From the NCBI RefSeq assembly GCF_025698545.1, contig NC_068566.1:40341192-40405191 (forward strand): a stretch of DNA of 64,000 bases. The letters are read 5' to 3'. The stretch comes from Gossypium raimondii. Taxonomy: Eukaryota > Streptophyta > Magnoliopsida > Malvales > Malvaceae. The notes beneath the pieces are model-generated. The model saw only the letters and a list, made by a program, of their open reading frames with translations, ran no database searches and was not told the origin of the DNA. The position numbers were made by a program, and so were the translations under genes. Below, in pieces: positions 1 through 64,000 of this stretch; within the stretch, counting starts at the first letter, position 1, and each line of letters opens with the position of its first letter.

Positions 1-490
1 CATAAATTTCCTTACTCCTTTAAAGATAATTGCTACATCATATTCCAAAAAAAAAGGTCAATGAAATTTCTCATCTGTCTTGCCATATTTTCTGATATAC
101 AACCTATCGGTAAATTGTGGATTTGCACAAAAAAAAATGTGAAAACCAGTGGGACTTGTACTGGATCATTCAATTTTTCAGCCGGTGGAAGATAATCAAA
201 TGCCTATTAGAGAACCAAGGTATACCATCAATAACACTTTTTATATCCAGTTCGTTGTAGAACTGAAAAAGAGTTTTTTTCCTCAATCTCAATAATGGAG
301 ACACCCTCAATTAGGTGCCATAACTCAACCAGGACATTTCTCATCGGCAGAAAGTGAACTGCCCCATTAGTTAAGACTTTCCCACCAAACACATGCAAAA
401 ATTATCTTCATATCCTTCTTTCTCATCTTGTTCTAGTAACAAGTCTTCCTCTTCATCGCCAATACTTAAATTAACTAGATCTTCCCCCAT
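1..490 (-). pseudogene. Broken DUF4283-type retroelement ORF, N-terminal part
   Basis: Reading the minus strand from the ATG at 490 gives MGEDLVNLSIGDEEEDLLL, then an acidic stretch and, after a frame change, a region resembling DUF4283 (VLTNGAVHF, VELWHLIEGVSIIEIEE, then VFTFFFVQIHNLPIG and MARQMRNFIDLFF). This layout is typical of the nucleic-acid-binding first ORF of plant LINE-like elements, very common in cotton in my memory. A frameshift near the VGK segment and several stops make it non-functional. It continues past the left edge of the window, so the 3' part is unseen. Family assignment is by pattern recall only. Confidence 0.6.
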
Positions 491-1413
491 TGATAATTCG
501 GCTCTTTATGAAATAAAAAACCCAAAACTCTTCAGCTCTCAAAAAGATTGAGAGAAAGGCGTACTTGTCGACCTGCAAATTTGTGCAGATGAAAGGAAAA
601 AAAAATAGGAGAAAAAACCCTAAAAATTGCAACGCGAGTAGACTTCGTTCTCAATTTCAACAATTATTTTTTAATTATCATAATTAAATTTAATCATTAA
701 TCTAAAATCGATACATATTTTTCTTCAAAATATATAAATAATATTATATAATCTACTTTTCATAATATATAATATTCATTAATTTAGATTTAGATTTAAT
801 TATATCTGTTTAAGCATGAAATTAATAAATTTTGTTAACGTGAAAAATTAAATCTATTGAATTACTTAAAATAAAGATTAAACAAAATCTGTAAGTATTA
901 ATTTTAAACGGTTAATTTTTAAATAGCATTAAAAGTATTTTAACAAAGAGGCAAAAACTTCATCCAAAAAAAAAAAAAACAAAGGGGCAAAAACCTTGCC
1001 TATCCTTTCGTCTTAGTCCATGTTAAGGACCAATTTGATATTTAAATTATAATTTGAGGAAAATGATGAAATTAGCCCAGAAAAACAAAAGATTCTCTTT
1101 CAACTTTGGAGAAAAAGTCTGAAAGTAACTCGATTCATTTACCATCATTGAATCTTGCTCATCTTTTTTTAAATTGAAATCACATCAACAAAACTCATAA
1201 TCTTATTTTGAAACAAAAAAATATAAAAACCCCATTTAATTGATAGAATATATAGAAATATTAATCACTGATGCCACTCATGGAAACCTTAATTTTCGCT
1301 AGATCTTAGTTTAATTAGTATCAATATGCCACCAATTATAAGATACATTTTTAAATACGTTTAAATGAGTAATATATTTTAATTTAGAGATTTGGGAAGT
1401 TATTGATGGTATA
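491..1413. other. AT-rich intergenic DNA
   Basis: No coding, RNA or clear repeat signal seen. Contains A/T runs and short stretches such as the A-tract near 966-980. It may be partly 5' leader of the degraded element on its left. Confidence 0.5.
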
Positions 1414-1766
1414 TGTAATAAGCCCAATTTACCCGGGCTTGTACAAACCAAAGTCCCAATCCAATAGCCCAAATATTAACCCTAATTACAAGCCCAAAAT
1501 ATTAACAGCCAACAAGCCCAAAACTTAACAAATTTTCAGCCAAATAAAAAATCAAAAACCCTAGTAGCCGTCACAGCAATTTCACCTTTGCACGCCGCTG
1601 TGAATGTCGCCACACGACCCTCCGTGCATGTGCACCTCTTCCACGACTCCCGTACCTGCGAGAAAAGCGGAACCAACACCAGAGTAGAGGCAACAATAAC
1701 AGAAATAATGATTTTCTTTGTATTTTTTCGGGATTTTGATTTGTTTATTTTTTCTTTGTTTTCGGT

Positions 1767-1774
1767 TATAAAAA
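1767..1774 (+). promoter_or_regulatory. TATA box of LTR E1
   Basis: TATAAAAA about 350 bp from the LTR 5' end on the coding strand, matching the U3 position of the TATA boxes in E2 and element A. It implies a very long R/leader (about 2 kb) within the LTR. Confidence 0.5.
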
Positions 1775-3746
1775 CCGATGGGGAATTCAGTGTAAGAGGG
1801 GGGATATCTGCTAGTTTTTTGGAATCCAAAAATATACAGAAGAAATTCTAAGAATACAAAGGTGAAATCGTGGTTCTGTGTTGCTGCTATTTCATTTATT
1901 TCCTGTTTTGTTGTAAAAAAATAATAAAAGAGAACAGAAAAACAGGATCTTGAATGGTCCTTTATTTTTTTTCTTTCTTTCGATTTCTTTTTTCGATTTT
2001 TTCTTTTTCTTTACTGTTTTTTTTAAAAAGGGAGGATCTTACTGCATCTGTCATGGTGTCTCCTCTCCGCCGAATCGAGTTCGGTTATGAAAGGTCAATG
2101 AGCCATGCAAGAAAAGAAAAAGATTTTTTTTAAAAAACCTAGCAGAGAGTCTTGGGTTTATTTTATTTTATTTTTCCTTTAGCTTTTGTTTGCTGCAGGT
2201 TTCAAAAAAATAAAGAAGAAAATTTGGTTTAAATAAAAGGAACAAAACGGCGCCGTTTAGGGTGGCATGACCCGCGCTTCGACCCGACCCGGAGGGGGGG
2301 AATCCGTGCGTTCTGGCCCTGAGTGGGAAAATTGCGCGTCTAGCCCTCCCCATTTTGCGATGTGTTTAATCAAGTTTTTTCCTTTAAATTCGGCCCAAAT
2401 ATTTTGCTCGCGTGACGATTTAATCCATATCAGTGCGCAGTGCTTGAGTGACTTGGGAAAATTTCTTTTTAAGTCCTCCTCTCATGGCGCGTGTATCAAT
2501 TTGGTCCTTCCTAGTGTTTTCTATTTTTAAACTTGGCCTTTTAACTTCGTTTAGCTTTCAGTTTAATCCTTAATGATCCTTTTTAAGGCTTTTTTGTAGT
2601 TTATTTTTTTAGTTTTTGTTATTATTATTATTACTATATCATTATTATATTATATAGTATTATAATTATACTTACATATATACGTATATACATTTATATT
2701 TCCATTATATTTAAATATTTTTTTCATATTTTATAATATATATATATATATATATGCATATATAGATATTGATATACACGTATTTCTTCAAAATTATTGT
2801 AAATATATTTTTTATATATATATGTACATCTATATACACATTTTCCTAATTTCTTCATATACTATTATTATTTTTGTTTTACTAAAGCATGTATACTTAT
2901 ATTTTATTTTGTAAATATATACATATCTGCATATTTTTATTTTTATTTTTACAATTTTCATTACATATATACATACATGATTTTTTAGAAATTTTAATAA
3001 TTTTTATTTTGTTATACATATCTCATTCATTATTTTATTTTTATATGTATACTTATATATACTTGTTTTAATATGTGCATATACATGTTTTCAAAATTTA
3101 TTTATGTATCATACTTATATTTTGAAAATACATATATGCATATAATTTAAAATTAAAATATTGATTTTATGTGATACATTAGCATTTTTCTACACTTTCT
3201 AAAGAAAATGTATTTTGGTTGCGTCAAAGCATTAAAATCATCATATTTTACAAATTTCCAAAATATTTGGCACTCATGATTCTCGAGAAAGATCGTGTCC
3301 TAACTTACTGGATTGCGATTATTTTTTTGATGAATTTAGAAAGCCAAGTATTTGTTTTGCAATAAATTCGCAAATTTTAAATAAAAGCTTATTCTCGGGA
3401 ATTCAAAATGTTGGGTCCTAACTTATTGGTCATGACATTTTCTTCTCGAAATAAGAATTTTCAAAAGCAAAAGGCAATATTCGGGTATTTTGAAGATTTA
3501 AAAACATTGTGCCCTAACTCACTGGGTGTGGTGTTTTATTTCTTTGAAATAAGAATGTCTTATTATTTTAAATCGTTCATGAAATAAAAAGTTTCCTTTT
3601 AAAATCTTTTCAAATTTTCGACACCAAGGCATTAAAAAAAATCAATTTGGTACCAATTTTGGGCGTTACGAGGGTGCTAATCCTTCCTCGTGCGTAACTG
3701 ACTCCCGAGCCTGTTTTCTCAAATTTCGCAGACCAAAATTATTTTA

Positions 3747-3790
3747 AAGGTGGGCCGATCACACCTTAATAAAGGATCGGTGGCGACTCC
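3747..3790 (+). other. LTR pseudoknot and second tRNA-Arg-complementary site (E1)
   Basis: On the coding strand AAGGTG (3747-3752) pairs with CACCTT, while CCGATC in its loop pairs with GATCGG (3775-3780), giving an H-type pseudoknot with AATAAA in the connecting loop. It is followed at once by TGGCGACTCC (3781-3790), identical to the first 10 nt of the primer-binding site of elements A, B and C. The same arrangement with compensatory changes occurs in the other LTRs of the window. Confidence 0.7.
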
Positions 3791-3942
3791 AGTTTTTATT
3801 TTTAAGTCGACACTAAAATTTTTGTTTTCAAAAAAACGGTTTCGACATTATATATATTTATTGTTGAAACCAACTTTTATTTTGGAAAAAAAATATAAAT
3901 TAGTTGTCGACTTTAAAAAAAAGCAAAAATTGGGAGTCGCCA

Positions 3943-3975
3943 CCAATCTTTTATTGAGGTGTGATTGGATCACCT
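3943..3975 (-). other. LTR pseudoknot (element A, 3' LTR)
   Basis: On the coding (minus) strand AGGTG/CACCT forms stem 1 and CCAATC/GATTGG stem 2, with AATAAA in the loop between. Compared with E1 both sides of stem 2 changed together (CCGATC to CCAATC, GATCGG to GATTGG). The 5' LTR copy is at 13301-13333. GGAGTCGCCA (plus strand) adjoins stem 2. Confidence 0.65.
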
Positions 3976-5496
3976 AAACAATAGCTTTGGTCTACGAGTT
4001 TTAGAAAAATGGATTCGGGAGTCGGTTACGTACGAGGAAGGATTAGTACCTTCGTAACGCCCAAAATTGGTACCGAGTTAAGTAATTAGTGTCTTAATGT
4101 CGAAAATTTAAAAATATGATCCTTAATAAAAACTAAAAAACGTTACTTATTAAGACTCTTATCATTTCAGAGAAAGAAAATGTCACACCCAATGCGTTAG
4201 GGCACGACATTCTATTTCCTCAAAAATGATTTAGTCCAAAATACTCTTATAATAAAAATTTAAAAGAATATCAATTTATTTAAGATTTAAGAAATCGCGG
4301 CCCAATACGTTAGGGCACAATTTTTCAAAATCCTAAACTTGGAATATTTCCTTTGTTATCATTTTTAAAAAAAATATTTGTCTCGAGAAATCAATACGTC
4401 ACATCTAATACGTTAGGATACAACATATTAAATTCCCGACAACAAGCTTTTCATCTTATTTTTTGATTAATGAGCAACTCTCGATCGTTAGATTTAACGA
4501 AGAAAATCGAAACCCAATACGTTAGGGCTCAATTTCCTTGAAAATCCTAAATACGAGTATTATCTCAATTTTGAAAATTTTTGAATAAAATGATTTTGAT
4601 GCTTGAATGATATCGAACATAGCCTTTTAAGCGAATAGAATGCGATAAATGATAATATACAATATGGAGCGATAATTAAGTAAATAAAATATACACTAAT
4701 GAATGATAAATAATAAATGAATTGAAAGAAAATACATAAGCCTATTTAAGAGAGAATTTAAAGGTAATAGATAAAATAATATGAAATCAATAATATATAG
4801 AATAAAATAATTTATTACAAATTATATATGTATATATAAAATAGTATTGTATAAAAACATTTTCATATAAATCTTTAAGACATATAAATATGTAAAGTGA
4901 ATTTGAAAATATATTACAAAATAGGGATATCAAAGAATATATACAAATCATGTTGAATTTACCTAAAATATAAAAAAGTGTGATAAATCAAATAATAGCA
5001 ATATATATTGAATTTCAAAATAATGATACATTATAATTTTTTAAAAAGGGTAATATATACATATAATTCAATAAACTTATAGCCATAATACATATAAAAC
5101 GTAAAATAAAATGGAAAATACTAAGCTTAATCATTAAAATAGTATTAGATTAAAAATTAAATATATTTAAAAAAAATAGTGGTGTAAGAAATCAAGCACA
5201 TTGAATTAACAAGGATTTAAATTGAACTCCAAACAAAATTAAAGGGAAAAAAAATGAAGGGCCCAATTAAAAGGCGCGAATAACTCATAGGGCTCGAATG
5301 GGAAAATATCTCCATCCTTTGAAACGCGTCACTTTATTAGGGCTAAAAAATAAATAAAATTTGCAATGGTATCACATTCTCCCTTTTTTAAAATTGTAAA
5401 TAAGTAAAAAAAAAAAACAGTAAGCCACCTTTAAAAGACTGCCAATCGTTCTCCCCTTTTTTTCTGATTTTTTTTCCTGGTGAAGGGAGAGGCCTC

Positions 5497-5504
5497 TATT
5501 TATA
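5497..5504 (-). promoter_or_regulatory. TATA box of element A LTR
   Basis: TATAAATA on the minus strand within CTATAAATAGAGGC, about 325 bp from the LTR 5' end in coding sense. The matching box in the 5' LTR is at 14852-14859, which would drive the element. Strong plant TATA consensus. Confidence 0.65.
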
Positions 5505-5827
5505 GTTGAGCCTCCCCAAATCCAACGATACAGATCAATTACATCAACGGCTAAGATCAAAGGGTATCTACAAATTAAATCTCTAATATTACAAAATCAT
5601 ATATTCCAAGATTGCATATCATATCCAAGATTGCATATATCATATCTAAGATTGCATATCATATCTAAGATTGCATATCCTTGAAGATTATGTTTCCATA
5701 AGCTTGTAGATGGACCTTCAACATTTTTAAGTAATGGGTCATTCCGATCGGGCCAAATGATATAATTTTGTACTGGACTTAGACTTTATTTTATTATTGT
5801 GAGCCTGGGCTAAAATTGAGTATTACA

Positions 5828-5844
5828 GCTGCCCCTCTTTGCTC
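5828..5844 (-). other. Polypurine tract of element A
   Basis: The minus strand reads AGCAAAGAGGGGCAGC directly before the 3' LTR, the normal place for plus-strand priming. The same tract precedes the 3' LTRs of B and C. Confidence 0.75.
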
Positions 5845-5989
5845 GTTGTCGTGTAACAGGAACAGAGCAAAGACTTTAGAAATGGCCAATTTTTGCCCGG
5901 TCACGCTGGATCTTGGTACTTTTCTTCTTCAAACAGCCACATTCCATCCTACTGCATCTTTAGAGGTATAGGAATTAGTGCTTCAATCT

Positions 5990-6600
5990 ACTCCACTGTA
6001 ACTTCAGGGAGATAAGACTTGTATCTTCGATCTACTTCGCCACCAGTATGGGAAGACAAGATCTGCTACCTTTGATCTATTTCATGCCGATACATGAGGA
6101 CAAGATCTGCTTTCTTCGATCTACTTCGTCAATACATGAAGACAAGATCTACTTTCTTCGATCTACTTCGCCATCAGTATGGGAAGACAAGATCTGCTAT
6201 CTTCGATCTACTTCATGCCAATACATGAAGACAAGATCTGCTATCTTTAATCTACTTCACGCCAATACATGAAGACAAGATCTGCTATCTTTGATCTTCT
6301 TCACGCCAATACATGAAGACAAGATCTGCTTTCTTTGATCTACTTCACGCCAGTACATGAAGACAAGATCCGCTATCTTTAACCTACTCCACTATGACCC
6401 AGGGAGGCAAGGTTGGTATCTTCGATCTGCTTCGCTGTTGATGCAGGAAGGCAAGATCTGCTATCTTCAACCTGCTCCACTATGACTCAAGGAGGCAAGG
6501 CCGGTATTTTCGATCTGCTTCGCTGTCGACGCAGGAAGGCAAGATCTGTTATTTTCAAACTGCTCCACTGTAAACCAGGGAGGCAAGGCTTTGTGCTTTC
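5990..6600. repeat. Tandem repeats in the 3' UTR of element A
   Basis: About eight diverged units of roughly 44 bp built on GACAAGATCTGCTATCTTCG and CTACTTC...ATACATGAA, then a longer-period variant (6400-6600) alternating TGCTCCACT and TGCTTCGCTG blocks. Unrelated in sequence to the repeats at the same place in B and C. Tat/Ogre elements are known for variable tandem repeats between pol and the 3' LTR. Confidence 0.75.
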
Positions 6601-7629
6601 ACCGATCTGTTCTCTGAAGAACATGACCTGTATAATGAACCTAAATATGCCTAAGATTAGGATGGCATGATCGAAGTGCATCAAATGCTCCTAACTAGAC
6701 ATGTGTGAATGATGTTTACATGAATGTAGAATGCTATTTTTGAGAATGATCCCTTTTTAACTGAAGTTATCGTTGCTCGAAGTTTATTAAGGCTTTATCA
6801 CTAACGTGCTACAACGCCTTCTTACTCAGCTAATGTCTCCACTTAGTCAGATTTCCCCTACTGTAAACCTCAAGGTTAAATCCACTGGGCGTAAACTTTG
6901 TACCATCATTCTCCCACTACAACCCGAGGGTAGAAATATATGGCTTTTCTTAATCCACTCATATCACAATTCAAGGATACCGAATGTGAAATTCTTTGAT
7001 CCTTTACACCATGCCTAAGGTGTCGTACCAAAGGCTCATGTGCAAATAAAGTCTTTCTTCTCCAAGGAAACCTCTTCCCATTACCTGGTGACCATTGCTT
7101 GCTTGTTTATTTTAGCTTTGTCACCAACTTGACATCCTATCACTTTTCTCAATCAATATTTTTGATAACAGAATCCAAAGAGAAAGTCCTAATTTAGACT
7201 TTTCCTTCTTAAATTTCCAACCTTTAAACTTAGTGCGTTCTAAACAATAGTCATGTTTCAGGTTCCTGTATTATTTAGAAACTTCTAAAGTAATATGCAA
7301 AACTTCCCTTGTGAAAGTTTTATTAGTCCATTAATCATTATTCCAATGCAACATGCTTGCAAAAAGGTCATAACAATGAATAAAAATAAAGTTAGTTCTG
7401 AGCATAGTTCGAAAGGAATAAATTATCAAAAATAGTAAAGAAGGATAACAAAGAAATTGATTGGGAATGTATATCTTGGAAAAGAATGAAGTATTCCAAT
7501 AACAACAAATTCAATAGTATGAAAATTGGGTGCCCTAGATATCGCAGCTTGAACTTCTCTGTACAAACTTTCTGAAGACCCTTCTGAGTTTGACATGTGT
7601 TTGAGAGATCTACAGTACTCTATCGATGC
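6601..7629 (-). other. Element A 3' UTR, no gene seen
   Basis: Non-coding in all frames as far as I can judge. The last five bases (7625-7629, GATGC) are one copy of the target duplication made by the inserted solo LTR. Confidence 0.5.
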
Positions 7630-9128
7630 TGTTGGATCGCCGGCACCCCTACGGCGCAGCGAAAAAAATAAAATCGGCGACCCTAACCATGGATCCATGT
7701 GTGAGGAATGAATCGGAGTGATCAAGGTTATGAAATTACCTAATGTTTATTCAGAGTAGACAGCAACACCTCAACAACGAGTAGTCTGATCTGCTGTCGA
7801 ACCAAGCCGCAATCTATCGTGATCCCGGCCTCACGTAATCCACCCAGTTGACTACGAACGGAAGGAATCCCCAAAACAGTTTTGAGAGTTATTTTTCTTT
7901 GACGGCTGCTAGACTCAAACAAAGAAAAACGAGATTATATATATATCCTTTTGTTTTAGGGTTTTTAGGAATTAAATAAATATAATAATATTTTTATACC
8001 GAAAATTATAATTACATTAATTATAATATAAGTTCGGTAAACCATATATTTATTTGAATTCTTATGCTAACCAAATTCATATCGTCATTATACATACAAC
8101 AACCTTGTACATAATGTGTTAAAAATTTGATTACCGAATTAAATTAATTCTATAATTAATTTAATTCAAGCGACCCCAAAAACAATACCAACTATGGTTT
8201 ATTCCGTTCATTTCAACTATAGGTGTGACCAGAGGTTCCTCAGTAACGTTAGCAAGAACACTAGAATGATTCTAATGCTACAAACAATGAGTGGCATCTA
8301 GCAATGCATCATTGCTACCTAAGTCACAAGAGATCATGATTCGACATAACCTTTTTTTATGATTAACCTTTTATGCAATAATCCTTAAGTCCTTTATATC
8401 TGGATTGGACACAAGTCATGGAATAGTCACACTTGCATTGTCCATTCCATGTTCCTTGATATCTTAAGCAGACTACGATATATAAATAAGTATGACATCT
8501 AATATCAACTTATTTGAGCATGGCCATGCATTTCTAGTCTCACTTAATCAAGTGGCCTAAGATATTACTCCTTTTATGTAGGAGGGACTTATCCTATATC
8601 GACCAACCATATCCCTCTACATAGATTGTGGTATATCCAACATTAACCTTTATAGAACAACTAGTTACGGTGTACGTTTGACTGTATCAAAATATACAAC
8701 TCACGATGTTGGGATTATGATGATCTCAAGTCTGAGGATCATATAAATATTAATCATTATGAGTAATGTCGTGACAATTACATAATAATCCAAGAAACAT
8801 ACTCATAACGAGTCAGTCCAATATGTTGTTCTCTAACACACATATTCATGTAATGATTCTGACATTCCATATCAATGACAACTCTTTATCATCAATCAAC
8901 TACATGTTAGTCTTAATGCATTATCGTTGTCCTATCCAACAATAATACTTGACTAAGGAACTTTTAAGAATAATCATATTATTCTCAGGACATTATTATA
9001 AAACAGTTTATTTATATACACAGAAAAGAAACTGAAATAATAATGGTAACGCCTTATATTAATAAACATGATAAATCAAGTATGTTATTACAACTATCTC
9101 ATGATTGATCTTTGGGCATACTCTAACA
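7630..9128. mobile_element. Copia-like solo LTR inserted in element A
   Basis: Starts TGTTGGATCGCCGGCACC and ends GGGCATACTCTAACA, and is flanked by the exact duplication GATGC (7625-7629 and 9129-9133). The TGTT...AACA ends, about 1.5 kb length and 5-bp duplication fit a Ty1/copia-type LTR. No internal region is present, so it arose by LTR-LTR recombination. Orientation was not decided. Superfamily is from terminal style only. Confidence 0.8.
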
Positions 9129-9237
9129 GATGCCTCAAGATGTTGTCTACCCTTTCCTATTGATTCAGATCACTACATGCCTCAATCTGATCAAGATTTG
9201 AGTTATTTTGATCACCTCATGCCCCATTTTGATCAAT

Positions 9238-9313
9238 ATTTGAGCCGTCCTTTTAGGGTTTTCAACTCAAATCCCCTTTGTTCTCAAGGCGTCCTTTGCG
9301 AATTTTTGCCTTG
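9238..9313 (-). other. Pair of bulged hairpins after pol (element A)
   Basis: Hairpin 1 (9238-9272) has outer stem ATTTGAG/CTCAAAT; hairpin 2 (9285-9313) has CAAGGC/GCCTTG. The interiors resemble the two hairpins at the same place in B and C, while the stems are completely different yet still paired. Confidence 0.6.
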
Positions 9314-9419
9314 GCATCTCCTTTTGCTTTTTCTTTTTTTTTTTGAAATATTTTTTATTGAATCTGAACTCGTAGGATTAGGCGTGTCCTTGTTATCGAC
9401 GCTTTTCCAGATAAGGCCC

Positions 9420-9958
9420 TCCACATAAGGTCTTTCCTAGCTTGGGATGAAGCTCTTTTTGTATCGGACGGATCTTCTTCAATACCAGGTCTCTCTCAAA
9501 GAATTCTCTAGGGCGGACCTTTTTTGTGTATAATTTTATTTTGACACATTTGACCATGATGGATAACTTTGAACATTCCTCTTCAATCAGAATTAATACA
9601 AAAACTCAGAGAAAATCTTGTCTTCAATAGGCAAAACCGCGATGAGCCCAAGAGAAAGGTATTGCCCCGGTAGAGTTTTTTTTTTGCGCCATATTTTTTT
9701 TGGGTGATTAATCGTGAACAAACTGCAAACTTTTGATATTGTGCTGTTGTTCAAATTTAGTACATTGTCAGATATGATCTTTTTGGCGTTCCATTCTAAC
9801 ATATGATTCTTCAAGAATTTGCTGACTGTCGACTTTATAACATTGGCATACGAAGCAGCTTCCGCCCATTTAGTAAAGTAATTGACGATCACAAAGATGA
9901 ACCGATGACCGTCAGACTCTTTTGGCGAGATTGACCAAATGACCTTCATGCCCCACAT
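9420..9958 (-). pseudogene. Integrase remnant of element A
   Basis: The minus strand encodes MWGMKVIWSISPKESDGHR, then FIFVIVNYFTKWAEAASYA and IISDNVLNLNN, the start of a Ty3-type integrase catalytic core (WGMD-like motif, FTKW, SDN). The rest is broken; further 3' (near 9480-9560) a trace of the C-terminal KKVRPREF segment is legible out of frame. The zinc-binding domain, both RNase H domains and the RT that should precede it are absent. In the WGMD motif the Asp is Lys here, so the first catalytic acid is lost as well. Non-functional. Confidence 0.75.
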
Positions 9959-10149
9959 AAGGAGAAGTCATTTATCCCAATGATTTTTGTAGGATAAGAT
10001 CCGTTTCTCGACTTCTTCTACCATCCTTAACAAGTTCAGAAATAGGCTACAATCTATGTCATCTTCAAATTTATGAGATCCTTCTAAACACATATCTCAC
10101 TCAAAAGGAGATTCTAAGTCTGTAGCAGTGTCACTCATGTCATTGAGAT

Positions 10150-10424
10150 CTGGGGACCCACAGTAAGTGCAAAAGAATATATAAAAGAATGTGTGAATTT
10201 ACGAAGAATTATTTGTACAATATAATTATGAATGAAAGAATGATGTGGAAGAAAATCCAAAAGAATGAAAGAATAATTATTCGCAAAGAATGAAAGAATA
10301 TTGGCTAAAAAATAAATGCAAAGATGTATTTTATTAGAATAATGATGTTAAGACATGAGCCTATTTCACAAAGAAATTCCTATAATTTTTAGGCTAAAAA
10401 CAATAAGAATGTTCTGAACATTAC
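10150..10424 (-). other. Relic of the pre-RT intron in element A
   Basis: Following the end of the G-patch-type ORF, the minus strand reads AGA|GTAATG at 10424, the same donor context as in B (46094) and C (61427). About 265-275 nt later it enters a segment matching the start of the RT exon (near 10150-10158). The acceptor is less clear than in B and C because the AG has changed. The exon after it is truncated. Upstream (10425-10585) lies the tail of the G-patch ORF with its NNW motif. Confidence 0.5.
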
Positions 10425-10585
10425 TCTAAATAAGCTCTAAAAACTACAGAGATTTCTTCCGCAATCCAATTATTTTGAACACTCCCAAATTTATGAGGGC
10501 AGACATCTAACAATGTCCCTTTTCAATTGTGTCATTGATGTGAACGCTTCCCAACACTTTTTCATTCATTGCATTCTCCCCATTA

Positions 10586-12048
10586 TCAATGTGGTTGGGG
10601 TAGTAGATTTTCTGCACTGAATGAGTCATCCAACTTGACAATACCCATGTTGATGAATTTTTCAACTAGCCTTTTGAAGGTAATGCAATTCTCTATTGAG
10701 TGCCCCGTAATTCCCGCATGGTAATCACATTGTGCGTTCGCATCATACCACTTGGAATACGGAGGTTGTGAATGTTTTAAGTAGGAAGGGGCAACAATGT
10801 GTGCATTAAACAAGTTTTGATACAGCTCCTTATACAACATTAGGATTGGTGTGAACTGGAGCTTCTCAGTACCTTGTTTCACTCCAAGTTCTTGTCTTAA
10901 TGAACCTTGCTGATTAGCAATCGATTTGCTGTACGTATTCACGCTGTTCACCTCATTTTCTCTTTCCTTTGAGGCTTGCTTTCTGTTATTTCCTCCAGCA
11001 TCAATCTTTCCTCTCCTTATGGCGCTTTAAATCTTTTCACCATTCATGACTATGTCAGAGAAGCTCTTTGTGGCACTTTCTGACATATATGTGATGAATG
11101 GGGCTTTCAATGTATTTATAAAGAGCATTGTCATTTCTCTTTCCAAGAGCGGTGGCTAAACTTGGACGACGACCTCCCTTCATCTCTGTGCGTATTGCCT
11201 AAAACTTTCACCGGGTTTTTTTCCATGTTTTGTAGAGTGATTCTATCAGGTACCATGTCGGTCACATGATTGTACTGCTTTATGAATGCCTATATTAAAT
11301 CTCTCCATGAATTAATCTTGGTACGGCTCAATTGATTGTACCACTTGGATGCTGCCCCTGTGAGGCTATCCTGGAAGCAATGTATTAGCAGTTGGTCGTT
11401 ATTGACATACCCAGTCATTCTTCTGCAAAACATGGTAACATGAGCTTCGGGGCTACTAGTTCCGCTGTACTTCTCAAACTCTGGCATTTTGAATTTGTAA
11501 GGGAGTACTAAATCAAGAACCAGACTTAATTCTTTAGCATCCATCCCATAGTAGCTCTCAGCACATTCCATCGCTCTAAATTTCTCTTTCAGTAATTTGT
11601 ACTTTTCCTCTAGCTGTTTTGGCAATTCATCATTCATTTTCTCCTTCCCAGTTGTCTCATCGAAGTCAGGGATAGTAGGATTAACAAGGTTGGCTCCGGG
11701 GTTAGAGCCTAATCCAGTATGAAAATTTATCGACATTGCAGCGCCGTCCTGAAATTGTTGAGGCTTAATGGTGACAGAGGACTTGTACGGATATATCTCA
11801 ACTTGCTGAGGGGTAACGTCTGGAGGATAGATAGGTCCCTCACTGTCTCTTTCTTTTACGTTAAGCACAGAGTTTTTTCCTTTATCAATTCCTCCAGTCA
11901 ACAACTGAGTCAACTTAGCAATCATATTCCCCTGGGATTCCATCATTTTATCCATAATTTTTTGTTGAATCTTCTCAAGCTGCTTATTCATTTGTTGTTG
12001 AAGCTGATCTTGCATTTCTTTTTGGAACTGTTCTAGCCTTTGGTCCAT
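10586..12048 (-). pseudogene. gag: Gag ORF of element A, broken
   Basis: The ATG at 12048 opens a Gln-rich coiled-coil N-terminus (MDQRLEQFQKEMQDQLQQQM), a linker rich in Pro and acidic residues, then a retrotransposon gag domain with KFKMPEFEKYSG, MFCRRMTGYV and CFQDSLTGAASKWYNQL (about residues 185-245). The frame stops after SWRDLI. Downstream, legible but shifted and stopped, are MVPDRITLQ, FSDIVMNGEKI and finally a readable piece (10586-10951) with KWYDANAQCDYHAGITGHS and ENCITFKRLVEKFI, the end-of-gag motif. Protease should follow but is deleted. It matches the gag of B in domain order with clearly different sequence. Confidence 0.8.
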
Positions 12049-13199
12049 GTCTTTAGTTTTTGATCGAGTACCGTAACAGTGTTTGGCGAGTTGGTCGGTT
12101 TTCAGATTAACTGAGGAATGATTTTAATCGATTAGGCTCTTTTAATATTTTTTAAATTCATATGAAGCAATGCAATACAATGCATGAATGCAAAAAAAAA
12201 AAAACGTTGATTCTGATTCAATTACATTTAGAAAACTTTACTAGAAGGCAAATTTCTTTACATAAAGCAGATGCATGTACAGCCTTGCCTTTATATTCCA
12301 AGAGACAACATCGATCTTTTTCTTCATCCGCCCGTTTAAGATAAATCCCACAAATTTCCAATAGATGACACTGCTAGCTCTCTTTTTCTTGATGCTGGTC
12401 ACGATCCATCGTTTACCTATCCTCGTAATGCTCATCAGCTTCTTTAAGGGAATTGGAACGTCGAAAGCTCTTAGACAATCATCTTAAATCCTTGGGCCAC
12501 GAAGTAAAGTCACAAACTTCTTCATTACCCTTCTTTTGTTGTGTTTCTTGGAATATATTCGAGCAGTCGTATTTCTTCCACTTTATCAAGAAACCCTTTT
12601 TCCATGATAAGCTTTCTATCTAGTAACTGAATATGAACCGACGCCTTTTATAATGAAATGAAATGCCATGCCATGCAATCAAAATAAAACACTAAAAGTC
12701 AGTATCATAGAATATAATCAAGAAATAATAAAAACACCTAATAGGATGTCTACTAGGGTTCAGTGTAGCTCTACCTAGGGTGGATTCCTAAGGTTCATTA
12801 TATGAGGTTTGGCTTCTAGAGCAAGGGTACCCGAACTAGCAGATTCCTCAATCCTCACCCATTATAGGCTCATATGGACCGAGTTCAGCTCAGGGGAATA
12901 CATTTCCCTATGGCTGCACGGAGATGAAAATCTTACGAAGACATAGGTACGGATGTATCCCGGAAGCGGTCCACTACCCTGCACGGAGGTGAAAACCTCA
13001 CGAAGGACTAGTTTCTCGCTCCCACTTAAAAGGGTAAAATTATTCAACTCATGTAATGTGTAATGCAAACAATATTTAAATCCATTAAGTAAGAAATAAT
13101 GAATGCAACAGGATACCATGAATTTTTTTAAAAACAAAATTTTCTCGACGATAAGACAAGAATTAATCAACTTTGTGGCTCGACTCTCTTATAAAAAAA
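12049..13199 (-). other. 5' leader of element A
   Basis: Non-coding region between primer-binding site and gag. ORF1, present before gag in B, is not legible here. It contains the duplicated stem-loop at 12898-13008: core CGGAGATGAAAATCTTACGA and a second copy CGGAGGTGAAAACCTCACGA 64 bp later. Confidence 0.6.
12898..13008 (-). other. Duplicated leader stem-loop (element A)
   Basis: Copy 1 is closed by ATACAT/ATGTAT and CCTATG/CATAGG around the core AGATGAAAATCT; copy 2 by GTCC/GGAC around GAGGTGAAAACCTC. B and C carry the same pair with different stems (52523-52646 and 62562-62683). Confidence 0.5.
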
Positions 13200-13217
13200 T
13201 CCCCAGTGGAGTCGCCA
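13200..13217 (-). other. Primer-binding site of element A (tRNA-Arg)
   Basis: The minus strand reads TGGCGACTCCACTGGGGA three bases inside the 5' LTR. It is complementary to the 3' end of a plant tRNA-Arg whose acceptor stem is GACTCC/GGAGTC, as I recall the ACG/TCG isoacceptors. Tat/Ogre elements are known to use tRNA-Arg. Confidence 0.7.
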
Positions 13218-13220
13218 AGC

Positions 13221-15182
13221 TGTCGAAACCAACTTTTATTTTGGAAAAAAAACAAAAATTAGTTGTCGACTTAAAAAAAAGCAAAAATTGGGAGTCGCCA
13301 CCAATCTTTTATTGTGGTGTGATTGGATCACCTAAACAATAGATTTGGTCTACGAGTTTTAGAAAAATGGATTCGAGAGTCGATTACGTACGAGGAAGGA
13401 TTAGCACCCTCGTAATGCCCAAAATTGGTACCTAGTTAATTAATTAGTGTCTTAATGTCGAAAATTTAAAAATATGATCCTTAATAAAAACTAAAAACGT
13501 TACTTATTAAGACTCTTATCATTTCAGAGAAAGAAAATGTCACACCCAATGCGTTAGGGCACGACATTCTATTTCCTCAAAAATGATTTAGTCCAAAATA
13601 CTCTTATAATAAAAATTTAAAAGAATATCAATTTATTTAAGATTTAAGAAATCGCAGCCCAATACGTTAGGGCACAATTTCTCAAAATCCTAAACTTGAA
13701 ATATTTCCTTTGTTATCATTTTTAAAAAAAATATTTGTCTCGAGAAATCAATACGTCACATCCAATACGTTAGGATACAACATATTAAATTCCCGACAAC
13801 AAGCTTTTCATCTTATTTTTTGATTAATGAGCAACTCTCGATTGTTAGATTTAACGAAGAAAATTGGAACCCAATACGTTAGGGCTCAATTTCCTTGAAA
13901 ATCCTAAATACGAGTATTATCTCAATTTTGAAAATTTTTGAATAAAATGATTTTGATGCTTGAATGATATCGAACATAGCCTTTTAAGCGAATAGAATGC
14001 GATAAATGATAATATACAACATGGAGCGATAATTCGTAAATAAAACATACACTAATGAATGATAAATAATAAATGAATTTGAAAGAAAATACATAAACCT
14101 ATTTAAGAGAGAGTTTAAAGGTAATAGATAAAATAATATGAAATCAATAATATATAGAATAAAAATAATTTATTACAAATTATATATGTATATATAAAAT
14201 AGTATTGTATAAAAATATTTTCATATAAATCTTTAAGACATATAAATATGTAAAGTGAATTTCAAAATATATTACAAAATAGGGATATCAAAGAATATAT
14301 ACAAATCATGTTGAATTTACCTAAAATATAAAAAGTGTGATAAATCAAATAATAGCAATATATATTGAATTTCAAAATAATGATACATTATAATTTTTTA
14401 AAAGGGTAATATATACATATAATTTAATAAACTTATAGCCATAATACATATAAAACGTAAAATAAAATGGAAAATACTAAGCTTAATCATTAAAATAGTA
14501 TTAGATTAAAATTAAATATATTTAAAAAAAATAGTGGTGTAAGAAATCAAGCACATTGAATTAACAAGGATTTAAATTGAACTCCAAACAGAATTAAAGG
14601 GAAAAAAAATGAAGGGCCCAATTAAAAGGCGCGAATAACTCATAGGGCTCGAATGGGAAAATATCTCCATCCTTTGAAACGCGTCACTTTATTAGGGCTA
14701 AAAAAATAAATAAAATGCGCAATGGTATCACCTTCTCCCTTTTTTAAAATCGTAAATAAGTAAAAAAAAAAACAGTAAGCCACCTTTAAAAGACTGCCAA
14801 TCGTTCTCCCCTTTTTTTCTGATTTTTTTTCCTGGTGAAGGGAGAGGCCTCTATTTATAGTTGAGCCTCCCCAAATCCAACGGTACAGATCAATTACATC
14901 AACGGCTAAGATTAAAGGGTATCTACAAATTAAATCTCTAATATTACAAAATCATATCTTCCAAGATTGCATATCATATCCAAGATTGCATATATCATAT
15001 CTAAGATTGCATATCATATCTAAGATTGCATATCCTTGAAGATTATGTTTCCATAAGCTTGTAGATGGACCTTCAACCTTTTTAAGTAATGCGCCATTCC
15101 GATCAGGCCAAATGATATAATTTTGTATTGGACTTAGACTTTATTTTATTATTGTGAGCCCTGGCTAAAATTGGGTATTACA
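13221..15182 (-). repeat. 5' LTR of element A
   Basis: TGTCGAAACC to GGGTATTACA on the plus strand, followed by the duplication TTTAT. Contains the TATA box at 14852-14859, the pseudoknot at 13301-13333 and the second hairpin at 13389-13414 (TACGAGG/CCTCGTA). Confidence 0.9.
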
Positions 15183-15242
15183 TTTATCAATTCAAATTCA
15201 TTATGCATTTAAAGGCATAATAAATTAGCATTCTTGTTAATT

Positions 15243-15392
15243 GAGTCTTAACTCAGTTGACATCAACATTGCTGTTAGTATGAGAGGACGTGGGTTCAAG
15301 TGTGCTAAAACGTATTATTCTCTTATTTAAGGGTTGGTGAGGGACTATGGGTAGTTCTAAACATTGTATAACAAAGACTAGGAATCATAATA
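15243..15392 (+). mobile_element. tRNA-related SINE, copy 1
   Basis: About 150 bp shared with 26753-26900. It has a box-A-like TAACTCAGTTGAC and, about 40 bp on, a box-B-like GGTTCAAGTGT, the internal RNA polymerase III promoter layout of tRNA-derived SINEs. The shared 3' part includes ACTATGGGTAGTTCTA and CATTGTAT. No clear target duplication seen. It ends right where the petA-derived DNA begins. Confidence 0.6.
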
Positions 15393-15903
15393 CTACAGTT
15401 ATAGCCAATTGCCATTTAGCGAATAAACCTGTGGATATTGAGGTTCCACAAGTGATACTTCCTGATATTGTATTTGAAGCGGTTGTTAGAATTTCTTATG
15501 GTATGCAACTGAAACAAGTTCTTGCTAATGGTAAGAAAGGAGCCTTGAATGTGGGTATTGTTCTTATTTTACAATAGGGGTTTGAGTTAGCCCTGCCTGA
15601 TTGTATTTCACCCGAGATGAAAGAAAAGATAGGCAATCTGTCTTTTCAACACTATTGCTCTACTAAGAAAAGTATTCTTGTGATAGGTCTTGTTCTTGGT
15701 AAAAAAATGTAGTGAAATCACATTTTCTATTCTTTCCCCAGATCCAACTAGTAATAAGAATGTCAATTTCTTAAAATATCCCATATACATAGGCAGAAAT
15801 AAGGGAAGGGGCCAAATTTATCCCAACAGGAACAAAAGTAACAATATAATTTATAATGCTACGATAATAGATATAGTAAGCAAAACCATATGAAAAGAAA
15901 ACG
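15393..15903 (+). pseudogene. petA: Nuclear copy of plastid petA (cytochrome f), decayed
   Basis: Cytochrome f is the c-type haem subunit of the thylakoid b6f complex and is plastid-encoded. Here the plus strand gives [40 protein letters not shown] and KKGALNVG, then after a stop [44 protein letters not shown] and YPN...NNIIYNAT...DIVSK. These are consecutive petA segments, ending in the middle of the lumenal domain. The N-terminus with its signal peptide is missing and the first haem Cys (C of CANCH) is replaced by Ile. At least one stop (15577) and frame changes break it. It is a nuclear insertion of plastid DNA, possibly via mitochondrial DNA, and old judging by divergence. Confidence 0.85.
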
Positions 15904-16419
15904 GATGCATTAACTACACTCATACGAAAGGAAGTAAATAATAATAAAAAATTAATATTTCCAGAATTTAGATATTTACAACTTATTAATGATTAAATTA
16001 TCTTGATATTATATATTGAAGAGTACATTATTTTTCTTTTACTATGAAGTGAGTAAATTATTTTTGTGCATTTAGTTTCGAAGTAAATAAATAAAATATT
16101 AACTTCTAGTGTTTTAAAATGACATGCAAACACCAACATTTTAGTCTTTCTGTGTTTTAAGAATGTTGATTTTTAGGTCTCTTTTAAAACAACTTAAGTT
16201 AGCTTTTTCTTTTCTTTTTTCTTTTCAAAGTTCAAATTTACTTTCATTCAAGATTTCACTTATTTAAATCAAGACTAAATTACTCAGTTTTATAATAGAT
16301 TAGAATGACTAATTTAGTCCTCAATCTATAGTATAGGGACTCACCAGGGAATTTAACTGGTTGTTAATTAATCCAATGATGTTAATTAAATCAAAATGAA
16401 GAGTAAAGACACGTGAAAT
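15904..16419. other. AT-rich DNA, nothing seen
   Basis: No ORF, RNA gene or clear element. Could include more decayed organelle-derived DNA at its left end. Confidence 0.4.
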
Positions 16420-17103
16420 AAGTGAACAAAACTCGATTCAATCGAAAAGAAATTCAAATTTCAAGTTTATCGAATTGATTTCTTTGATTTTTTCGAGTCA
16501 ACTTGAATAAGTAATTTGAGTTTCGAATTCGAGTTGAATTGAATTTTTTAATTTGAATAATAGATTGGTGTAAATACTCCTTTGGTCCCCCTATCAATTT
16601 TGAAAATGAGCAAATTGGTCACTCTCAACAAAAATTACAAAATAATTTTTAAAAATTCAAAATAATTTTAAAACTCAAAATATTTATAAAATTCTAAAAT
16701 TTATATATATTTTTAAAATTTTAAATAATCTAAAGAATATATAAAGAAAGTTAAAATTTTAAAAATATTCTAAAATAGTAATTTTGGACATAAATAAGTT
16801 AATTAATTATTCAAGTTTATCATACTAAAGTATCTTTTTTTTCTTATTTTGCTTTGAAAAAGTTTTTAAATGTATAGGGTTATTTCAAATTTATGTGGTC
16901 TAACATGGAATTAATTATACTGTAACAATATTTTAATTTAGTTTTTTTAATTTAACCCGAACAATTTTACTCAATTCGATTCAACTTGAATTTCATTTCG
17001 CTCGACTCGATTTGAAAAAAATCCAAATCGAGTTAGGATGATAAAATAAGACTAATTAACCCGATTAACTCGAAATTTTTTCACTTGATTCGATCGAACG
17101 CGC
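16420..17103. mobile_element. Decayed hAT-like MITE related to 44681-45933
   Basis: The left end AAGTGAACAAAACTCGATT and the right-end stretch AAATCGAGTTAGGATGATAA...CTCGATTCGAT-type DNA match the ends of the hAT-type element at 44681-45933 with substitutions. Both ends are rich in TCGAATTCGA-type repeats. Terminal bases and target duplication are too decayed to define. Confidence 0.5.
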
Positions 17104-17135
17104 CTACATGTACCAACATGAGAAAGAAATGAAAA

Positions 17136-17692
17136 GGTTAATTCTACTATTAGTCCTTTTACTTTGCAAAAATTACAAGTTTAGTCCCTGTACTTTAATT
17201 TGATCTATTTTAGTCCCTGCACTTTTTTGAATTGGTCAACTTTAGTCCCTGTACTTTTTGAAATTTGAAATTTGAAATTTCAGTCCTTACCTAAGTAGTA
17301 GTTGTTATGCTAAATTTGTTTGTTTAAATTCAATTATTAGTTATGTGTTATATGTACAGTTGTAGATTTAGCCCATATTTTTCAATTGGATCATTCTAAG
17401 TTGTGAATTTTGAAATTCCAGTCTTGACGCAAATGATAGTTGTCAACTGAATTTTTAGTGAGTAATATGTGGACTTAACAAGGTGAAATGGCATTGCATA
17501 TATGATAATATGTTTGGCGCTTCAAATTTTGGAAATAACAAAACTTAGCCTAATAAATTTAACAGTTATCATTTGGTGATGACTGAAATTTTAAAATTTA
17601 AAAAGTACAGGGACTAAAATTGACCAAATCAAAGTATAGGGATTAAATCCACAACTTTTACAAATTACAGGGACTAATAACAAAATTTAACC
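17136..17692. mobile_element. MULE-like MITE with long inverted ends
   Basis: Left end GGTTAATTCTACTATTAGTC and right end, read in reverse, GGTTAAATTTTGTTATTAGTC; the inverted arms run over 100 bp (TTTAGTCCCTGTACTTT blocks). The 9-bp flanks AAATGAAAA and AAATGAGAA differ by one base, the length expected of Mutator-like elements. No transposase. Confidence 0.7.
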
Positions 17693-19013
17693 AAATGAGA
17701 AATTGTTTTCTGACTTAGAAGACAATTTTAGCCACAAATATTTATGGGTGTTTAATTAAATAAGTGAAAGGATGTTTAAAATTGAAAAATATGTGGTGTA
17801 CTGTATATTGTGTTTACTAATTGGTCCCTGCTGTAAACTATGGCCTTCTAAATTTGGGTTTTCAAATTTTCTGGTTTCACGAAGTTAAATTACCATGCGG
17901 TGAGGAAACAGATTCGTTTTTATTTTTTATTTTTTTATTGTCTGGAAGCATTTTCATTTTATTATTTATATTTGGGGTTTGTCGTTATTTCTCCTAATAA
18001 TGTTTCGTTTTCAAGGTTCATATTTGTATTCTCTCTTTAAAAGTATAATATATCTTATTACTAAACTTGAAACGAAACTATCATTTACTTCAGATTCATT
18101 GTGGTTGCATTTTTCAATAGCACTTATAAAATTTTTAATCTTTAATCTTTTATTTATATTTTACATTTTTTGGTATTTTTAAAATAAATTTAATAATTTT
18201 ATAAAAAATTAAGAATTTTCCAATTCTTTATAATTTTCTAAATTTATGGAGTTTTAGGGTATTTTTATTCTTTTATTTCTGCGTTTTAAAATATTTTTAA
18301 TATTTTCTGCAAATAAATTATGAATTTTGTAGTTTTAGAATTTTCAAAGTTTTTAGATTTTTTTGACATTTTAATTTTTTTGATATTTTAATCAAATATA
18401 GTTTTTTTTACATGTGGTGGAAAATGTAGATAGAAAACGTGATACTTTTTAGTAATTTTGATGGGCGAACTTAGATGTGCATTTGTCTAGATGCATTTTA
18501 AAATACATTTTAATAATTATATATATTATTTTAAAAATATTTTTCAAAAAATGTAATTTTCTGGTTTGTTTAGAATTTTAGGGTTTTAGAAAATTATAAA
18601 GTTTTCATGAAGAAAATTTTAAAATTTTCTGTTTTTGTAGATTTTTTTTGCAATTTTAATGAAATTTATGATACTTTTGGAAATTTTAAGGAATATTTGC
18701 TTCTTTTGATACATGGCAGCCTGTAATTTTAGACAGAAAACATAGATGAGGTAACTTGATAAGCTGAAGGAAAATATAGGAGGTAAAGTGACCAGAATTC
18801 TTTTCCAAGTAACAAACTGAGTAAATATATTTAAAAAATAAAATATGAAAATAACTAAAAAATTAAATTATATATTTATAGCGGATCAAGATTAATAGTA
18901 GGACAAAATATATTAATTGTGGAGTAGTACTAATGGATTTGATAACATCTATCCTTTTTCGCACCAAAAACGGTCTATTGTTATTTGAATCTTTATTAAA
19001 TAAAATGATAAAC
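17693..19013. other. AT-rich intergenic DNA
   Basis: Long A/T-rich stretch with no credible coding region. The short open frames here are low-complexity Phe/Leu/Ile chance frames. Confidence 0.5.
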
Positions 19014-19317
19014 TATAAAATAGTTATTTTTGTTTGCCTTAGATTTCGTTTTAGTCATTTATGTTTGAAATGTTACGTTTTAGTCACTTACATTATTGTT
19101 TTGTTACGAAGTGATCGCTTTACTGTTAAGCTCAGTTATCTCCCTAACGACAGTCCTACGTGGCAGTCCAAATAGGTTTTAAATGCTAACTTGGACTGCC
19201 ATGTAGGACCACCGTTAGGGAGGTAACGGAGCTTAACGGTAGAGTGATCACTTCGTAACAAAACGATAACGTAAATGACTAAAATATAATTTAAAATAAA
19301 CAAAAGTAACTATTTTT
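19014..19317. mobile_element. Foldback MITE upstream of COPT gene 1
   Basis: Two arms of roughly 140-150 bp are inverted copies: TTTTGTTACGAAGTGATCGC (left) matches the reverse of GTGATCACTTCGTAACAAAA (right), and CCTAACGACAGTCCTACGTG matches the reverse of the right-hand partner. The short centre is near 19170. RNA from it would fold into a near-perfect hairpin. It ends about 150 bp before the GTAC cluster. Superfamily not assigned. Confidence 0.7.
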
Positions 19318-19465
19318 ACAGTCTACCTTATATTTTATTTTAATAAGTAAAATTTTTAAAAATAAATTTATATATAATTTAATGTTAGTAATTTAACTTG
19401 AATTTTAAATTTTATAAAGTCTAAAAATTAAAAATTAAAAAATAAAATCCCAAAATAAAATTAAT

Positions 19466-19609
19466 GTACTCCATTGAGAAGGTTTCCTCATTGAGCGTAT
19501 GTACTACACATTACAGCGTGTATGTAAAAAATGTACGATCAGATTCCAATAACAGCTACTCTAAGCAGATATTTAAGAGACTGCCATTTCATTAAAGCCT
19601 TAACAGTAC
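19466..19609 (+). promoter_or_regulatory. GTAC cluster upstream of COPT gene 1
   Basis: Four GTAC motifs at 19466, 19501, 19533 and 19606, within 211 bp of the ATG. GTAC is the core of the copper-response element bound by SPL7/CRR1 SBP-domain factors, which induce copper transporters when copper is low. Less than one would be expected by chance in this AT-rich interval. A TATTTAAG stretch near 19570 could be the TATA box, which would place the last GTAC in the 5' UTR. Confidence 0.5.
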
Positions 19610-19676
19610 ATTTTCACAAGCTCCCAAGCAGGCCCACACTCTCAAGAGCCAAACTGAGAGAGAAAAAGATTCATCC

Positions 19677-20156
19677 ATGGAGGGCATGAATGATGACCAT
19701 ATGCATGGCATGGTGATGCACAACACATCAGATGGCGGCATGAACATGACGAAGCACCATAAGATGATGATGCATATGACCTTCTTTTGGGGCAGCGACG
19801 CCGAGATTCTCTTCTCCGGTTGGCCGGGAACCAGAACCAGCATGTACGTCTTGGCCCTCATAGTTGTCTTCCTGCTTGCTTTCATGGTGGAGGGGATTTC
19901 TCACTCTCGGTTGGTGAAACCCGGTTCCACCCACCACGTGACCGCCGGTCTGGTTCAGACTTTGTTGCATGCTCTGAGGGTTGGACTCGCGTATCTGGTG
20001 ATGTTGGCTATCATGTCTTTCAACGGTGGCGTTTTCTTGGCCGCCGTGGCTGGCCATTCTCTGGGGTTTTTATTATTTGGCAGTCATGTTTTTAACAAAC
20101 CTTCCGCCACCGTCCCCAACGCCAAAACATCCGATCTTCCGCCTATGAGTTGTTGA
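19677..20156 (+). CDS. CTR/COPT-family copper transporter, gene 1
   Basis: A 159-residue intronless ORF for a high-affinity Cu(I) uptake protein that acts as a trimer in the plasma or an internal membrane. The N-terminus is Met/His-rich (MEGMNDDHMHGMVMH, then HHKMMMHM) and binds copper. TM1 is about residues 56-76. TM2 (about 90-114) carries the hallmark MxxxM at M109-M113 in MLAIMSFN. TM3 (about 117-137) carries GxxxG at G126-G130. It ends in SC, a likely C-terminal metal-binding Cys. Length is normal for plant COPT1/2/6-type proteins. The start is chosen because it begins the Met/His domain, with no upstream in-frame extension seen. A paralogue lies 7.8 kb downstream on the same strand. Regulation by SPL7 is suggested by four upstream GTAC motifs. 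Confidence 0.95.
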   Translation: MEGMNDDHMHGMVMHNTSDGGMNMTKHHKMMMHMTFFWGSDAEILFSGWPGTRTSMYVLALIVVFLLAFMVEGISHSRLVKPGSTHHVTAGLVQTLLHALRVGLAYLVMLAIMSFNGGVFLAAVAGHSLGFLLFGSHVFNKPSATVPNAKTSDLPPMSC

Positions 20157-20900
20157 ATATTAGGGTTTATTTCTTTCGGGTTTGGGTCTAAAAGGATTGA
20201 TGTTTATGGTTTTAGATTTTTGTTTTTATCTTTTAATCTGTGCTTTGCTCTGTATTTGTTTTTCATTTGATACAAAGAAAAAAAAAGATTGCTTAATAAC
20301 CAGTGATTGTACATTTTACCCATTCATATCCTTGGATTATTATTGATTCCTATCTTTAGCATGAGGCTGTGGTCGAGATAGTGCAATAGCCGGGTTTGAA
20401 TTTATTAATATAATTATATTTTTTTTATGTATATAAACTTTCGAATCAATCCCGATCTAAAATATTGTGTATGTTAATATTGATGGAATAGTTCAAAGCC
20501 TTAATTTACATTTAAATTTGACATATATAAATAGACTATAAATCTGATAAATTAGATCATTAAAATATTAATTGTGTAAAAATATCAATAATTTTAATTT
20601 AGTATACTAATTATAAAATCGATTTTATTAACCTAATCAACTTAACTGAAGGGATCAAAAAGCATTACATTTAATTAAATCAGTTTCAACTCCAACCACT
20701 TTTTACTCAACGCTAATTATGATTTGATGACAGGTGAAGTCATTAGGGTTTGGGTTCCTTGTTGGATGGAATTAGCAGGAAGTTGCGGGTCAAGTCATTG
20801 TCCAATGAATGCAATTGATGGGTGGTTCTTCTATCTATTACCTTCACATCAAGGATTCAATAAAATGTGTACCATCCATATTTAGGGTTGCATTTAAGAT

Positions 20901-20940
20901 ATTTTCTCTAATATCATGATATTTTCTCTAATATCATGAT
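20901..20940. repeat. 20-bp tandem duplication
   Basis: ATTTTCTCTAATATCATGAT occurs twice in a row without mismatch. Confidence 0.9.
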
Positions 20941-21789
20941 ATTTTGCATTTTGCAAGTGGGCACCACTATTTAAGATACCTTGTTTTTATGCACAAATGT
21001 TGCATACATGTTACTATTTATAACCATGTGCTTTTATCTATATAATCGAGTTCGATTTCTGCTCATAAAAATGGAGCACGTTTCATTGCTAACTGTTTAC
21101 ATTATCGGAGAATAACCACAATGAAAGGTTTAGTCACTATCTGTTGGTGGTGGATGCTTTAGTTACGATAAAAAAAAGATTTGTGTATGTCTTCAATTGA
21201 CATCCTGCCCGATCTTTGGATAACTCCCACTCGTTAGACATTATAAAACTCATACACATAAGAATAAATAGATTAAATTCATGAAAGTAAAAGAACTAAA
21301 TTTCAAATATGGTAAAGGTATAGTGACTGAAAACAGAATTAGACCTAACTGATTAATGGCAACATTTAAAAAAAAAATCTTTTAACATTCAGTATTCAAT
21401 TGGTTTTTTAGAAACATATTATTCTTTTGTTAGCACTTTCAAACTTTAAATTTCATGGGAAGAAACGTAATGAACTTCTACCTTATAATTCATGCTGCCG
21501 ATGAGCATGCATGCATGCAAATGGCATGGTAAAGGATTAAAAAGGATTTATTTATTTATTATTATTTTTTAAAAAACTTAACTTGTTGAATAAAAAAACA
21601 AAAACACATGTACTATTTACTCAAAATGAACAAAAATGGTACTTTCAAAGAAACCCATCAATTAAAGCAACCTTCCTAAATACTCAAAAGCCAATCAATG
21701 ATTTTAAGGAAAAAAATCTTTGCATTCCTTTTTTATCTGTGTATACTAAGATGTTGCTGTCATGAAATACCACTTACGCTAGTGGGATA

Positions 21790-21818
21790 TTATATATATA
21801 TATATATATACACACACG
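21790..21818. repeat. TA/CA microsatellite
   Basis: A run of TA dinucleotides followed by CA dinucleotides. Confidence 0.9.
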
Positions 21819-22595
21819 TTGTTTGGTAATTGGATGATAATTGATTGTTGATTGTCGATTGTAGTGATTGATTTTACCAATTGCTTTTATTAACTCTTTA
21901 TTTAAAAACGTTTAAAAAACTTAGTTGATAGTTGAAAACTAATATGTGTAAAATGACAAATAAAAGCATGACACATTTTATTATTGAATATTTATTTGTT
22001 TATAATACTTTTGTCTTTATTGAGTGAAATTATTGAAATAAAACACTCTTATCAAGGAATTAAAACATCCATTATGGGAAATTAATTAGTCAATATTTTT
22101 AAAATTTGAATAAATAAATTTCTTAAGTTCCTTATTTGCAAAGTATTTTTTATTTAAATAAACATTCATTATGGAAATTAATTAGTGAGTAAACATAGTT
22201 AGATATGTCATTCTACGTATCTCATTCCCAATCAACTAGGAAAAAATTGTCCATCCTTGCGTTTTTTGTTTTGGAGGTTTTAGCTTAATAAGCTCTTGCA
22301 AACTTTCATTCACCAAACACTACAATTAAAGGGTTTGACTATCCAATCCTCCGTTTGTACCCAAATCAATTAAAAAATACCCAAAACTTTGTTTACTAAA
22401 CACCCCTACACATTTTTTTTATCTTATTATATATTATTATAAAAAAAATACATATTTGATGTTCCTTATTACGTCCATGGATATTAAAATGTGTGTGCAA
22501 AAGGCAAGGTGCACGCCGTACTGCCGTGTGCTGATCAGAGCAACAACGGGGCGGTGGTTTAATTTGTCAAAGTGATAAATTCAACTTTTATTAAT

Positions 22596-22931
22596 GGTTT
22601 AATTATGCTCTCAGTTCTTATATTCTGCATATTTAAAATTTAACCCTTCTATTTTTATTTAATAATAACGTGAAAGGACTTTCGTTAAAGAAGCAAATGA
22701 ATATATTGAATATAGGATTATAAAGTTTTCAATTTCGAGTTTTTCAACATTAATTGGTTCAAAGAAGTAGAGTGGACACGGCTTTAACTTGGCCATGTAA
22801 GTAAATTGTTTTTAAACACAACATAATCCAATTTAAATAAAAAAAAATAGAGGAACTAAGTTGTAAGACATTAAAAGGAGACTAAATTTAAAATGTATGA
22901 ATAGTATAGAGACTGAGAGCAGAATTGGACC
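22596..22931. mobile_element. MULE-like MITE
   Basis: Left end GGTTTAATTATGCTCTCAGT and, reversed, right end GGTCCAATTCTGCTCTCAGT. The arms are inverted over roughly 100 bp. The 9-bp flanks TTTATTAAT (22587-22595) and TTTATGAAT (22932-22940) differ by one base, as for Mutator-like insertion. No transposase. Confidence 0.7.
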
Positions 22932-23514
22932 TTTATGAATTTCTCCTTCATTCTTGAATCTTCTCTTCTCTTGTGATATCCATTGCCATATTCCCCAATT
23001 CTTGACTTCTTAGCAAAACTAAGGTCATCAATTAATTATGCTTTGGGTTGTGGTTTTTAGCTGTGATTTCATAAATGTATTAATTGCTATGGTTAGAGAT
23101 TATAAATTGAATACGGACCACAACCTACCTTATCCCACATGGAAATAGTGTTGTACAAGTCCTTATATTATAGTGTAAACTGAATTTTAATCCCTATCCT
23201 TTTAAAATGAGCACCAAAGTTTATGTACATTAAAAAATAACAAAATGCTCATTAGGGGGAAAACTATTTATTATTCATTTTGATCCTTCAAAGCAATTTT
23301 TTTTTGGCTTTGCTCTTGTAAGCAAATAATTCCAAATAGCATTTCTCAAGCTACATCATGTACTTTAATATCACGTTTGGTTTAATAAACATTTTTTCGA
23401 TAATATAATAATGATTTACGAAATTTATTAAATTAAATATAGTGCTATTCTTTATTATTAAAAAATATTTGAATTAAATATTAAATAATAATATTTTAAT
23501 TTGTTTGTTTCATA
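22932..23514. other. Intergenic DNA, nothing seen
   Basis: AT-rich. The last five bases before the LTR (CCCTT, 23515-23519) are its target duplication. Confidence 0.5.
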
Positions 23515-23589
23515 CCCTTTGTCGAAACCGTTTTTTGAAAACAAAAAATTTAGTTGTCGACTTTTTAAAACAAAAAACTGGAGTCGCCA

Positions 23590-23623
23590 CCGATCTTTTA
23601 TTAAGGTGTGACCGGCCCACCTT
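23590..23623 (-). other. LTR pseudoknot (E2)
   Basis: Coding strand: AAGGTG/CACCTT for stem 1, and CCGGTC paired with GATCGG for stem 2 with one G-U pair in RNA; AATAAA lies in the loop. GGAGTCGCCA (plus strand) adjoins. Confidence 0.6.
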
Positions 23624-25190
23624 AAAAATTATTTTGGTTTGCGAATTTTGAAAACAGGCTCGGGAGTCAGTTACGCACTAGAAAGGATTACCACCCTCGT
23701 AACGCCCAAAATCGGTACCAAATTGATTATTTGATGTCTTAGTGTCGAAAGTTAAAAAGATTTTAAAATAAGCTTGAATGATGAAATTTGCAAAAGGATA
23801 TCCAAATTGTTCAAGTCATGTACAGAAATCGAGTCCCAATACGTTAGGGTACAATTCCTCATAATTCCCCAAACTTGAATATCACTTTTATTTTATACGA
23901 AAATCTTCATTTCGAGAAAATAACATGCCACACCCAATACGTTAGGGCACAACAAGTTAAGTTCCCAAAAATGATTTTTATGCATTTTGAATAAAAAATA
24001 TCCTCGGTCATTTAAGATTAACGAAGAAAATCCGAACCCAATACGTTAGGGCTCAATTTCCTTCGAAAATCCCCAAACTTCAAATATTGCTTTTATTCAA
24101 AAAAAAACCGTTGAATCAAGAAAATAATCTTGATTTATAGTTAAAACCAAAATGTATTTTCTAAAAGGGTATGTTAAAGTTAATGTACGATATGAAACAA
24201 AAACTTTAATGTAAAACATATATGATAATGTATTTACAAAATATATATACAAGTACAATATACAAGTAAATTCGAAAATACGAGTGGGCCCATACTTAGC
24301 ACACAAATATAAGTGTACATATTAAAAGGGTAAGTGAAGAAATATATACAACAAACTTATAATAATTTCTAAAAATATGCATGTATATATGCAATGAAAA
24401 TTGTAAAATAAAAATAAAAGTATGAAAATATGCAAATGTGTACATATTTACAAAGGCAAGGACAATGAAATGTATAAGTATATATACATAGGCCAATCGT
24501 GAAAATTCGCATACATATATATTCAAATACATATATATATGTACAATATGTATATAAAATAATGGGATACATGAACTAAAAATATTTATAATAATTCAAA
24601 AATGAAAAGTGTATGTAAACAAAATTTTTAAAAATGTATGTATGTATATTTATATGTAAAAAAACTATGAAAACAAAGTAATAATACAATGTGTATACAA
24701 TAGATATATATATTTAAAATATTAAAGTATATAAATACTAACATGCATATGCGCATAATAATAATAATAATTTATAATATTATAGTAGTAAATAAAATAA
24801 AACAAAATAATAGTATGGTGTAATTGTGATAAAAACTAAAAAAATGGGCTAAATTGAATTAAAAACGAAAAAGTGGGGGGGAATTTAAAAGAAATTAAAA
24901 AAAACCAACTTGAATGCGCGCATAACAGTGGGGGACCAAAAGGGAAATTATCCCGTCCTTTCAAAACGCTGCGCAGCAAGGAACCCAATTGAAGCAAAAA
25001 TCAAACATGCGGCCCAATTTTGAAAAGAATAAAATAAGTTTAATTGAAACGCGGCGCAAATTGGAGGGGCCAAATGCGCAAATTAACCAAAACCCAAAAC
25101 GCGCGGATCCTCCCCGGGTCGGGTCACCGCGCGGGTCGAGAGCCTGGGGGATCAAAACGTCGCCGTTTTAAGGCCACAGAGACCTCCCCC

Positions 25191-25310
25191 AAACGACGTC
25201 GTTTTACTTACTTATAAAACACCAAAATTTCCACCAAAATTCAGTTTTTCTCCCTTTTTTTTAAGAGATAGCAGAGAAACCCTCTGCTAGGGTTTCTTCC
25301 ATGCCGCCGC
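25191..25310 (+). promoter_or_regulatory. Antisense promoter-like segment in LTR E2
   Basis: On the strand opposite to element transcription: palindrome AAACGACGTCGTTTT, then TTATAAAACACC about 10 bp on, a pyrimidine-rich leader, the motif CTCTGCTAGGGTTTC and an ATG near 25301. E1 shows the same order on its antisense strand (palindrome 2245-2258, TTTATTTAAA, CTCTGCTAGG). Promoter activity is inference. Confidence 0.35.
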
Positions 25311-25590
25311 GGCCGCGCGAGCCATACCACGGCCTCCGACGACGCCCCGACCTCCGACTGCGACGGAGGGGGACGATTCGACGGTTCCTGCTAAAGGTAA
25401 ATCTTTTCCTTTCTTTTTTTTTGTTATTTTAGGTAAAATAAAACGAAAATAAAAGGAAAAATAATATACATATATACAAAAAGAAACGATGAACAAAGTA
25501 AAAACCTTCGAAAAATAAATTTTCTCTGTATTTCTTTGCTATTTCTTGTATCTTTTCTCCAAAAACCCCCCCATTTTACAGATTTTCAAA

Positions 25591-25600
25591 GGCTTTTATA
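25591..25600 (-). promoter_or_regulatory. TATA box of LTR E2
   Basis: The minus strand reads GGCTATAAAAGCC, about 320 bp from the coding-sense 5' end of the LTR, matching the position in E1 and A. Confidence 0.55.
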
Positions 25601-25924
25601 GCCCGAAAAAAAAGAAAAAAATATATCAAATATAATGCTATTTCTTTGCTATTTTTTCTCCTTCGGATTCTTTGAGTCCGTATTCGCAGGTGAAAGTGGA
25701 GAGTTTGGCGCGCGTGGAGGCCGAAACGTGCGGCGATCGGGCGTTGGGCGCGGCGTAGGGCTGTTGCGGCGCTAAGGCAGATGCGGCTAGGGTTTTCCTC
25801 TTTTGTTTTTGTGTTTTGCTGTATTGATTAGTTTGGGCTGCTTTGTTGGGCTTGTAGAAAACTGGGTTGTGCCCCATTGTTTATTTCACACGGGCCCGGG
25901 CTAATTTGGGCCTACTACACCCTT

Positions 25925-26752
25925 AACCTACAAAATAAGAATTAGGGCTAAAGTAACAAGAAAGGTAAATAATAGGAGCTAAATTTATTATTTTGCCTAA
26001 AATAGAAACAAACATAGTTTATTACAAAGGGTACATTTGGATACATAAAGTAATTGCACGAAAGTATAATAACAAAATATAATTCTATAGATATGTTTAG
26101 CTAACAGAGTGTAATTACATCGTAATTCCTATATCATCTTTGGTAATATAAAATATAATTACACAACTAAATAATTTTAAATTCTAAGAACAATATTAAT
26201 TATTATAAAAATCAATAGAAAATTCTCCAAGCAGGTAACAAAACTTAAAATTAAATTATTGTATGTAATATAATTACTAATAAATTTAATAAGAAAAATA
26301 AGCATATTATGCGATTTTATCTAACTACTCTATTTCATAGTTGTTAAGCTATTTCCTTTCTAACATAAAAATATACTCATTGCTATTATCGGTTGGTTTT
26401 GGCTAAATATAAATAATTAATAATCAATACTATGTAATTTAGTTTAAATTAATATAAATAATTTATAATAAATATTATATAATTTATTTAAAAATTTAAT
26501 AAGTCAAAACATAAGAGAAATTAAGGTTTCGTTTGGTTTCAAAAAACAAGGGCCATTTTGTTTTTTTTTCTTGGAAAATGGAAAACATTTAAAATATATA
26601 GAAATTAGAAAATAAAAAATTATTTTCATTTAAAATAATTTGTAAAATGAAAAGGATAAAATAAAAGTTTTTTTTTTTTTTTACAATCGAGCTAAGATTT
26701 AATCGAGTTAAAAAAATGTTTTTTACCATTTAAAATTTTAAGGAAGTCATTT
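25925..26752. other. AT-rich intergenic DNA, nothing seen
   Basis: No coding or structural signal beyond poly-A/T stretches (for example T run near 26670). Confidence 0.4.
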
Positions 26753-26900
26753 GAGTTTTAACTCGATTGACATGGACATTGTTTTCAATAAAGGAAGATG
26801 TGGGTTCAAATGCATTGAAGCACATCCTACTATTTATAGGGTGGAGAGGGGCTATGGATAGTTCTAGACATTGTATCAAAAATAACAGATATGATTAGAA
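26753..26900 (+). mobile_element. tRNA-related SINE, copy 2
   Basis: Aligns over about 145 bp with 15243-15392: TTAACTCGATTGACATGGAC (box-A side), GGGTTCAAATGC (box B) and CTATGGATAGTTCTAGACAT. Diverged by many substitutions, so both are old. The promoter layout is that of tRNA-derived SINEs. Confidence 0.6.
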
Positions 26901-26920
26901 CGATTATTCAAAAAAAGAAG

Positions 26921-27673
26921 AAGTAAATAACAAGAATAGTCACTTAATTATTTAGTTTATTTTATTTCGATTATCTAACCATTACAACTTTTCGTTTTAG
27001 TCATTTAATTTTTTAAAATTATATATTTTAGTCACTCTTCATTAGTTGTCTAATAGAAATCTAACATGGGCTTTGTTTATTGGGTTAATAATAAATTTAA
27101 CTTTTCAATGTTTACACATTCTATCAATTTGATAGTAAATCTAAAAACTTCAACAAATTTATCTTTCAATGTTTACAAGTTTCATAATTTTAGTCCTAAT
27201 TATAAAAAATATAAAAATATTTAAAGAGATCCTAATTTTGAGATTCTTTCTTGGGTTTTAATTAGATATTTGGGACGAACAATGTAGCAAAGGGAAAAGT
27301 GAACTAAATCAAAAGAGATTGATAAAATAAATAGCTTTAATTTATGGGTTTTTGACATGTTTAGTTGATGAAAAAATGAGCATGGTTGATAAGAAAAAAT
27401 ATATAAAATTAAAAATTTTAAAAATATTTTAAAGATTCTTTAAATATATTCTATAATTTTAGAATTAGAACTAAAATGATAAAATTTGCAAATATTGAAG
27501 GTTAATTTGTTGATTTTTTTATATTTAGCATCAAATTAATAGAATGTATGGGCTAAATTTATTAACAAAACCCATATTAGACTTCTATTAAGAGTAACTA
27601 AATAAAAAAAATCTTTGAGTGACCAAAATGAAATGAACTGATAATTAGGTGTCAATTCTTGTACTTAATTACC
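26921..27673. mobile_element. Large foldback element upstream of COPT gene 2
   Basis: The two halves are inverted copies over about 300 bp or more: left AACAAGAATAGTCACTTAAT versus the reversed right end ACAAGAATTGACACCTAAT, and inner blocks such as ACATTCTATCAATTTGAT versus ACATTCTATTAATTTGAT. The centre is near 27300. No ORF. It ends 290 bp before the COPT start codon and its right end contains one of the GTAC motifs. Confidence 0.65.
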
Positions 27674-27821
27674 CTTTAATTTTCAAAATAAATTGGGTCA
27701 ATGCTATTATTTTGGGAAGAAAATTCTAAGTAGAATTTGGCAATTGCAGGGACAAAAAATCTTAAAAGAACTGAACTAAATTGTAGTACAAAATCGAATA
27801 GTACAATAAAGGATAATGTAC
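27661..27821 (+). promoter_or_regulatory. GTAC cluster upstream of COPT gene 2
   Basis: GTAC at 27661, 27786, 27801 and 27818; the last three lie within 36 bp, 141-177 bp before the ATG. Same candidate SPL7 copper-response core as for gene 1, in unrelated flanking sequence. A possible TATA (ATATTTATA near 27896) follows. Confidence 0.55.
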
Positions 27822-27962
27822 TAATACTATACGTTTAACCTTCCAAAACCTCTAAAGTTTTGGTCTTATTAACACCAATCTAAACTTGAAACAAATATTT
27901 ATACGTTTGTCATTGAACTTAAAATTTCCATCAAAACAATTTCTTTTACATATATATCAACA

Positions 27963-28448
27963 ATGAATCATGGACATGGCATGGAAGGCATGGCACCAAC
28001 ATCTCAGTCAACCAATGGAACCTCTGGTATGCACCACCACAACATGATGATGATGCATATGACCTTCTTCTGGGGCAACATTACCGAGATCCTCTTCTCC
28101 GGCTGGCCCGGCAGGCGAGGTGCCTGCATGTATGCATTAGCCTTAATATTCATCTTCGTGCTTGCGTTCCTCGTCGAATGGCTCTCGCATTCTCGACTGA
28201 TCAAGCTGCTAGGGGAAGGGTCGAGCAATGTCTTGGCTGGCGTTGTGCAAACATTGTTGCATGCCATTAGGGTTGGTCTTGCTTATTTGGTAATGCTTGC
28301 TGTCATGTCTTTTAATGGTGGGGTGTTTTTAATGGCAGTGGCTGGCCATGCATTGGGATTTTTGTTGTTTGGAAGTAGGGTTTTCAAGAAAAGCACTGAA
28401 ATGTTGCTTGATGATAACACATCTGATCCTCCCCCTATGGCTTGCTGA
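27963..28448 (+). CDS. CTR/COPT-family copper transporter, gene 2
   Basis: A 161-residue intronless ORF for a Cu(I) transporter of the CTR family. The N-terminus is Met/His-rich (MNHGHGMEGM, then HHHNMMMMHM). TM1 is about residues 55-75. TM2 (about 91-116) has MxxxM at M111-M115 in MLAVMSFN and TM3 (about 119-139) has GxxxG at G128-G132. It ends PPPMAC with a terminal Cys. It is strongly similar to gene 1 throughout the membrane region, including FFWG, ILFSGWPG and GLAYLVML, and differs mainly at the N-terminus and the loop after TM1. Tandem paralogue of gene 1, now separated by a solo LTR and MITEs. GTAC motifs upstream suggest copper-deficiency induction. Confidence 0.95.
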   Translation: MNHGHGMEGMAPTSQSTNGTSGMHHHNMMMMHMTFFWGNITEILFSGWPGRRGACMYALALIFIFVLAFLVEWLSHSRLIKLLGEGSSNVLAGVVQTLLHAIRVGLAYLVMLAVMSFNGGVFLMAVAGHALGFLLFGSRVFKKSTEMLLDDNTSDPPPMAC

Positions 28449-29099
28449 TATTGAATCCTTCTTTTATTGTAATGAAAAATGCCACAAATTGTTTAGGATC
28501 AATATATAAGCTATGTTCTTAATTGAATATCTGTCATTAATTGAGAATCAAATTAACAAGAAAAAGTTTTTTTTTCTTTTCCCTTTTTTGCTGTGATAAT
28601 TGCCTAACTATTTAAAAGGGTTAATTTGCACATGATGATGGGATTGGGTTCTCTCTGTCTCTCTCTCTCCTCTCTATAAATAGTAGAATGGTTGCTTATA
28701 TTGGGAGCATAATTTGTGTTGTTCCATGGATTTTGACTTTTGGTAATGCCTTGAACTTCATCTCATCACAATCCAAATCAATTGTCTAAAAGGATTATAT
28801 TTTCATGGAGTTCAAATATAATTTTATAAATTTATAATTTTTAAAAGATTAAAATTAAATACTATCATATTTTAAAGTTAATGTACAATTTTCCCGTATA
28901 CTAAATCATAATTTTATAAAATTTAAAATGTTAAAAACATAATTTCACATTTTTTAGGGTCAAGATCTTACCATCCAATAACACCACCCCTCGTTTAAAA
29001 GATGGATTGGACTTGGATTTTAACATTCCAAGTCCAACATATATCATATCATTTTATTTATATATATCACACTAAATCATTCTACTGATAAGAGTGAGA
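28449..29099. other. COPT gene 2 3' flank and intergenic DNA
   Basis: Probable 3' UTR to about 28560. A CT microsatellite (28651-28674) followed by CTATAAATA (28674-28682) looks like a promoter but no gene follows. A hairpin TTGGACTTGG/CCAAGTCCAA lies near 29005-29037. Confidence 0.4.
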
Positions 29100-30070
29100 C
29101 TATTCATCACCTAAGGCATAAGGGTCGTGGTAACAAAAGGGAGGTGGCCATGAAATCGGAGATTAGCAAGGCATATGACAAAGTGAATTGAGGCTATGAT
29201 TTATATTGGAAAAGATGAGTTTTGATGTGAAGTGGGTAACCTGGATTATGCTCTGTGTGATAACGATTACTTATTCTATCATGTTTAATGGATATGAAGT
29301 AGGCCTGATTGTTCCCAACCGTGGACTTGGACAAGGGGATCCCTTATCCCTGTACTTATTTATTCTTTGCACAGAAGGTCTTAGCTTTTTATTAAGGGAA
29401 GCAGAGGAGATTGGGCCATCTACTTAGCATTTGTTGTTTGTTGATGATAGCTGACTTAGCATTTGTTGTTTGTTGATGATAGCTTCTTCCTTTTTACTGT
29501 CATGGATTTAGAATGTCAAACAATTAAGAATGTTCTATCAACATTTGAAGCGACTTCGAGGTAAGCTGTTGACTCTTAGAAATCGAACAATATGTCTAGT
29601 TAGAGACAGGATTTGCGCTTTGCTGAGAGTGAGTTCCCCTTTGGATCATGGTTTGCTCTAGTTGGTGGGAAGAAATAAAAAGTAGGTATTCTCGTTCATA
29701 GAGACAGATTAATGAAATGACTGTTCAGTTGGAAGAACAAACTCCTCTCCCGTCCTGGTAAAGAAGTTCTGTTGAAAATTGTGGCTCAAGCACTTCCAAT
29801 ATATTGTATGAGCGTGTTTTTACTTCCGATCAATATATGTCACTCCAAAAAGTATGATGAACTCATTTTGGTGGGGGTTCGAGCAATGGTCATCAATGGA
29901 AGGTTCATTGGGCCTCGTGGGATAATCTTTGTGTTCCCAAGAAGTATGGAGGTATAGGGTTTCATGATTTTAACTATTTTAACTTGGCGAGTCTAAATTG
30001 GATTGGAGATTTATCTCTGAATTGATACTCTTTCTTATCAAATCTTTCTCTTCTTTGGATGAGTATTGTT
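29100..30070 (+). pseudogene. LINE reverse transcriptase fragment
   Basis: The plus strand shows the order of a plant L1-type RT: EISKAYDKVN, KWVTWIMLCVITITYSIMFN, NRGLGQGDPLSLYLFIL, LLFVDDS (catalytic box), KNVLSTFEA, then WKNKLLSRPGKEVLLKIVAQ and ALPIYCMSVFLLP. The endonuclease and N-terminal parts are missing. Many stops and frame changes, plus a 32-bp tandem duplication (29422-29484) that repeats the FVDD box. The continuation lies at 31441-32303 after a 1.4-kb insertion. Confidence 0.8.
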
Positions 30071-31440
30071 GCCTAATAGCAAGCTAATTTTATATATTTA
30101 ATGTACCTAATTTTTGTCAATTTTTGAATAGAATGCTATTAAGCTTGTGATTTCTAATTTAAATTTTATCAAGGACGCAATTAGAGTGTCGAAGTTCACA
30201 AACAAACAAAATCGGGCTAAATTAGAACAAAAACAAGCTGTGGGGATAAATTGAAAATTGTAGAATTATTTTTGAGCTAACAAAAAATATAAGACTTTTG
30301 ACTTTGACAAATTATATATTTAGAAATTTTGATATTGTGGTAGATTGTTAATATAAGCATGATTTTAAGAGTAAATCATGTGAAATTAGTTATTTGAAAG
30401 GTATATATAAAGACTTGTAATTGTGGCATGAGGGGATACACTAGAGTTGAAAAGGCAATTAGCATATTCTTATGTCAGTACGTAGCATTTGAACATTTTG
30501 CCTTTTTTTTTTTATATTTTGGTGCAATTTCCCTTTTAGTTCCCTCCCTTCTTCACCTATAATCTTTCATTAAAATTCACTCTTATAATCCAATTAAGTA
30601 TGATTAATTTTATGTTCAACTAATCTCTATTTAGTTTTAGGCCAGTTATCACTCCAATCGAGAATCATGAGAAATGAACATGTGCTAAAACCTTACAACA
30701 TGATATTCATTCTCTCTCCGGAATATGAGATAGTTACAATAATTCCTTACATTTAATTCAATTTCAATTAAAAAAGTGCGTGTTGGATTGGAGTTGTTTG
30801 GCGTACAGTTGGGAAAGCGAGTCGGCCGTCTGTCGCATTCGACTTCCCACGAACAAATTAGCATGTCTAGATGGGAAAATGCCAGTTGGATTCTGTCAAG
30901 AGAGATAGTGATTAGATTTAAACAATCCATGCGGTTGAGGCTGTTAATTCGAGTTAGACTCTTTTAGATCGCAACGCTGCCGAGATCTTAAATTGTGGAC
31001 ATGTGCTACGTTGTTAGATAGTCGGTAAGGGTTGGTTTGCAGGGCGTACCAGAATTAACTATACACAAGGAAGAGTTGATGATTAAGGCGTCCTTGATTG
31101 TTATAACCAACTTATCGTTTGTAAGAAAAATTTCACTTTCAAGGATTGACTCGAGTTTGGAGTATTCCGAGTCTAAGGCTAAGAATTCAAAATTTTGATT
31201 ATCTAATTTAATATCAGTTATTTAATTTTATTTTGCATTTATAATTCAACTTTTATTTTGTTCTATTTATTTCTATATTTTTAACTCTAATAAATTAAAA
31301 CCCCATTCGTTTTATTTTTAGCACAACACATTTTAAGTCGTGGGTATGGCAGCTGCCACGACATTAGAATCTGGTAGCACAAAAATAATATTAGGAATCT
31401 CAGTCCATCGACCTTGCTTCTCTATACTACAATTTAATTT
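30071..31440. other. Unclassified insertion in the LINE
   Basis: The LINE reading is interrupted here and resumes at about 31441. I recognise no protein. The segment before 31440 (CTCAGTCCATCGACCTTGCT) resembles DNA near the LTRs of some plant gypsy elements, so a decayed solo LTR or fragment is possible. Boundaries are approximate and no target duplication was found. Confidence 0.35.
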
Positions 31441-32303
31441 AGTTAGAGCGTGAGAAATTTATATTTGGTGGTAGTGAAAGCCAACATTGTCGCTAAACAA
31501 TTACTGATTGATGGATCTTGTTGGCGTTTTGGTAATGGAGCTATGATTGAAGTTTATAAACACCCTTGGCTTTGTGACAACAATAATTTTTTTTGTTGAC
31601 TCTATTCCTCTGCCAGGTATGTTAGATATGAAACCAATGGCACTTCTGAGCACTGATGGTTGGGCGTGGGATAGGGACTTGATCGAGGGATTAATGGCGC
31701 CCTACGATGTTCACCGTATCCTCCTGCTGATGGCATTATTCTGCCAGGTATGTTAGATATGAAACCAATGGCACTTCTGAGCACTGATGGTTGGGCGTGG
31801 GATAGGGACTTGATCGAGGGATTAATGGCGCCCTACGATGTTCACCGTATCCTCCTGCTGATGGTATTATTTGGCATTACACTCACGATGGTTGTTATTA
31901 ATTTAAATTGGCATATGGCTGCAATCCGGCATTTGGTCTCGACTTTGGAACAACATGGTACCTCTAAAGGTTAAAGATTTCACTTGGCGTCTATTATGTA
32001 ATTTTGTTCCTTGTAAGGCTCTTTTGTTGGAGAAAGGGTTGGCCATCTCCCTGGACTGTATCTGCTGTGGCGAGCTTGAAGATATGGAGCACGTCTTTTT
32101 TCATTGTACACGTGCTATCCAGGTCTGGCAGATTGTTGGTGTCTCTGTGTCGTAGGCTACCATCACTGGCTTTGTTGAACATTAGTTGATGATGCACTTG
32201 GGCAAGGTAGGGATCGGTTACTTACTATTCTTTGGAGTATTTGGTACCATCATAACCTGCTCTACTGGCAGCAAAAAGACGTGCTTGTTTCTCATATTGT
32301 GCT
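31441..32303 (+). pseudogene. LINE C-terminal part with zf-RVT domain
   Basis: Legible segments in order: VKANIVAKQLLIDGSCWRFG and NGAMIEVYKHPWLCD (end of the RT region), two copies of DGWAWDRDLI, then VKDFTWRLLCNFVPCKALLL and ICCGELEDMEHVFFHC (zinc-binding zf-RVT domain, C-C-H-C pattern), and TILWSIWYHHNLLYWQQKDV. A 131-bp tandem duplication (31610-31871) and frame changes break it. It ends abruptly at 32303 where LTR D begins. Confidence 0.75.
31610..31871. repeat. 131-bp tandem duplication inside the LINE
   Basis: The segment starting CTGCCAGGTATGTTAGATAT at 31610 recurs at 31741 and is nearly identical to about 31871. The duplication is younger than the LINE's other damage. Confidence 0.9.
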
Positions 32304-33233
32304 TGTTGACACCAATTTTTTTTAAAAACAGGGTCGACTTGGATTTTGAAAATGAAAACGAAAATGAGAGTGGCCACCAATCCTTTTTTATAAGGTGTGA
32401 TCGGGTCACCTTAAAAAGTGGTTGTTTTTAATAAATAATTTAATTTTATTAAAGCAACGATTTTGGTCCACGAAATTCAAAAAAAGGGTTCGGGAGTCGG
32501 TTACGTACGAGGAAGGATTAGCACCCTCGTAACGCCCAAAATTGGTACCCAGTTGATTAATTAGTGTCTTAGCATCGAAGATTAAAAACTTTAAAGAGAT
32601 TTGAAAATACGATCCTTGTATTAAAAACTTGTATAAATCAAATTACATGTTAAGACCCTCTCATTTCGGAGAGAGAAAATGTCATACCTAACGAGTTAGG
32701 ACATGTTATTTCACATCCTCAAAAATGAGCTTGTCCTTTAAAAATCTCATGCAATAAAATTCAAAAGCATATTCAATTTTTTAAGTCGGATGAACAAAAT
32801 CGCAGCCCAATACGTTAGGGCACAATTTCTCAGAATTCTAAACATTGAATATTGCCTTTATTATTTTTTAGAAAAATCCTCATTTCGAGAAAACAACGTG
32901 TCATATCCAATGCGTTAGGACACAACGTATTGAATTCTCGATAATGAGCTTTTTATTTTTTTTTATTAAAGAGCATTCTCGATTATTTAGATACAATGAA
33001 AAAAATTGGAACCCAATACGTTAGGGCTCAATCATTTCGAATCTAAACACAAAATTTTACTTATTCAAAAATCATAATTTATGCATCAAATAAAATTAAT
33101 CTAACACGAAATAGTAGAAATAAAACACGATGTTAATATGCGTAATAAAACCATAATAAATATGATGATGTAAGCATAAATAATATAAGCGACCACAACA
33201 GAACAATAAATAAATAAATAAATAAAAGATGTC
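32304..33233 (-). mobile_element. Partial LTR of Tat-type element D, split by element C
   Basis: Starts TGTTGACACC directly after LINE sequence. It carries the family signature on the plus strand: GTCGACTTGG-like start region, AGTGGCCACCAATCC, AAGGTG...CACCTT, TCGGGAGTCGGTTACGTACG, and subrepeats with CCCAATACGTTAGGG cores (near 32809 and 33012). Pseudoknot at 32377-32412 and second hairpin at 32506-32531. It stops at 33233 where element C begins; the rest is presumably beyond 64000. The 5 bp before it are GTGCT. Confidence 0.75.
32377..32412 (-). other. LTR pseudoknot (element D)
   Basis: Coding strand: AAGGTG/CACCTT for stem 1, CCGATC paired with GATTGG for stem 2, one G-U pair in RNA. The adjoining tRNA-like match is degraded (TGGCCACTC). 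Confidence 0.5.
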
Positions 33234-35980
33234 TGTAGCGACCTAAAAATTTGGCGATAGGCGCTAGTCGAAATGATTATTGAAAAATTAAAAACAAAGT
33301 TTCAAATTTTATTTACAAAAGAGGAGTCGCCACCGATCTTTTTTTCTAGGTTTAGAAGAAAAATTTATTTTTAAATTTTCCTAAAAAAGAGGTAATTTTA
33401 GGTCTGCGTGAAAATCTAGAGAAAATTAGGGTTCGGGAGTCGGTTACGCGCGAGGAAGGTATTAGCACCCTCGCGACGCCCAAAATTGGTATCTCGTTAA
33501 ACGCATATTGTCTTAATTTTCAAAATACAAGTTCAACTTAATATTTAATCATAATCCGATTGAAATATGAGACTTTAAAAAAACACGAGAATTTTGAAGC
33601 ACAAATTTAAAAAAAAAACGAAATTTTTGAAACACGAAAATTTTAAAAACATGAAAAACTTTTTTTAACTTTTTTTATTTTAAATACGGAATTTTTGAAA
33701 TACGAGAATATTAGGAACACGAAAATAATTTTTTTGAGAACACGAAAATTATTTGAAAAAACGTGAAAAGTCGAGAAATTTGTAAACACGATAAAATTTG
33801 GAAAACACGAAATTTTTGAAGAAAGTGAAAGGTCGAAATTTTTTTTTAACACGAGAAATTTTTGAAAACACGAAAATTTGAAATACGGAATTTTTTAAAA
33901 AACATGAATATATTTTTAAAAACACAACGATTTTTGAAATACGAGAAATTTATTATTTTTAGAAGAACACAGATATATTTTTTGAAATACGGGAAATATT
34001 ACTATTATTTTTGAAATGCGAGAATTTTTGAAAACATAGAAATTTTTGAAACACGAAAATTTTGAAAACACGACAATTTTCGAAATACGAGAAGATTTTT
34101 TTAACACAAAAATTTTAAAACACTAACATTTGTAAAACACGAAAACTCTTGAAAATGCTAAAAGTCGAAAATTTTGAAATACGAGTAATATTTGAAAATA
34201 CGAAAATTTGGAACACGAATTTTTTTTTAAAAACGTACCGTATTTAACACGAAACTATGATATTCACCCCTACATGGCGATGAAATCATCGAATTAGTGT
34301 TAAATCGATCCAATTTGATATTTAATCGGGATTCTAATAAAACACGAGAATTTTTATTAAACACGAAAATTTTTGAAACACAATTTTTTTTAAGAAGTAC
34401 CGTATTTAACACGAATCAATGATATTCATCCTTACATGGCGATGAAATCATCGAATTAGTGCCAAATCGATTCAACTTAATATGTAATCGTGATTTTATT
34501 AAAACATGAGAGTTAAAAAAAACTTTTTTTTTAAAAGGGCGTATTGTGTTTAACACAAACCGATGATATTCACCCAACATAGCGATGAAATCAACGATTT
34601 AATGTTAAATCGATTCTTTGTCATATTTATTGAAATTGATTAAAATAAAATAAAATAAATAATATAAATACGAAAAAGAGAAATATATATATATATATAT
34701 AAATGCATAAAAATACTAATAACATTAAAACGAAATACCATAAAAATATATGCATTAAATTAAAAATGAAATAAACGAAATTACCGAAAAGATCCAAAAC
34801 ACGAGCTTGGTCGAACGAGTTACGCAAATTGAACCATTTTTCCTTCTTTTTTTTTCTTTTTTCCTTTCTCTTTTTTTTCTGCTGGGCTGGCTTGTTGGGC
34901 TGCCTGCTGTTGGGCCTGCGCAGGAATAGGCCTACTGGACTGCTGGCAGATTGGGCCTAGACTGGCTGCTTGCTGGGTTGCTGGAATTGGGCCTACTGTT
35001 GACCTGCTAAAAAATGGCCTGCTTTCTTTTTTTTCTGTTTTTGTTTTTTTTCTCTTTTTTTGGGTTGGCCTACTACTGCTGGGCCTGCTGGGCTACTGGG
35101 TCGGGCGCGGGTCGTCGGTCCGGGCCGGAATCGGGTCTTGTCAGACCCGGGTCGGGTCGGGTCGACCCGACTATTCAAAAAATATTTTTTATTTATTTTT
35201 TCTTTTTTCTCTTTTTCTTTCTTCTTCTTCTTCCTTTCCTTCTCTTTTTTCTTCTTCTTCTCCGTTCGGCCTTCCTCTTCCTCTGCTTTTGCCGACGGTG
35301 ACCTGCTGCCCAGCGACGGCCGGCGGTGGCGCACACGGTGGTCTCCTCTTCCCTTCTTTTCTTCTTTTTTCTCTTTTATTTTTGTTTGTTGCTTGCTTCT
35401 TGCTCTTTTTATTTTTGCTTCTTGGTTGTTGTTTCCTTTGCTAGGTGCCGGCGATGGGGGTGCTGTGGAGGTGGGCACGGTGGGGCTGGTGCTATGGCCG
35501 GCGGTGTGCTGTTATTATTATTTTTTTTTTCTCTCAAAAAATTTTGCTTTTTTTTTTCTTGCTTTTCTTCTCCCATTTTCTTCTTTGCTTTGGGGGTTTT
35601 AAAACCCATTTTATTTTGATGTTCTCTTCTTTTTTTGCAGGTTGCAGGTGGGCTAGGGAGGGCTAGGCCGGCCGCCACCTGTTGCAGGTGCAGCTTGCGT
35701 AGGTGGCTGCCAGAGGGACCAAAATGTAATGGCAGCAAAACTTTTGGGGCCAAAACATAATTTTAAGAAAGTTTAGGGGTCAAAATGTAATTTTAAAAAG
35801 TTTAGGGGTCAAAAGGTAATTTAAAAAATTTTAGGGGTTGAACTATAATTTTGAGAAAGTTTAGTGGTCAAAATGCAATTTTAGAAAAGTTTAGAGGTCA
35901 AAATGCAAAAAAAATATTTTTTTTTTAATTTTAATTTTTTTTTAATGAAAGTTATCCCCGGACAAAATTCAGTGATTACA
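33234..35980 (-). repeat. 3' LTR of element C
   Basis: TGTAGCGACC to AGTGATTACA. Holds about 700 bp of degenerate short repeats of the type GAAATTTTTGAAACACG (33590-34240), three copies of a roughly 155-bp unit with GTATTTAACACGAA (34236, 34394 and 34541), TGGGCTGCTG-rich DNA, and pyrimidine-rich DNA (35020-35640). Relative to its 5' partner it lacks about 30 bp after 33350, including the pseudoknot stem. Confidence 0.88.
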
Positions 35981-35997
35981 GCTGCCCCTCTTTGCTC
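35981..35997 (-). other. Polypurine tract of element C
   Basis: The minus strand reads GAGCAAAGAGGGGCAGC directly before the 3' LTR, matching A and B. Confidence 0.75.
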
Positions 35998-36049
35998 ATC
36001 GCTGTGAAACAAGGATAGAGCAAAAACTTAAAAGCACTGAATTTTGTTC

Positions 36050-36589
36050 GATTATCCAAAATTTTTCTTTTTATTTGAAAAGCAGAAATCGAGAATAGCT
36101 CAGCGTGAAACCCGAGGCCCAACTCACCTCTAGCAATATGAGTTGATTTTTTGAAAAGCAAGAATTGAAAAATACCTCGACGTGACTCGAGGCTCAACTC
36201 ATCTCTCGCAATATGAGTTGATTTTGGAAAAATAGAAATTGAAAAACACCTCGACGTGACTCGAGGCTCAACTCACCTTTCGCAATATGAGTTGATTTTT
36301 GAAAAACAGAAATTTAAAATACCTCAGCGAGCGACCCGAGGCTCAACTCACCTCTCACATTATGAGTTGATTTTTTTGAAAAACAGAAATTGAAAATACC
36401 TCAGAATGCGACCCGAGGCTCAACTCACTTCTCACATTATGAGTTGATTTTTTTTGAAAAACAGGAATTGAAAATACCTCAAGATGCGACCCGAGTCTCA
36501 ACTCACCTCTCGCATTATCAGTTGATTTTTTGAAAAACAAAAATTGAAGATACCTCAGGGTGTGACCCGAGGCTCAACTCACCTCTCGC
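36050..36589 (-). repeat. Hairpin-bearing tandem array of element C, part 1
   Basis: Six units of about 75 bp, each with CCTC...CGAGG and TCAACTCA...TGAGTTGA inverted pairs (TGAGTTGATT near 36139, 36213, 36288, 36362, 36439; variant at 36518). Cut at CTCGC (36585-36589), the target duplication of element B; it continues at 55761. Confidence 0.85.
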
Positions 36590-39458
36590 TATAGCGACCT
36601 AAAAATTTTGAGTACGGGCGCTAATTGAAGTGATTATTGAAAATTTAAATAATTAAAGAAAAAATTTTAAATTTTGAGTACGGGCGCTAATTGAAGAGAA
36701 TTTTGAGTACGGGCGCTAATTCGTGTTTCCTAATTGAAGTGATTTTATTTGAAAAGGAGTCGCCACCGATCTTTTTTTCTAGGTGTGATCGGACACCTAA
36801 TAAATTCTCTTTTTAGAAGAAAAATTTTATTTCTTAAATTTTCCTAAAAAAGAGGTAATTTTAGGTCTGCGTGAAAATCCAGAGAAAATTAGGGTTCGGG
36901 AGTCGGTTACGCGCGAGGAAGGTATTAGCACCCTCGCGACGCCCAAATTGGTATCTTGTTAAACGCGCGTTGTCTTCATTTTCAAAAATACGAGTTCAAT
37001 TTAATATTAGTCCTGATCCGATTAAAGCACGAGAATTTTAAAGCACAACAACTTTTTCTTTTCTTTTTTTTGAAAACAGAAATTTTTTTTTAAATACAAG
37101 CATTTTAGAAACACAAAACTCTTTTAAAAAACGAAAATTTAGAAACACGAGATTTTTTAGGAAACACGAATTTTCTTTTTGAAACACGAAAATTTTTAAA
37201 ACACAAATTTTTTTTTTGAAAACATAATATTTTTGATAAAATACGAAACAGGAGGATTTTTTTTTTGAAACACAAAAATTTATGAAACAGGGTCAATTTT
37301 TTTGAAAACACGAAAATTTTTGAAAGACGAGATTTTTTTGAAAACATGGAAATTTATGAAACACGGAATTTTTTTGAAGACAAGAAAATTTTCGAAATAC
37401 GGGACTTTTGGAAACAAGGAAATTTTTTTTTGAAACCACGACAATTTTTGAAACATTGGAATTTTGAAAATACGAAGATTTTTGAAACGCGAAAATTTTT
37501 TTAAAACACGGAAACATGAAAATTTGTCAAACACGGGATTTTTTCTTGAAAACACGATAACATCAAAAAATATTCGCGAAAGTTTTTTTTTTGAAACACG
37601 AGAAATTATTTTTTTGAAAACACGAAAACACGAACATTTTTCAAACAAGGGAATTTTTGAAAACACGAAAATTTTTTTTTGAAAAGAAACACGAATATAT
37701 ATTTTTGAAACACGAGAAATTTTATTATTATTATTTTGAAACACGAGAAATTTTGAAGACATGAAAATTTTTGAAACACGATTTTTTTTAAAAAATACCG
37801 TATTTAACACGAATCGATGATATTCACCCCGACATGGCGATGAAATCATCGAATTAATGTCAAACCGATTCAATTTAATATTTAATCGGGATTCTAATAA
37901 AACACGAGAATTTTTATTAAAATACGAGGAATTTCGAATATTTTTGATTGTTAGAAGGTCGTCCCGTATTTAACACGAGCCATCGATATTCACCCAACAT
38001 AGCGGTGAAATCAACGGCTCAATGCTAAACCGGCTCGTTGCCTTACGCATTAAAATATATATTTTTATTTTAAACATGCAAATAAAATAACATAATAATA
38101 TTTCTAAAAAAACTATTAAAAAATGCTAATTTAAATAAAATACCATTTAAATAAATTAAATAAATTAAAATGGATTTTAAAAAAAAGATTACCCAAAGCC
38201 CAAAGTTGTGGGCTTGAAGGACAGGCCTTTTCTTTTTTTTGCTTTGAATTGGGCCTTAGTGGGCTTGGGCTGCTGGAACTATTGGGCTGCTGTATGGGTG
38301 GCTTGCTGGAGCTGCTGGGCGTTGGGCTGGGCAGTGGCCTGTTGGGCAGTGGCCTGCTGCTGTTGGGCTGAACCTGCTGGACTGGAGCTGTTGAAATGGG
38401 CCGAATCTGCTGAACTGCTGCGCTAGGCCTGCTGCTGGACTGGAGTTGCACGGGTGGGCTACTGCTGGTGGGCTGCTGCTGGTGGACTGCTGCTGGACTG
38501 CCAAAAATGGGCTGCTGTTTTTTTATTTATTTTATTTATTTCTTTTTCCTTTTCCTATCTTTCTTTTCTTCTTTTCTTTCTTCTTTACTGTTTGGGCTGC
38601 TGTTTTCTTTCTCTTTTTACTTGCTGTTTTTTTGTTTTCTTTTTTTGCTTGCTTGTGTAGGTGCGACGGGGGTGGGAATGCAAGGGCGCGGTGGTGAGCA
38701 CGGTGGTGGCGAAGGAGCGGCCGGATTTTTGAAGTTGTTCTTTCGTTTTTTTCTTCTTTTTCTTTTGCTGCTACTTTTTTGCTTTGCTTTCCTTTTTGAT
38801 TGATTGCGGCTTTTCAGGTGGTGACGGTGACGGTGGTGGTGCGGCGGTGGTGATGGCTTTTTACTTACTGCTGTTTTTATTTTTTTGAGTTTTCTCTGCT
38901 TCTTTTTTTTTTTGGGGTTCCTCCCCGAAAAATCCCCTTCTTTCTCTAATATTCCTCTTTTTAAATCCATCAATTTTTGTTTCTTTCTCTTTGTTTTCAG
39001 GTGGCAGAGGAGGAGGGAGGCCATGCATTGGGGTGGCAGGCGTGGCGAGCGGGGCACGCAAGAATGCTAGTTGGGGGCAGTCTTGTCATGCCCAGAAGGA
39101 CTAAATTGTAACGGGTGCAAAGTTTCTGGGGCAAAAATGCAATTTTAGGAAAATATGGGGCTACAATGTAATTTTTAGAAAGTTTAGGGGTTAAAGTGTA
39201 ATTTTGAGAAAGTTAGAGGTTGAAATGTAATTTAGAAAAGTTTAGGGGTTGAAATGTAATTTATATTTTTTGTTTTGTTTTTTTTTTCATTTTTCAAAAT
39301 TTCATTATGACTATTTTATTAATATTTAAAACAAAAATTAAAACAATTAAAAATGAGTTAAAACAAACCCAAAATTTAATCCTAATGGGCCCAATCATCG
39401 GGCCCATATGAGACCAGCCCGGCCCGAAATCCTACCCGGGCAAAATTAAGTGATTACA
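36590..39458 (-). repeat. 3' LTR of element B
   Basis: Highly similar to 52975-55760. The terminal TG is TA here (TATAGCGACC). A local rearrangement (about 36605-36740) repeats TTTTGAGTACGGGCGCTAAT three times where the 5' LTR has one copy. Contains the pseudoknot (36766-36798), the second hairpin CGCGAGG/CCTCGCG (36912-36938), the GAAATTTTTGAAACACG short-repeat field (37020-37790) and TGGGCTGCTG-rich DNA (38260-38520). Confidence 0.9.
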
Positions 39459-39475
39459 GCTGCCCCTCTTTGCTC
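39459..39475 (-). other. Polypurine tract of element B
   Basis: Minus strand GAGCAAAGAGGGGCAGC directly before the 3' LTR. Confidence 0.75.
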
Positions 39476-39559
39476 ATCGCTGTGAAACAGGGATAGAGCA
39501 AAGACTTAAAAGCACTGAATTTTGTTCGACCATCCAAAATTTTCTTTTTATTTGAAAGG

Positions 39560-40170
39560 CAGAAATCGATAATAGCTCAGCGTGCGACCCGAGGCTCAAC
39601 TCACCTCTCGAATTATGAGTTGATTTTTTTTGAAAAATAGAAATTGAAAAGACCTCAGGATGACCCGAGGCTCAACTCACCTCTCGCATTATGAGTTGAT
39701 TTTTTTTTGAAAAACAGAAATTGAAAATACCTCAGGATGACCCGAGCCTCAACTCACCTCTCGCATTATGAGTTGATTTTTGAAAATGGAAATTTAAAAA
39801 AAAATACCTCGGCATGACCGAGGCTCAACTCACCTCTGTATTATGAGTTGATTTTTGAAAAACGGAAGTTTAAAAGAAATACATCGGCATGACCCGAGGC
39901 TCAACTCACCTCTGTTTTATGAGTTGATTTTTGAAAAACAGAAATTTAAAAGAAATACCTCGGCATGACCCGAGGCTCAACTCACCTCTGTATTATGAGT
40001 TGATTTTTGAAAAACGAAAATTGAAAAATACCTCAGGATTACCCAAGGCTCAACTCACTTCTCGCAATATGAGTTGATTTTTGAAAATGGAAATTTAAAA
40101 GAAATACCTCGGCATGACCGAGGCTCAACTCACCTCTGTATTATGAGTTGATTTTTGAAAAAAACAGAGA
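39560..40170 (-). repeat. Hairpin-bearing tandem array of element B
   Basis: Eight units of about 75 bp. Each contains CCTCGG...CCGAGG-type and TCAACTCA...TGAGTTGA inverted pairs separated by 8-14 bp, with A-rich linkers. Same repeat family as in C but an independent, shorter array. Confidence 0.85.
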
Positions 40171-41107
40171 TTGAAAAATATTTCTTGAAAGAAACAGGGT
40201 TTCTAAAAAACATCAGGTGAAACTAAAAGCCTTCTTCTTCGTTGATTCTGTGCAGCTTTCTCCCAGTATTCCTTGCTCTACTGGTATACCTGTATATGTC
40301 ATGTATGATGTTATTATGATATGCACGTGTTTGTCCTAAATGCTTTCGTGTCTACATGATCATGCCATGCACCCTAGGCTGTTTGTCACATGCCCCACTT
40401 TTGATTTTCGTGAGGTTCCGCATTCATTTCCTCAATTCCTGACTTTTCTCTCCAGTTTTATACTCGTCCTCAAGTTCTGTGAGTAATCCACATTTCTCTA
40501 TATATCACTCTCTTGCCCCCTGCTGAACATTGTTCCTGCTTTCGGGCCCTTGTACTTGTCAAATTCTCATCCAGGTAATGTTCAACATTTCTTTTGTTTA
40601 GAGTATGTCATCTTACTATTTATCATTTAAATGAATCAAACACGAGATGCATGGAAAAAATAGCAAAGTAGGCATGAAAGAAAAACCTCACATTCATTTC
40701 ATCTTTAAAAGAAAGCAACAAACAAAGGAAATTGACAAAGAAAGTTTAACAAATAAAACGTCATAAAGAAAAGAAAGCGAATTCAATGGCTAGAAATGCT
40801 CTGGATATCCAATGCATGAACTTCTCCACGTTTTCTTTGTCCTGGATCCATTCAAGCACAGTTTCTTGTGTAGAAGGTTTCGAGCTTCTGAGAATGCTTC
40901 AAATATTGCAACTTCGTCATTCAACTCACTGTTCAAGTCATCTTGCACCTTAAGTTCGAGCTCACTTCATTAGGACGCCCTTTCGGGTTTTCATCCTAAT
41001 CCTTTTTGTTTATCAAGATGCCCTTTTTCGGGTTTTCATCTTGATTTTTATTCTTTTTTTTTACTTTTTTGTTTTTTTTGTTGTTTTTTTTGTTTTTTTT
41101 CTTTTTT
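40171..41107 (-). other. 3' UTR of element B with hairpin pair
   Basis: Non-coding DNA between the integrase stop and the tandem array, well conserved with 56936-57861 of element C. The notable part is the pair of bulged hairpins listed separately; a pyrimidine-rich tract (41050-41110) precedes the pol stop on the plus strand. Confidence 0.6.
40969..41045 (-). other. Pair of bulged hairpins after pol (element B)
   Basis: Hairpin 1 (40969-41000): ATTAGGACG with CATCCTAAT. Hairpin 2 (41012-41045): ATCAAGATG with CATCTTGAT. As coding-strand RNA each has a 9-bp outer stem, an AAAA bulge and an inner CCC/GGG stem; the first is capped by GAAA. They start about 60 nt after the pol stop. Confidence 0.65.
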
Positions 41108-41896
41108 TTAGGCATAATATTTCTTCACAGCATCTGAGTTCACTAGATTAGGTAATTCTTTCCCGTCCATCTCAGTGAGAATCAGAACCCCTCCTGAGAA
41201 TGCCCTCTTTACAACGTATGGTCCTTCCCAATTTGGTGACCATTTTCCTCGAAAGTCCTTTTGTATCGGGAGAATCTTTCTCAGTATGAGCTCTCCTTCG
41301 TGAAATTCTCTTGGCCGCACCTTTTTATCATGGGCCGTAATCATTTTCTTCTGGTACATCTATCCATGACAAATTGCCTTCAAGCGTTTCCCTTCAATAA
41401 GGTTTAGCTGATCATATCGAGCTCGAACCCACTCTGATTCCTCTAACCTTGTCTCCATCAAGACGCGCAGGGATGAGATCTCTACTTCGATAGGCAGAAC
41501 GACTTCCATTCCATAGACCAGAGAAAAAAGAGTTACCCCCGTAGACGTCCGTACCGAGGTGCGATATGCATACAAAGCGAATGGTAGCTTATCGTGCCAG
41601 TCTTTATATGTCTCAGTCATCTTCCTAATAATCCTCTTAATGTTCTTATTAGCGGCTTCTACTGCTCCGTTCATCTTTGGGCGATAGGGCGAAGAATTAC
41701 GATGTTTTATCTGGAATTGCTCACATACTTCTTTCATCATCTTGTTGTTCAAATTTAAAGCATTATCTGAAATGATTCTTTCAGGTAGACCATATCGACA
41801 TATAATCTCCTTTTTTAAGAACCTACAGACTGCAGCCTTTGTCACATGAGCAAACGAAGTGGCTTCTACCCATTTTGTGAAGTAGTCTATAACCAC
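41108..41896 (-). pseudogene. pol: Integrase core and C-terminal domain of element B
   Basis: Integrase joins the cDNA to host DNA. The core is legible from FTKWVEATSF (near the first catalytic Asp in MDVIG, which sits in the previous open segment) through IISDNALNLNN (second Asp) to PYRPKMNGAVEAANKNIKR (catalytic Glu), then KLPFALYAYRTSVRTSTGV. The C-terminal domain (41108-41359) has KKVRPREFHEGELILRK and GKWSPNWEGPYVVKRAFSGG, the GPY/F module; no chromodomain follows, as expected for Tat elements. The frame is the same as RT but broken by TAG at 41360-41362 (CAG expected: CHGQM in element C). Confidence 0.85.
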
Positions 41897-41905
41897 AAAG
41901 ATGAA

Positions 41906-42910
41906 TCAATGCCTATTGGAAGCTTTCGGGGAAATTGGCCCTATAACATCCATGCCCCACATAGAAAAAGGCCACGGAGAAGTCATGAAATGAAGGGGCG
42001 ACGGAGCTGCATGAATTTTGTCGCCATAAATTTGACATTTGTGGCACTTTCGTGCGTAACCAATGCAATCCCTTTCCATCGTCAGCCAATAGTAACCAAG
42101 TCTCATAATCTGCCTGGCCATGGTGAAACCACTGGCATGTGTTCCACAAATTCCTTCATGAACCTCTTCAAGTATCTTTCTAGCTTCAACAGCGTCCACA
42201 CACCTCAAGAGCACTTGATCTTTTCCCCTTTTGTATAGAATATCTCCGTCAAGAACAAATCCAATCGCCATTCTCCTGATTGTTCTTTTGTCATTCTCGT
42301 TTGCTTGCTCGGGGTACCTTTGATTCTTGATATACTCCAAGATATCATGGAACCATGGTCGTCCATCTGACTCATCCTCAATACTAAAGCAGTGTGCGAG
42401 GGTCTCATATATACTCATTTGGATGGGCATTATCTCATTTTCTCTGTTTGCCTTTAACATCGAAGCCAAGGTAGCTAGGGCATCAGCCAGTTGGTTCTCC
42501 TCTCGTGGAAAGTAGTTAAAAGTCACTTTATAGAACTTCTTGATCAGCTCTGCAACGAGATCATGATATTTGACTAATTTTGGATCTCTCACTTCCCAAT
42601 CTCCACGAATTTGATAATTGACTAATGCTGAGTCCTCGTGTACCTCTAAAATTTTGATTTTTCTCTTGATAGCTGCACGAAGTCCCATGATGCAAGCCTC
42701 ATATTCCGCTATATTATTTGTACAGAAGAAATTCAATTTAGCAGTAAGCGGGTAATGGTCCCCTTTAGGTGACACTAAGACTGCTCCTATCCCATACCCC
42801 AATGCATTTGATGCACCATCAAAGCTCATCTTCCATGACTTTCCTTTTGATGACTCGCCCTCTTTTTCTGAAATGCACATCAAATCTTCATCTGGGAACT
42901 CAAATCTCAA
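41906..42910 (-). pseudogene. pol: Additional RNase H and integrase zinc domain of element B
   Basis: The first half is a second, archaeal-type RNase H that marks the Tat lineage: Asp in MSFDGASN, Glu in AEYEACIMG, Asp in HEDSALV and Asp in ENQLADALA, so all four catalytic acids are present. The second half is the integrase HHCC zinc finger (VHEGICGTHASG ... KCHKCQ) and WGMDVIGPIS with the first catalytic Asp. It is in frame with the RT. It is bounded by TGA at 42932-42934 upstream and TGA at 41906-41908 downstream, where CGA (Arg before FIFVV) is expected. Confidence 0.88.
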
Positions 42911-42931
42911 AGGCTCGTATTCCTCCGTTGT

Positions 42932-44567
42932 TCAACTTGCCAAGAAGTCAGCTATTGCGCTTCCTTTTATCGACTTTTGGCTCACATATACAATGTCATA
43001 CTCAGTCAATAGGATCTGCCATCGGGCCATTCTCCCTGAGAGTGCAGGTGACTCCATCATGTACTTTATTTGGTCTAGTTTTGAAATTAACCATGTCGTG
43101 TGATACAGCATGTATTGCCTGAGCCTTCGAACCGTCCAAATCAATGCACAACAAAACTTCTCAATTGAAGGGTACTTTACCTCATATTCTGTGAACTTCT
43201 TGCTGAGGTAGTAAATTGCCTTTTCTCTTTTCCCCGACTCATCATGTTGTCCCAGTACGCAACCCATTGAGTTCTCAAACACGGTCAGGTACAATATTAA
43301 GGGTTTTTCAGGGGTCGGCGGTACTAGCACAGGAGGATTAGATAGATACTGTTTTATCTTGTCGAAGGCCACTTGGCACTCCTTGTTCCATTCTCCCGGA
43401 TTACGTTTTCGAAGGAGTCGAAAAATTGGATCACATTGATTCGTAAGTTGAGCAATGAATCGAGCAATGTAATTCAACCTTCCTAAAAATCCTTTGACTT
43501 CTTTCTGTGTGCGCGGGGGAGGCAGTTCTTGTATAGCTTTTATCTTGTCTGGATCAACCTCGATACCTCTCTCACTGACAATGAAACCTAGCAGCTTTCC
43601 CGAGGTAGCCCCAAACGTACACTTGGCCGGGTTAAGCTTCAACTGGAACTTTCTTACCCTTTTGAACAACTTCTTGAGATTTTCAACATGCTCTTTTTCT
43701 TCCCGAGATTTGGCAATCATATCATCGACATAAACTTCTATTTCTTTGTGCATCTTATCATGGAATAACGTCACCATGGCTCTCTGATATGTTACCCCAG
43801 CATTCTTTAATCCGAACGGCATTACCTTGTAGCAGAAGGTTCCCCACATTGTTATGAATGTAGTTTTCTCCATGTCTTCGGGAGCCATCTTTATCTGATT
43901 ATATCCTGAGAAACCATCCACGAAAGAAAACAGAGAATGCTTTGCCGTATTATCCACCAAAGTGTCGATGTGTGGTAAAGGAAAGTTATCCTTAGGGCTT
44001 GCTTGATTCAGATCACGATAATCCACGCACATTCGCACCTTGCCATCTTTCTTCGGCACTGGGACTATATTAGCTACCCATTCTGGATACTTTGAGACTT
44101 GTAGGAAGCCAGCGTCGAATTGTTTCTTGACTTCTTCTTTTATCTTTAACAGCATTTCGGGTCTCATCCTTCTTAATTTCTGCTGAACGGGCTTGTATTC
44201 TGGTTTCAGTGGGAGCTTGTGGACCACAATATCCGTGTTCAATCCTGGCATATCCTAATAAGACCAGGCAAACACATCCTTGTATTCATGGAGCAAGGCG
44301 ATCAAATCTTGCCTTGTGTTTTCTGAAATGGAAGTCCCAATCTTCACTTCTTGTTTCTCTTCTTTACTCCCCAAGTTCACTACCTCAACAGATTCTTGAT
44401 GGGGTAGGATTTGTTTCTCTTCTTGTTCCACCATTCTTAGTAAGTCAGGAGACGAGACACAATCTTCAACATTTTCGTCAGCTTCGAATTCTCCTAAACA
44501 AACAACCTTCTCAAAATTGATTTCAGGATTCATAACGGGATTATTCATGCCATTGATATCTGAACAC
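42932..44567 (-). pseudogene. pol: Reverse transcriptase and RNase H of element B
   Basis: Second pol exon, starting at the splice acceptor (44567). After a linker (EINFEKVVCLGEF) come the RT motifs: KKDGKVRMCVDYRDLNQA, FSFVDGFSGYNQIKM, the catalytic VYVDDMIAKS, then LGFIVSERGIEVDPDKI, and the Ty3-type RNase H with LYLTVFENSMGCVLGQ and KYPSIEKFCCALIW. The active site is intact. One TAG (44255-44257; Gln in element C) lies just before the RT, and a TGA ends the frame at 42932-42934. Otherwise a single frame. Confidence 0.9.
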
Positions 44568-46094
44568 CTGAAAGGTGAATGGAAAAAGGCTATAGAAGAG
44601 TATTGAGGTATTGTAATCAACACACAATGATATGAGATGATATGAGACATATGCCAGAAGAGGATATGAACAGAAGGAGTTAGGGGTGAGCAAAACTCGA
44701 ATCGATTCGAAAAAATCGAAAAAAATTCGAATTTTGAGTTAAACGAATCGAATTATTCGAGTTAATCGAGTTATTCGAATCAACTCGAATTTTTTTTTCA
44801 AATTTCGAGTTCGAATCGAGTTGAGTTTTCGAATTCGAATAACTCGAATAATTCGAATAATTCGAATATCAAACTTTAATATTTTACATTTTTACCCCAA
44901 ACTCCCAAACCTTTTTACTTTTCCCTCAAAACTTTTACTCCTTCCCACTTTCTCCCCAAAACTTTTACTCCCCTCCCCTCCCAACCCCCCAATCTACCCA
45001 AAATCCATTTCCCACCAAAATTTTACTCTCCCATTTATTTTTTCTCAAAATTTTACTCCCCAAAACCCTCAAAACCTTTTATTTTTCCCCAAAATTTTTA
45101 CTCCCTCCCACTTTTCCCCTAAAACTTTTATTCCCTTCCCATCTCACCTCCCATCTATCCCAAACCCTCCCCCCTCCAAATTTTTTTTAAATATTTTCCC
45201 TCCAAAATTTTAGTCCTCCTATTTACTTTCCCTCAAACTTTTATTCCCCAAAACTTTTTATTTTTCCCCAAAACTTTTACTTCTCACCCTTTACTCTCAA
45301 ATAAAAAATCAAAATTATCCAAAAAAAAATCACTAAACATAAATAGTAATAATTTTATTTATATCTACTATTTATATTATTAAATTAATTTTCACATTTT
45401 ATATTATTTATATTATTGAATTGTTTAGTCATATTGAATATTTATATTAAAATTGAATTATTAATTATGCCATAAAATATTCATGTTAAAATTTTATATT
45501 GGTATCAATTTCACATTTTATTTTTAAAATAACTTTTATTAAAAATCATATTTTTACATTTAATATATTTTTAATTCTAAAATACATAGTGACAAGAATC
45601 AAGATAATTGAAACAATTAAGCAAGCAAAGAAGCTAACCAATATATAAAAATTAATAAATAAATTATGAAGTGATGAAAGTTAATAAAAAATTTGATTAA
45701 GGTGGACAAGTTTTATTACGATGGGTGACAATGGTTACAAGGACCCAAAATTATTTTTTAAAATTTAACTCGAACAAATATATTCGATTCGATTTGATTC
45801 GAATTCCATCTCACTCGATTCGATTCGAGAAAACTTCAAATAAAGTTAGGATGATAAAATAAGATTCGAAAACTCGATTAACTCGAAAATTTTCAATTCA
45901 ATTCGATTCGATTCGATCGAATGCTCACCCCTAGAAGGAGTAGTCGCAAAGTTAATGAAAAGAATATGACAATATAAAACAAAATGCATCTTCATTAATG
46001 TTCATTGAAATGATAAAGAGCAAACATAAGCTCTTACAAAAGGAACCCTACTGTTTAAGGACACACAAAATGAAGGGTTAACATTGAGCATTAC
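44568..46094 (-). other. Intron between G-patch and RT exons of element B
   Basis: Donor AGA|GTAATG at 46094 and acceptor CCTTTCAG| ending at 44568, with a pyrimidine-containing tract. Splicing joins GA to GTGTTCAG and keeps the frame past the TAA at 46091-46093, giving E-CSDINGMNN. The same boundaries occur in C (61162-61427, 266 nt). Here it is 1527 nt only because a hAT MITE inserted. An intron between protease and RT regions is a known Ogre trait. Confidence 0.75.
44681..45933. mobile_element. Non-autonomous hAT element in the intron of B
   Basis: Terminal inverted repeats TAGGGGTGAGCA and TGCTCACCCCTA with subterminal TCGAATTCGA-rich DNA, flanked by the exact 8-bp duplication GAAGGAGT (44673-44680 and 45934-45941), the hAT length. 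1253 bp. The interior has a C-rich/A-rich low-complexity zone (44880-45290) and no transposase. Decayed relative at 16420-17103. Confidence 0.9.
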
Positions 46095-46624
46095 TCTGAA
46101 GGGGACTTAAAAACTACAAGGAGGTCCTCAGCAGTCCAGTTGTTCAAAACATATCCTGGAGGAAAAGGGCGTATCATTGAAGCATTCTTAATTTCATCAC
46201 TCTCATTGTCAATAGCTTTTAGGCTGATATTCTGAAGACCCTTTTCAATCAATAATGTGACTTGCGGATTGTCCCGCCCTGGGTACATCACTCCTGCTGA
46301 TGTAAATGTTCTTGACATAGGAGGATACGCCAACGGCTCCCATTCTAAATCCTGGCCTGAAGCTCTTGCGATTCTTCTTTCTCGATCTTTCTGCAATTGT
46401 TTCCTTCTTTGATGTATATCTGGCTTGAACCTCAAACCATATCGACCCTTGTGGTGCGTTGGTTTCAAAGCTCTAACCATCCCTTGTTGATATTTTCCCA
46501 AACCTTTCCTCGCTCGAGCTCCTTTTCCCACAGTCAGCTTAATTCCCATTTTGGTATTCCTTGACAGTTTGGGAATGGGGATCTTATTCCCTTCAGCAAC
46601 AAATGCCGCATTAATAAATTCCAA
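46091..46624 (-). pseudogene. G-patch region of element B
   Basis: The open segment encodes a basic protein part with a G-patch-like stretch (GIKLTVGKGARARKGLGKYQ, then GRYGLRFKP) and a linker to the conserved NNWTAEDLLVVF tail, where the exon ends. G-patches bind RNA or RNA helicases and occur next to protease in several retroelements. It is in frame with the protease upstream, with a TAA (46703-46705) between. The nominal stop at 46091-46093 is inside the predicted intron. Confidence 0.75.
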
Positions 46625-46702
46625 CGAGCGAAAAGAACATTCTACAGCATCTTCGCTTACTTCGATGTAGGGTGTATCAGCAGAGATCGATGCAACGATG
46701 TC

Positions 46703-47533
46703 TTATTCACCATCGACAATAATCAAGCGGCTATCCATGATGAACTTTACTTTTTGATGGAGAGACGATGGAACCGCCCCAGCAGAATGGATCCAAGGTC
46801 TTCCTAAGAGGCAATTGTATGAAGGCGTGATGTCCATGACCTGGAACTCGATATCATATACACATGGCCCCACTTTTAAAGGAATTTCGATCTTTCCCAT
46901 GACTTCTCGCCGTGTCCCATCAAATGCCCTTACTACAGAATGACAAGGCCTCAGATAGGACATATCAACCGGCATCCTAGAAAGCGTGGCCAAAGGCATA
47001 ACATTGAGTACCGATCCATTGTCGATAAGCACATTTGGTAATATGTAACCTTTGCAATTGGACGTGATGTGCAATGCTTTTACGGAGCCCCTACCATTTG
47101 GCGGTATTTAGTCATCACTAAAAGAGATAAAATTATCTGCATTCAGATTATTTGCCCACCTATCAAGCTTTTCCACAGATACATTGTTCGCCACATAAGC
47201 TTGATTTAACACTTTTAGCAAGGCGTTTCGATGTGGCTCCGAGTTCAATAATAGAGATAGTACTAAGATTCGGGCCGGCTGCTTGTTTAATTGTTCTACA
47301 ACGCTATATTCATTGTGCTTAATAAACTTTAAGAACTCATGTGCTTCCTCCTCATTCACAGCCTTTTTAACTTCTTGCTCAAGTTGTGTTTCAACATCAT
47401 CCTCAACCTCATACATTGGTGCTTTTCCTTTTTGGCTCGGGCCAGCAACCTTCTTCTTTGGTTCAACTGTCACGGGAGAATAACACCTTCCGCTGCGAGT
47501 GAAATGTCCTAATTCACTAACATCTTCATTCAT
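46703..47533 (-). pseudogene. Protease region of element B
   Basis: The retropepsin-like part is at 46703-47074: ILPNVLIDNGSVLNVMPLAT holds the D-x-G active-site equivalent (DNGS), and YNCLLGRPWIHSAGAVP is the conserved C-terminal motif. Upstream (47108-47533) is the linker domain with HFTRSGRCYSP and FLKFIKHNEYSVVEQLNKQP, ending FISFSDD. A TAA at 47108-47110 separates the two in one frame. The protease would cleave the Gag-Pol polyprotein. Confidence 0.85.
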
Positions 47534-49694
47534 AAATTTTGATTTTCCCCTTCAGGCACAATGATATTGACATCATACTTCCACAGTACTGCTTTGTTAT
47601 CCTTGTAAGAGAAAGGAGCAGGTACTTCGATTATCAAACTTGGTTTCACTTCTCGACTAACCTCTTCCTTCTTCGCCTCGTAATAAATCACCAAAGGTCT
47701 ATTGACGCTATAAGGGGAAGCCATCGATTGATTATCAGAGGCACATATTTCTCCTTCTTCGGCCCCATCCACTCTATCAAAGACCTTGACCTCTTTGTTG
47801 TCCATCATGTCCTGAAGTAATTTTCTAAATTCCCTGCAAGATTGGATGTCATGCCCTTGGACGCCATGAAAATCACAGAAACTCTGGTCTTTTGTACTTT
47901 GTTCTTTGAGAATCTTACTAGACAGACAGAGCAAGCCATTTTCGATCATTATCTCCCATACCTTCTGCAAAGGTGTCTTTATTTCGGTAACATAACCTTT
48001 GGCTCACCAATTGTCTTCATTTGTCACCGCATTTACATTGCCACTAGTATGGTTAGGAAGAGGATTCCCCGTCACATTGCTAACACCATCGAATAGCAGA
48101 ACACCAGCATCGATGAGACCTTGAACCCTCCTTTTAAAGGCAAGGCAGTTTTCTGTAGAATGCCCCTGATTTCTAGCGTGATACATGCAATTAGCGTTAG
48201 GATCATACCACTTCAGAAATGGAGGCTTTAGGGGTGCCATGTAATGTGGGGAAATTAATTGTTTTTCCAACAGCTTCGGGTATAACTCTCCATATGATAC
48301 AGGAATTGGAGTAAACTAAGGTCTTTCAGGATTGGGTCTTGCTGGTCTTTGTTCATTTTTGGGTTGGCTTTGTGCAGGCATGGTGTTTGGCGGGAACACG
48401 GTGAATGGCCTTTGGTTATTCATAGCATAAACAGGGTAAGAAGGAGGTGCTTGGTAGTAAGGACCCTGAGGAGGAAAGTAGAAGTTGAAGGTGGGCGGTA
48501 ATGAGGTCGTGATTGGGCGAAGTACGAAATGGGAGCACAGTGGCTCTCGGTTCCAACCATATGGGCCTCTGCCTCCTTTTTCTTTACAGGTACCGCCCTC
48601 TTCGAACTCTCGGGGCCTTCTATTCTCCCACTCTTGACGGCGTTTTCGATAAGTTCCCCGGATATTACAATATCCGCAAAGTCCTTTGTGGCGCTTCCTA
48701 CCAATTTATCGTAAAATGGCGCTTTGAGAGCATTAATGAAGAGGACCGTTATCTCCGTCTTAGTTAACGGAGGCTCTACCTAAGCCGAGATATCCCTCCA
48801 TCTTTGTGCATATTACCGAAAAGTCTCTGTCGGCTTCTTTTCCATCATTTGTAATGTTAGTCGATCAGGCACCATATCCGATACATGCCTATATTACTCA
48901 CAGAATGCTGAAGCCAAATCCTTCCATGATCGGATTCTCTCTCTACTGAGTTAATTATACCATCGAAGGGCTGAGCCAACCAAACTATCTTGAAAGCAAT
49001 GCACCAATAATTTATCATCGTTTACATAACCAGTCATCTTTCGGCAAAACATGATCAGATGTGCCTTTGGACATCTTGTTCCGTCATACTTCTCAAAATC
49101 AGGTGCCTTAAATTTTGGGGGTAGGACCAAATCAGGTACCAAACTGAGCTCTTTGGCACTCAAAGCAGAGAAAACTTCAGCGCCTTCTACTGCCTTGATC
49201 CTCTCTTCCAGGATCCTATACTTATCTTGAGCGTTATTGCCATCAATTCTCAGCCTTGCTACTTCTACAGGATCATCTAGGTCTAGAACAATTGGATCTG
49301 AAGGATTAGCCCCAGGGTTCGATACAAACATTCCTTGTCCTAAATGAGCAGATGGAGCAGGATGTTGTTCTAGGCCTGTAGGTTCCCTTTGGGGGTATCC
49401 TCTTCGCATTGCGTGGACATGAGGTGAAGTAAATCCCGGGGGATAAAGCGGGTCTTGATTAGCTCTTGACTGAGGCGGCTCTACGACATCAGGGCTCTGC
49501 ATAGGTCCCTTTCCTTTGACCAAGGCCGTCATCATTTCTATCATTTTGGCCATTTGATCCCTTTGCTCTAGCGATTCCTCTCGAGATCTCACCATCAAAT
49601 CTCTTGCCTCTTGCTGCGACTTGGCCAGTTGTTCCTGCAACTCTCTTTGGGTTCTTTCCATCTTTTCCATCCTTTCATTGAGTTCTGCATCCAT
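47530..49694 (-). pseudogene. gag: Gag ORF of element B, broken
   Basis: Begins at the ATG at 49694 with a Glu/Arg/Gln-rich coiled coil (MDAELNERMEKMERTQRELQ), then the gag domain: PPKFKAPDFEKYDGT, MFCRKMTGYVNDDKLLVHCF and QDSLVGSALRWYN. In-frame stops follow at 48951-48953 and three more before 48704; GELIENAVKSGRI continues the same frame. After a frame change near 48480 the end-of-gag motifs are legible: KWYDPNANCMYHARNQGHST, ENCLAFKRRVQGLIDAG (48004-48270) and FCDFHGVQGHDIQSCREFR (47530-47970), both of zinc-knuckle-like C/H spacing. Structural protein of the virus-like particle. Confidence 0.85.
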
Positions 49695-49955
49695 AGTTCT
49701 AGCTCTTAAGCGCGTCCTATAGGAGTGACGTGATTCCAGACTCGTAGTGTGGTAACTGAAGATTAGATGGTTTTAACCTTAGCGAATGATTAAGGAGATA
49801 TGAGCATGTAATGAATGAATGAATAAATAATTAATGAATGTTAATCATGCGTAAATATGCAAAAATAGGTGTTGATTCCAAAATGGCCCCATACTTGGGC
49901 GTTTCATTTATCAAAAGAGTCCATTACAAAAAGTTTTGCCATATTAGTTTTACAG

Positions 49956-52013
49956 TTACACAAACTTCTTAGCCACATCGCCTTGCTTCTTTATACGTTC
50001 CAGGAACTCCGATATGCTTGATCTTTGGCTTGGAGGGTATTGGCAACTGAGAACTTCCGCTTCATCTGACAAATGTACTACATGCGCAGCCGCCCTACGA
50101 ATTTCATTGATCAAACTGCCGATATGCATATCCTTTTCTTGGAGGGCTCTTTCATAGGCGCGAACATCTCTGTCATGCTGACCATTCTTCTCTTCTAAAG
50201 CTCTCAAGAGGTCATCCAAATGTTGCTGATGAGCTTGCAGTGTACTTTCTAGACTTCAAATTTTTCCTTTTAGCTCTTGATGCTCAAACTGACTAGCCGT
50301 TAGTTCTGCAGTCACAATTTCGTATTCAACGTTCTTCTTCCTCAACTCTATCATAGTACGTGTAGCTTTTTCTTCTTCTTTCTTTGCCTTGGCTTTCCAG
50401 AATTCCATCCCACCTTTGATATTGCTTAATTCCTCCTTCCATTCTGCTGATGCTTTGCCCAATCCACTATTTCTTATAGTGCCCCTTAATTTCTTGTTTT
50501 CCAAATGAAGGTCCCTTAAATCCTTTCTCGTAATTTCAACTTCTTTTTGGACTTTTTCAGTTCTGGATTTTTCAATTTCGACATCAATCTTCAGCTGGTA
50601 GTTCTCCTCCTGGAGAGAACTAATATCTCGCAACAGTTTGGCTTTTTCACGTTCAAATTCATGTTTTGCAATTTCTAGCTCGAATGGGATTTTCTCTAAG
50701 AACGGCTTTTGGCAAGCTTCATTAATCGATGGGGTTACTTGACTCTTCACTCGTTGTTGCCTCCATAGGTCATAGTCTACAGTGATAGTATCAGCATAGA
50801 GAGCTAATTCCATTAGGTAGATTTGCCTCCAAGAATTCGCAGTATCTCGAACCTTTTTCATGTAACCCTCACCCATAAAGGCAAACTCCGATTGTGCCAA
50901 TCTATCGGTAATTGGTACAAACTGTCGCGAAGCGAACTATCTTTGAACCAACAATGGAGCATATCCAACTCCTCCCCATAATCCTAGTAAAGGCACCCAG
51001 TCTAGGTTTCCACACTTGTATAATAAGACAGAGGGACGAATCCAAGGTGCTCTCCAAGTTATATCTTCGACACGGAGGTTCTGAAAAACCGAGACCTAAT
51101 GTTGTTCAGTGACATCCTTCGGCCAATCTTTTTCAAGGTGTGCTTCCAACGGGGCGAATGTCTTTGAAAACATGTGGAAAGACGTGCGCTCCACATTCTA
51201 AAAATGGCTAAAGATCCAAACATTCAGTAACTGAGCACATCCGATAAAACGTCCTTCCCCTTTTCTCCTACAAGCATTTAGAGATCTAAAAGTCTCAGCC
51301 AAGATGGTTGGGACCGGGTTGACTCTTTGCCTCAGCTTTTCGAAGAAATCCACAACCGCAACTTTAATATGCCCAAGAACCTTCGGGAAGACGACCAGTC
51401 CGTAAACGGCCAAGGCAAACAAATCCACTCTTTTTAACATATCTGGATGATTCTGAACTAACTCCCGCAGAGAAAACCACGGGACACAACTGATTTCATT
51501 CTTTTTCTTTATTTGTTTTTCAGCCCATGTATCAGTCATCCCCGTCAACTTCATTAGCTTTTTCTTGAACGTCATTGGTTTAGGCTCCTTCACATATATC
51601 TTGTTGAGTTGCACATTATCGATGCGAAGCAAAGCAGCATACTCTTCTATGGTCGGAGTCATATCTTCCTGATTGAAAGTGAAACAATGATAGGCTGGGT
51701 CCCAGAATCGAACCATGGCTTGGATCAACTGCTCGTTCACATCGATTGCTATCAAGTGAGCTATATCCCCATACTTTTCAGTGAAGATGCTTCTAGTATC
51801 TGAGTCACACTGCTTCCAAATCCTAGTCAAGTCTTCGAGATCATTCTGACGAGCATTCAAAGTCACACGCTCGGGAAGATCAGAGGCGTATCCTTCTTTC
51901 AAACTGTCCCCTTTCACTTTTTGAGTTCTCAAAGACCAATCTCGGACTACAACATTTTTCTCAGTTACTCGTGTAATTGACTCCTCCATCAGAAACCCGT
52001 TTTTGGCAACCAA
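49956..52013 (-). pseudogene. ORF1 upstream of gag in element B
   Basis: One 686-codon frame from the ATG at 52013 with four in-frame stops (51198-51200, two between there and 50901, and about 50253). The N-terminal two thirds resemble the plant family I recall as DUF7745 or plant-mobile-domain-like (WSLRTQKVKGDSLKEGYASD, MTPTIEEYAALLRI, VPWFSLRELV, GLVVFPKVLGHI). The C-terminal third is a long charged coiled coil (EIAKHEFEREKAKLLRDISS onward) ending in IKKQGDVAKKFV. Ogre-type elements are known for an ORF1 of unknown function before gag. Three of the stops are explained by TGG, CAG or CGA becoming stop. Confidence 0.8.
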
Positions 52014-52954
52014 TATTTAACCAACACCTTCCTAATGAGATGTCTACGATACATGATGAAAAATAAGATGAAAAACAAATAACCTTGGTTAGAGACCACA
52101 ACAGATATAAACAAAAGAAAAATGAAAAATAAAGACTATGGAAAATTTAACAAATTAAGCTATTCAATCATGCAATTTGGTGGAACAGACCCACATTTTT
52201 TTTGCCCCAACATGCTTTACAAGAAACCTACCCCACATACCATCAGACCATCTATCCGACCCAATTTATTAAACAGACTCAATTCATTTGCAAATAAGAA
52301 ATAAAAGGTAAGAGGCGTTTCTCCCGTGTTTTTATTTTGGTAACTATCAAACGGACAGAGGTTCGGCATGGCTCTAATTGGATGGCTCGTACGGTTCACT
52401 ACATGTGGTTCTGGTTCTAGAAAAGCACTCGAATTGTCCATACTGTCACCTACTAAGGTAAGTACGGAGCCTCGATTATCGCCCGTCATGGGCTTGCGAG
52501 TTCAATTGGAGGGATTACATTTACTTATGCCTATGCGGAGGGACGAGTTAACTCACGAAAGCATAAGTCATATGTAACCCGGAAGTATTTTCACTAGCTT
52601 TGTCGGGAGGGACGAGTTAACTCACGAAGGCGTGGCGTTTACTTCCACTTAAGCAGACGGAGCCGGGTAGAGAGCTCATGTTATGCAAGAATGCAAGTGC
52701 ACGGTGTGTGGGGAGAAACTCACAAACCTTTTTATTTTTATTTTTACTAAAAAAACAAACTAAAACCATAAAACTTAAAGCTGAAAAAAAAACGCGAAAA
52801 TAAAATAGGTTAGAAAAATATTAATTTCAAAACCGGATGCGGTTGCATGATTTTTCAAAACAAAATTCAAGGATCACGATTAAAAATTAAATTGAACAAG
52901 AAGTTTTAAAAATTTTGACAACACGTGTTTAACACCAGACTCGACTCTCAAAAG
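52014..52954 (-). other. 5' leader of element B
   Basis: Non-coding DNA from primer-binding site to ORF1, well conserved with 62040-62997 in C. It holds the duplicated stem-loop at 52523-52646. Confidence 0.6.
52523..52646 (-). other. Duplicated leader stem-loop (element B)
   Basis: Copy 1 is closed by ACTTATGC/GCATAAGT, copy 2 by GGAAGTA/TACTTCC. Both contain GGAGGGACGAGTTAACTCAC with the GAGTTAACTC palindrome and GAAGG/GAAAG after it. Element C has the same pair at 62562-62683. Confidence 0.55.
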
Positions 52955-52972
52955 TCCCCAGTGGAGTCGCCA
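52955..52972 (-). other. Primer-binding site of element B (tRNA-Arg)
   Basis: Minus strand TGGCGACTCCACTGGGGA, two bases inside the 5' LTR; complementary to the 3' end of tRNA-Arg as for A and C. Confidence 0.7.
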
Positions 52973-52974
52973 GC

Positions 52975-55760
52975 TGTAGCGACCTAAAAATTTTGAGTAC
53001 GGGCGCTAATTGAAGTGATTATTGAAAATTTGAAAACAATGTCTCGATTTTATTTGAAAAGGAGTCGCCACCGATCTTTTTTTCTAGGTGTGATCGGACA
53101 CCTAATAAATTCTCTTTTTAGAAGAAAAAAATTATTTTTAAATTTTCCTAAAAAAGAGGTAATTTTAGGTCTGCGTGAAAATCCAGAGAAAATTAGGGTT
53201 CGGGAGTCGGTTACGCGCGAGAAAGGTATTAGCACCCTCGCGACGCCCAAAATTGGTATCTCATTAAACGCGCGTTGTCTCCATTTTCAAAAATACGAGT
53301 TCAATTTAATATTAGTCGTGATCCGATTAAAGCACGAGAATTTTAAACCACAACAACTTTTTCTTTTTTTTTTTCGAAAACAGAAAATTTTTTTTAAAAT
53401 ACAAGCATTTTAGAAACACAAAACTCTTTTAAAAAACGAAAATTTTGAAACACGAGATTTTTTAGGAAACACGAATTTTCTTTTTGAAACAGGAAAATTT
53501 TTAAAACACAATTTTTTTTGAAAACATAATATTTTTGATAAAATACGAAACACGAGGATTTTTTTTGAAACACGAAAATTTATGAAACACGGTCAATTTT
53601 TTTGAAAACACGAAAATTTTTGAAAGACGAGATTTTTTTGAAAACACGGAAATTTATGAAACACAGAATTTTTTTGAAGACAAGAAAAGTTTCGAAATAC
53701 GGGACTTTTGAAAACAAGGAAATTTTTTTTTGAAAACACGACAATTTTTGAAACACTGGAATTTTGAAAATACGAAGATTTTTGAAACGCGAAATTTTTT
53801 TTTAAACACGGAAACATGAAAATTTGTCAAACACGGGATTTTTTCTTGAAAACACGATAACATCAAAAAATATTCGCGAAAGTTTTTTTTTGAAACACGA
53901 GAAATTGTTTTTTTGAAAACACGAAAACACGAACATTTTTCAAACAAGGGAATTTTTGAAAACACGGAAATTTTTTTTTTGAAAAGAAACACGAATATAT
54001 ATTTTTGAAACACGGGAAATTTTATTATTATTATTTTGAAACACGAGAAATTTTGAAGACATGAAAATTTTTGAAACACGATTTTTTTTAAAAAATACCG
54101 TATTTAACACGAATCGATGATATTCACCCCGACATGGCGAGGAAATCATCGAATTAGTGTCAAACCGATTCAATTTAATATTTAATCGGGATTCTAATAA
54201 AACTCGAGAATTTTTATTAAAATACGAGGAATTTCGAATATTTTCGATTGTTAGAAGGGCGTCCCGTATTTAACACGAGCCATCGATATTCACCCAACAT
54301 AGCGGTGAAATCAACGGCTCGATGCTAAACCGGCTCGTTGCCTTACGCATTAAAATATATATATTTATTTTAAACATGCAAATAAAATAACATAATAATA
54401 TTTCTAAAAAAACTATTAAAAAATGCTAATTTAAATAAAATACCATTTAAATAAATTAAATAAATTAAAATGGATTTTAAAAAAAAGATTACCCAAAGCC
54501 CAAAGTTGTAGGCTTGAAGGACAGGCATTTTCTTTTTTTTTTTGCTTTGAATTGGGCCTTAGTGGGCTTGGGCTGCTGGAACTATTGGGCTGCTGTATGG
54601 GTGGCTTGCTGGAGCTGCTGGGCGTTGGGCTGGGCAGTGGCCTGTTGGGCAGTGGCCTGCTGCTGTTGGGCTGAACCTGCTGGACTGGAGCTGTTGAAAT
54701 GGGCCGAATCTGCTGAACTGCTGCGCTAGGCCTGCTGCTGGACTGGAGCTGCACGGGTGGGCTACTGCTGGTGGGCTGCTGCTGGTGGACTGCTGCTGGA
54801 CTGCCAAAAATGGGCTGCTGTTTTTTTATTTATTTTATTTATTTATTTTTCCTTTTCCTATCTTTCTTTTCTTCTTTTCTTTCTTCTTTACTGTTTGGGC
54901 TGCTGTTTTCTTTCTCTTTTTACTTGCTGTTTTTTTGTTTTCTTTTTTTGCTTGCTTGTGTAGGTGCGACCGGGGTGGGAATGCAAGGGCGCGGCGGTGA
55001 GCACGGTGGTGGCGAAGGAGCGGCCGGATTTTTGAAGTTGTTCTTTCGTTTTTTTCTTCTTCTTTTTTTGCTGCTACTTTTTTGCTTTGCTTTCCTTTTT
55101 GATTGATTGCGGCTTTTCAGGTGGTGATGGTGACGGTGGTGGTGCGGCGGTGGTGATGGCTTTTTACTTACTGCTGTTTTTATTTTTTTTTGAGTTTTCT
55201 CTGCTTCTTTTTTTTTGGGTTCCTCCCCGAAAAATCCCCTTCTTTCTCTCATATTCCTCTTTTTAAATCCATCAATTTTTGTTTCTTTCTCTTTGTTTTC
55301 AGGTGGCAAAGGATGAGGGAGGCCATGCATTGGGGTGGCAGGCGTGGCGAGCGGGGCACGCAAGAATGCTGGTTGGGGGCAGTCTTGTCATGCCCAGAAG
55401 GACTAAATTGTAACGGGTGCAAAGTTTCCGGGGTAAAAATGCAATTTTTGGAAAATATGGGGCTACAATGTAATTTTTAGAAAGTTTAGGGGTCAAAGTG
55501 TAATTTTGAGAAAGTTAGGGGTGGAAATGTAATTTAGAAAAGTTCAGGGGTTGAAATGTAATTTATATTTTTTGTTTTGTTTTTTTTTTCATTTTTCAAA
55601 ATTTCATTATGACTATTTTATTAATATTTAAAACAAAAATTAAAACAATTAAAAATGAGTTAAAACAAACCCAAAATTTAATTCTAATGGGCCCAATCAT
55701 CGGGCCCATATGAGACCAGCCCAGCCCGAAATCCTACCCGGGCAAAATTCAGTGATTACA
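52975..55760 (-). repeat. 5' LTR of element B
   Basis: TGTAGCGACC to AGTGATTACA. Contains the secondary tRNA-Arg match (53061-53070), pseudoknot (53071-53103), short-repeat field GAAATTTTTGAAACACG (53330-54100), TGGGCTGCTG-rich DNA (54550-54810) and three pyrimidine-tract-AG-GTG sites on the plus strand (near 54962, 55120 and 55302). In coding sense transcription should start near the 55760 end; no clear TATA box was found. Confidence 0.9.
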
Positions 55761-56935
55761 CTCGCAATATGAGTTGATTTTTTTTTCAAAAGCAGAAATT
55801 GAAAATACCTCAGGATGTGACCCGAGGCTCAACTCACCTCTCGCAATATGAGTTGATTTTTTTGTTTTGAAAAAACATAAATTGAAAATGCCTCAGCGTA
55901 ACCCGAGGCTCAACTCACCTCTAGCAATATGAGTTGATTTTAAAAAAAGACATAAATTAAAAATACCTCAGCGTGACCCGAGGCTCAACTCACCTCTGTA
56001 TTATGAGTTGATTTTTTTTAAAAAAAAGACATGAATTAAAAATACCTCAGCGTGACCCGAGGCTCAACTCACCTCTGTATTATGAGTTGATTTTTGAAAA
56101 AGCGAAATTTAAAAAATACCTCAGGCGTGACCCGAGGCTCAACTCACCTCAGATTATGAGTTGATTTTTGAAAAAAGCAAAATTAAAAAAATACCTCAGT
56201 GACCCGAGGCTCAACTCACCTCAGATTATGAGTTGATTTTTGAAAAATCAGAAATTAAAAAATACCTCAACGTGACCCGAGGCTCAACTCACCTCAGTAT
56301 TATGAGTTGATTTTTGAAAAACTAAAATTAAATTAAAAATACCTCGGCGTGACTGAGGCTCAACTCACCTCATTATGAGTTGATTTTTAAAAAAAGTGAA
56401 ATTTAAAAATACCTCAGGCGTGACTCGAGGCTCAACTCACATCTCATTATGAGTTGATTTTTGAAAAAAGAAATTAAAAAAATACCTCAGCGTGACCCGA
56501 GGCTCAACTCACCTCTGTATTATGAGTTGATTTTTTGAAAAAATCAGAAATTAAAAAAATACCTCAACGTGACCCGAGGCTCAACTCACATCTGTATTAT
56601 GAGTTGATTTTTTGAAAAAACTAAAATTAAATTAAAAAAATACCTCAGCGTGACCCGAGGCTCAACTCACCTCTGTATTATGAGTTGATTTTTTAAAAAA
56701 AGCTGAAATTTAAAAAATACCTCAGCGTGACTCGAGGCTCAACTCACATCTGTATTATGAGTTGATTTTTTGAAAAAAAGAAATTAAAAAAATACCTCAG
56801 CGTGACCCGAGGCTCAACTTACCTCTGTATTATGAGTTGATTTTTTGAAAAAACAGAAATTAAATTAAAAAAATACCTCAGCGTGACCCGAGGCTCAACT
56901 CACCTCTGTATTATGAGTTGATTTTTTGAAAAAAA
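55761..56935 (-). repeat. Hairpin-bearing tandem array of element C, part 2
   Basis: Sixteen units of about 75 bp (TGAGTTGATT from 55770 to 56912). Starts with CTCGC, the right target duplication of element B, and continues the array cut at 36589. Units are more homogeneous than in part 1, with CCTCAGCGTGACCCGAGG dominating. Confidence 0.88.
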
Positions 56936-57861
56936 ACACAATTTTAAAAATATTTCTTGAAAGAAACAGGGTTTCAAAAAAACATCAGGTGAAACTAAAA
57001 GCCTTCTTCATCATTGATTCTGTGCAGCTTTCTCCTAGTATTCCTTGCTCTACTGGTATACCTGTATATGTCATGTATGATGTTATTACGATATGCACAT
57101 GTTTGTCCTAAATGCTTTTGTGTCTATATGATCATGCAATGCACCGTGAGCTATTTGTCACGTGCCCCACTTTTGATTTTTGTGAGGGTACGCATTCATT
57201 TCCTCAATTCTTGACTTTTCTCTCTAATTTTGTACTCATCCTCAAGTTCTGTGAGTAATCCACATTTCTTCGTATATCGCCTTCCTGCCCCCTTGTTGAA
57301 ATTTGTTATTGCTTCAGGGTCCTTGTATTTATCAAATTCTCATCCAGGTAATGCTCAACATTCCTTTTGTTTAGAGTATGTCATCTTACTATTTATCATT
57401 TAAATGAATCAAACACGAGATGCATGAAAAATGGCAAAGTAGGTATGAAAGAAAGACCTCACATTCATTTTTTCAAAAGCAACAAACAAAGAAAATTGCC
57501 AAGGAAAAATTCCAATAAAAAAACATCATAAAGAAAAGAAAGCGAATTCAATGGCCACAAATGTTCTAGATATCCAATGCATGAACTTTCCACGTTTCTT
57601 CATCCTGGATCTTTTCGAGCACGGCTTCTTGTGTAGAAGATTTTGAGCTTCTGAGAATGCTTCAAATATTGTAACCTCACCATTCGACTCCCTGTTCAAG
57701 CCAATTGGCTTCTTCAAGCCCGAGCCCACTTCATTAGGACGCCCTTTTGGGTTTTCATCCTAATCCTTTTGTTTATCAAGACGCCCTTTTCGGGTTTTCA
57801 TCTTGATTTTTCTTTTTCTTTTTTTTGTTTTTGTTTTTTTTGTTTTTTTTGTCCCTTTTTT
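56936..57861 (-). other. 3' UTR of element C with hairpin pair
   Basis: Matches 40171-41107 of B. The hairpins are at 57733-57764 (ATTAGGACG/CATCCTAAT) and 57775-57807 (ATCAAGACG/CATCTTGAT), about 55 nt after the pol stop. Confidence 0.6.
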
Positions 57862-59024
57862 TTAAGCATAATATTTCTTCACAGCATTTGAGTTCACTAG
57901 ATTAGGTAATTCTTTCCCATCCATCTCAGTAAGAATCAGAGCCCCTCCTGAGAATGTCTTCTTTACAACGTATGATCCTTCCCAATTTGGTGACCATTTT
58001 CCTCGAAAGTCCTTTTGTATCAGGAGGATCTTTCTTAAAACGAGTTCCCCTTTGCGAAATTCTCTTGGTCGCACCTTTTTATCATAGGTCGTGATCATTC
58101 TTTTCTGATACATCTGTCCATGACAAATTGCCTTCAAGCGTTTCCCTTCAATAAGGTTTGCTGATCATATCGAGCTCGAACCCACTCTGATTCTTCTAAT
58201 CTTGTCTCCATTAAGACGCGCAGGGATGGGATCTCTACTTCGATAGGCAGAACGGCTTGCATTCCATAGACCAGAGAAAAATGAGTTACCCCCGTAGACG
58301 TCCGTACCGAGGTGCGGTATGCGTACAAAGCGAATGGTAGCTTCTCGTGCCAGTCTTTATATGTCTCAGTCATCTTCCCAATGATCCTCTTAATGTTCTT
58401 ATTAGCGGCTTCTACTGCTCCATTCATATTTGGGCGATAGGGCGAAGAATTATGATGTTTTATCTGAAATTGCTCACACACTTCTTTCATCATCTTGTTG
58501 TTCAAATTTAAAGCATTATCTGAAATTATTCTTTCAGGCAGACCATATCGACATATAATCTCCTTTTTTAAGAACCTACAGACTGCAGCCTTTGTCACAT
58601 TAGCAAACGAAGTGGCTTCTACCCATTTTGTGAAGTAGTCTATAACCACAAAGATGAATCGATGTCCATTGGAAGCTTTCGGGGAAATTAGTCCTATAAC
58701 ATCTATGCCTCACATAGAAAAAGGCCACGGAGAAGTCATGACATGAAGGGGCGAAGGAGCTGTATGAATCTTATCGCTGTAAATTTGATACTTGTGGCAT
58801 TTTTGTGCATAGCTAATACAATCTCTTTCCATCCTCAGCCAAAAATAATCAAGTCTCATAATCTGCCGAGCCATAGTAAACCCATTGGCATGCGTTCCAC
58901 AAATTCCCTTGTGGACAACTTCAAGTATTTTTCTGGCTTCAACAGCGTCCACGCATCTCAAGAGCACTTGGTCCTTTCCTATTTTATAAAGGATATCTCT
59001 GTCAAGAATAAACCCAGCCGCCAT
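57862..59024 (-). pseudogene. pol: Integrase of element C, broken
   Basis: Zinc domain with VHKGICGTHANG and KCHKYQ, where the last zinc Cys is Tyr (58710-59024). Catalytic core with FTKWVEATSF, IISDNALNLNN and NMNGAVEAANKNIKR (58134-58649). C-terminal GPY/F-like domain with KKVRPREFRKGELVLRK (57862-58137). A TGA replaces the Trp codon of the WGID motif, and a one-base loss near 58160 shifts the C-terminal domain out of frame. Confidence 0.85.
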
Positions 59025-59657
59025 TCTCCTGATAGTTCTCTTGTCATTCTTGTTTGCTTACTTGGGATACCTCTTATTCTTAATGTACTCCAAGATGTCA
59101 TGAAACCATGGCCGTCCATCTGACTCATTCTCAATGCTAAAACAGTTGCGGAGACCTCATATATGCTCATTTGGAGAGGCATTATTTCTGTTTCTCTATT
59201 TGCTTCGAACATCAAAGCCAACTAGTTTTCTTCTCGTGGGAAGTATTGAAAAGTCATTTATTTGAATTCTTCGGCCAATTTCGCCACGAGATCGCGATAC
59301 TTGACTAATTTCAAATCTCTTACTTCCCATTCTCCGCGAATTTGATAAATCACTAATGTTGAGTCCCCGTGTACTTCTAAGATTTTGATTTTCTTCTCGA
59401 TAGCTGCACAAAGTCCCATGATGCAAGCTTCATACTCTGCCATATTATTACTACAGAAGAAGTTCAATCTGGCAGTGAGCGGGTAATGATCTCCTTCCGG
59501 TGACACTAAGACTGCTCCGATCCCATGCCCCCAATGCATTTGATGCACTATCAAAACTCATCTTCTATGATTGATCTTTTGATGATTCACCTTCGAAAAT
59601 GCACATCAAGTCTTCATCTGGGAAATCCAATCTCAAAGGCTCGTATTCTTCCGCTAT
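59025..59657 (-). pseudogene. pol: Additional RNase H of element C, damaged
   Basis: SDNA matching the additional RNase H of B: GIGAVLVSPEGDHYPLTARL, NMAEYEACIMG (catalytic Glu) and HGDSTLVIYQIRGEWEV (Asp). A deletion of about 24 bp near 59220 removes the segment corresponding to NQLADALA and so the last catalytic Asp. Frame changes at both ends. Confidence 0.8.
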
Positions 59658-61161
59658 TCAACTTGTCAAGAAGTCAGCTATCGCGCTTCTCTTTATCGAC
59701 CTTTGGTTCACATATACAATGTCATGCTCAGTCAATAGGATCTGCCATCGTACCATTCTCCCTGAAAGTGCAGGTGACTCCATCATGTACTTTATTGGGT
59801 CTAGTTTTAAAATTAACCATGTGGTATGATACAACATGTATTGTCTGAGCCTCTGAACCGTCCAAATCAATGCACAACAAAAATTTTCAATTGAAGGGTA
59901 TTTTGCCTCATACTCTGTGAACTTTTTGCTGAGGTAGTAAATCGCTTTCTCTCTTTTCCCTGACTCATCATGTTGCCCCAGTACGCAACCCATTGAGTTT
60001 TCAAATACAGTCAAGTACAATATTAAGGGTTTTTCAGGGGTTGGCGGTACTAGCACCGGAGGATTAGACAAATACTGTTTTATCTTGTCAAATGCCACTT
60101 GGCACTCCTTGTTCCATTCTCCCGGATTATACTTTCGAAGGAGTCGAAAAATTGGATCACACAGATTGGTAAGTTGAGCGATGAATCGAGCAATGTGATT
60201 CAACCTTCCTAAAAATCCTCTGACTTCCTTTTGTGTAAAACGGAAGTGGTAGTTCTTGTATAACTTTTATCTTGTCTGGATCAACTTCAATACCTCTCTC
60301 ACTGACAATGAAACCTAGCAGTTTTATCGAGGTAGCCCCAAACGTACATTTGGCCGGGTTTAGCTTTAACTGGAACTTTCTTAGCGTTTTCAACAGCTTC
60401 TTGAGATTTCCAACATGCTCGTTTTCTTCCCGAGATTTGGCAATCATAACATCGACGTAAACTTCTATTTCTTTGTGCATCATATCATGGAACAACATCA
60501 CCATGGCTCTCTGATATGTTGCCCCAGCATTCTTTAATCCGAACGGCATTACTTTGTAGCAGAAGGTCCCTCATATTGTCACGAATATGGTTTTCTCCAT
60601 ATCTTCGAGAGCCATCTTTATCTAATTATAACCTTGCCGTCTTTCTTCGGTACTGGGACTATGTTAGCCACCCACTCTGGATATTTGGAGACTTGTAGGA
60701 AGGCAGCGTCAAATTGTTTCTTGACTTCTTCTTTTACCTTTAACAGCATTTCAGGTCTCATCCTTCTTAATTTCTGTTGAACCGGCTTGCATTTTGATTT
60801 CAGTGGGAGCTTATGGACCACAATATCTGTGTTCAACCCTAGCATATCCTGATAAAACCAGACAAATACATCTTTGTACTCACGGAGCAAGATGATCAAA
60901 TTCTGTTTGGTATTTTCTGCAATGGAAGTCCCAATCTTCACTTCTTGTTTCTTTTCTTCACTCCCCAAGTTCACTACTTCGACAGATTCTTGATGGGGTA
61001 GGATCTGTTTCTCTTCTTGTTCTACCATTCTCAGTAAGTCAGGAGGCGGGACACAATTTTTAGCATCTTCCTCGACTTCGAATTCTCCTAAACAAACAGC
61101 CTTCTCGAAATCGATTTCAGGATTTGTAACGGGATTATTCATGCCGTGGATATCTGAGCAC
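59658..61161 (-). pseudogene. pol: Reverse transcriptase and RNase H of element C, defective
   Basis: Starts at the splice acceptor (CSDIHGMNNP), runs through LGEFEVEEDAKNCVPPPD and PVPKKDGKV, then loses roughly 330 bp of RT including the first catalytic Asp region (junction near 60630). It resumes at MPFGLKNAGATYQRAMVML; the catalytic box reads YVDVMIAKS, the second Asp being Val. RNase H follows with LYLTVFENSMGCVLGQ. A frameshift near 60235 and the TGA at 59658-59660 also break it. It cannot encode active RT. Confidence 0.88.
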
Positions 61162-61427
61162 CTGAAAGGTGAATGAGAAAGAAAACTATGGAGGAGCATC
61201 AAAGTATTGGAATCAACACACACAGTGTTATGGAATGAGATATATGGAGAGAAAGGATATGAAGCGATGAGGGTAATTATGAAACTGATAGAAATGAAAA
61301 GATCATGACAAAATGCATCTTCATTAATGTTCATTGAAATGATAAAGAGCAAACATAAGCTCTTAAAAAAGGAATCCCACTATTTAGGGGCACACAAAAT
61401 AAATGGAGAAGTAACATTGGGCATTAC
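61162..61427 (-). other. Pre-RT intron of element C
   Basis: Donor AGA|GTAATG at 61427 and acceptor CCTTTCAG at 61162, 266 nt. Same boundaries as in B, where a hAT insertion enlarged it. Confidence 0.7.
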
Positions 61428-62039
61428 TCTGGAGAGGACTTAGAAACTACAAGAAGGTCCACTGCAGTCCAATTGTTCAAAACATATCCTGGAAGACAGG
61501 GGTGTATCATTGAAACATCTTCAATTGTATCACTCTCGTTGAGCTCAGCATCCATAGTTCTAGCTCTTAAATGCGTTCTATAAGAATGACGTGATTCCAG
61601 ACTTGTAGTGTCACAACTGTGGATTATGCGGTTCTAGCCTTAGTGAATGGTTAGGGTGATATGTACATACAATGAATGAATGAATGAATGAATGACCAAT
61701 GGATGCTAGTCATGCGTAAATATGCAAAAAATGGTGTTGATTTCAAGATAGCCTCATATTTTGGCGTTTCAATTATCAAAAGAGTCGATTACAAAATATT
61801 TTGCCAATGAAGATGCCCCTAGTGCCTAAGTCCCACTGTTTCCAAATCCTAGTCAAGTCTTCGAGATCGTTCTGACGAGCATTCAAAGTCACATGCTCGG
61901 GAAGATCAGAGGTGTATCCTTCCTTTAAACTGTCTCCTTTTACTTTTTGAGTCCTCAAAGACCAATCTCGGACTACAGCATTTTTCTCAGTTACTCGTGT
62001 AATTGACTCCTCCATCAGAAACTCGTTTTTGGCAACCAA
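61428..62039 (-). pseudogene. Fused remnant of ORF1, gag start and G-patch end in element C
   Basis: Two large deletions are visible. At about 61800 the N-terminal part of ORF1 (MVAKNEFLMEESITRVTEKN, 61776-62039) jumps to the ORF1-gag spacer. At about 61545 the first codons of gag jump to the G-patch tail (NNWTAVDLLVV-like) just before the intron donor. Gag, protease and most of ORF1 are gone. Confidence 0.75.
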
Positions 62040-62997
62040 TCTTTAACCAACACCTTCATAATGAGATGCCTATGATGCATGATGAAAATAAAATGAATAA
62101 CAAATAACCTTGATTAGAGATCACAACAGATATAAACAAAGGAAAAAAGAAAAATAAAGACTATGGAAAATTTAACAAATTAAGCTATTCAATCATGCAA
62201 TTTGGTGGAACAGACCCACATTTTTTTTGCCCCAACATGCTTTACAAGAAACCTACCCCACATACCATCAGACAATCTATTCGGCCCAATTTATTAAACA
62301 GACTCAATTTATTTGTAAATAAGTGTAAATGTAAAAGAAATAAAAGGTAAGAGGCGTTTCTCCCGTGTACTTATTTTGGTAACTATCAAACGGATTGAGG
62401 TTCGGCATGGCTCTAACTGGGTGGCTCGTACGGTTCACTATATGTGGTTTTGGTTCTAGAAAGGTACTCGAATTGTCCATACTGTCACCTACTAAGGTTA
62501 GTACGGAGCCTCGGTTATCACCCATCACAGGCTCACCAGCTCAATTCGAGGGATTACATTTACTTATGCCTATGCGGAGGGACGAGTTAACTCACGAAAG
62601 CATAAGTCATATGTAACCCGGAAGTATTTCACTAGCCTGTGCGGAGGGACGAGTTAACTCACGAAGGCGTAACGTTTACTTCCACTTAAACGGACGGAGC
62701 CCGGGTAGAGAGCTCATGTTATGCAAGAATGCAAGTGCACGATGTGTGGGGAGAAACTCACAAACCTTTTTATTTTTATTTTTATTTTTACTAAAAAAAA
62801 CAAACTAAAGCCATAAAACTTAAAGCTGAAAAAAACACAAAAATAAAACAGGTTAGAAAAATATTAATTTCAAAACCGGATGCGGATGCATGATTTTTCA
62901 AAACAAAATTCAAGGATCACGATTAAAAATTAAATTGAACACGAAATTTTAAAAATTTTGACAACACGCGTTTAACACCAGACTCGACTCTCAAAAG
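62040..62997 (-). other. 5' leader of element C
   Basis: Matches the leader of B. Duplicated stem-loop at 62562-62683: copy 1 ACTTATGC/GCATAAGT, copy 2 GGAAGTA/TACTTCC, cores GGAGGGACGAGTTAACTCAC. Confidence 0.6.
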
Positions 62998-63015
62998 TCC
63001 CCAGCGGAGTCGCCA
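62998..63015 (-). other. Primer-binding site of element C (tRNA-Arg)
   Basis: Minus strand TGGCGACTCCGCTGGGGA, two bases inside the 5' LTR. It is the exact complement of the 3' end of plant tRNA-Arg(ACG) as I recall it. Confidence 0.75.
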
Positions 63016-63017
63016 GC

Positions 63018-64000
63018 TGTAGCGACCTAAAAATTTGGCGATAGGCGCTAGTTGAAACGATTATTGAAAAATTAAAAACAAAGTTTCAAATTTTATTTAC
63101 AAAAGAGGAGTCGCCATCGATCTTTTTTTCTAGGTGTGATCGGACACCTAATAAATTCTCTTTTTAGAAGAAAAATTTATTTTTAAATTTTCCTAAAAAA
63201 GAGGTAATTTTAGGTCTGCGTGAAAATCTAGAGAAAATTAGGGTTCGGGAGTCGGTTACGCGCGAGGAAGGTATTAGCACCCTCGCGACGCCCAAAATTG
63301 GTATCTCGTTAAACGCATATTGTCTTAATTTTCAAAATACAAGTTCAACTTAATATTTAATCATAATCCGATTGAAATATGAGACTTTAAAAAAACACGA
63401 GAATTTTGAAGCACAAATTAAAAAAAAAACGAAATTTTTGAAACACGAAAATTTTAAAAACATGGAAAACTTTTTTTAACTTTTTTATTTTAAATACGGA
63501 ATTTTTGAAATACGAGAATATTAGGAACACGAAAATAATTTTTTTGAGAACACAAAAATTATTTGAAAAAACGTGAAAAGTCGAGAAATTTGTAAACACG
63601 ATAAAATTTGGAAAACACGAAATTTTTGAAGAAAGTGAAAGGTCGAAATATTTTTTAACACGAAAAATTTTTGAAAACACGAAAATTTGAAATACGGAAA
63701 TTTTTAAAAAAAACACGAATATATTTTTAAAAACACGACGATTTTTGAAATACGAGAAATTTATTATTTTTAGAAGAACACAGATATATTTTTTGAAATA
63801 CGGGAAATATTACTATTAGTTTTTGAAATGCGAGAATTTTTAAAAACATGAAAATTTTTGAAACACGAAAATTTTGAAAACACGACAATTTTTGAAATAG
63901 GAGAAGATTTTTTTAACACAAAAATTTTAAAACACTAACATTTGTAAAACACGAAAACTCTTGAAAATGCTAAAAGTCGAAAATTTTGAAATACGAGTAA
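63018..64000 (-). repeat. 5' LTR of element C, cut by the window edge
   Basis: TGTAGCGACC...TTGGCGATAGGCGC as in 33234-35980, with the pseudoknot (63117-63149) that the 3' LTR has lost, the hairpin CGCGAGG/CCTCGCG (63261-63287) and the start of the short-repeat field. Confidence 0.88.

Follow-up and report, generated by a model that had tools for sequence, protein, structure and literature searches.

The window analysed here is a 64-kb stretch of Gossypium raimondii DNA. Positions 3747–3790 (+) hold a layout that can pair as an H-type pseudoknot and closes with TGGCGACTCC, a 10-nt copy of the start of the PBS carried by related elements of the window. The layout and its further copies are distributed as follows.

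3747–3780 (+): H-type pseudoknot layout of lineage E1, the copy given, read from sequence pairing
3747–3752 and 3762–3767 (+): E1 stem 1, AAGGTG with CACCTT
3755–3760 and 3775–3780 (+): E1 stem 2, CCGATC with GATCGG
3753–3754 (+): E1 loop L1 (2 nt); the A at 3761 stays unpaired between the stems
3768–3774 (+): E1 long loop L3, AATAAAG, with AATAAA inside
3781–3790 (+): TGGCGACTCC, the copy of the PBS start, at zero gap 3′ of E1 stem 2
3943–3975 (−): pseudoknot of lineage A (CCAATC/GATTGG) at an LTR end that no PBS follows; PBS copy at 3933–3942
13301–13333 (−): pseudoknot of lineage A in a 5′ LTR, one stem-1 mismatch (CACCA); PBS copy at 13291–13300
13200–13217 (−): PBS of the lineage A element, 18 nt complementary to the tRNA-Arg(ACG) 3′ end plus CCA
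23590–23623 (−): pseudoknot of lineage E2 (CCGGTC/GATCGG, one G-U); PBS copy at 23580–23589
32377–32412 (−): pseudoknot of lineage D (CCGATC/GATTGG, one G-U); PBS copy decayed to TGGCCACTCT
33323–33332 (−): PBS copy at a B-type LTR end, pseudoknot 5′ half lost
36766–36798 (−): pseudoknot of lineage B (Ogre-type); PBS copy at 36756–36765
53071–53103 (−): pseudoknot of lineage B in a 5′ LTR; PBS copy at 53061–53070
52955–52972 (−): PBS of this lineage B element; GAGAGTC comes next
63117–63149 (−): pseudoknot of lineage B in a 5′ LTR, outermost stem-2 pair lost; PBS copy at 63107–63116
62998–63015 (−): PBS of this lineage B element

On re-reading the sequence, we found every pseudoknot copy listed in the earlier note in its place; the one at 13301–13333 is present, but its stem 1 is imperfect. 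The B-type LTR end at 33332 (−), represented by its 3′ part only, was absent from that list, and the junction of stem 2 with TGGCGACTCC was absent from that reading of the motif. The E1 LTR itself seems to end near 3847, at CGACA, 57 nt past the PBS copy. Within the window no Rfam family exceeded its gathering score and ARAGORN found no tRNA gene.

Two other features of the window were observed in passing. A hairpin-like conserved block, GTTACGAGG...CCTC..GTAAC, lies at 3664–3699 (+), 48 nt upstream of the E1 knot, and parses at like positions in 124 of the 161 LTRs sampled below; one of its pairs reads C-G 94 times, C-A 13, T-A 8, T-G 7 and otherwise 2, with no wobble bias. Eight repeat copies occupy 55781–56952, five successive spacings being 75–81 bp and two larger.

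Few plant retrotransposons are as large or as abundant as Ogre/Tat elements. The host elements of the motif share with these LTR retrotransposons a tRNA-Arg PBS, as judged by comparing the PBS with tRNA-Arg genes. A domain scan covering lineages A and B found RVT_1, RT_RNaseH, RVT_3 (presumably an extra RNase H domain) and Integrase_H2C2 in two of the six ORF pieces scanned, in a lineage B element. The plant mobile domain (PMD) and DUF7745 occur in ORF piece 51198–52016 (−) of lineage B, about 1 kb after the PBS; a passage of PMC6317226 reports a plant mobile domain ORF in 57% of Ogre elements. The lineage A ORF piece 11290–12123 matched no family in the same scan.

Anatomy, prevalence and conservation of the motif

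The true PBS reads TGGCGACTCC(A/G)CTGGGGA and follows the LTR end. It is the complement of the tRNA-Arg(ACG) gene 3′ end plus CCA, using tRNA genes from the same genome: all 11 matches to the tRNA-Arg pattern read CCCCAG(T/C)GGAGTCG, and ARAGORN places a tRNA-Arg at 10 of these 11 loci. TGGCGACTCC equals the first 10 nt of the PBS in the three window elements (13217, 52972 and 63015, − strand), and the LTR thus contains a copy of the start of the primer site that follows it.

How widely this arrangement occurs was assessed on 5′ LTRs chosen by exact PBS alone, a key that matched 616 and 1154 sites. The sample (n = 161) comprises 158 PBS sites taken in listing order from contigs C1–C3 and the three window elements; since it is keyed on the tRNA-Arg PBS, knot-bearing elements with another PBS fall outside it by design. 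LTRs were parsed by likeness to AGGTG, CACCT and CCGATC, pairing not being scored, and 158 of the 161 yielded the H-type layout together with the PBS copy. The three that did not parse look like cases of local deletion: one (L133) has neither knot nor copy, one (L149) keeps the knot and has lost the copy, and one (L164) carries a deletion in the knot. A strict core pattern matched 5278 times genome-wide, against 0 for the reversed-pattern control. The pseudoknot motif is therefore real and widespread, and the single layout that the earlier note had seen in five LTR lineages recurs across all lineages encountered here. Among 20 elements with the PBS TGGCGCCGTTGCCGGGGA, which we take to be of tRNA-Asp type, none showed the knot (fixed pattern, about 240 nt upstream) and none had an upstream copy of either PBS start with up to 2 mismatches.

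The geometry is that of a classical H-type pseudoknot, as had been proposed, with L1 of 1–2 nt and a long loop of 4–13 nt; a single unpaired A separates the stems in 152/158 LTRs, and 69% of the long loop is A. The two-stem pattern, in which the stem-1 loop pairs downstream, has its pairing potential largely complete. Stem 2 is complete in 128/158 LTRs and stem 1 at 5/5 in 117/158; the four core stem-1 pairs are intact in 141/158, and this core and stem 2 are both whole in 116/158. Overall, 96.5% of stem-2 cells and 93.9% of stem-1 cells are paired, values that fall to 17–66% (partner slid by 1–3 nt) and 21–60%, respectively, when the register is moved. ViennaRNA, scoring the stems singly in 10 copies with the knot outside the tool's scoring, returned negative energies of −0.3 to −8.5 kcal/mol.

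With no intervening nucleotide, the last strand of stem 2 passes into TGGCGACTCC, intact or decayed. This zero-gap junction is the shared feature, while L1, L3 and the spacing to the PBS differ between LTRs. The copy starts 44–154 nt (median 75) upstream of the true PBS in the 158 parsed LTRs and is exact in 107 of them. Several of its letters are nearly invariant. C-to-T changes at its positions 7 and 9 would preserve pairing with the tRNA as U-G, yet each was counted only once, compared with 15 events at position 4 and 14 at position 10, as though another constraint acted on the precise sequence. A GAGTC follows within 40 nt 3′ of the PBS in 55 of 63 elements with downstream sequence, where shuffles expect 1.4; it could pair with GACTC in the PBS, in the PBS copy or in the tRNA 5′ end. 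The window has an instance at 52943–52949 (−), past a lineage B PBS. Four 7–8-nt complements of the PBS copy, sought up to 1.5 kb after the PBS, were found at 0 of 60 loci.

Conservation was gauged by comparing nine lineage B (Ogre-type) rows with 25 randomly drawn others. Identity is 0.77 in the knot (shuffled baseline 0.47) and 0.92 in the PBS copy, 0.47 in the rest of U5 (shuffled baseline 0.45) and 0.49 in the 60 nt upstream, the shuffled baselines covering U5 and the knot only. Knot and PBS copy are thus kept, whereas the remainder of U5 is about as dissimilar as shuffled sequence.

Outside cotton, 15 PBS matches turned up in genome contigs, one of which (L176) resembles plant DNA. This 4160-base contig is filed under an assembly of Solirubrobacter sp. 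CPCC 204708, and its positions 2900–3700 are probably contamination by a plant Tat-type LTR end. It combines a related LTR end with an exact GGTGGCGACTCC, the PBS copy standing 283 nt before the same PBS. Its candidate stem-2 complement does not exceed chance expectation (15% of shuffles contain one), leaving no convincing knot, and a block similar to the hairpin-like one described above was noticed in it by eye. An exact copy without a convincing knot suggests that the PBS copy may predate the knot or be better conserved. The PBS pattern had 0 matches in viral contigs; a search for viral relatives by two knot patterns gave 27 matches, which we read as chance, 24 of them with a GC content of 0.49–0.71.

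Sequence change in the two stems

The earlier note described the stems as covarying. At stem-2 pair 3 the 161 LTRs show GC 73, AT 51, GT 34 and AC 3 times, many rows sharing descent; in the first 100 strict-pattern places listed, for which a PBS was not required, a tally by eye gives GC 36, AT 37, GT 26 and AC 1. Changes were counted on an event tree built without the motif, in which 103 of 155 inner branches are open, and because the tree is so poorly resolved the event counts are soft. By parsimony, AT at pair 3 was gained 11 times (5 from GC, 6 from GT), while strongly supported branches force only 2–3 changes at this pair.

Since the two arms are reverse complements, neutral transitions making G-U and those making A-C are expected to be about equally frequent. 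Stem 2 departs from this, with 49 G-U-making against 19 A-C-making events (p 4e-4), an excess that points to the sense RNA as the structured strand. The inner pairs 3–5, picked after the counts were known, account for 28 vs 2 and the outer pairs 1, 2 and 6 for 21 vs 17. At pair 4 the bias falls on the 5′ arm and at pair 5 on the 3′ arm, and it therefore does not reflect one conserved arm. Flank transitions show some asymmetry (353 C to T vs 225 G to A; 208 A to G vs 225 T to C); with the C-to-T/G-to-A asymmetry allowed for, pair 3 alone gives p 0.01.

Stem 1 behaves otherwise: its core is nearly invariant, its events (15 G-U vs 14 A-C) carry no wobble bias, it had no double change to a standard pair, and its outer pair in lineage D (40 rows) gives a Fisher p of 0.23. 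Covariation tests on these 161 LTRs of one genome had a divided outcome. A tree-based dependence test gives an LRT of 25.3, with 1 of 57 other columns slightly above the true partner. An all-pairs R-scape-like scan ranked lineage-diagnostic columns highest, some of them beyond its null, and placed no stem pair in its top 30; in the alignment used for it, the 9 B rows are one base out of register in the region of stem 1 and L1. What stands of the covariation claim is that stem 2 changes in the manner of an RNA helix. We regard the knot topology as plausible rather than proven, given that no stem pair reached the scan's top 30 and that stem 1 gave no signal; with stem 1 free of wobble bias, a plain stem-2 hairpin would also fit.

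Candidate roles next to the PBS

We tentatively hypothesize that the motif is a cis-acting RNA element near the LTR 3′ end (in U5, possibly at the R/U5 border) which would handle, capture or block the primer tRNA. In the genomic RNA, knot and copy would precede the true PBS by the 44–154 nt (median 75) given above. The tRNA-Arg 3′ end (GGAGUCG plus CCA) could pair with the PBS copy, and the resulting helix would stack end-on upon stem 2, so that the primer 3′ end would meet a closed pseudoknot. The tRNA might then be captured and left unextended at the copy until its transfer to the full 18-nt PBS; alternatively, the knot might prevent mispriming at the half-site. We prefer capture or blocking because the zero-gap junction is the shared feature and would make the primer 3′ end face a closed template. 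A more specific version, in which a second, half-length primer-tRNA site in U5 would park or proofread tRNA-Arg, loading it but keeping it unextendable until it is handed to the PBS, is conceivable but doubtful.

Several other explanations deserve weighing, and they are partly compatible with primer capture or blocking rather than fully exclusive of it. The earlier note had put 3′ end choice among the possible roles: the knot would mask or present the loop AAUAAA, so that 3′ end formation bypasses the 5′ LTR and takes place in the 3′ LTR. Retroviral poly(A) hairpins are a model for such control, and a T-rich stretch after the PBS copy would suit a cleavage site. AATAAA lies inside the long loop in 87/158 LTRs, including 56/78 E/other and 30/31 A rows (group A being partly defined by its loop, groups D and B set without regard to it). 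The proposed loop signal therefore holds for the given E1 copy and for most E/other and A rows, but fails in D (1/40) and B (0/9), where AATAAA is mostly found 60–79 nt upstream of the PBS copy (35/40 D, 7/9 B) or is absent while knot and copy persist. Because of these two groups a poly(A) switch is unlikely as a shared role, and 3′ end choice is not supported as the common function. It also leaves the PBS copy unexplained, and a search for poly(A)-ended retrocopies that would place the RNA 3′ end (PBS copy followed by 14 A within 25 nt) found none. A U5 element handling the primer is the reading we prefer over such a switch.

Somewhat less probable, in our judgement, is a conserved sequence bound by protein as DNA or RNA, or a hairpin formed by stem 2 alone around a CACCU-A-rich loop, in either case with no pseudoknot formed. 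The nearly fixed stem-1 core and PBS-copy letters, the lack of a structural signal in stem 1 and the negative all-pairs scan agree with it. A DNA site predicts no excess of G-U over A-C, a single conserved arm does not match a bias seen on both arms, and the four core stem-1 pairs, complete in 141/158 LTRs, argue against doing without the pseudoknot. We consider it quite improbable that the motif is an RNA export, packaging or dimer signal lying near the PBS by chance, in the manner of the MusD transport element: pseudoknot-bearing structured elements are described for MusD and Ty1 RNA in passages of PMC3362945, PMC12786077 and PMC4974528, but this would leave the exact 10-nt copy of the PBS, set at zero gap, without explanation. 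Shared descent only, with the motif a fossil of an older PBS and its neighbouring sequence under recent common ancestry, is strongly disfavoured. Row-level covariation is indeed largely lineage-shared, but B and the other rows still resemble each other in knot and copy, whereas elsewhere in U5 their identity is down to the level of shuffled sequence, and an exact copy is present in a contig seemingly from another plant (L176).

Likeness to known systems

Frameshift pseudoknots of the MMTV type combine a short first loop with a lone unpaired A at the stem junction and a long loop rich in A. The cotton knot resembles them in geometry and differs in being non-coding, with no frameshift role suggested. 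The additional tRNA-complementary segments of Ty3 match other tRNA regions, whereas in cotton the same tRNA acceptor/CCA end is matched twice.

According to passages of PMC4974528 and PMC11181671, primer contacts beyond the PBS have precedents in Ty3 and HIV-1, and Ty1 has a pseudoknot close to its PBS. Ty3, as treated in part of PMC4974528, has a bipartite PBS: the primer tRNA also finds a complement away from the main site, which has been suggested to link the two RNA ends and is comparable to the cotton copy; the extra Ty3 segments sit in the 3′ UTR, the cotton copy in the LTR. The HIV-1 primer activation signal, in the account excerpted from PMC11181671, likewise lets the leader pair with the primer tRNA besides the PBS, but it contacts another part of the tRNA, while the cotton U5 site repeats the PBS and adjoins a putative pseudoknot. 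A likeness in position, a pseudoknot in the RNA leader of an LTR retroelement near the PBS, is that of Ty1, whose pairing is described in the same part of PMC4974528 as needed for an efficient start of reverse transcription. The Ty1 knot is long-range, pairing the 5′ end of R with a segment beyond the PBS; the cotton one is compact (about 34 nt), lies wholly within the LTR and is joined to a PBS copy.

Among the open-licence matches listed, none described a U5 pseudoknot, a PBS copy or a primer-site RNA structure in Tat/Ogre elements. The finding suggests a hitherto undescribed RNA part that would handle the tRNA from which copying starts in these elements. Knot and copy together offer a sequence marker for Ogre/Tat LTR ends, and the combination of a structure with a repeated primer site would provide a concrete, testable handle on how reverse transcription of plant elements begins.
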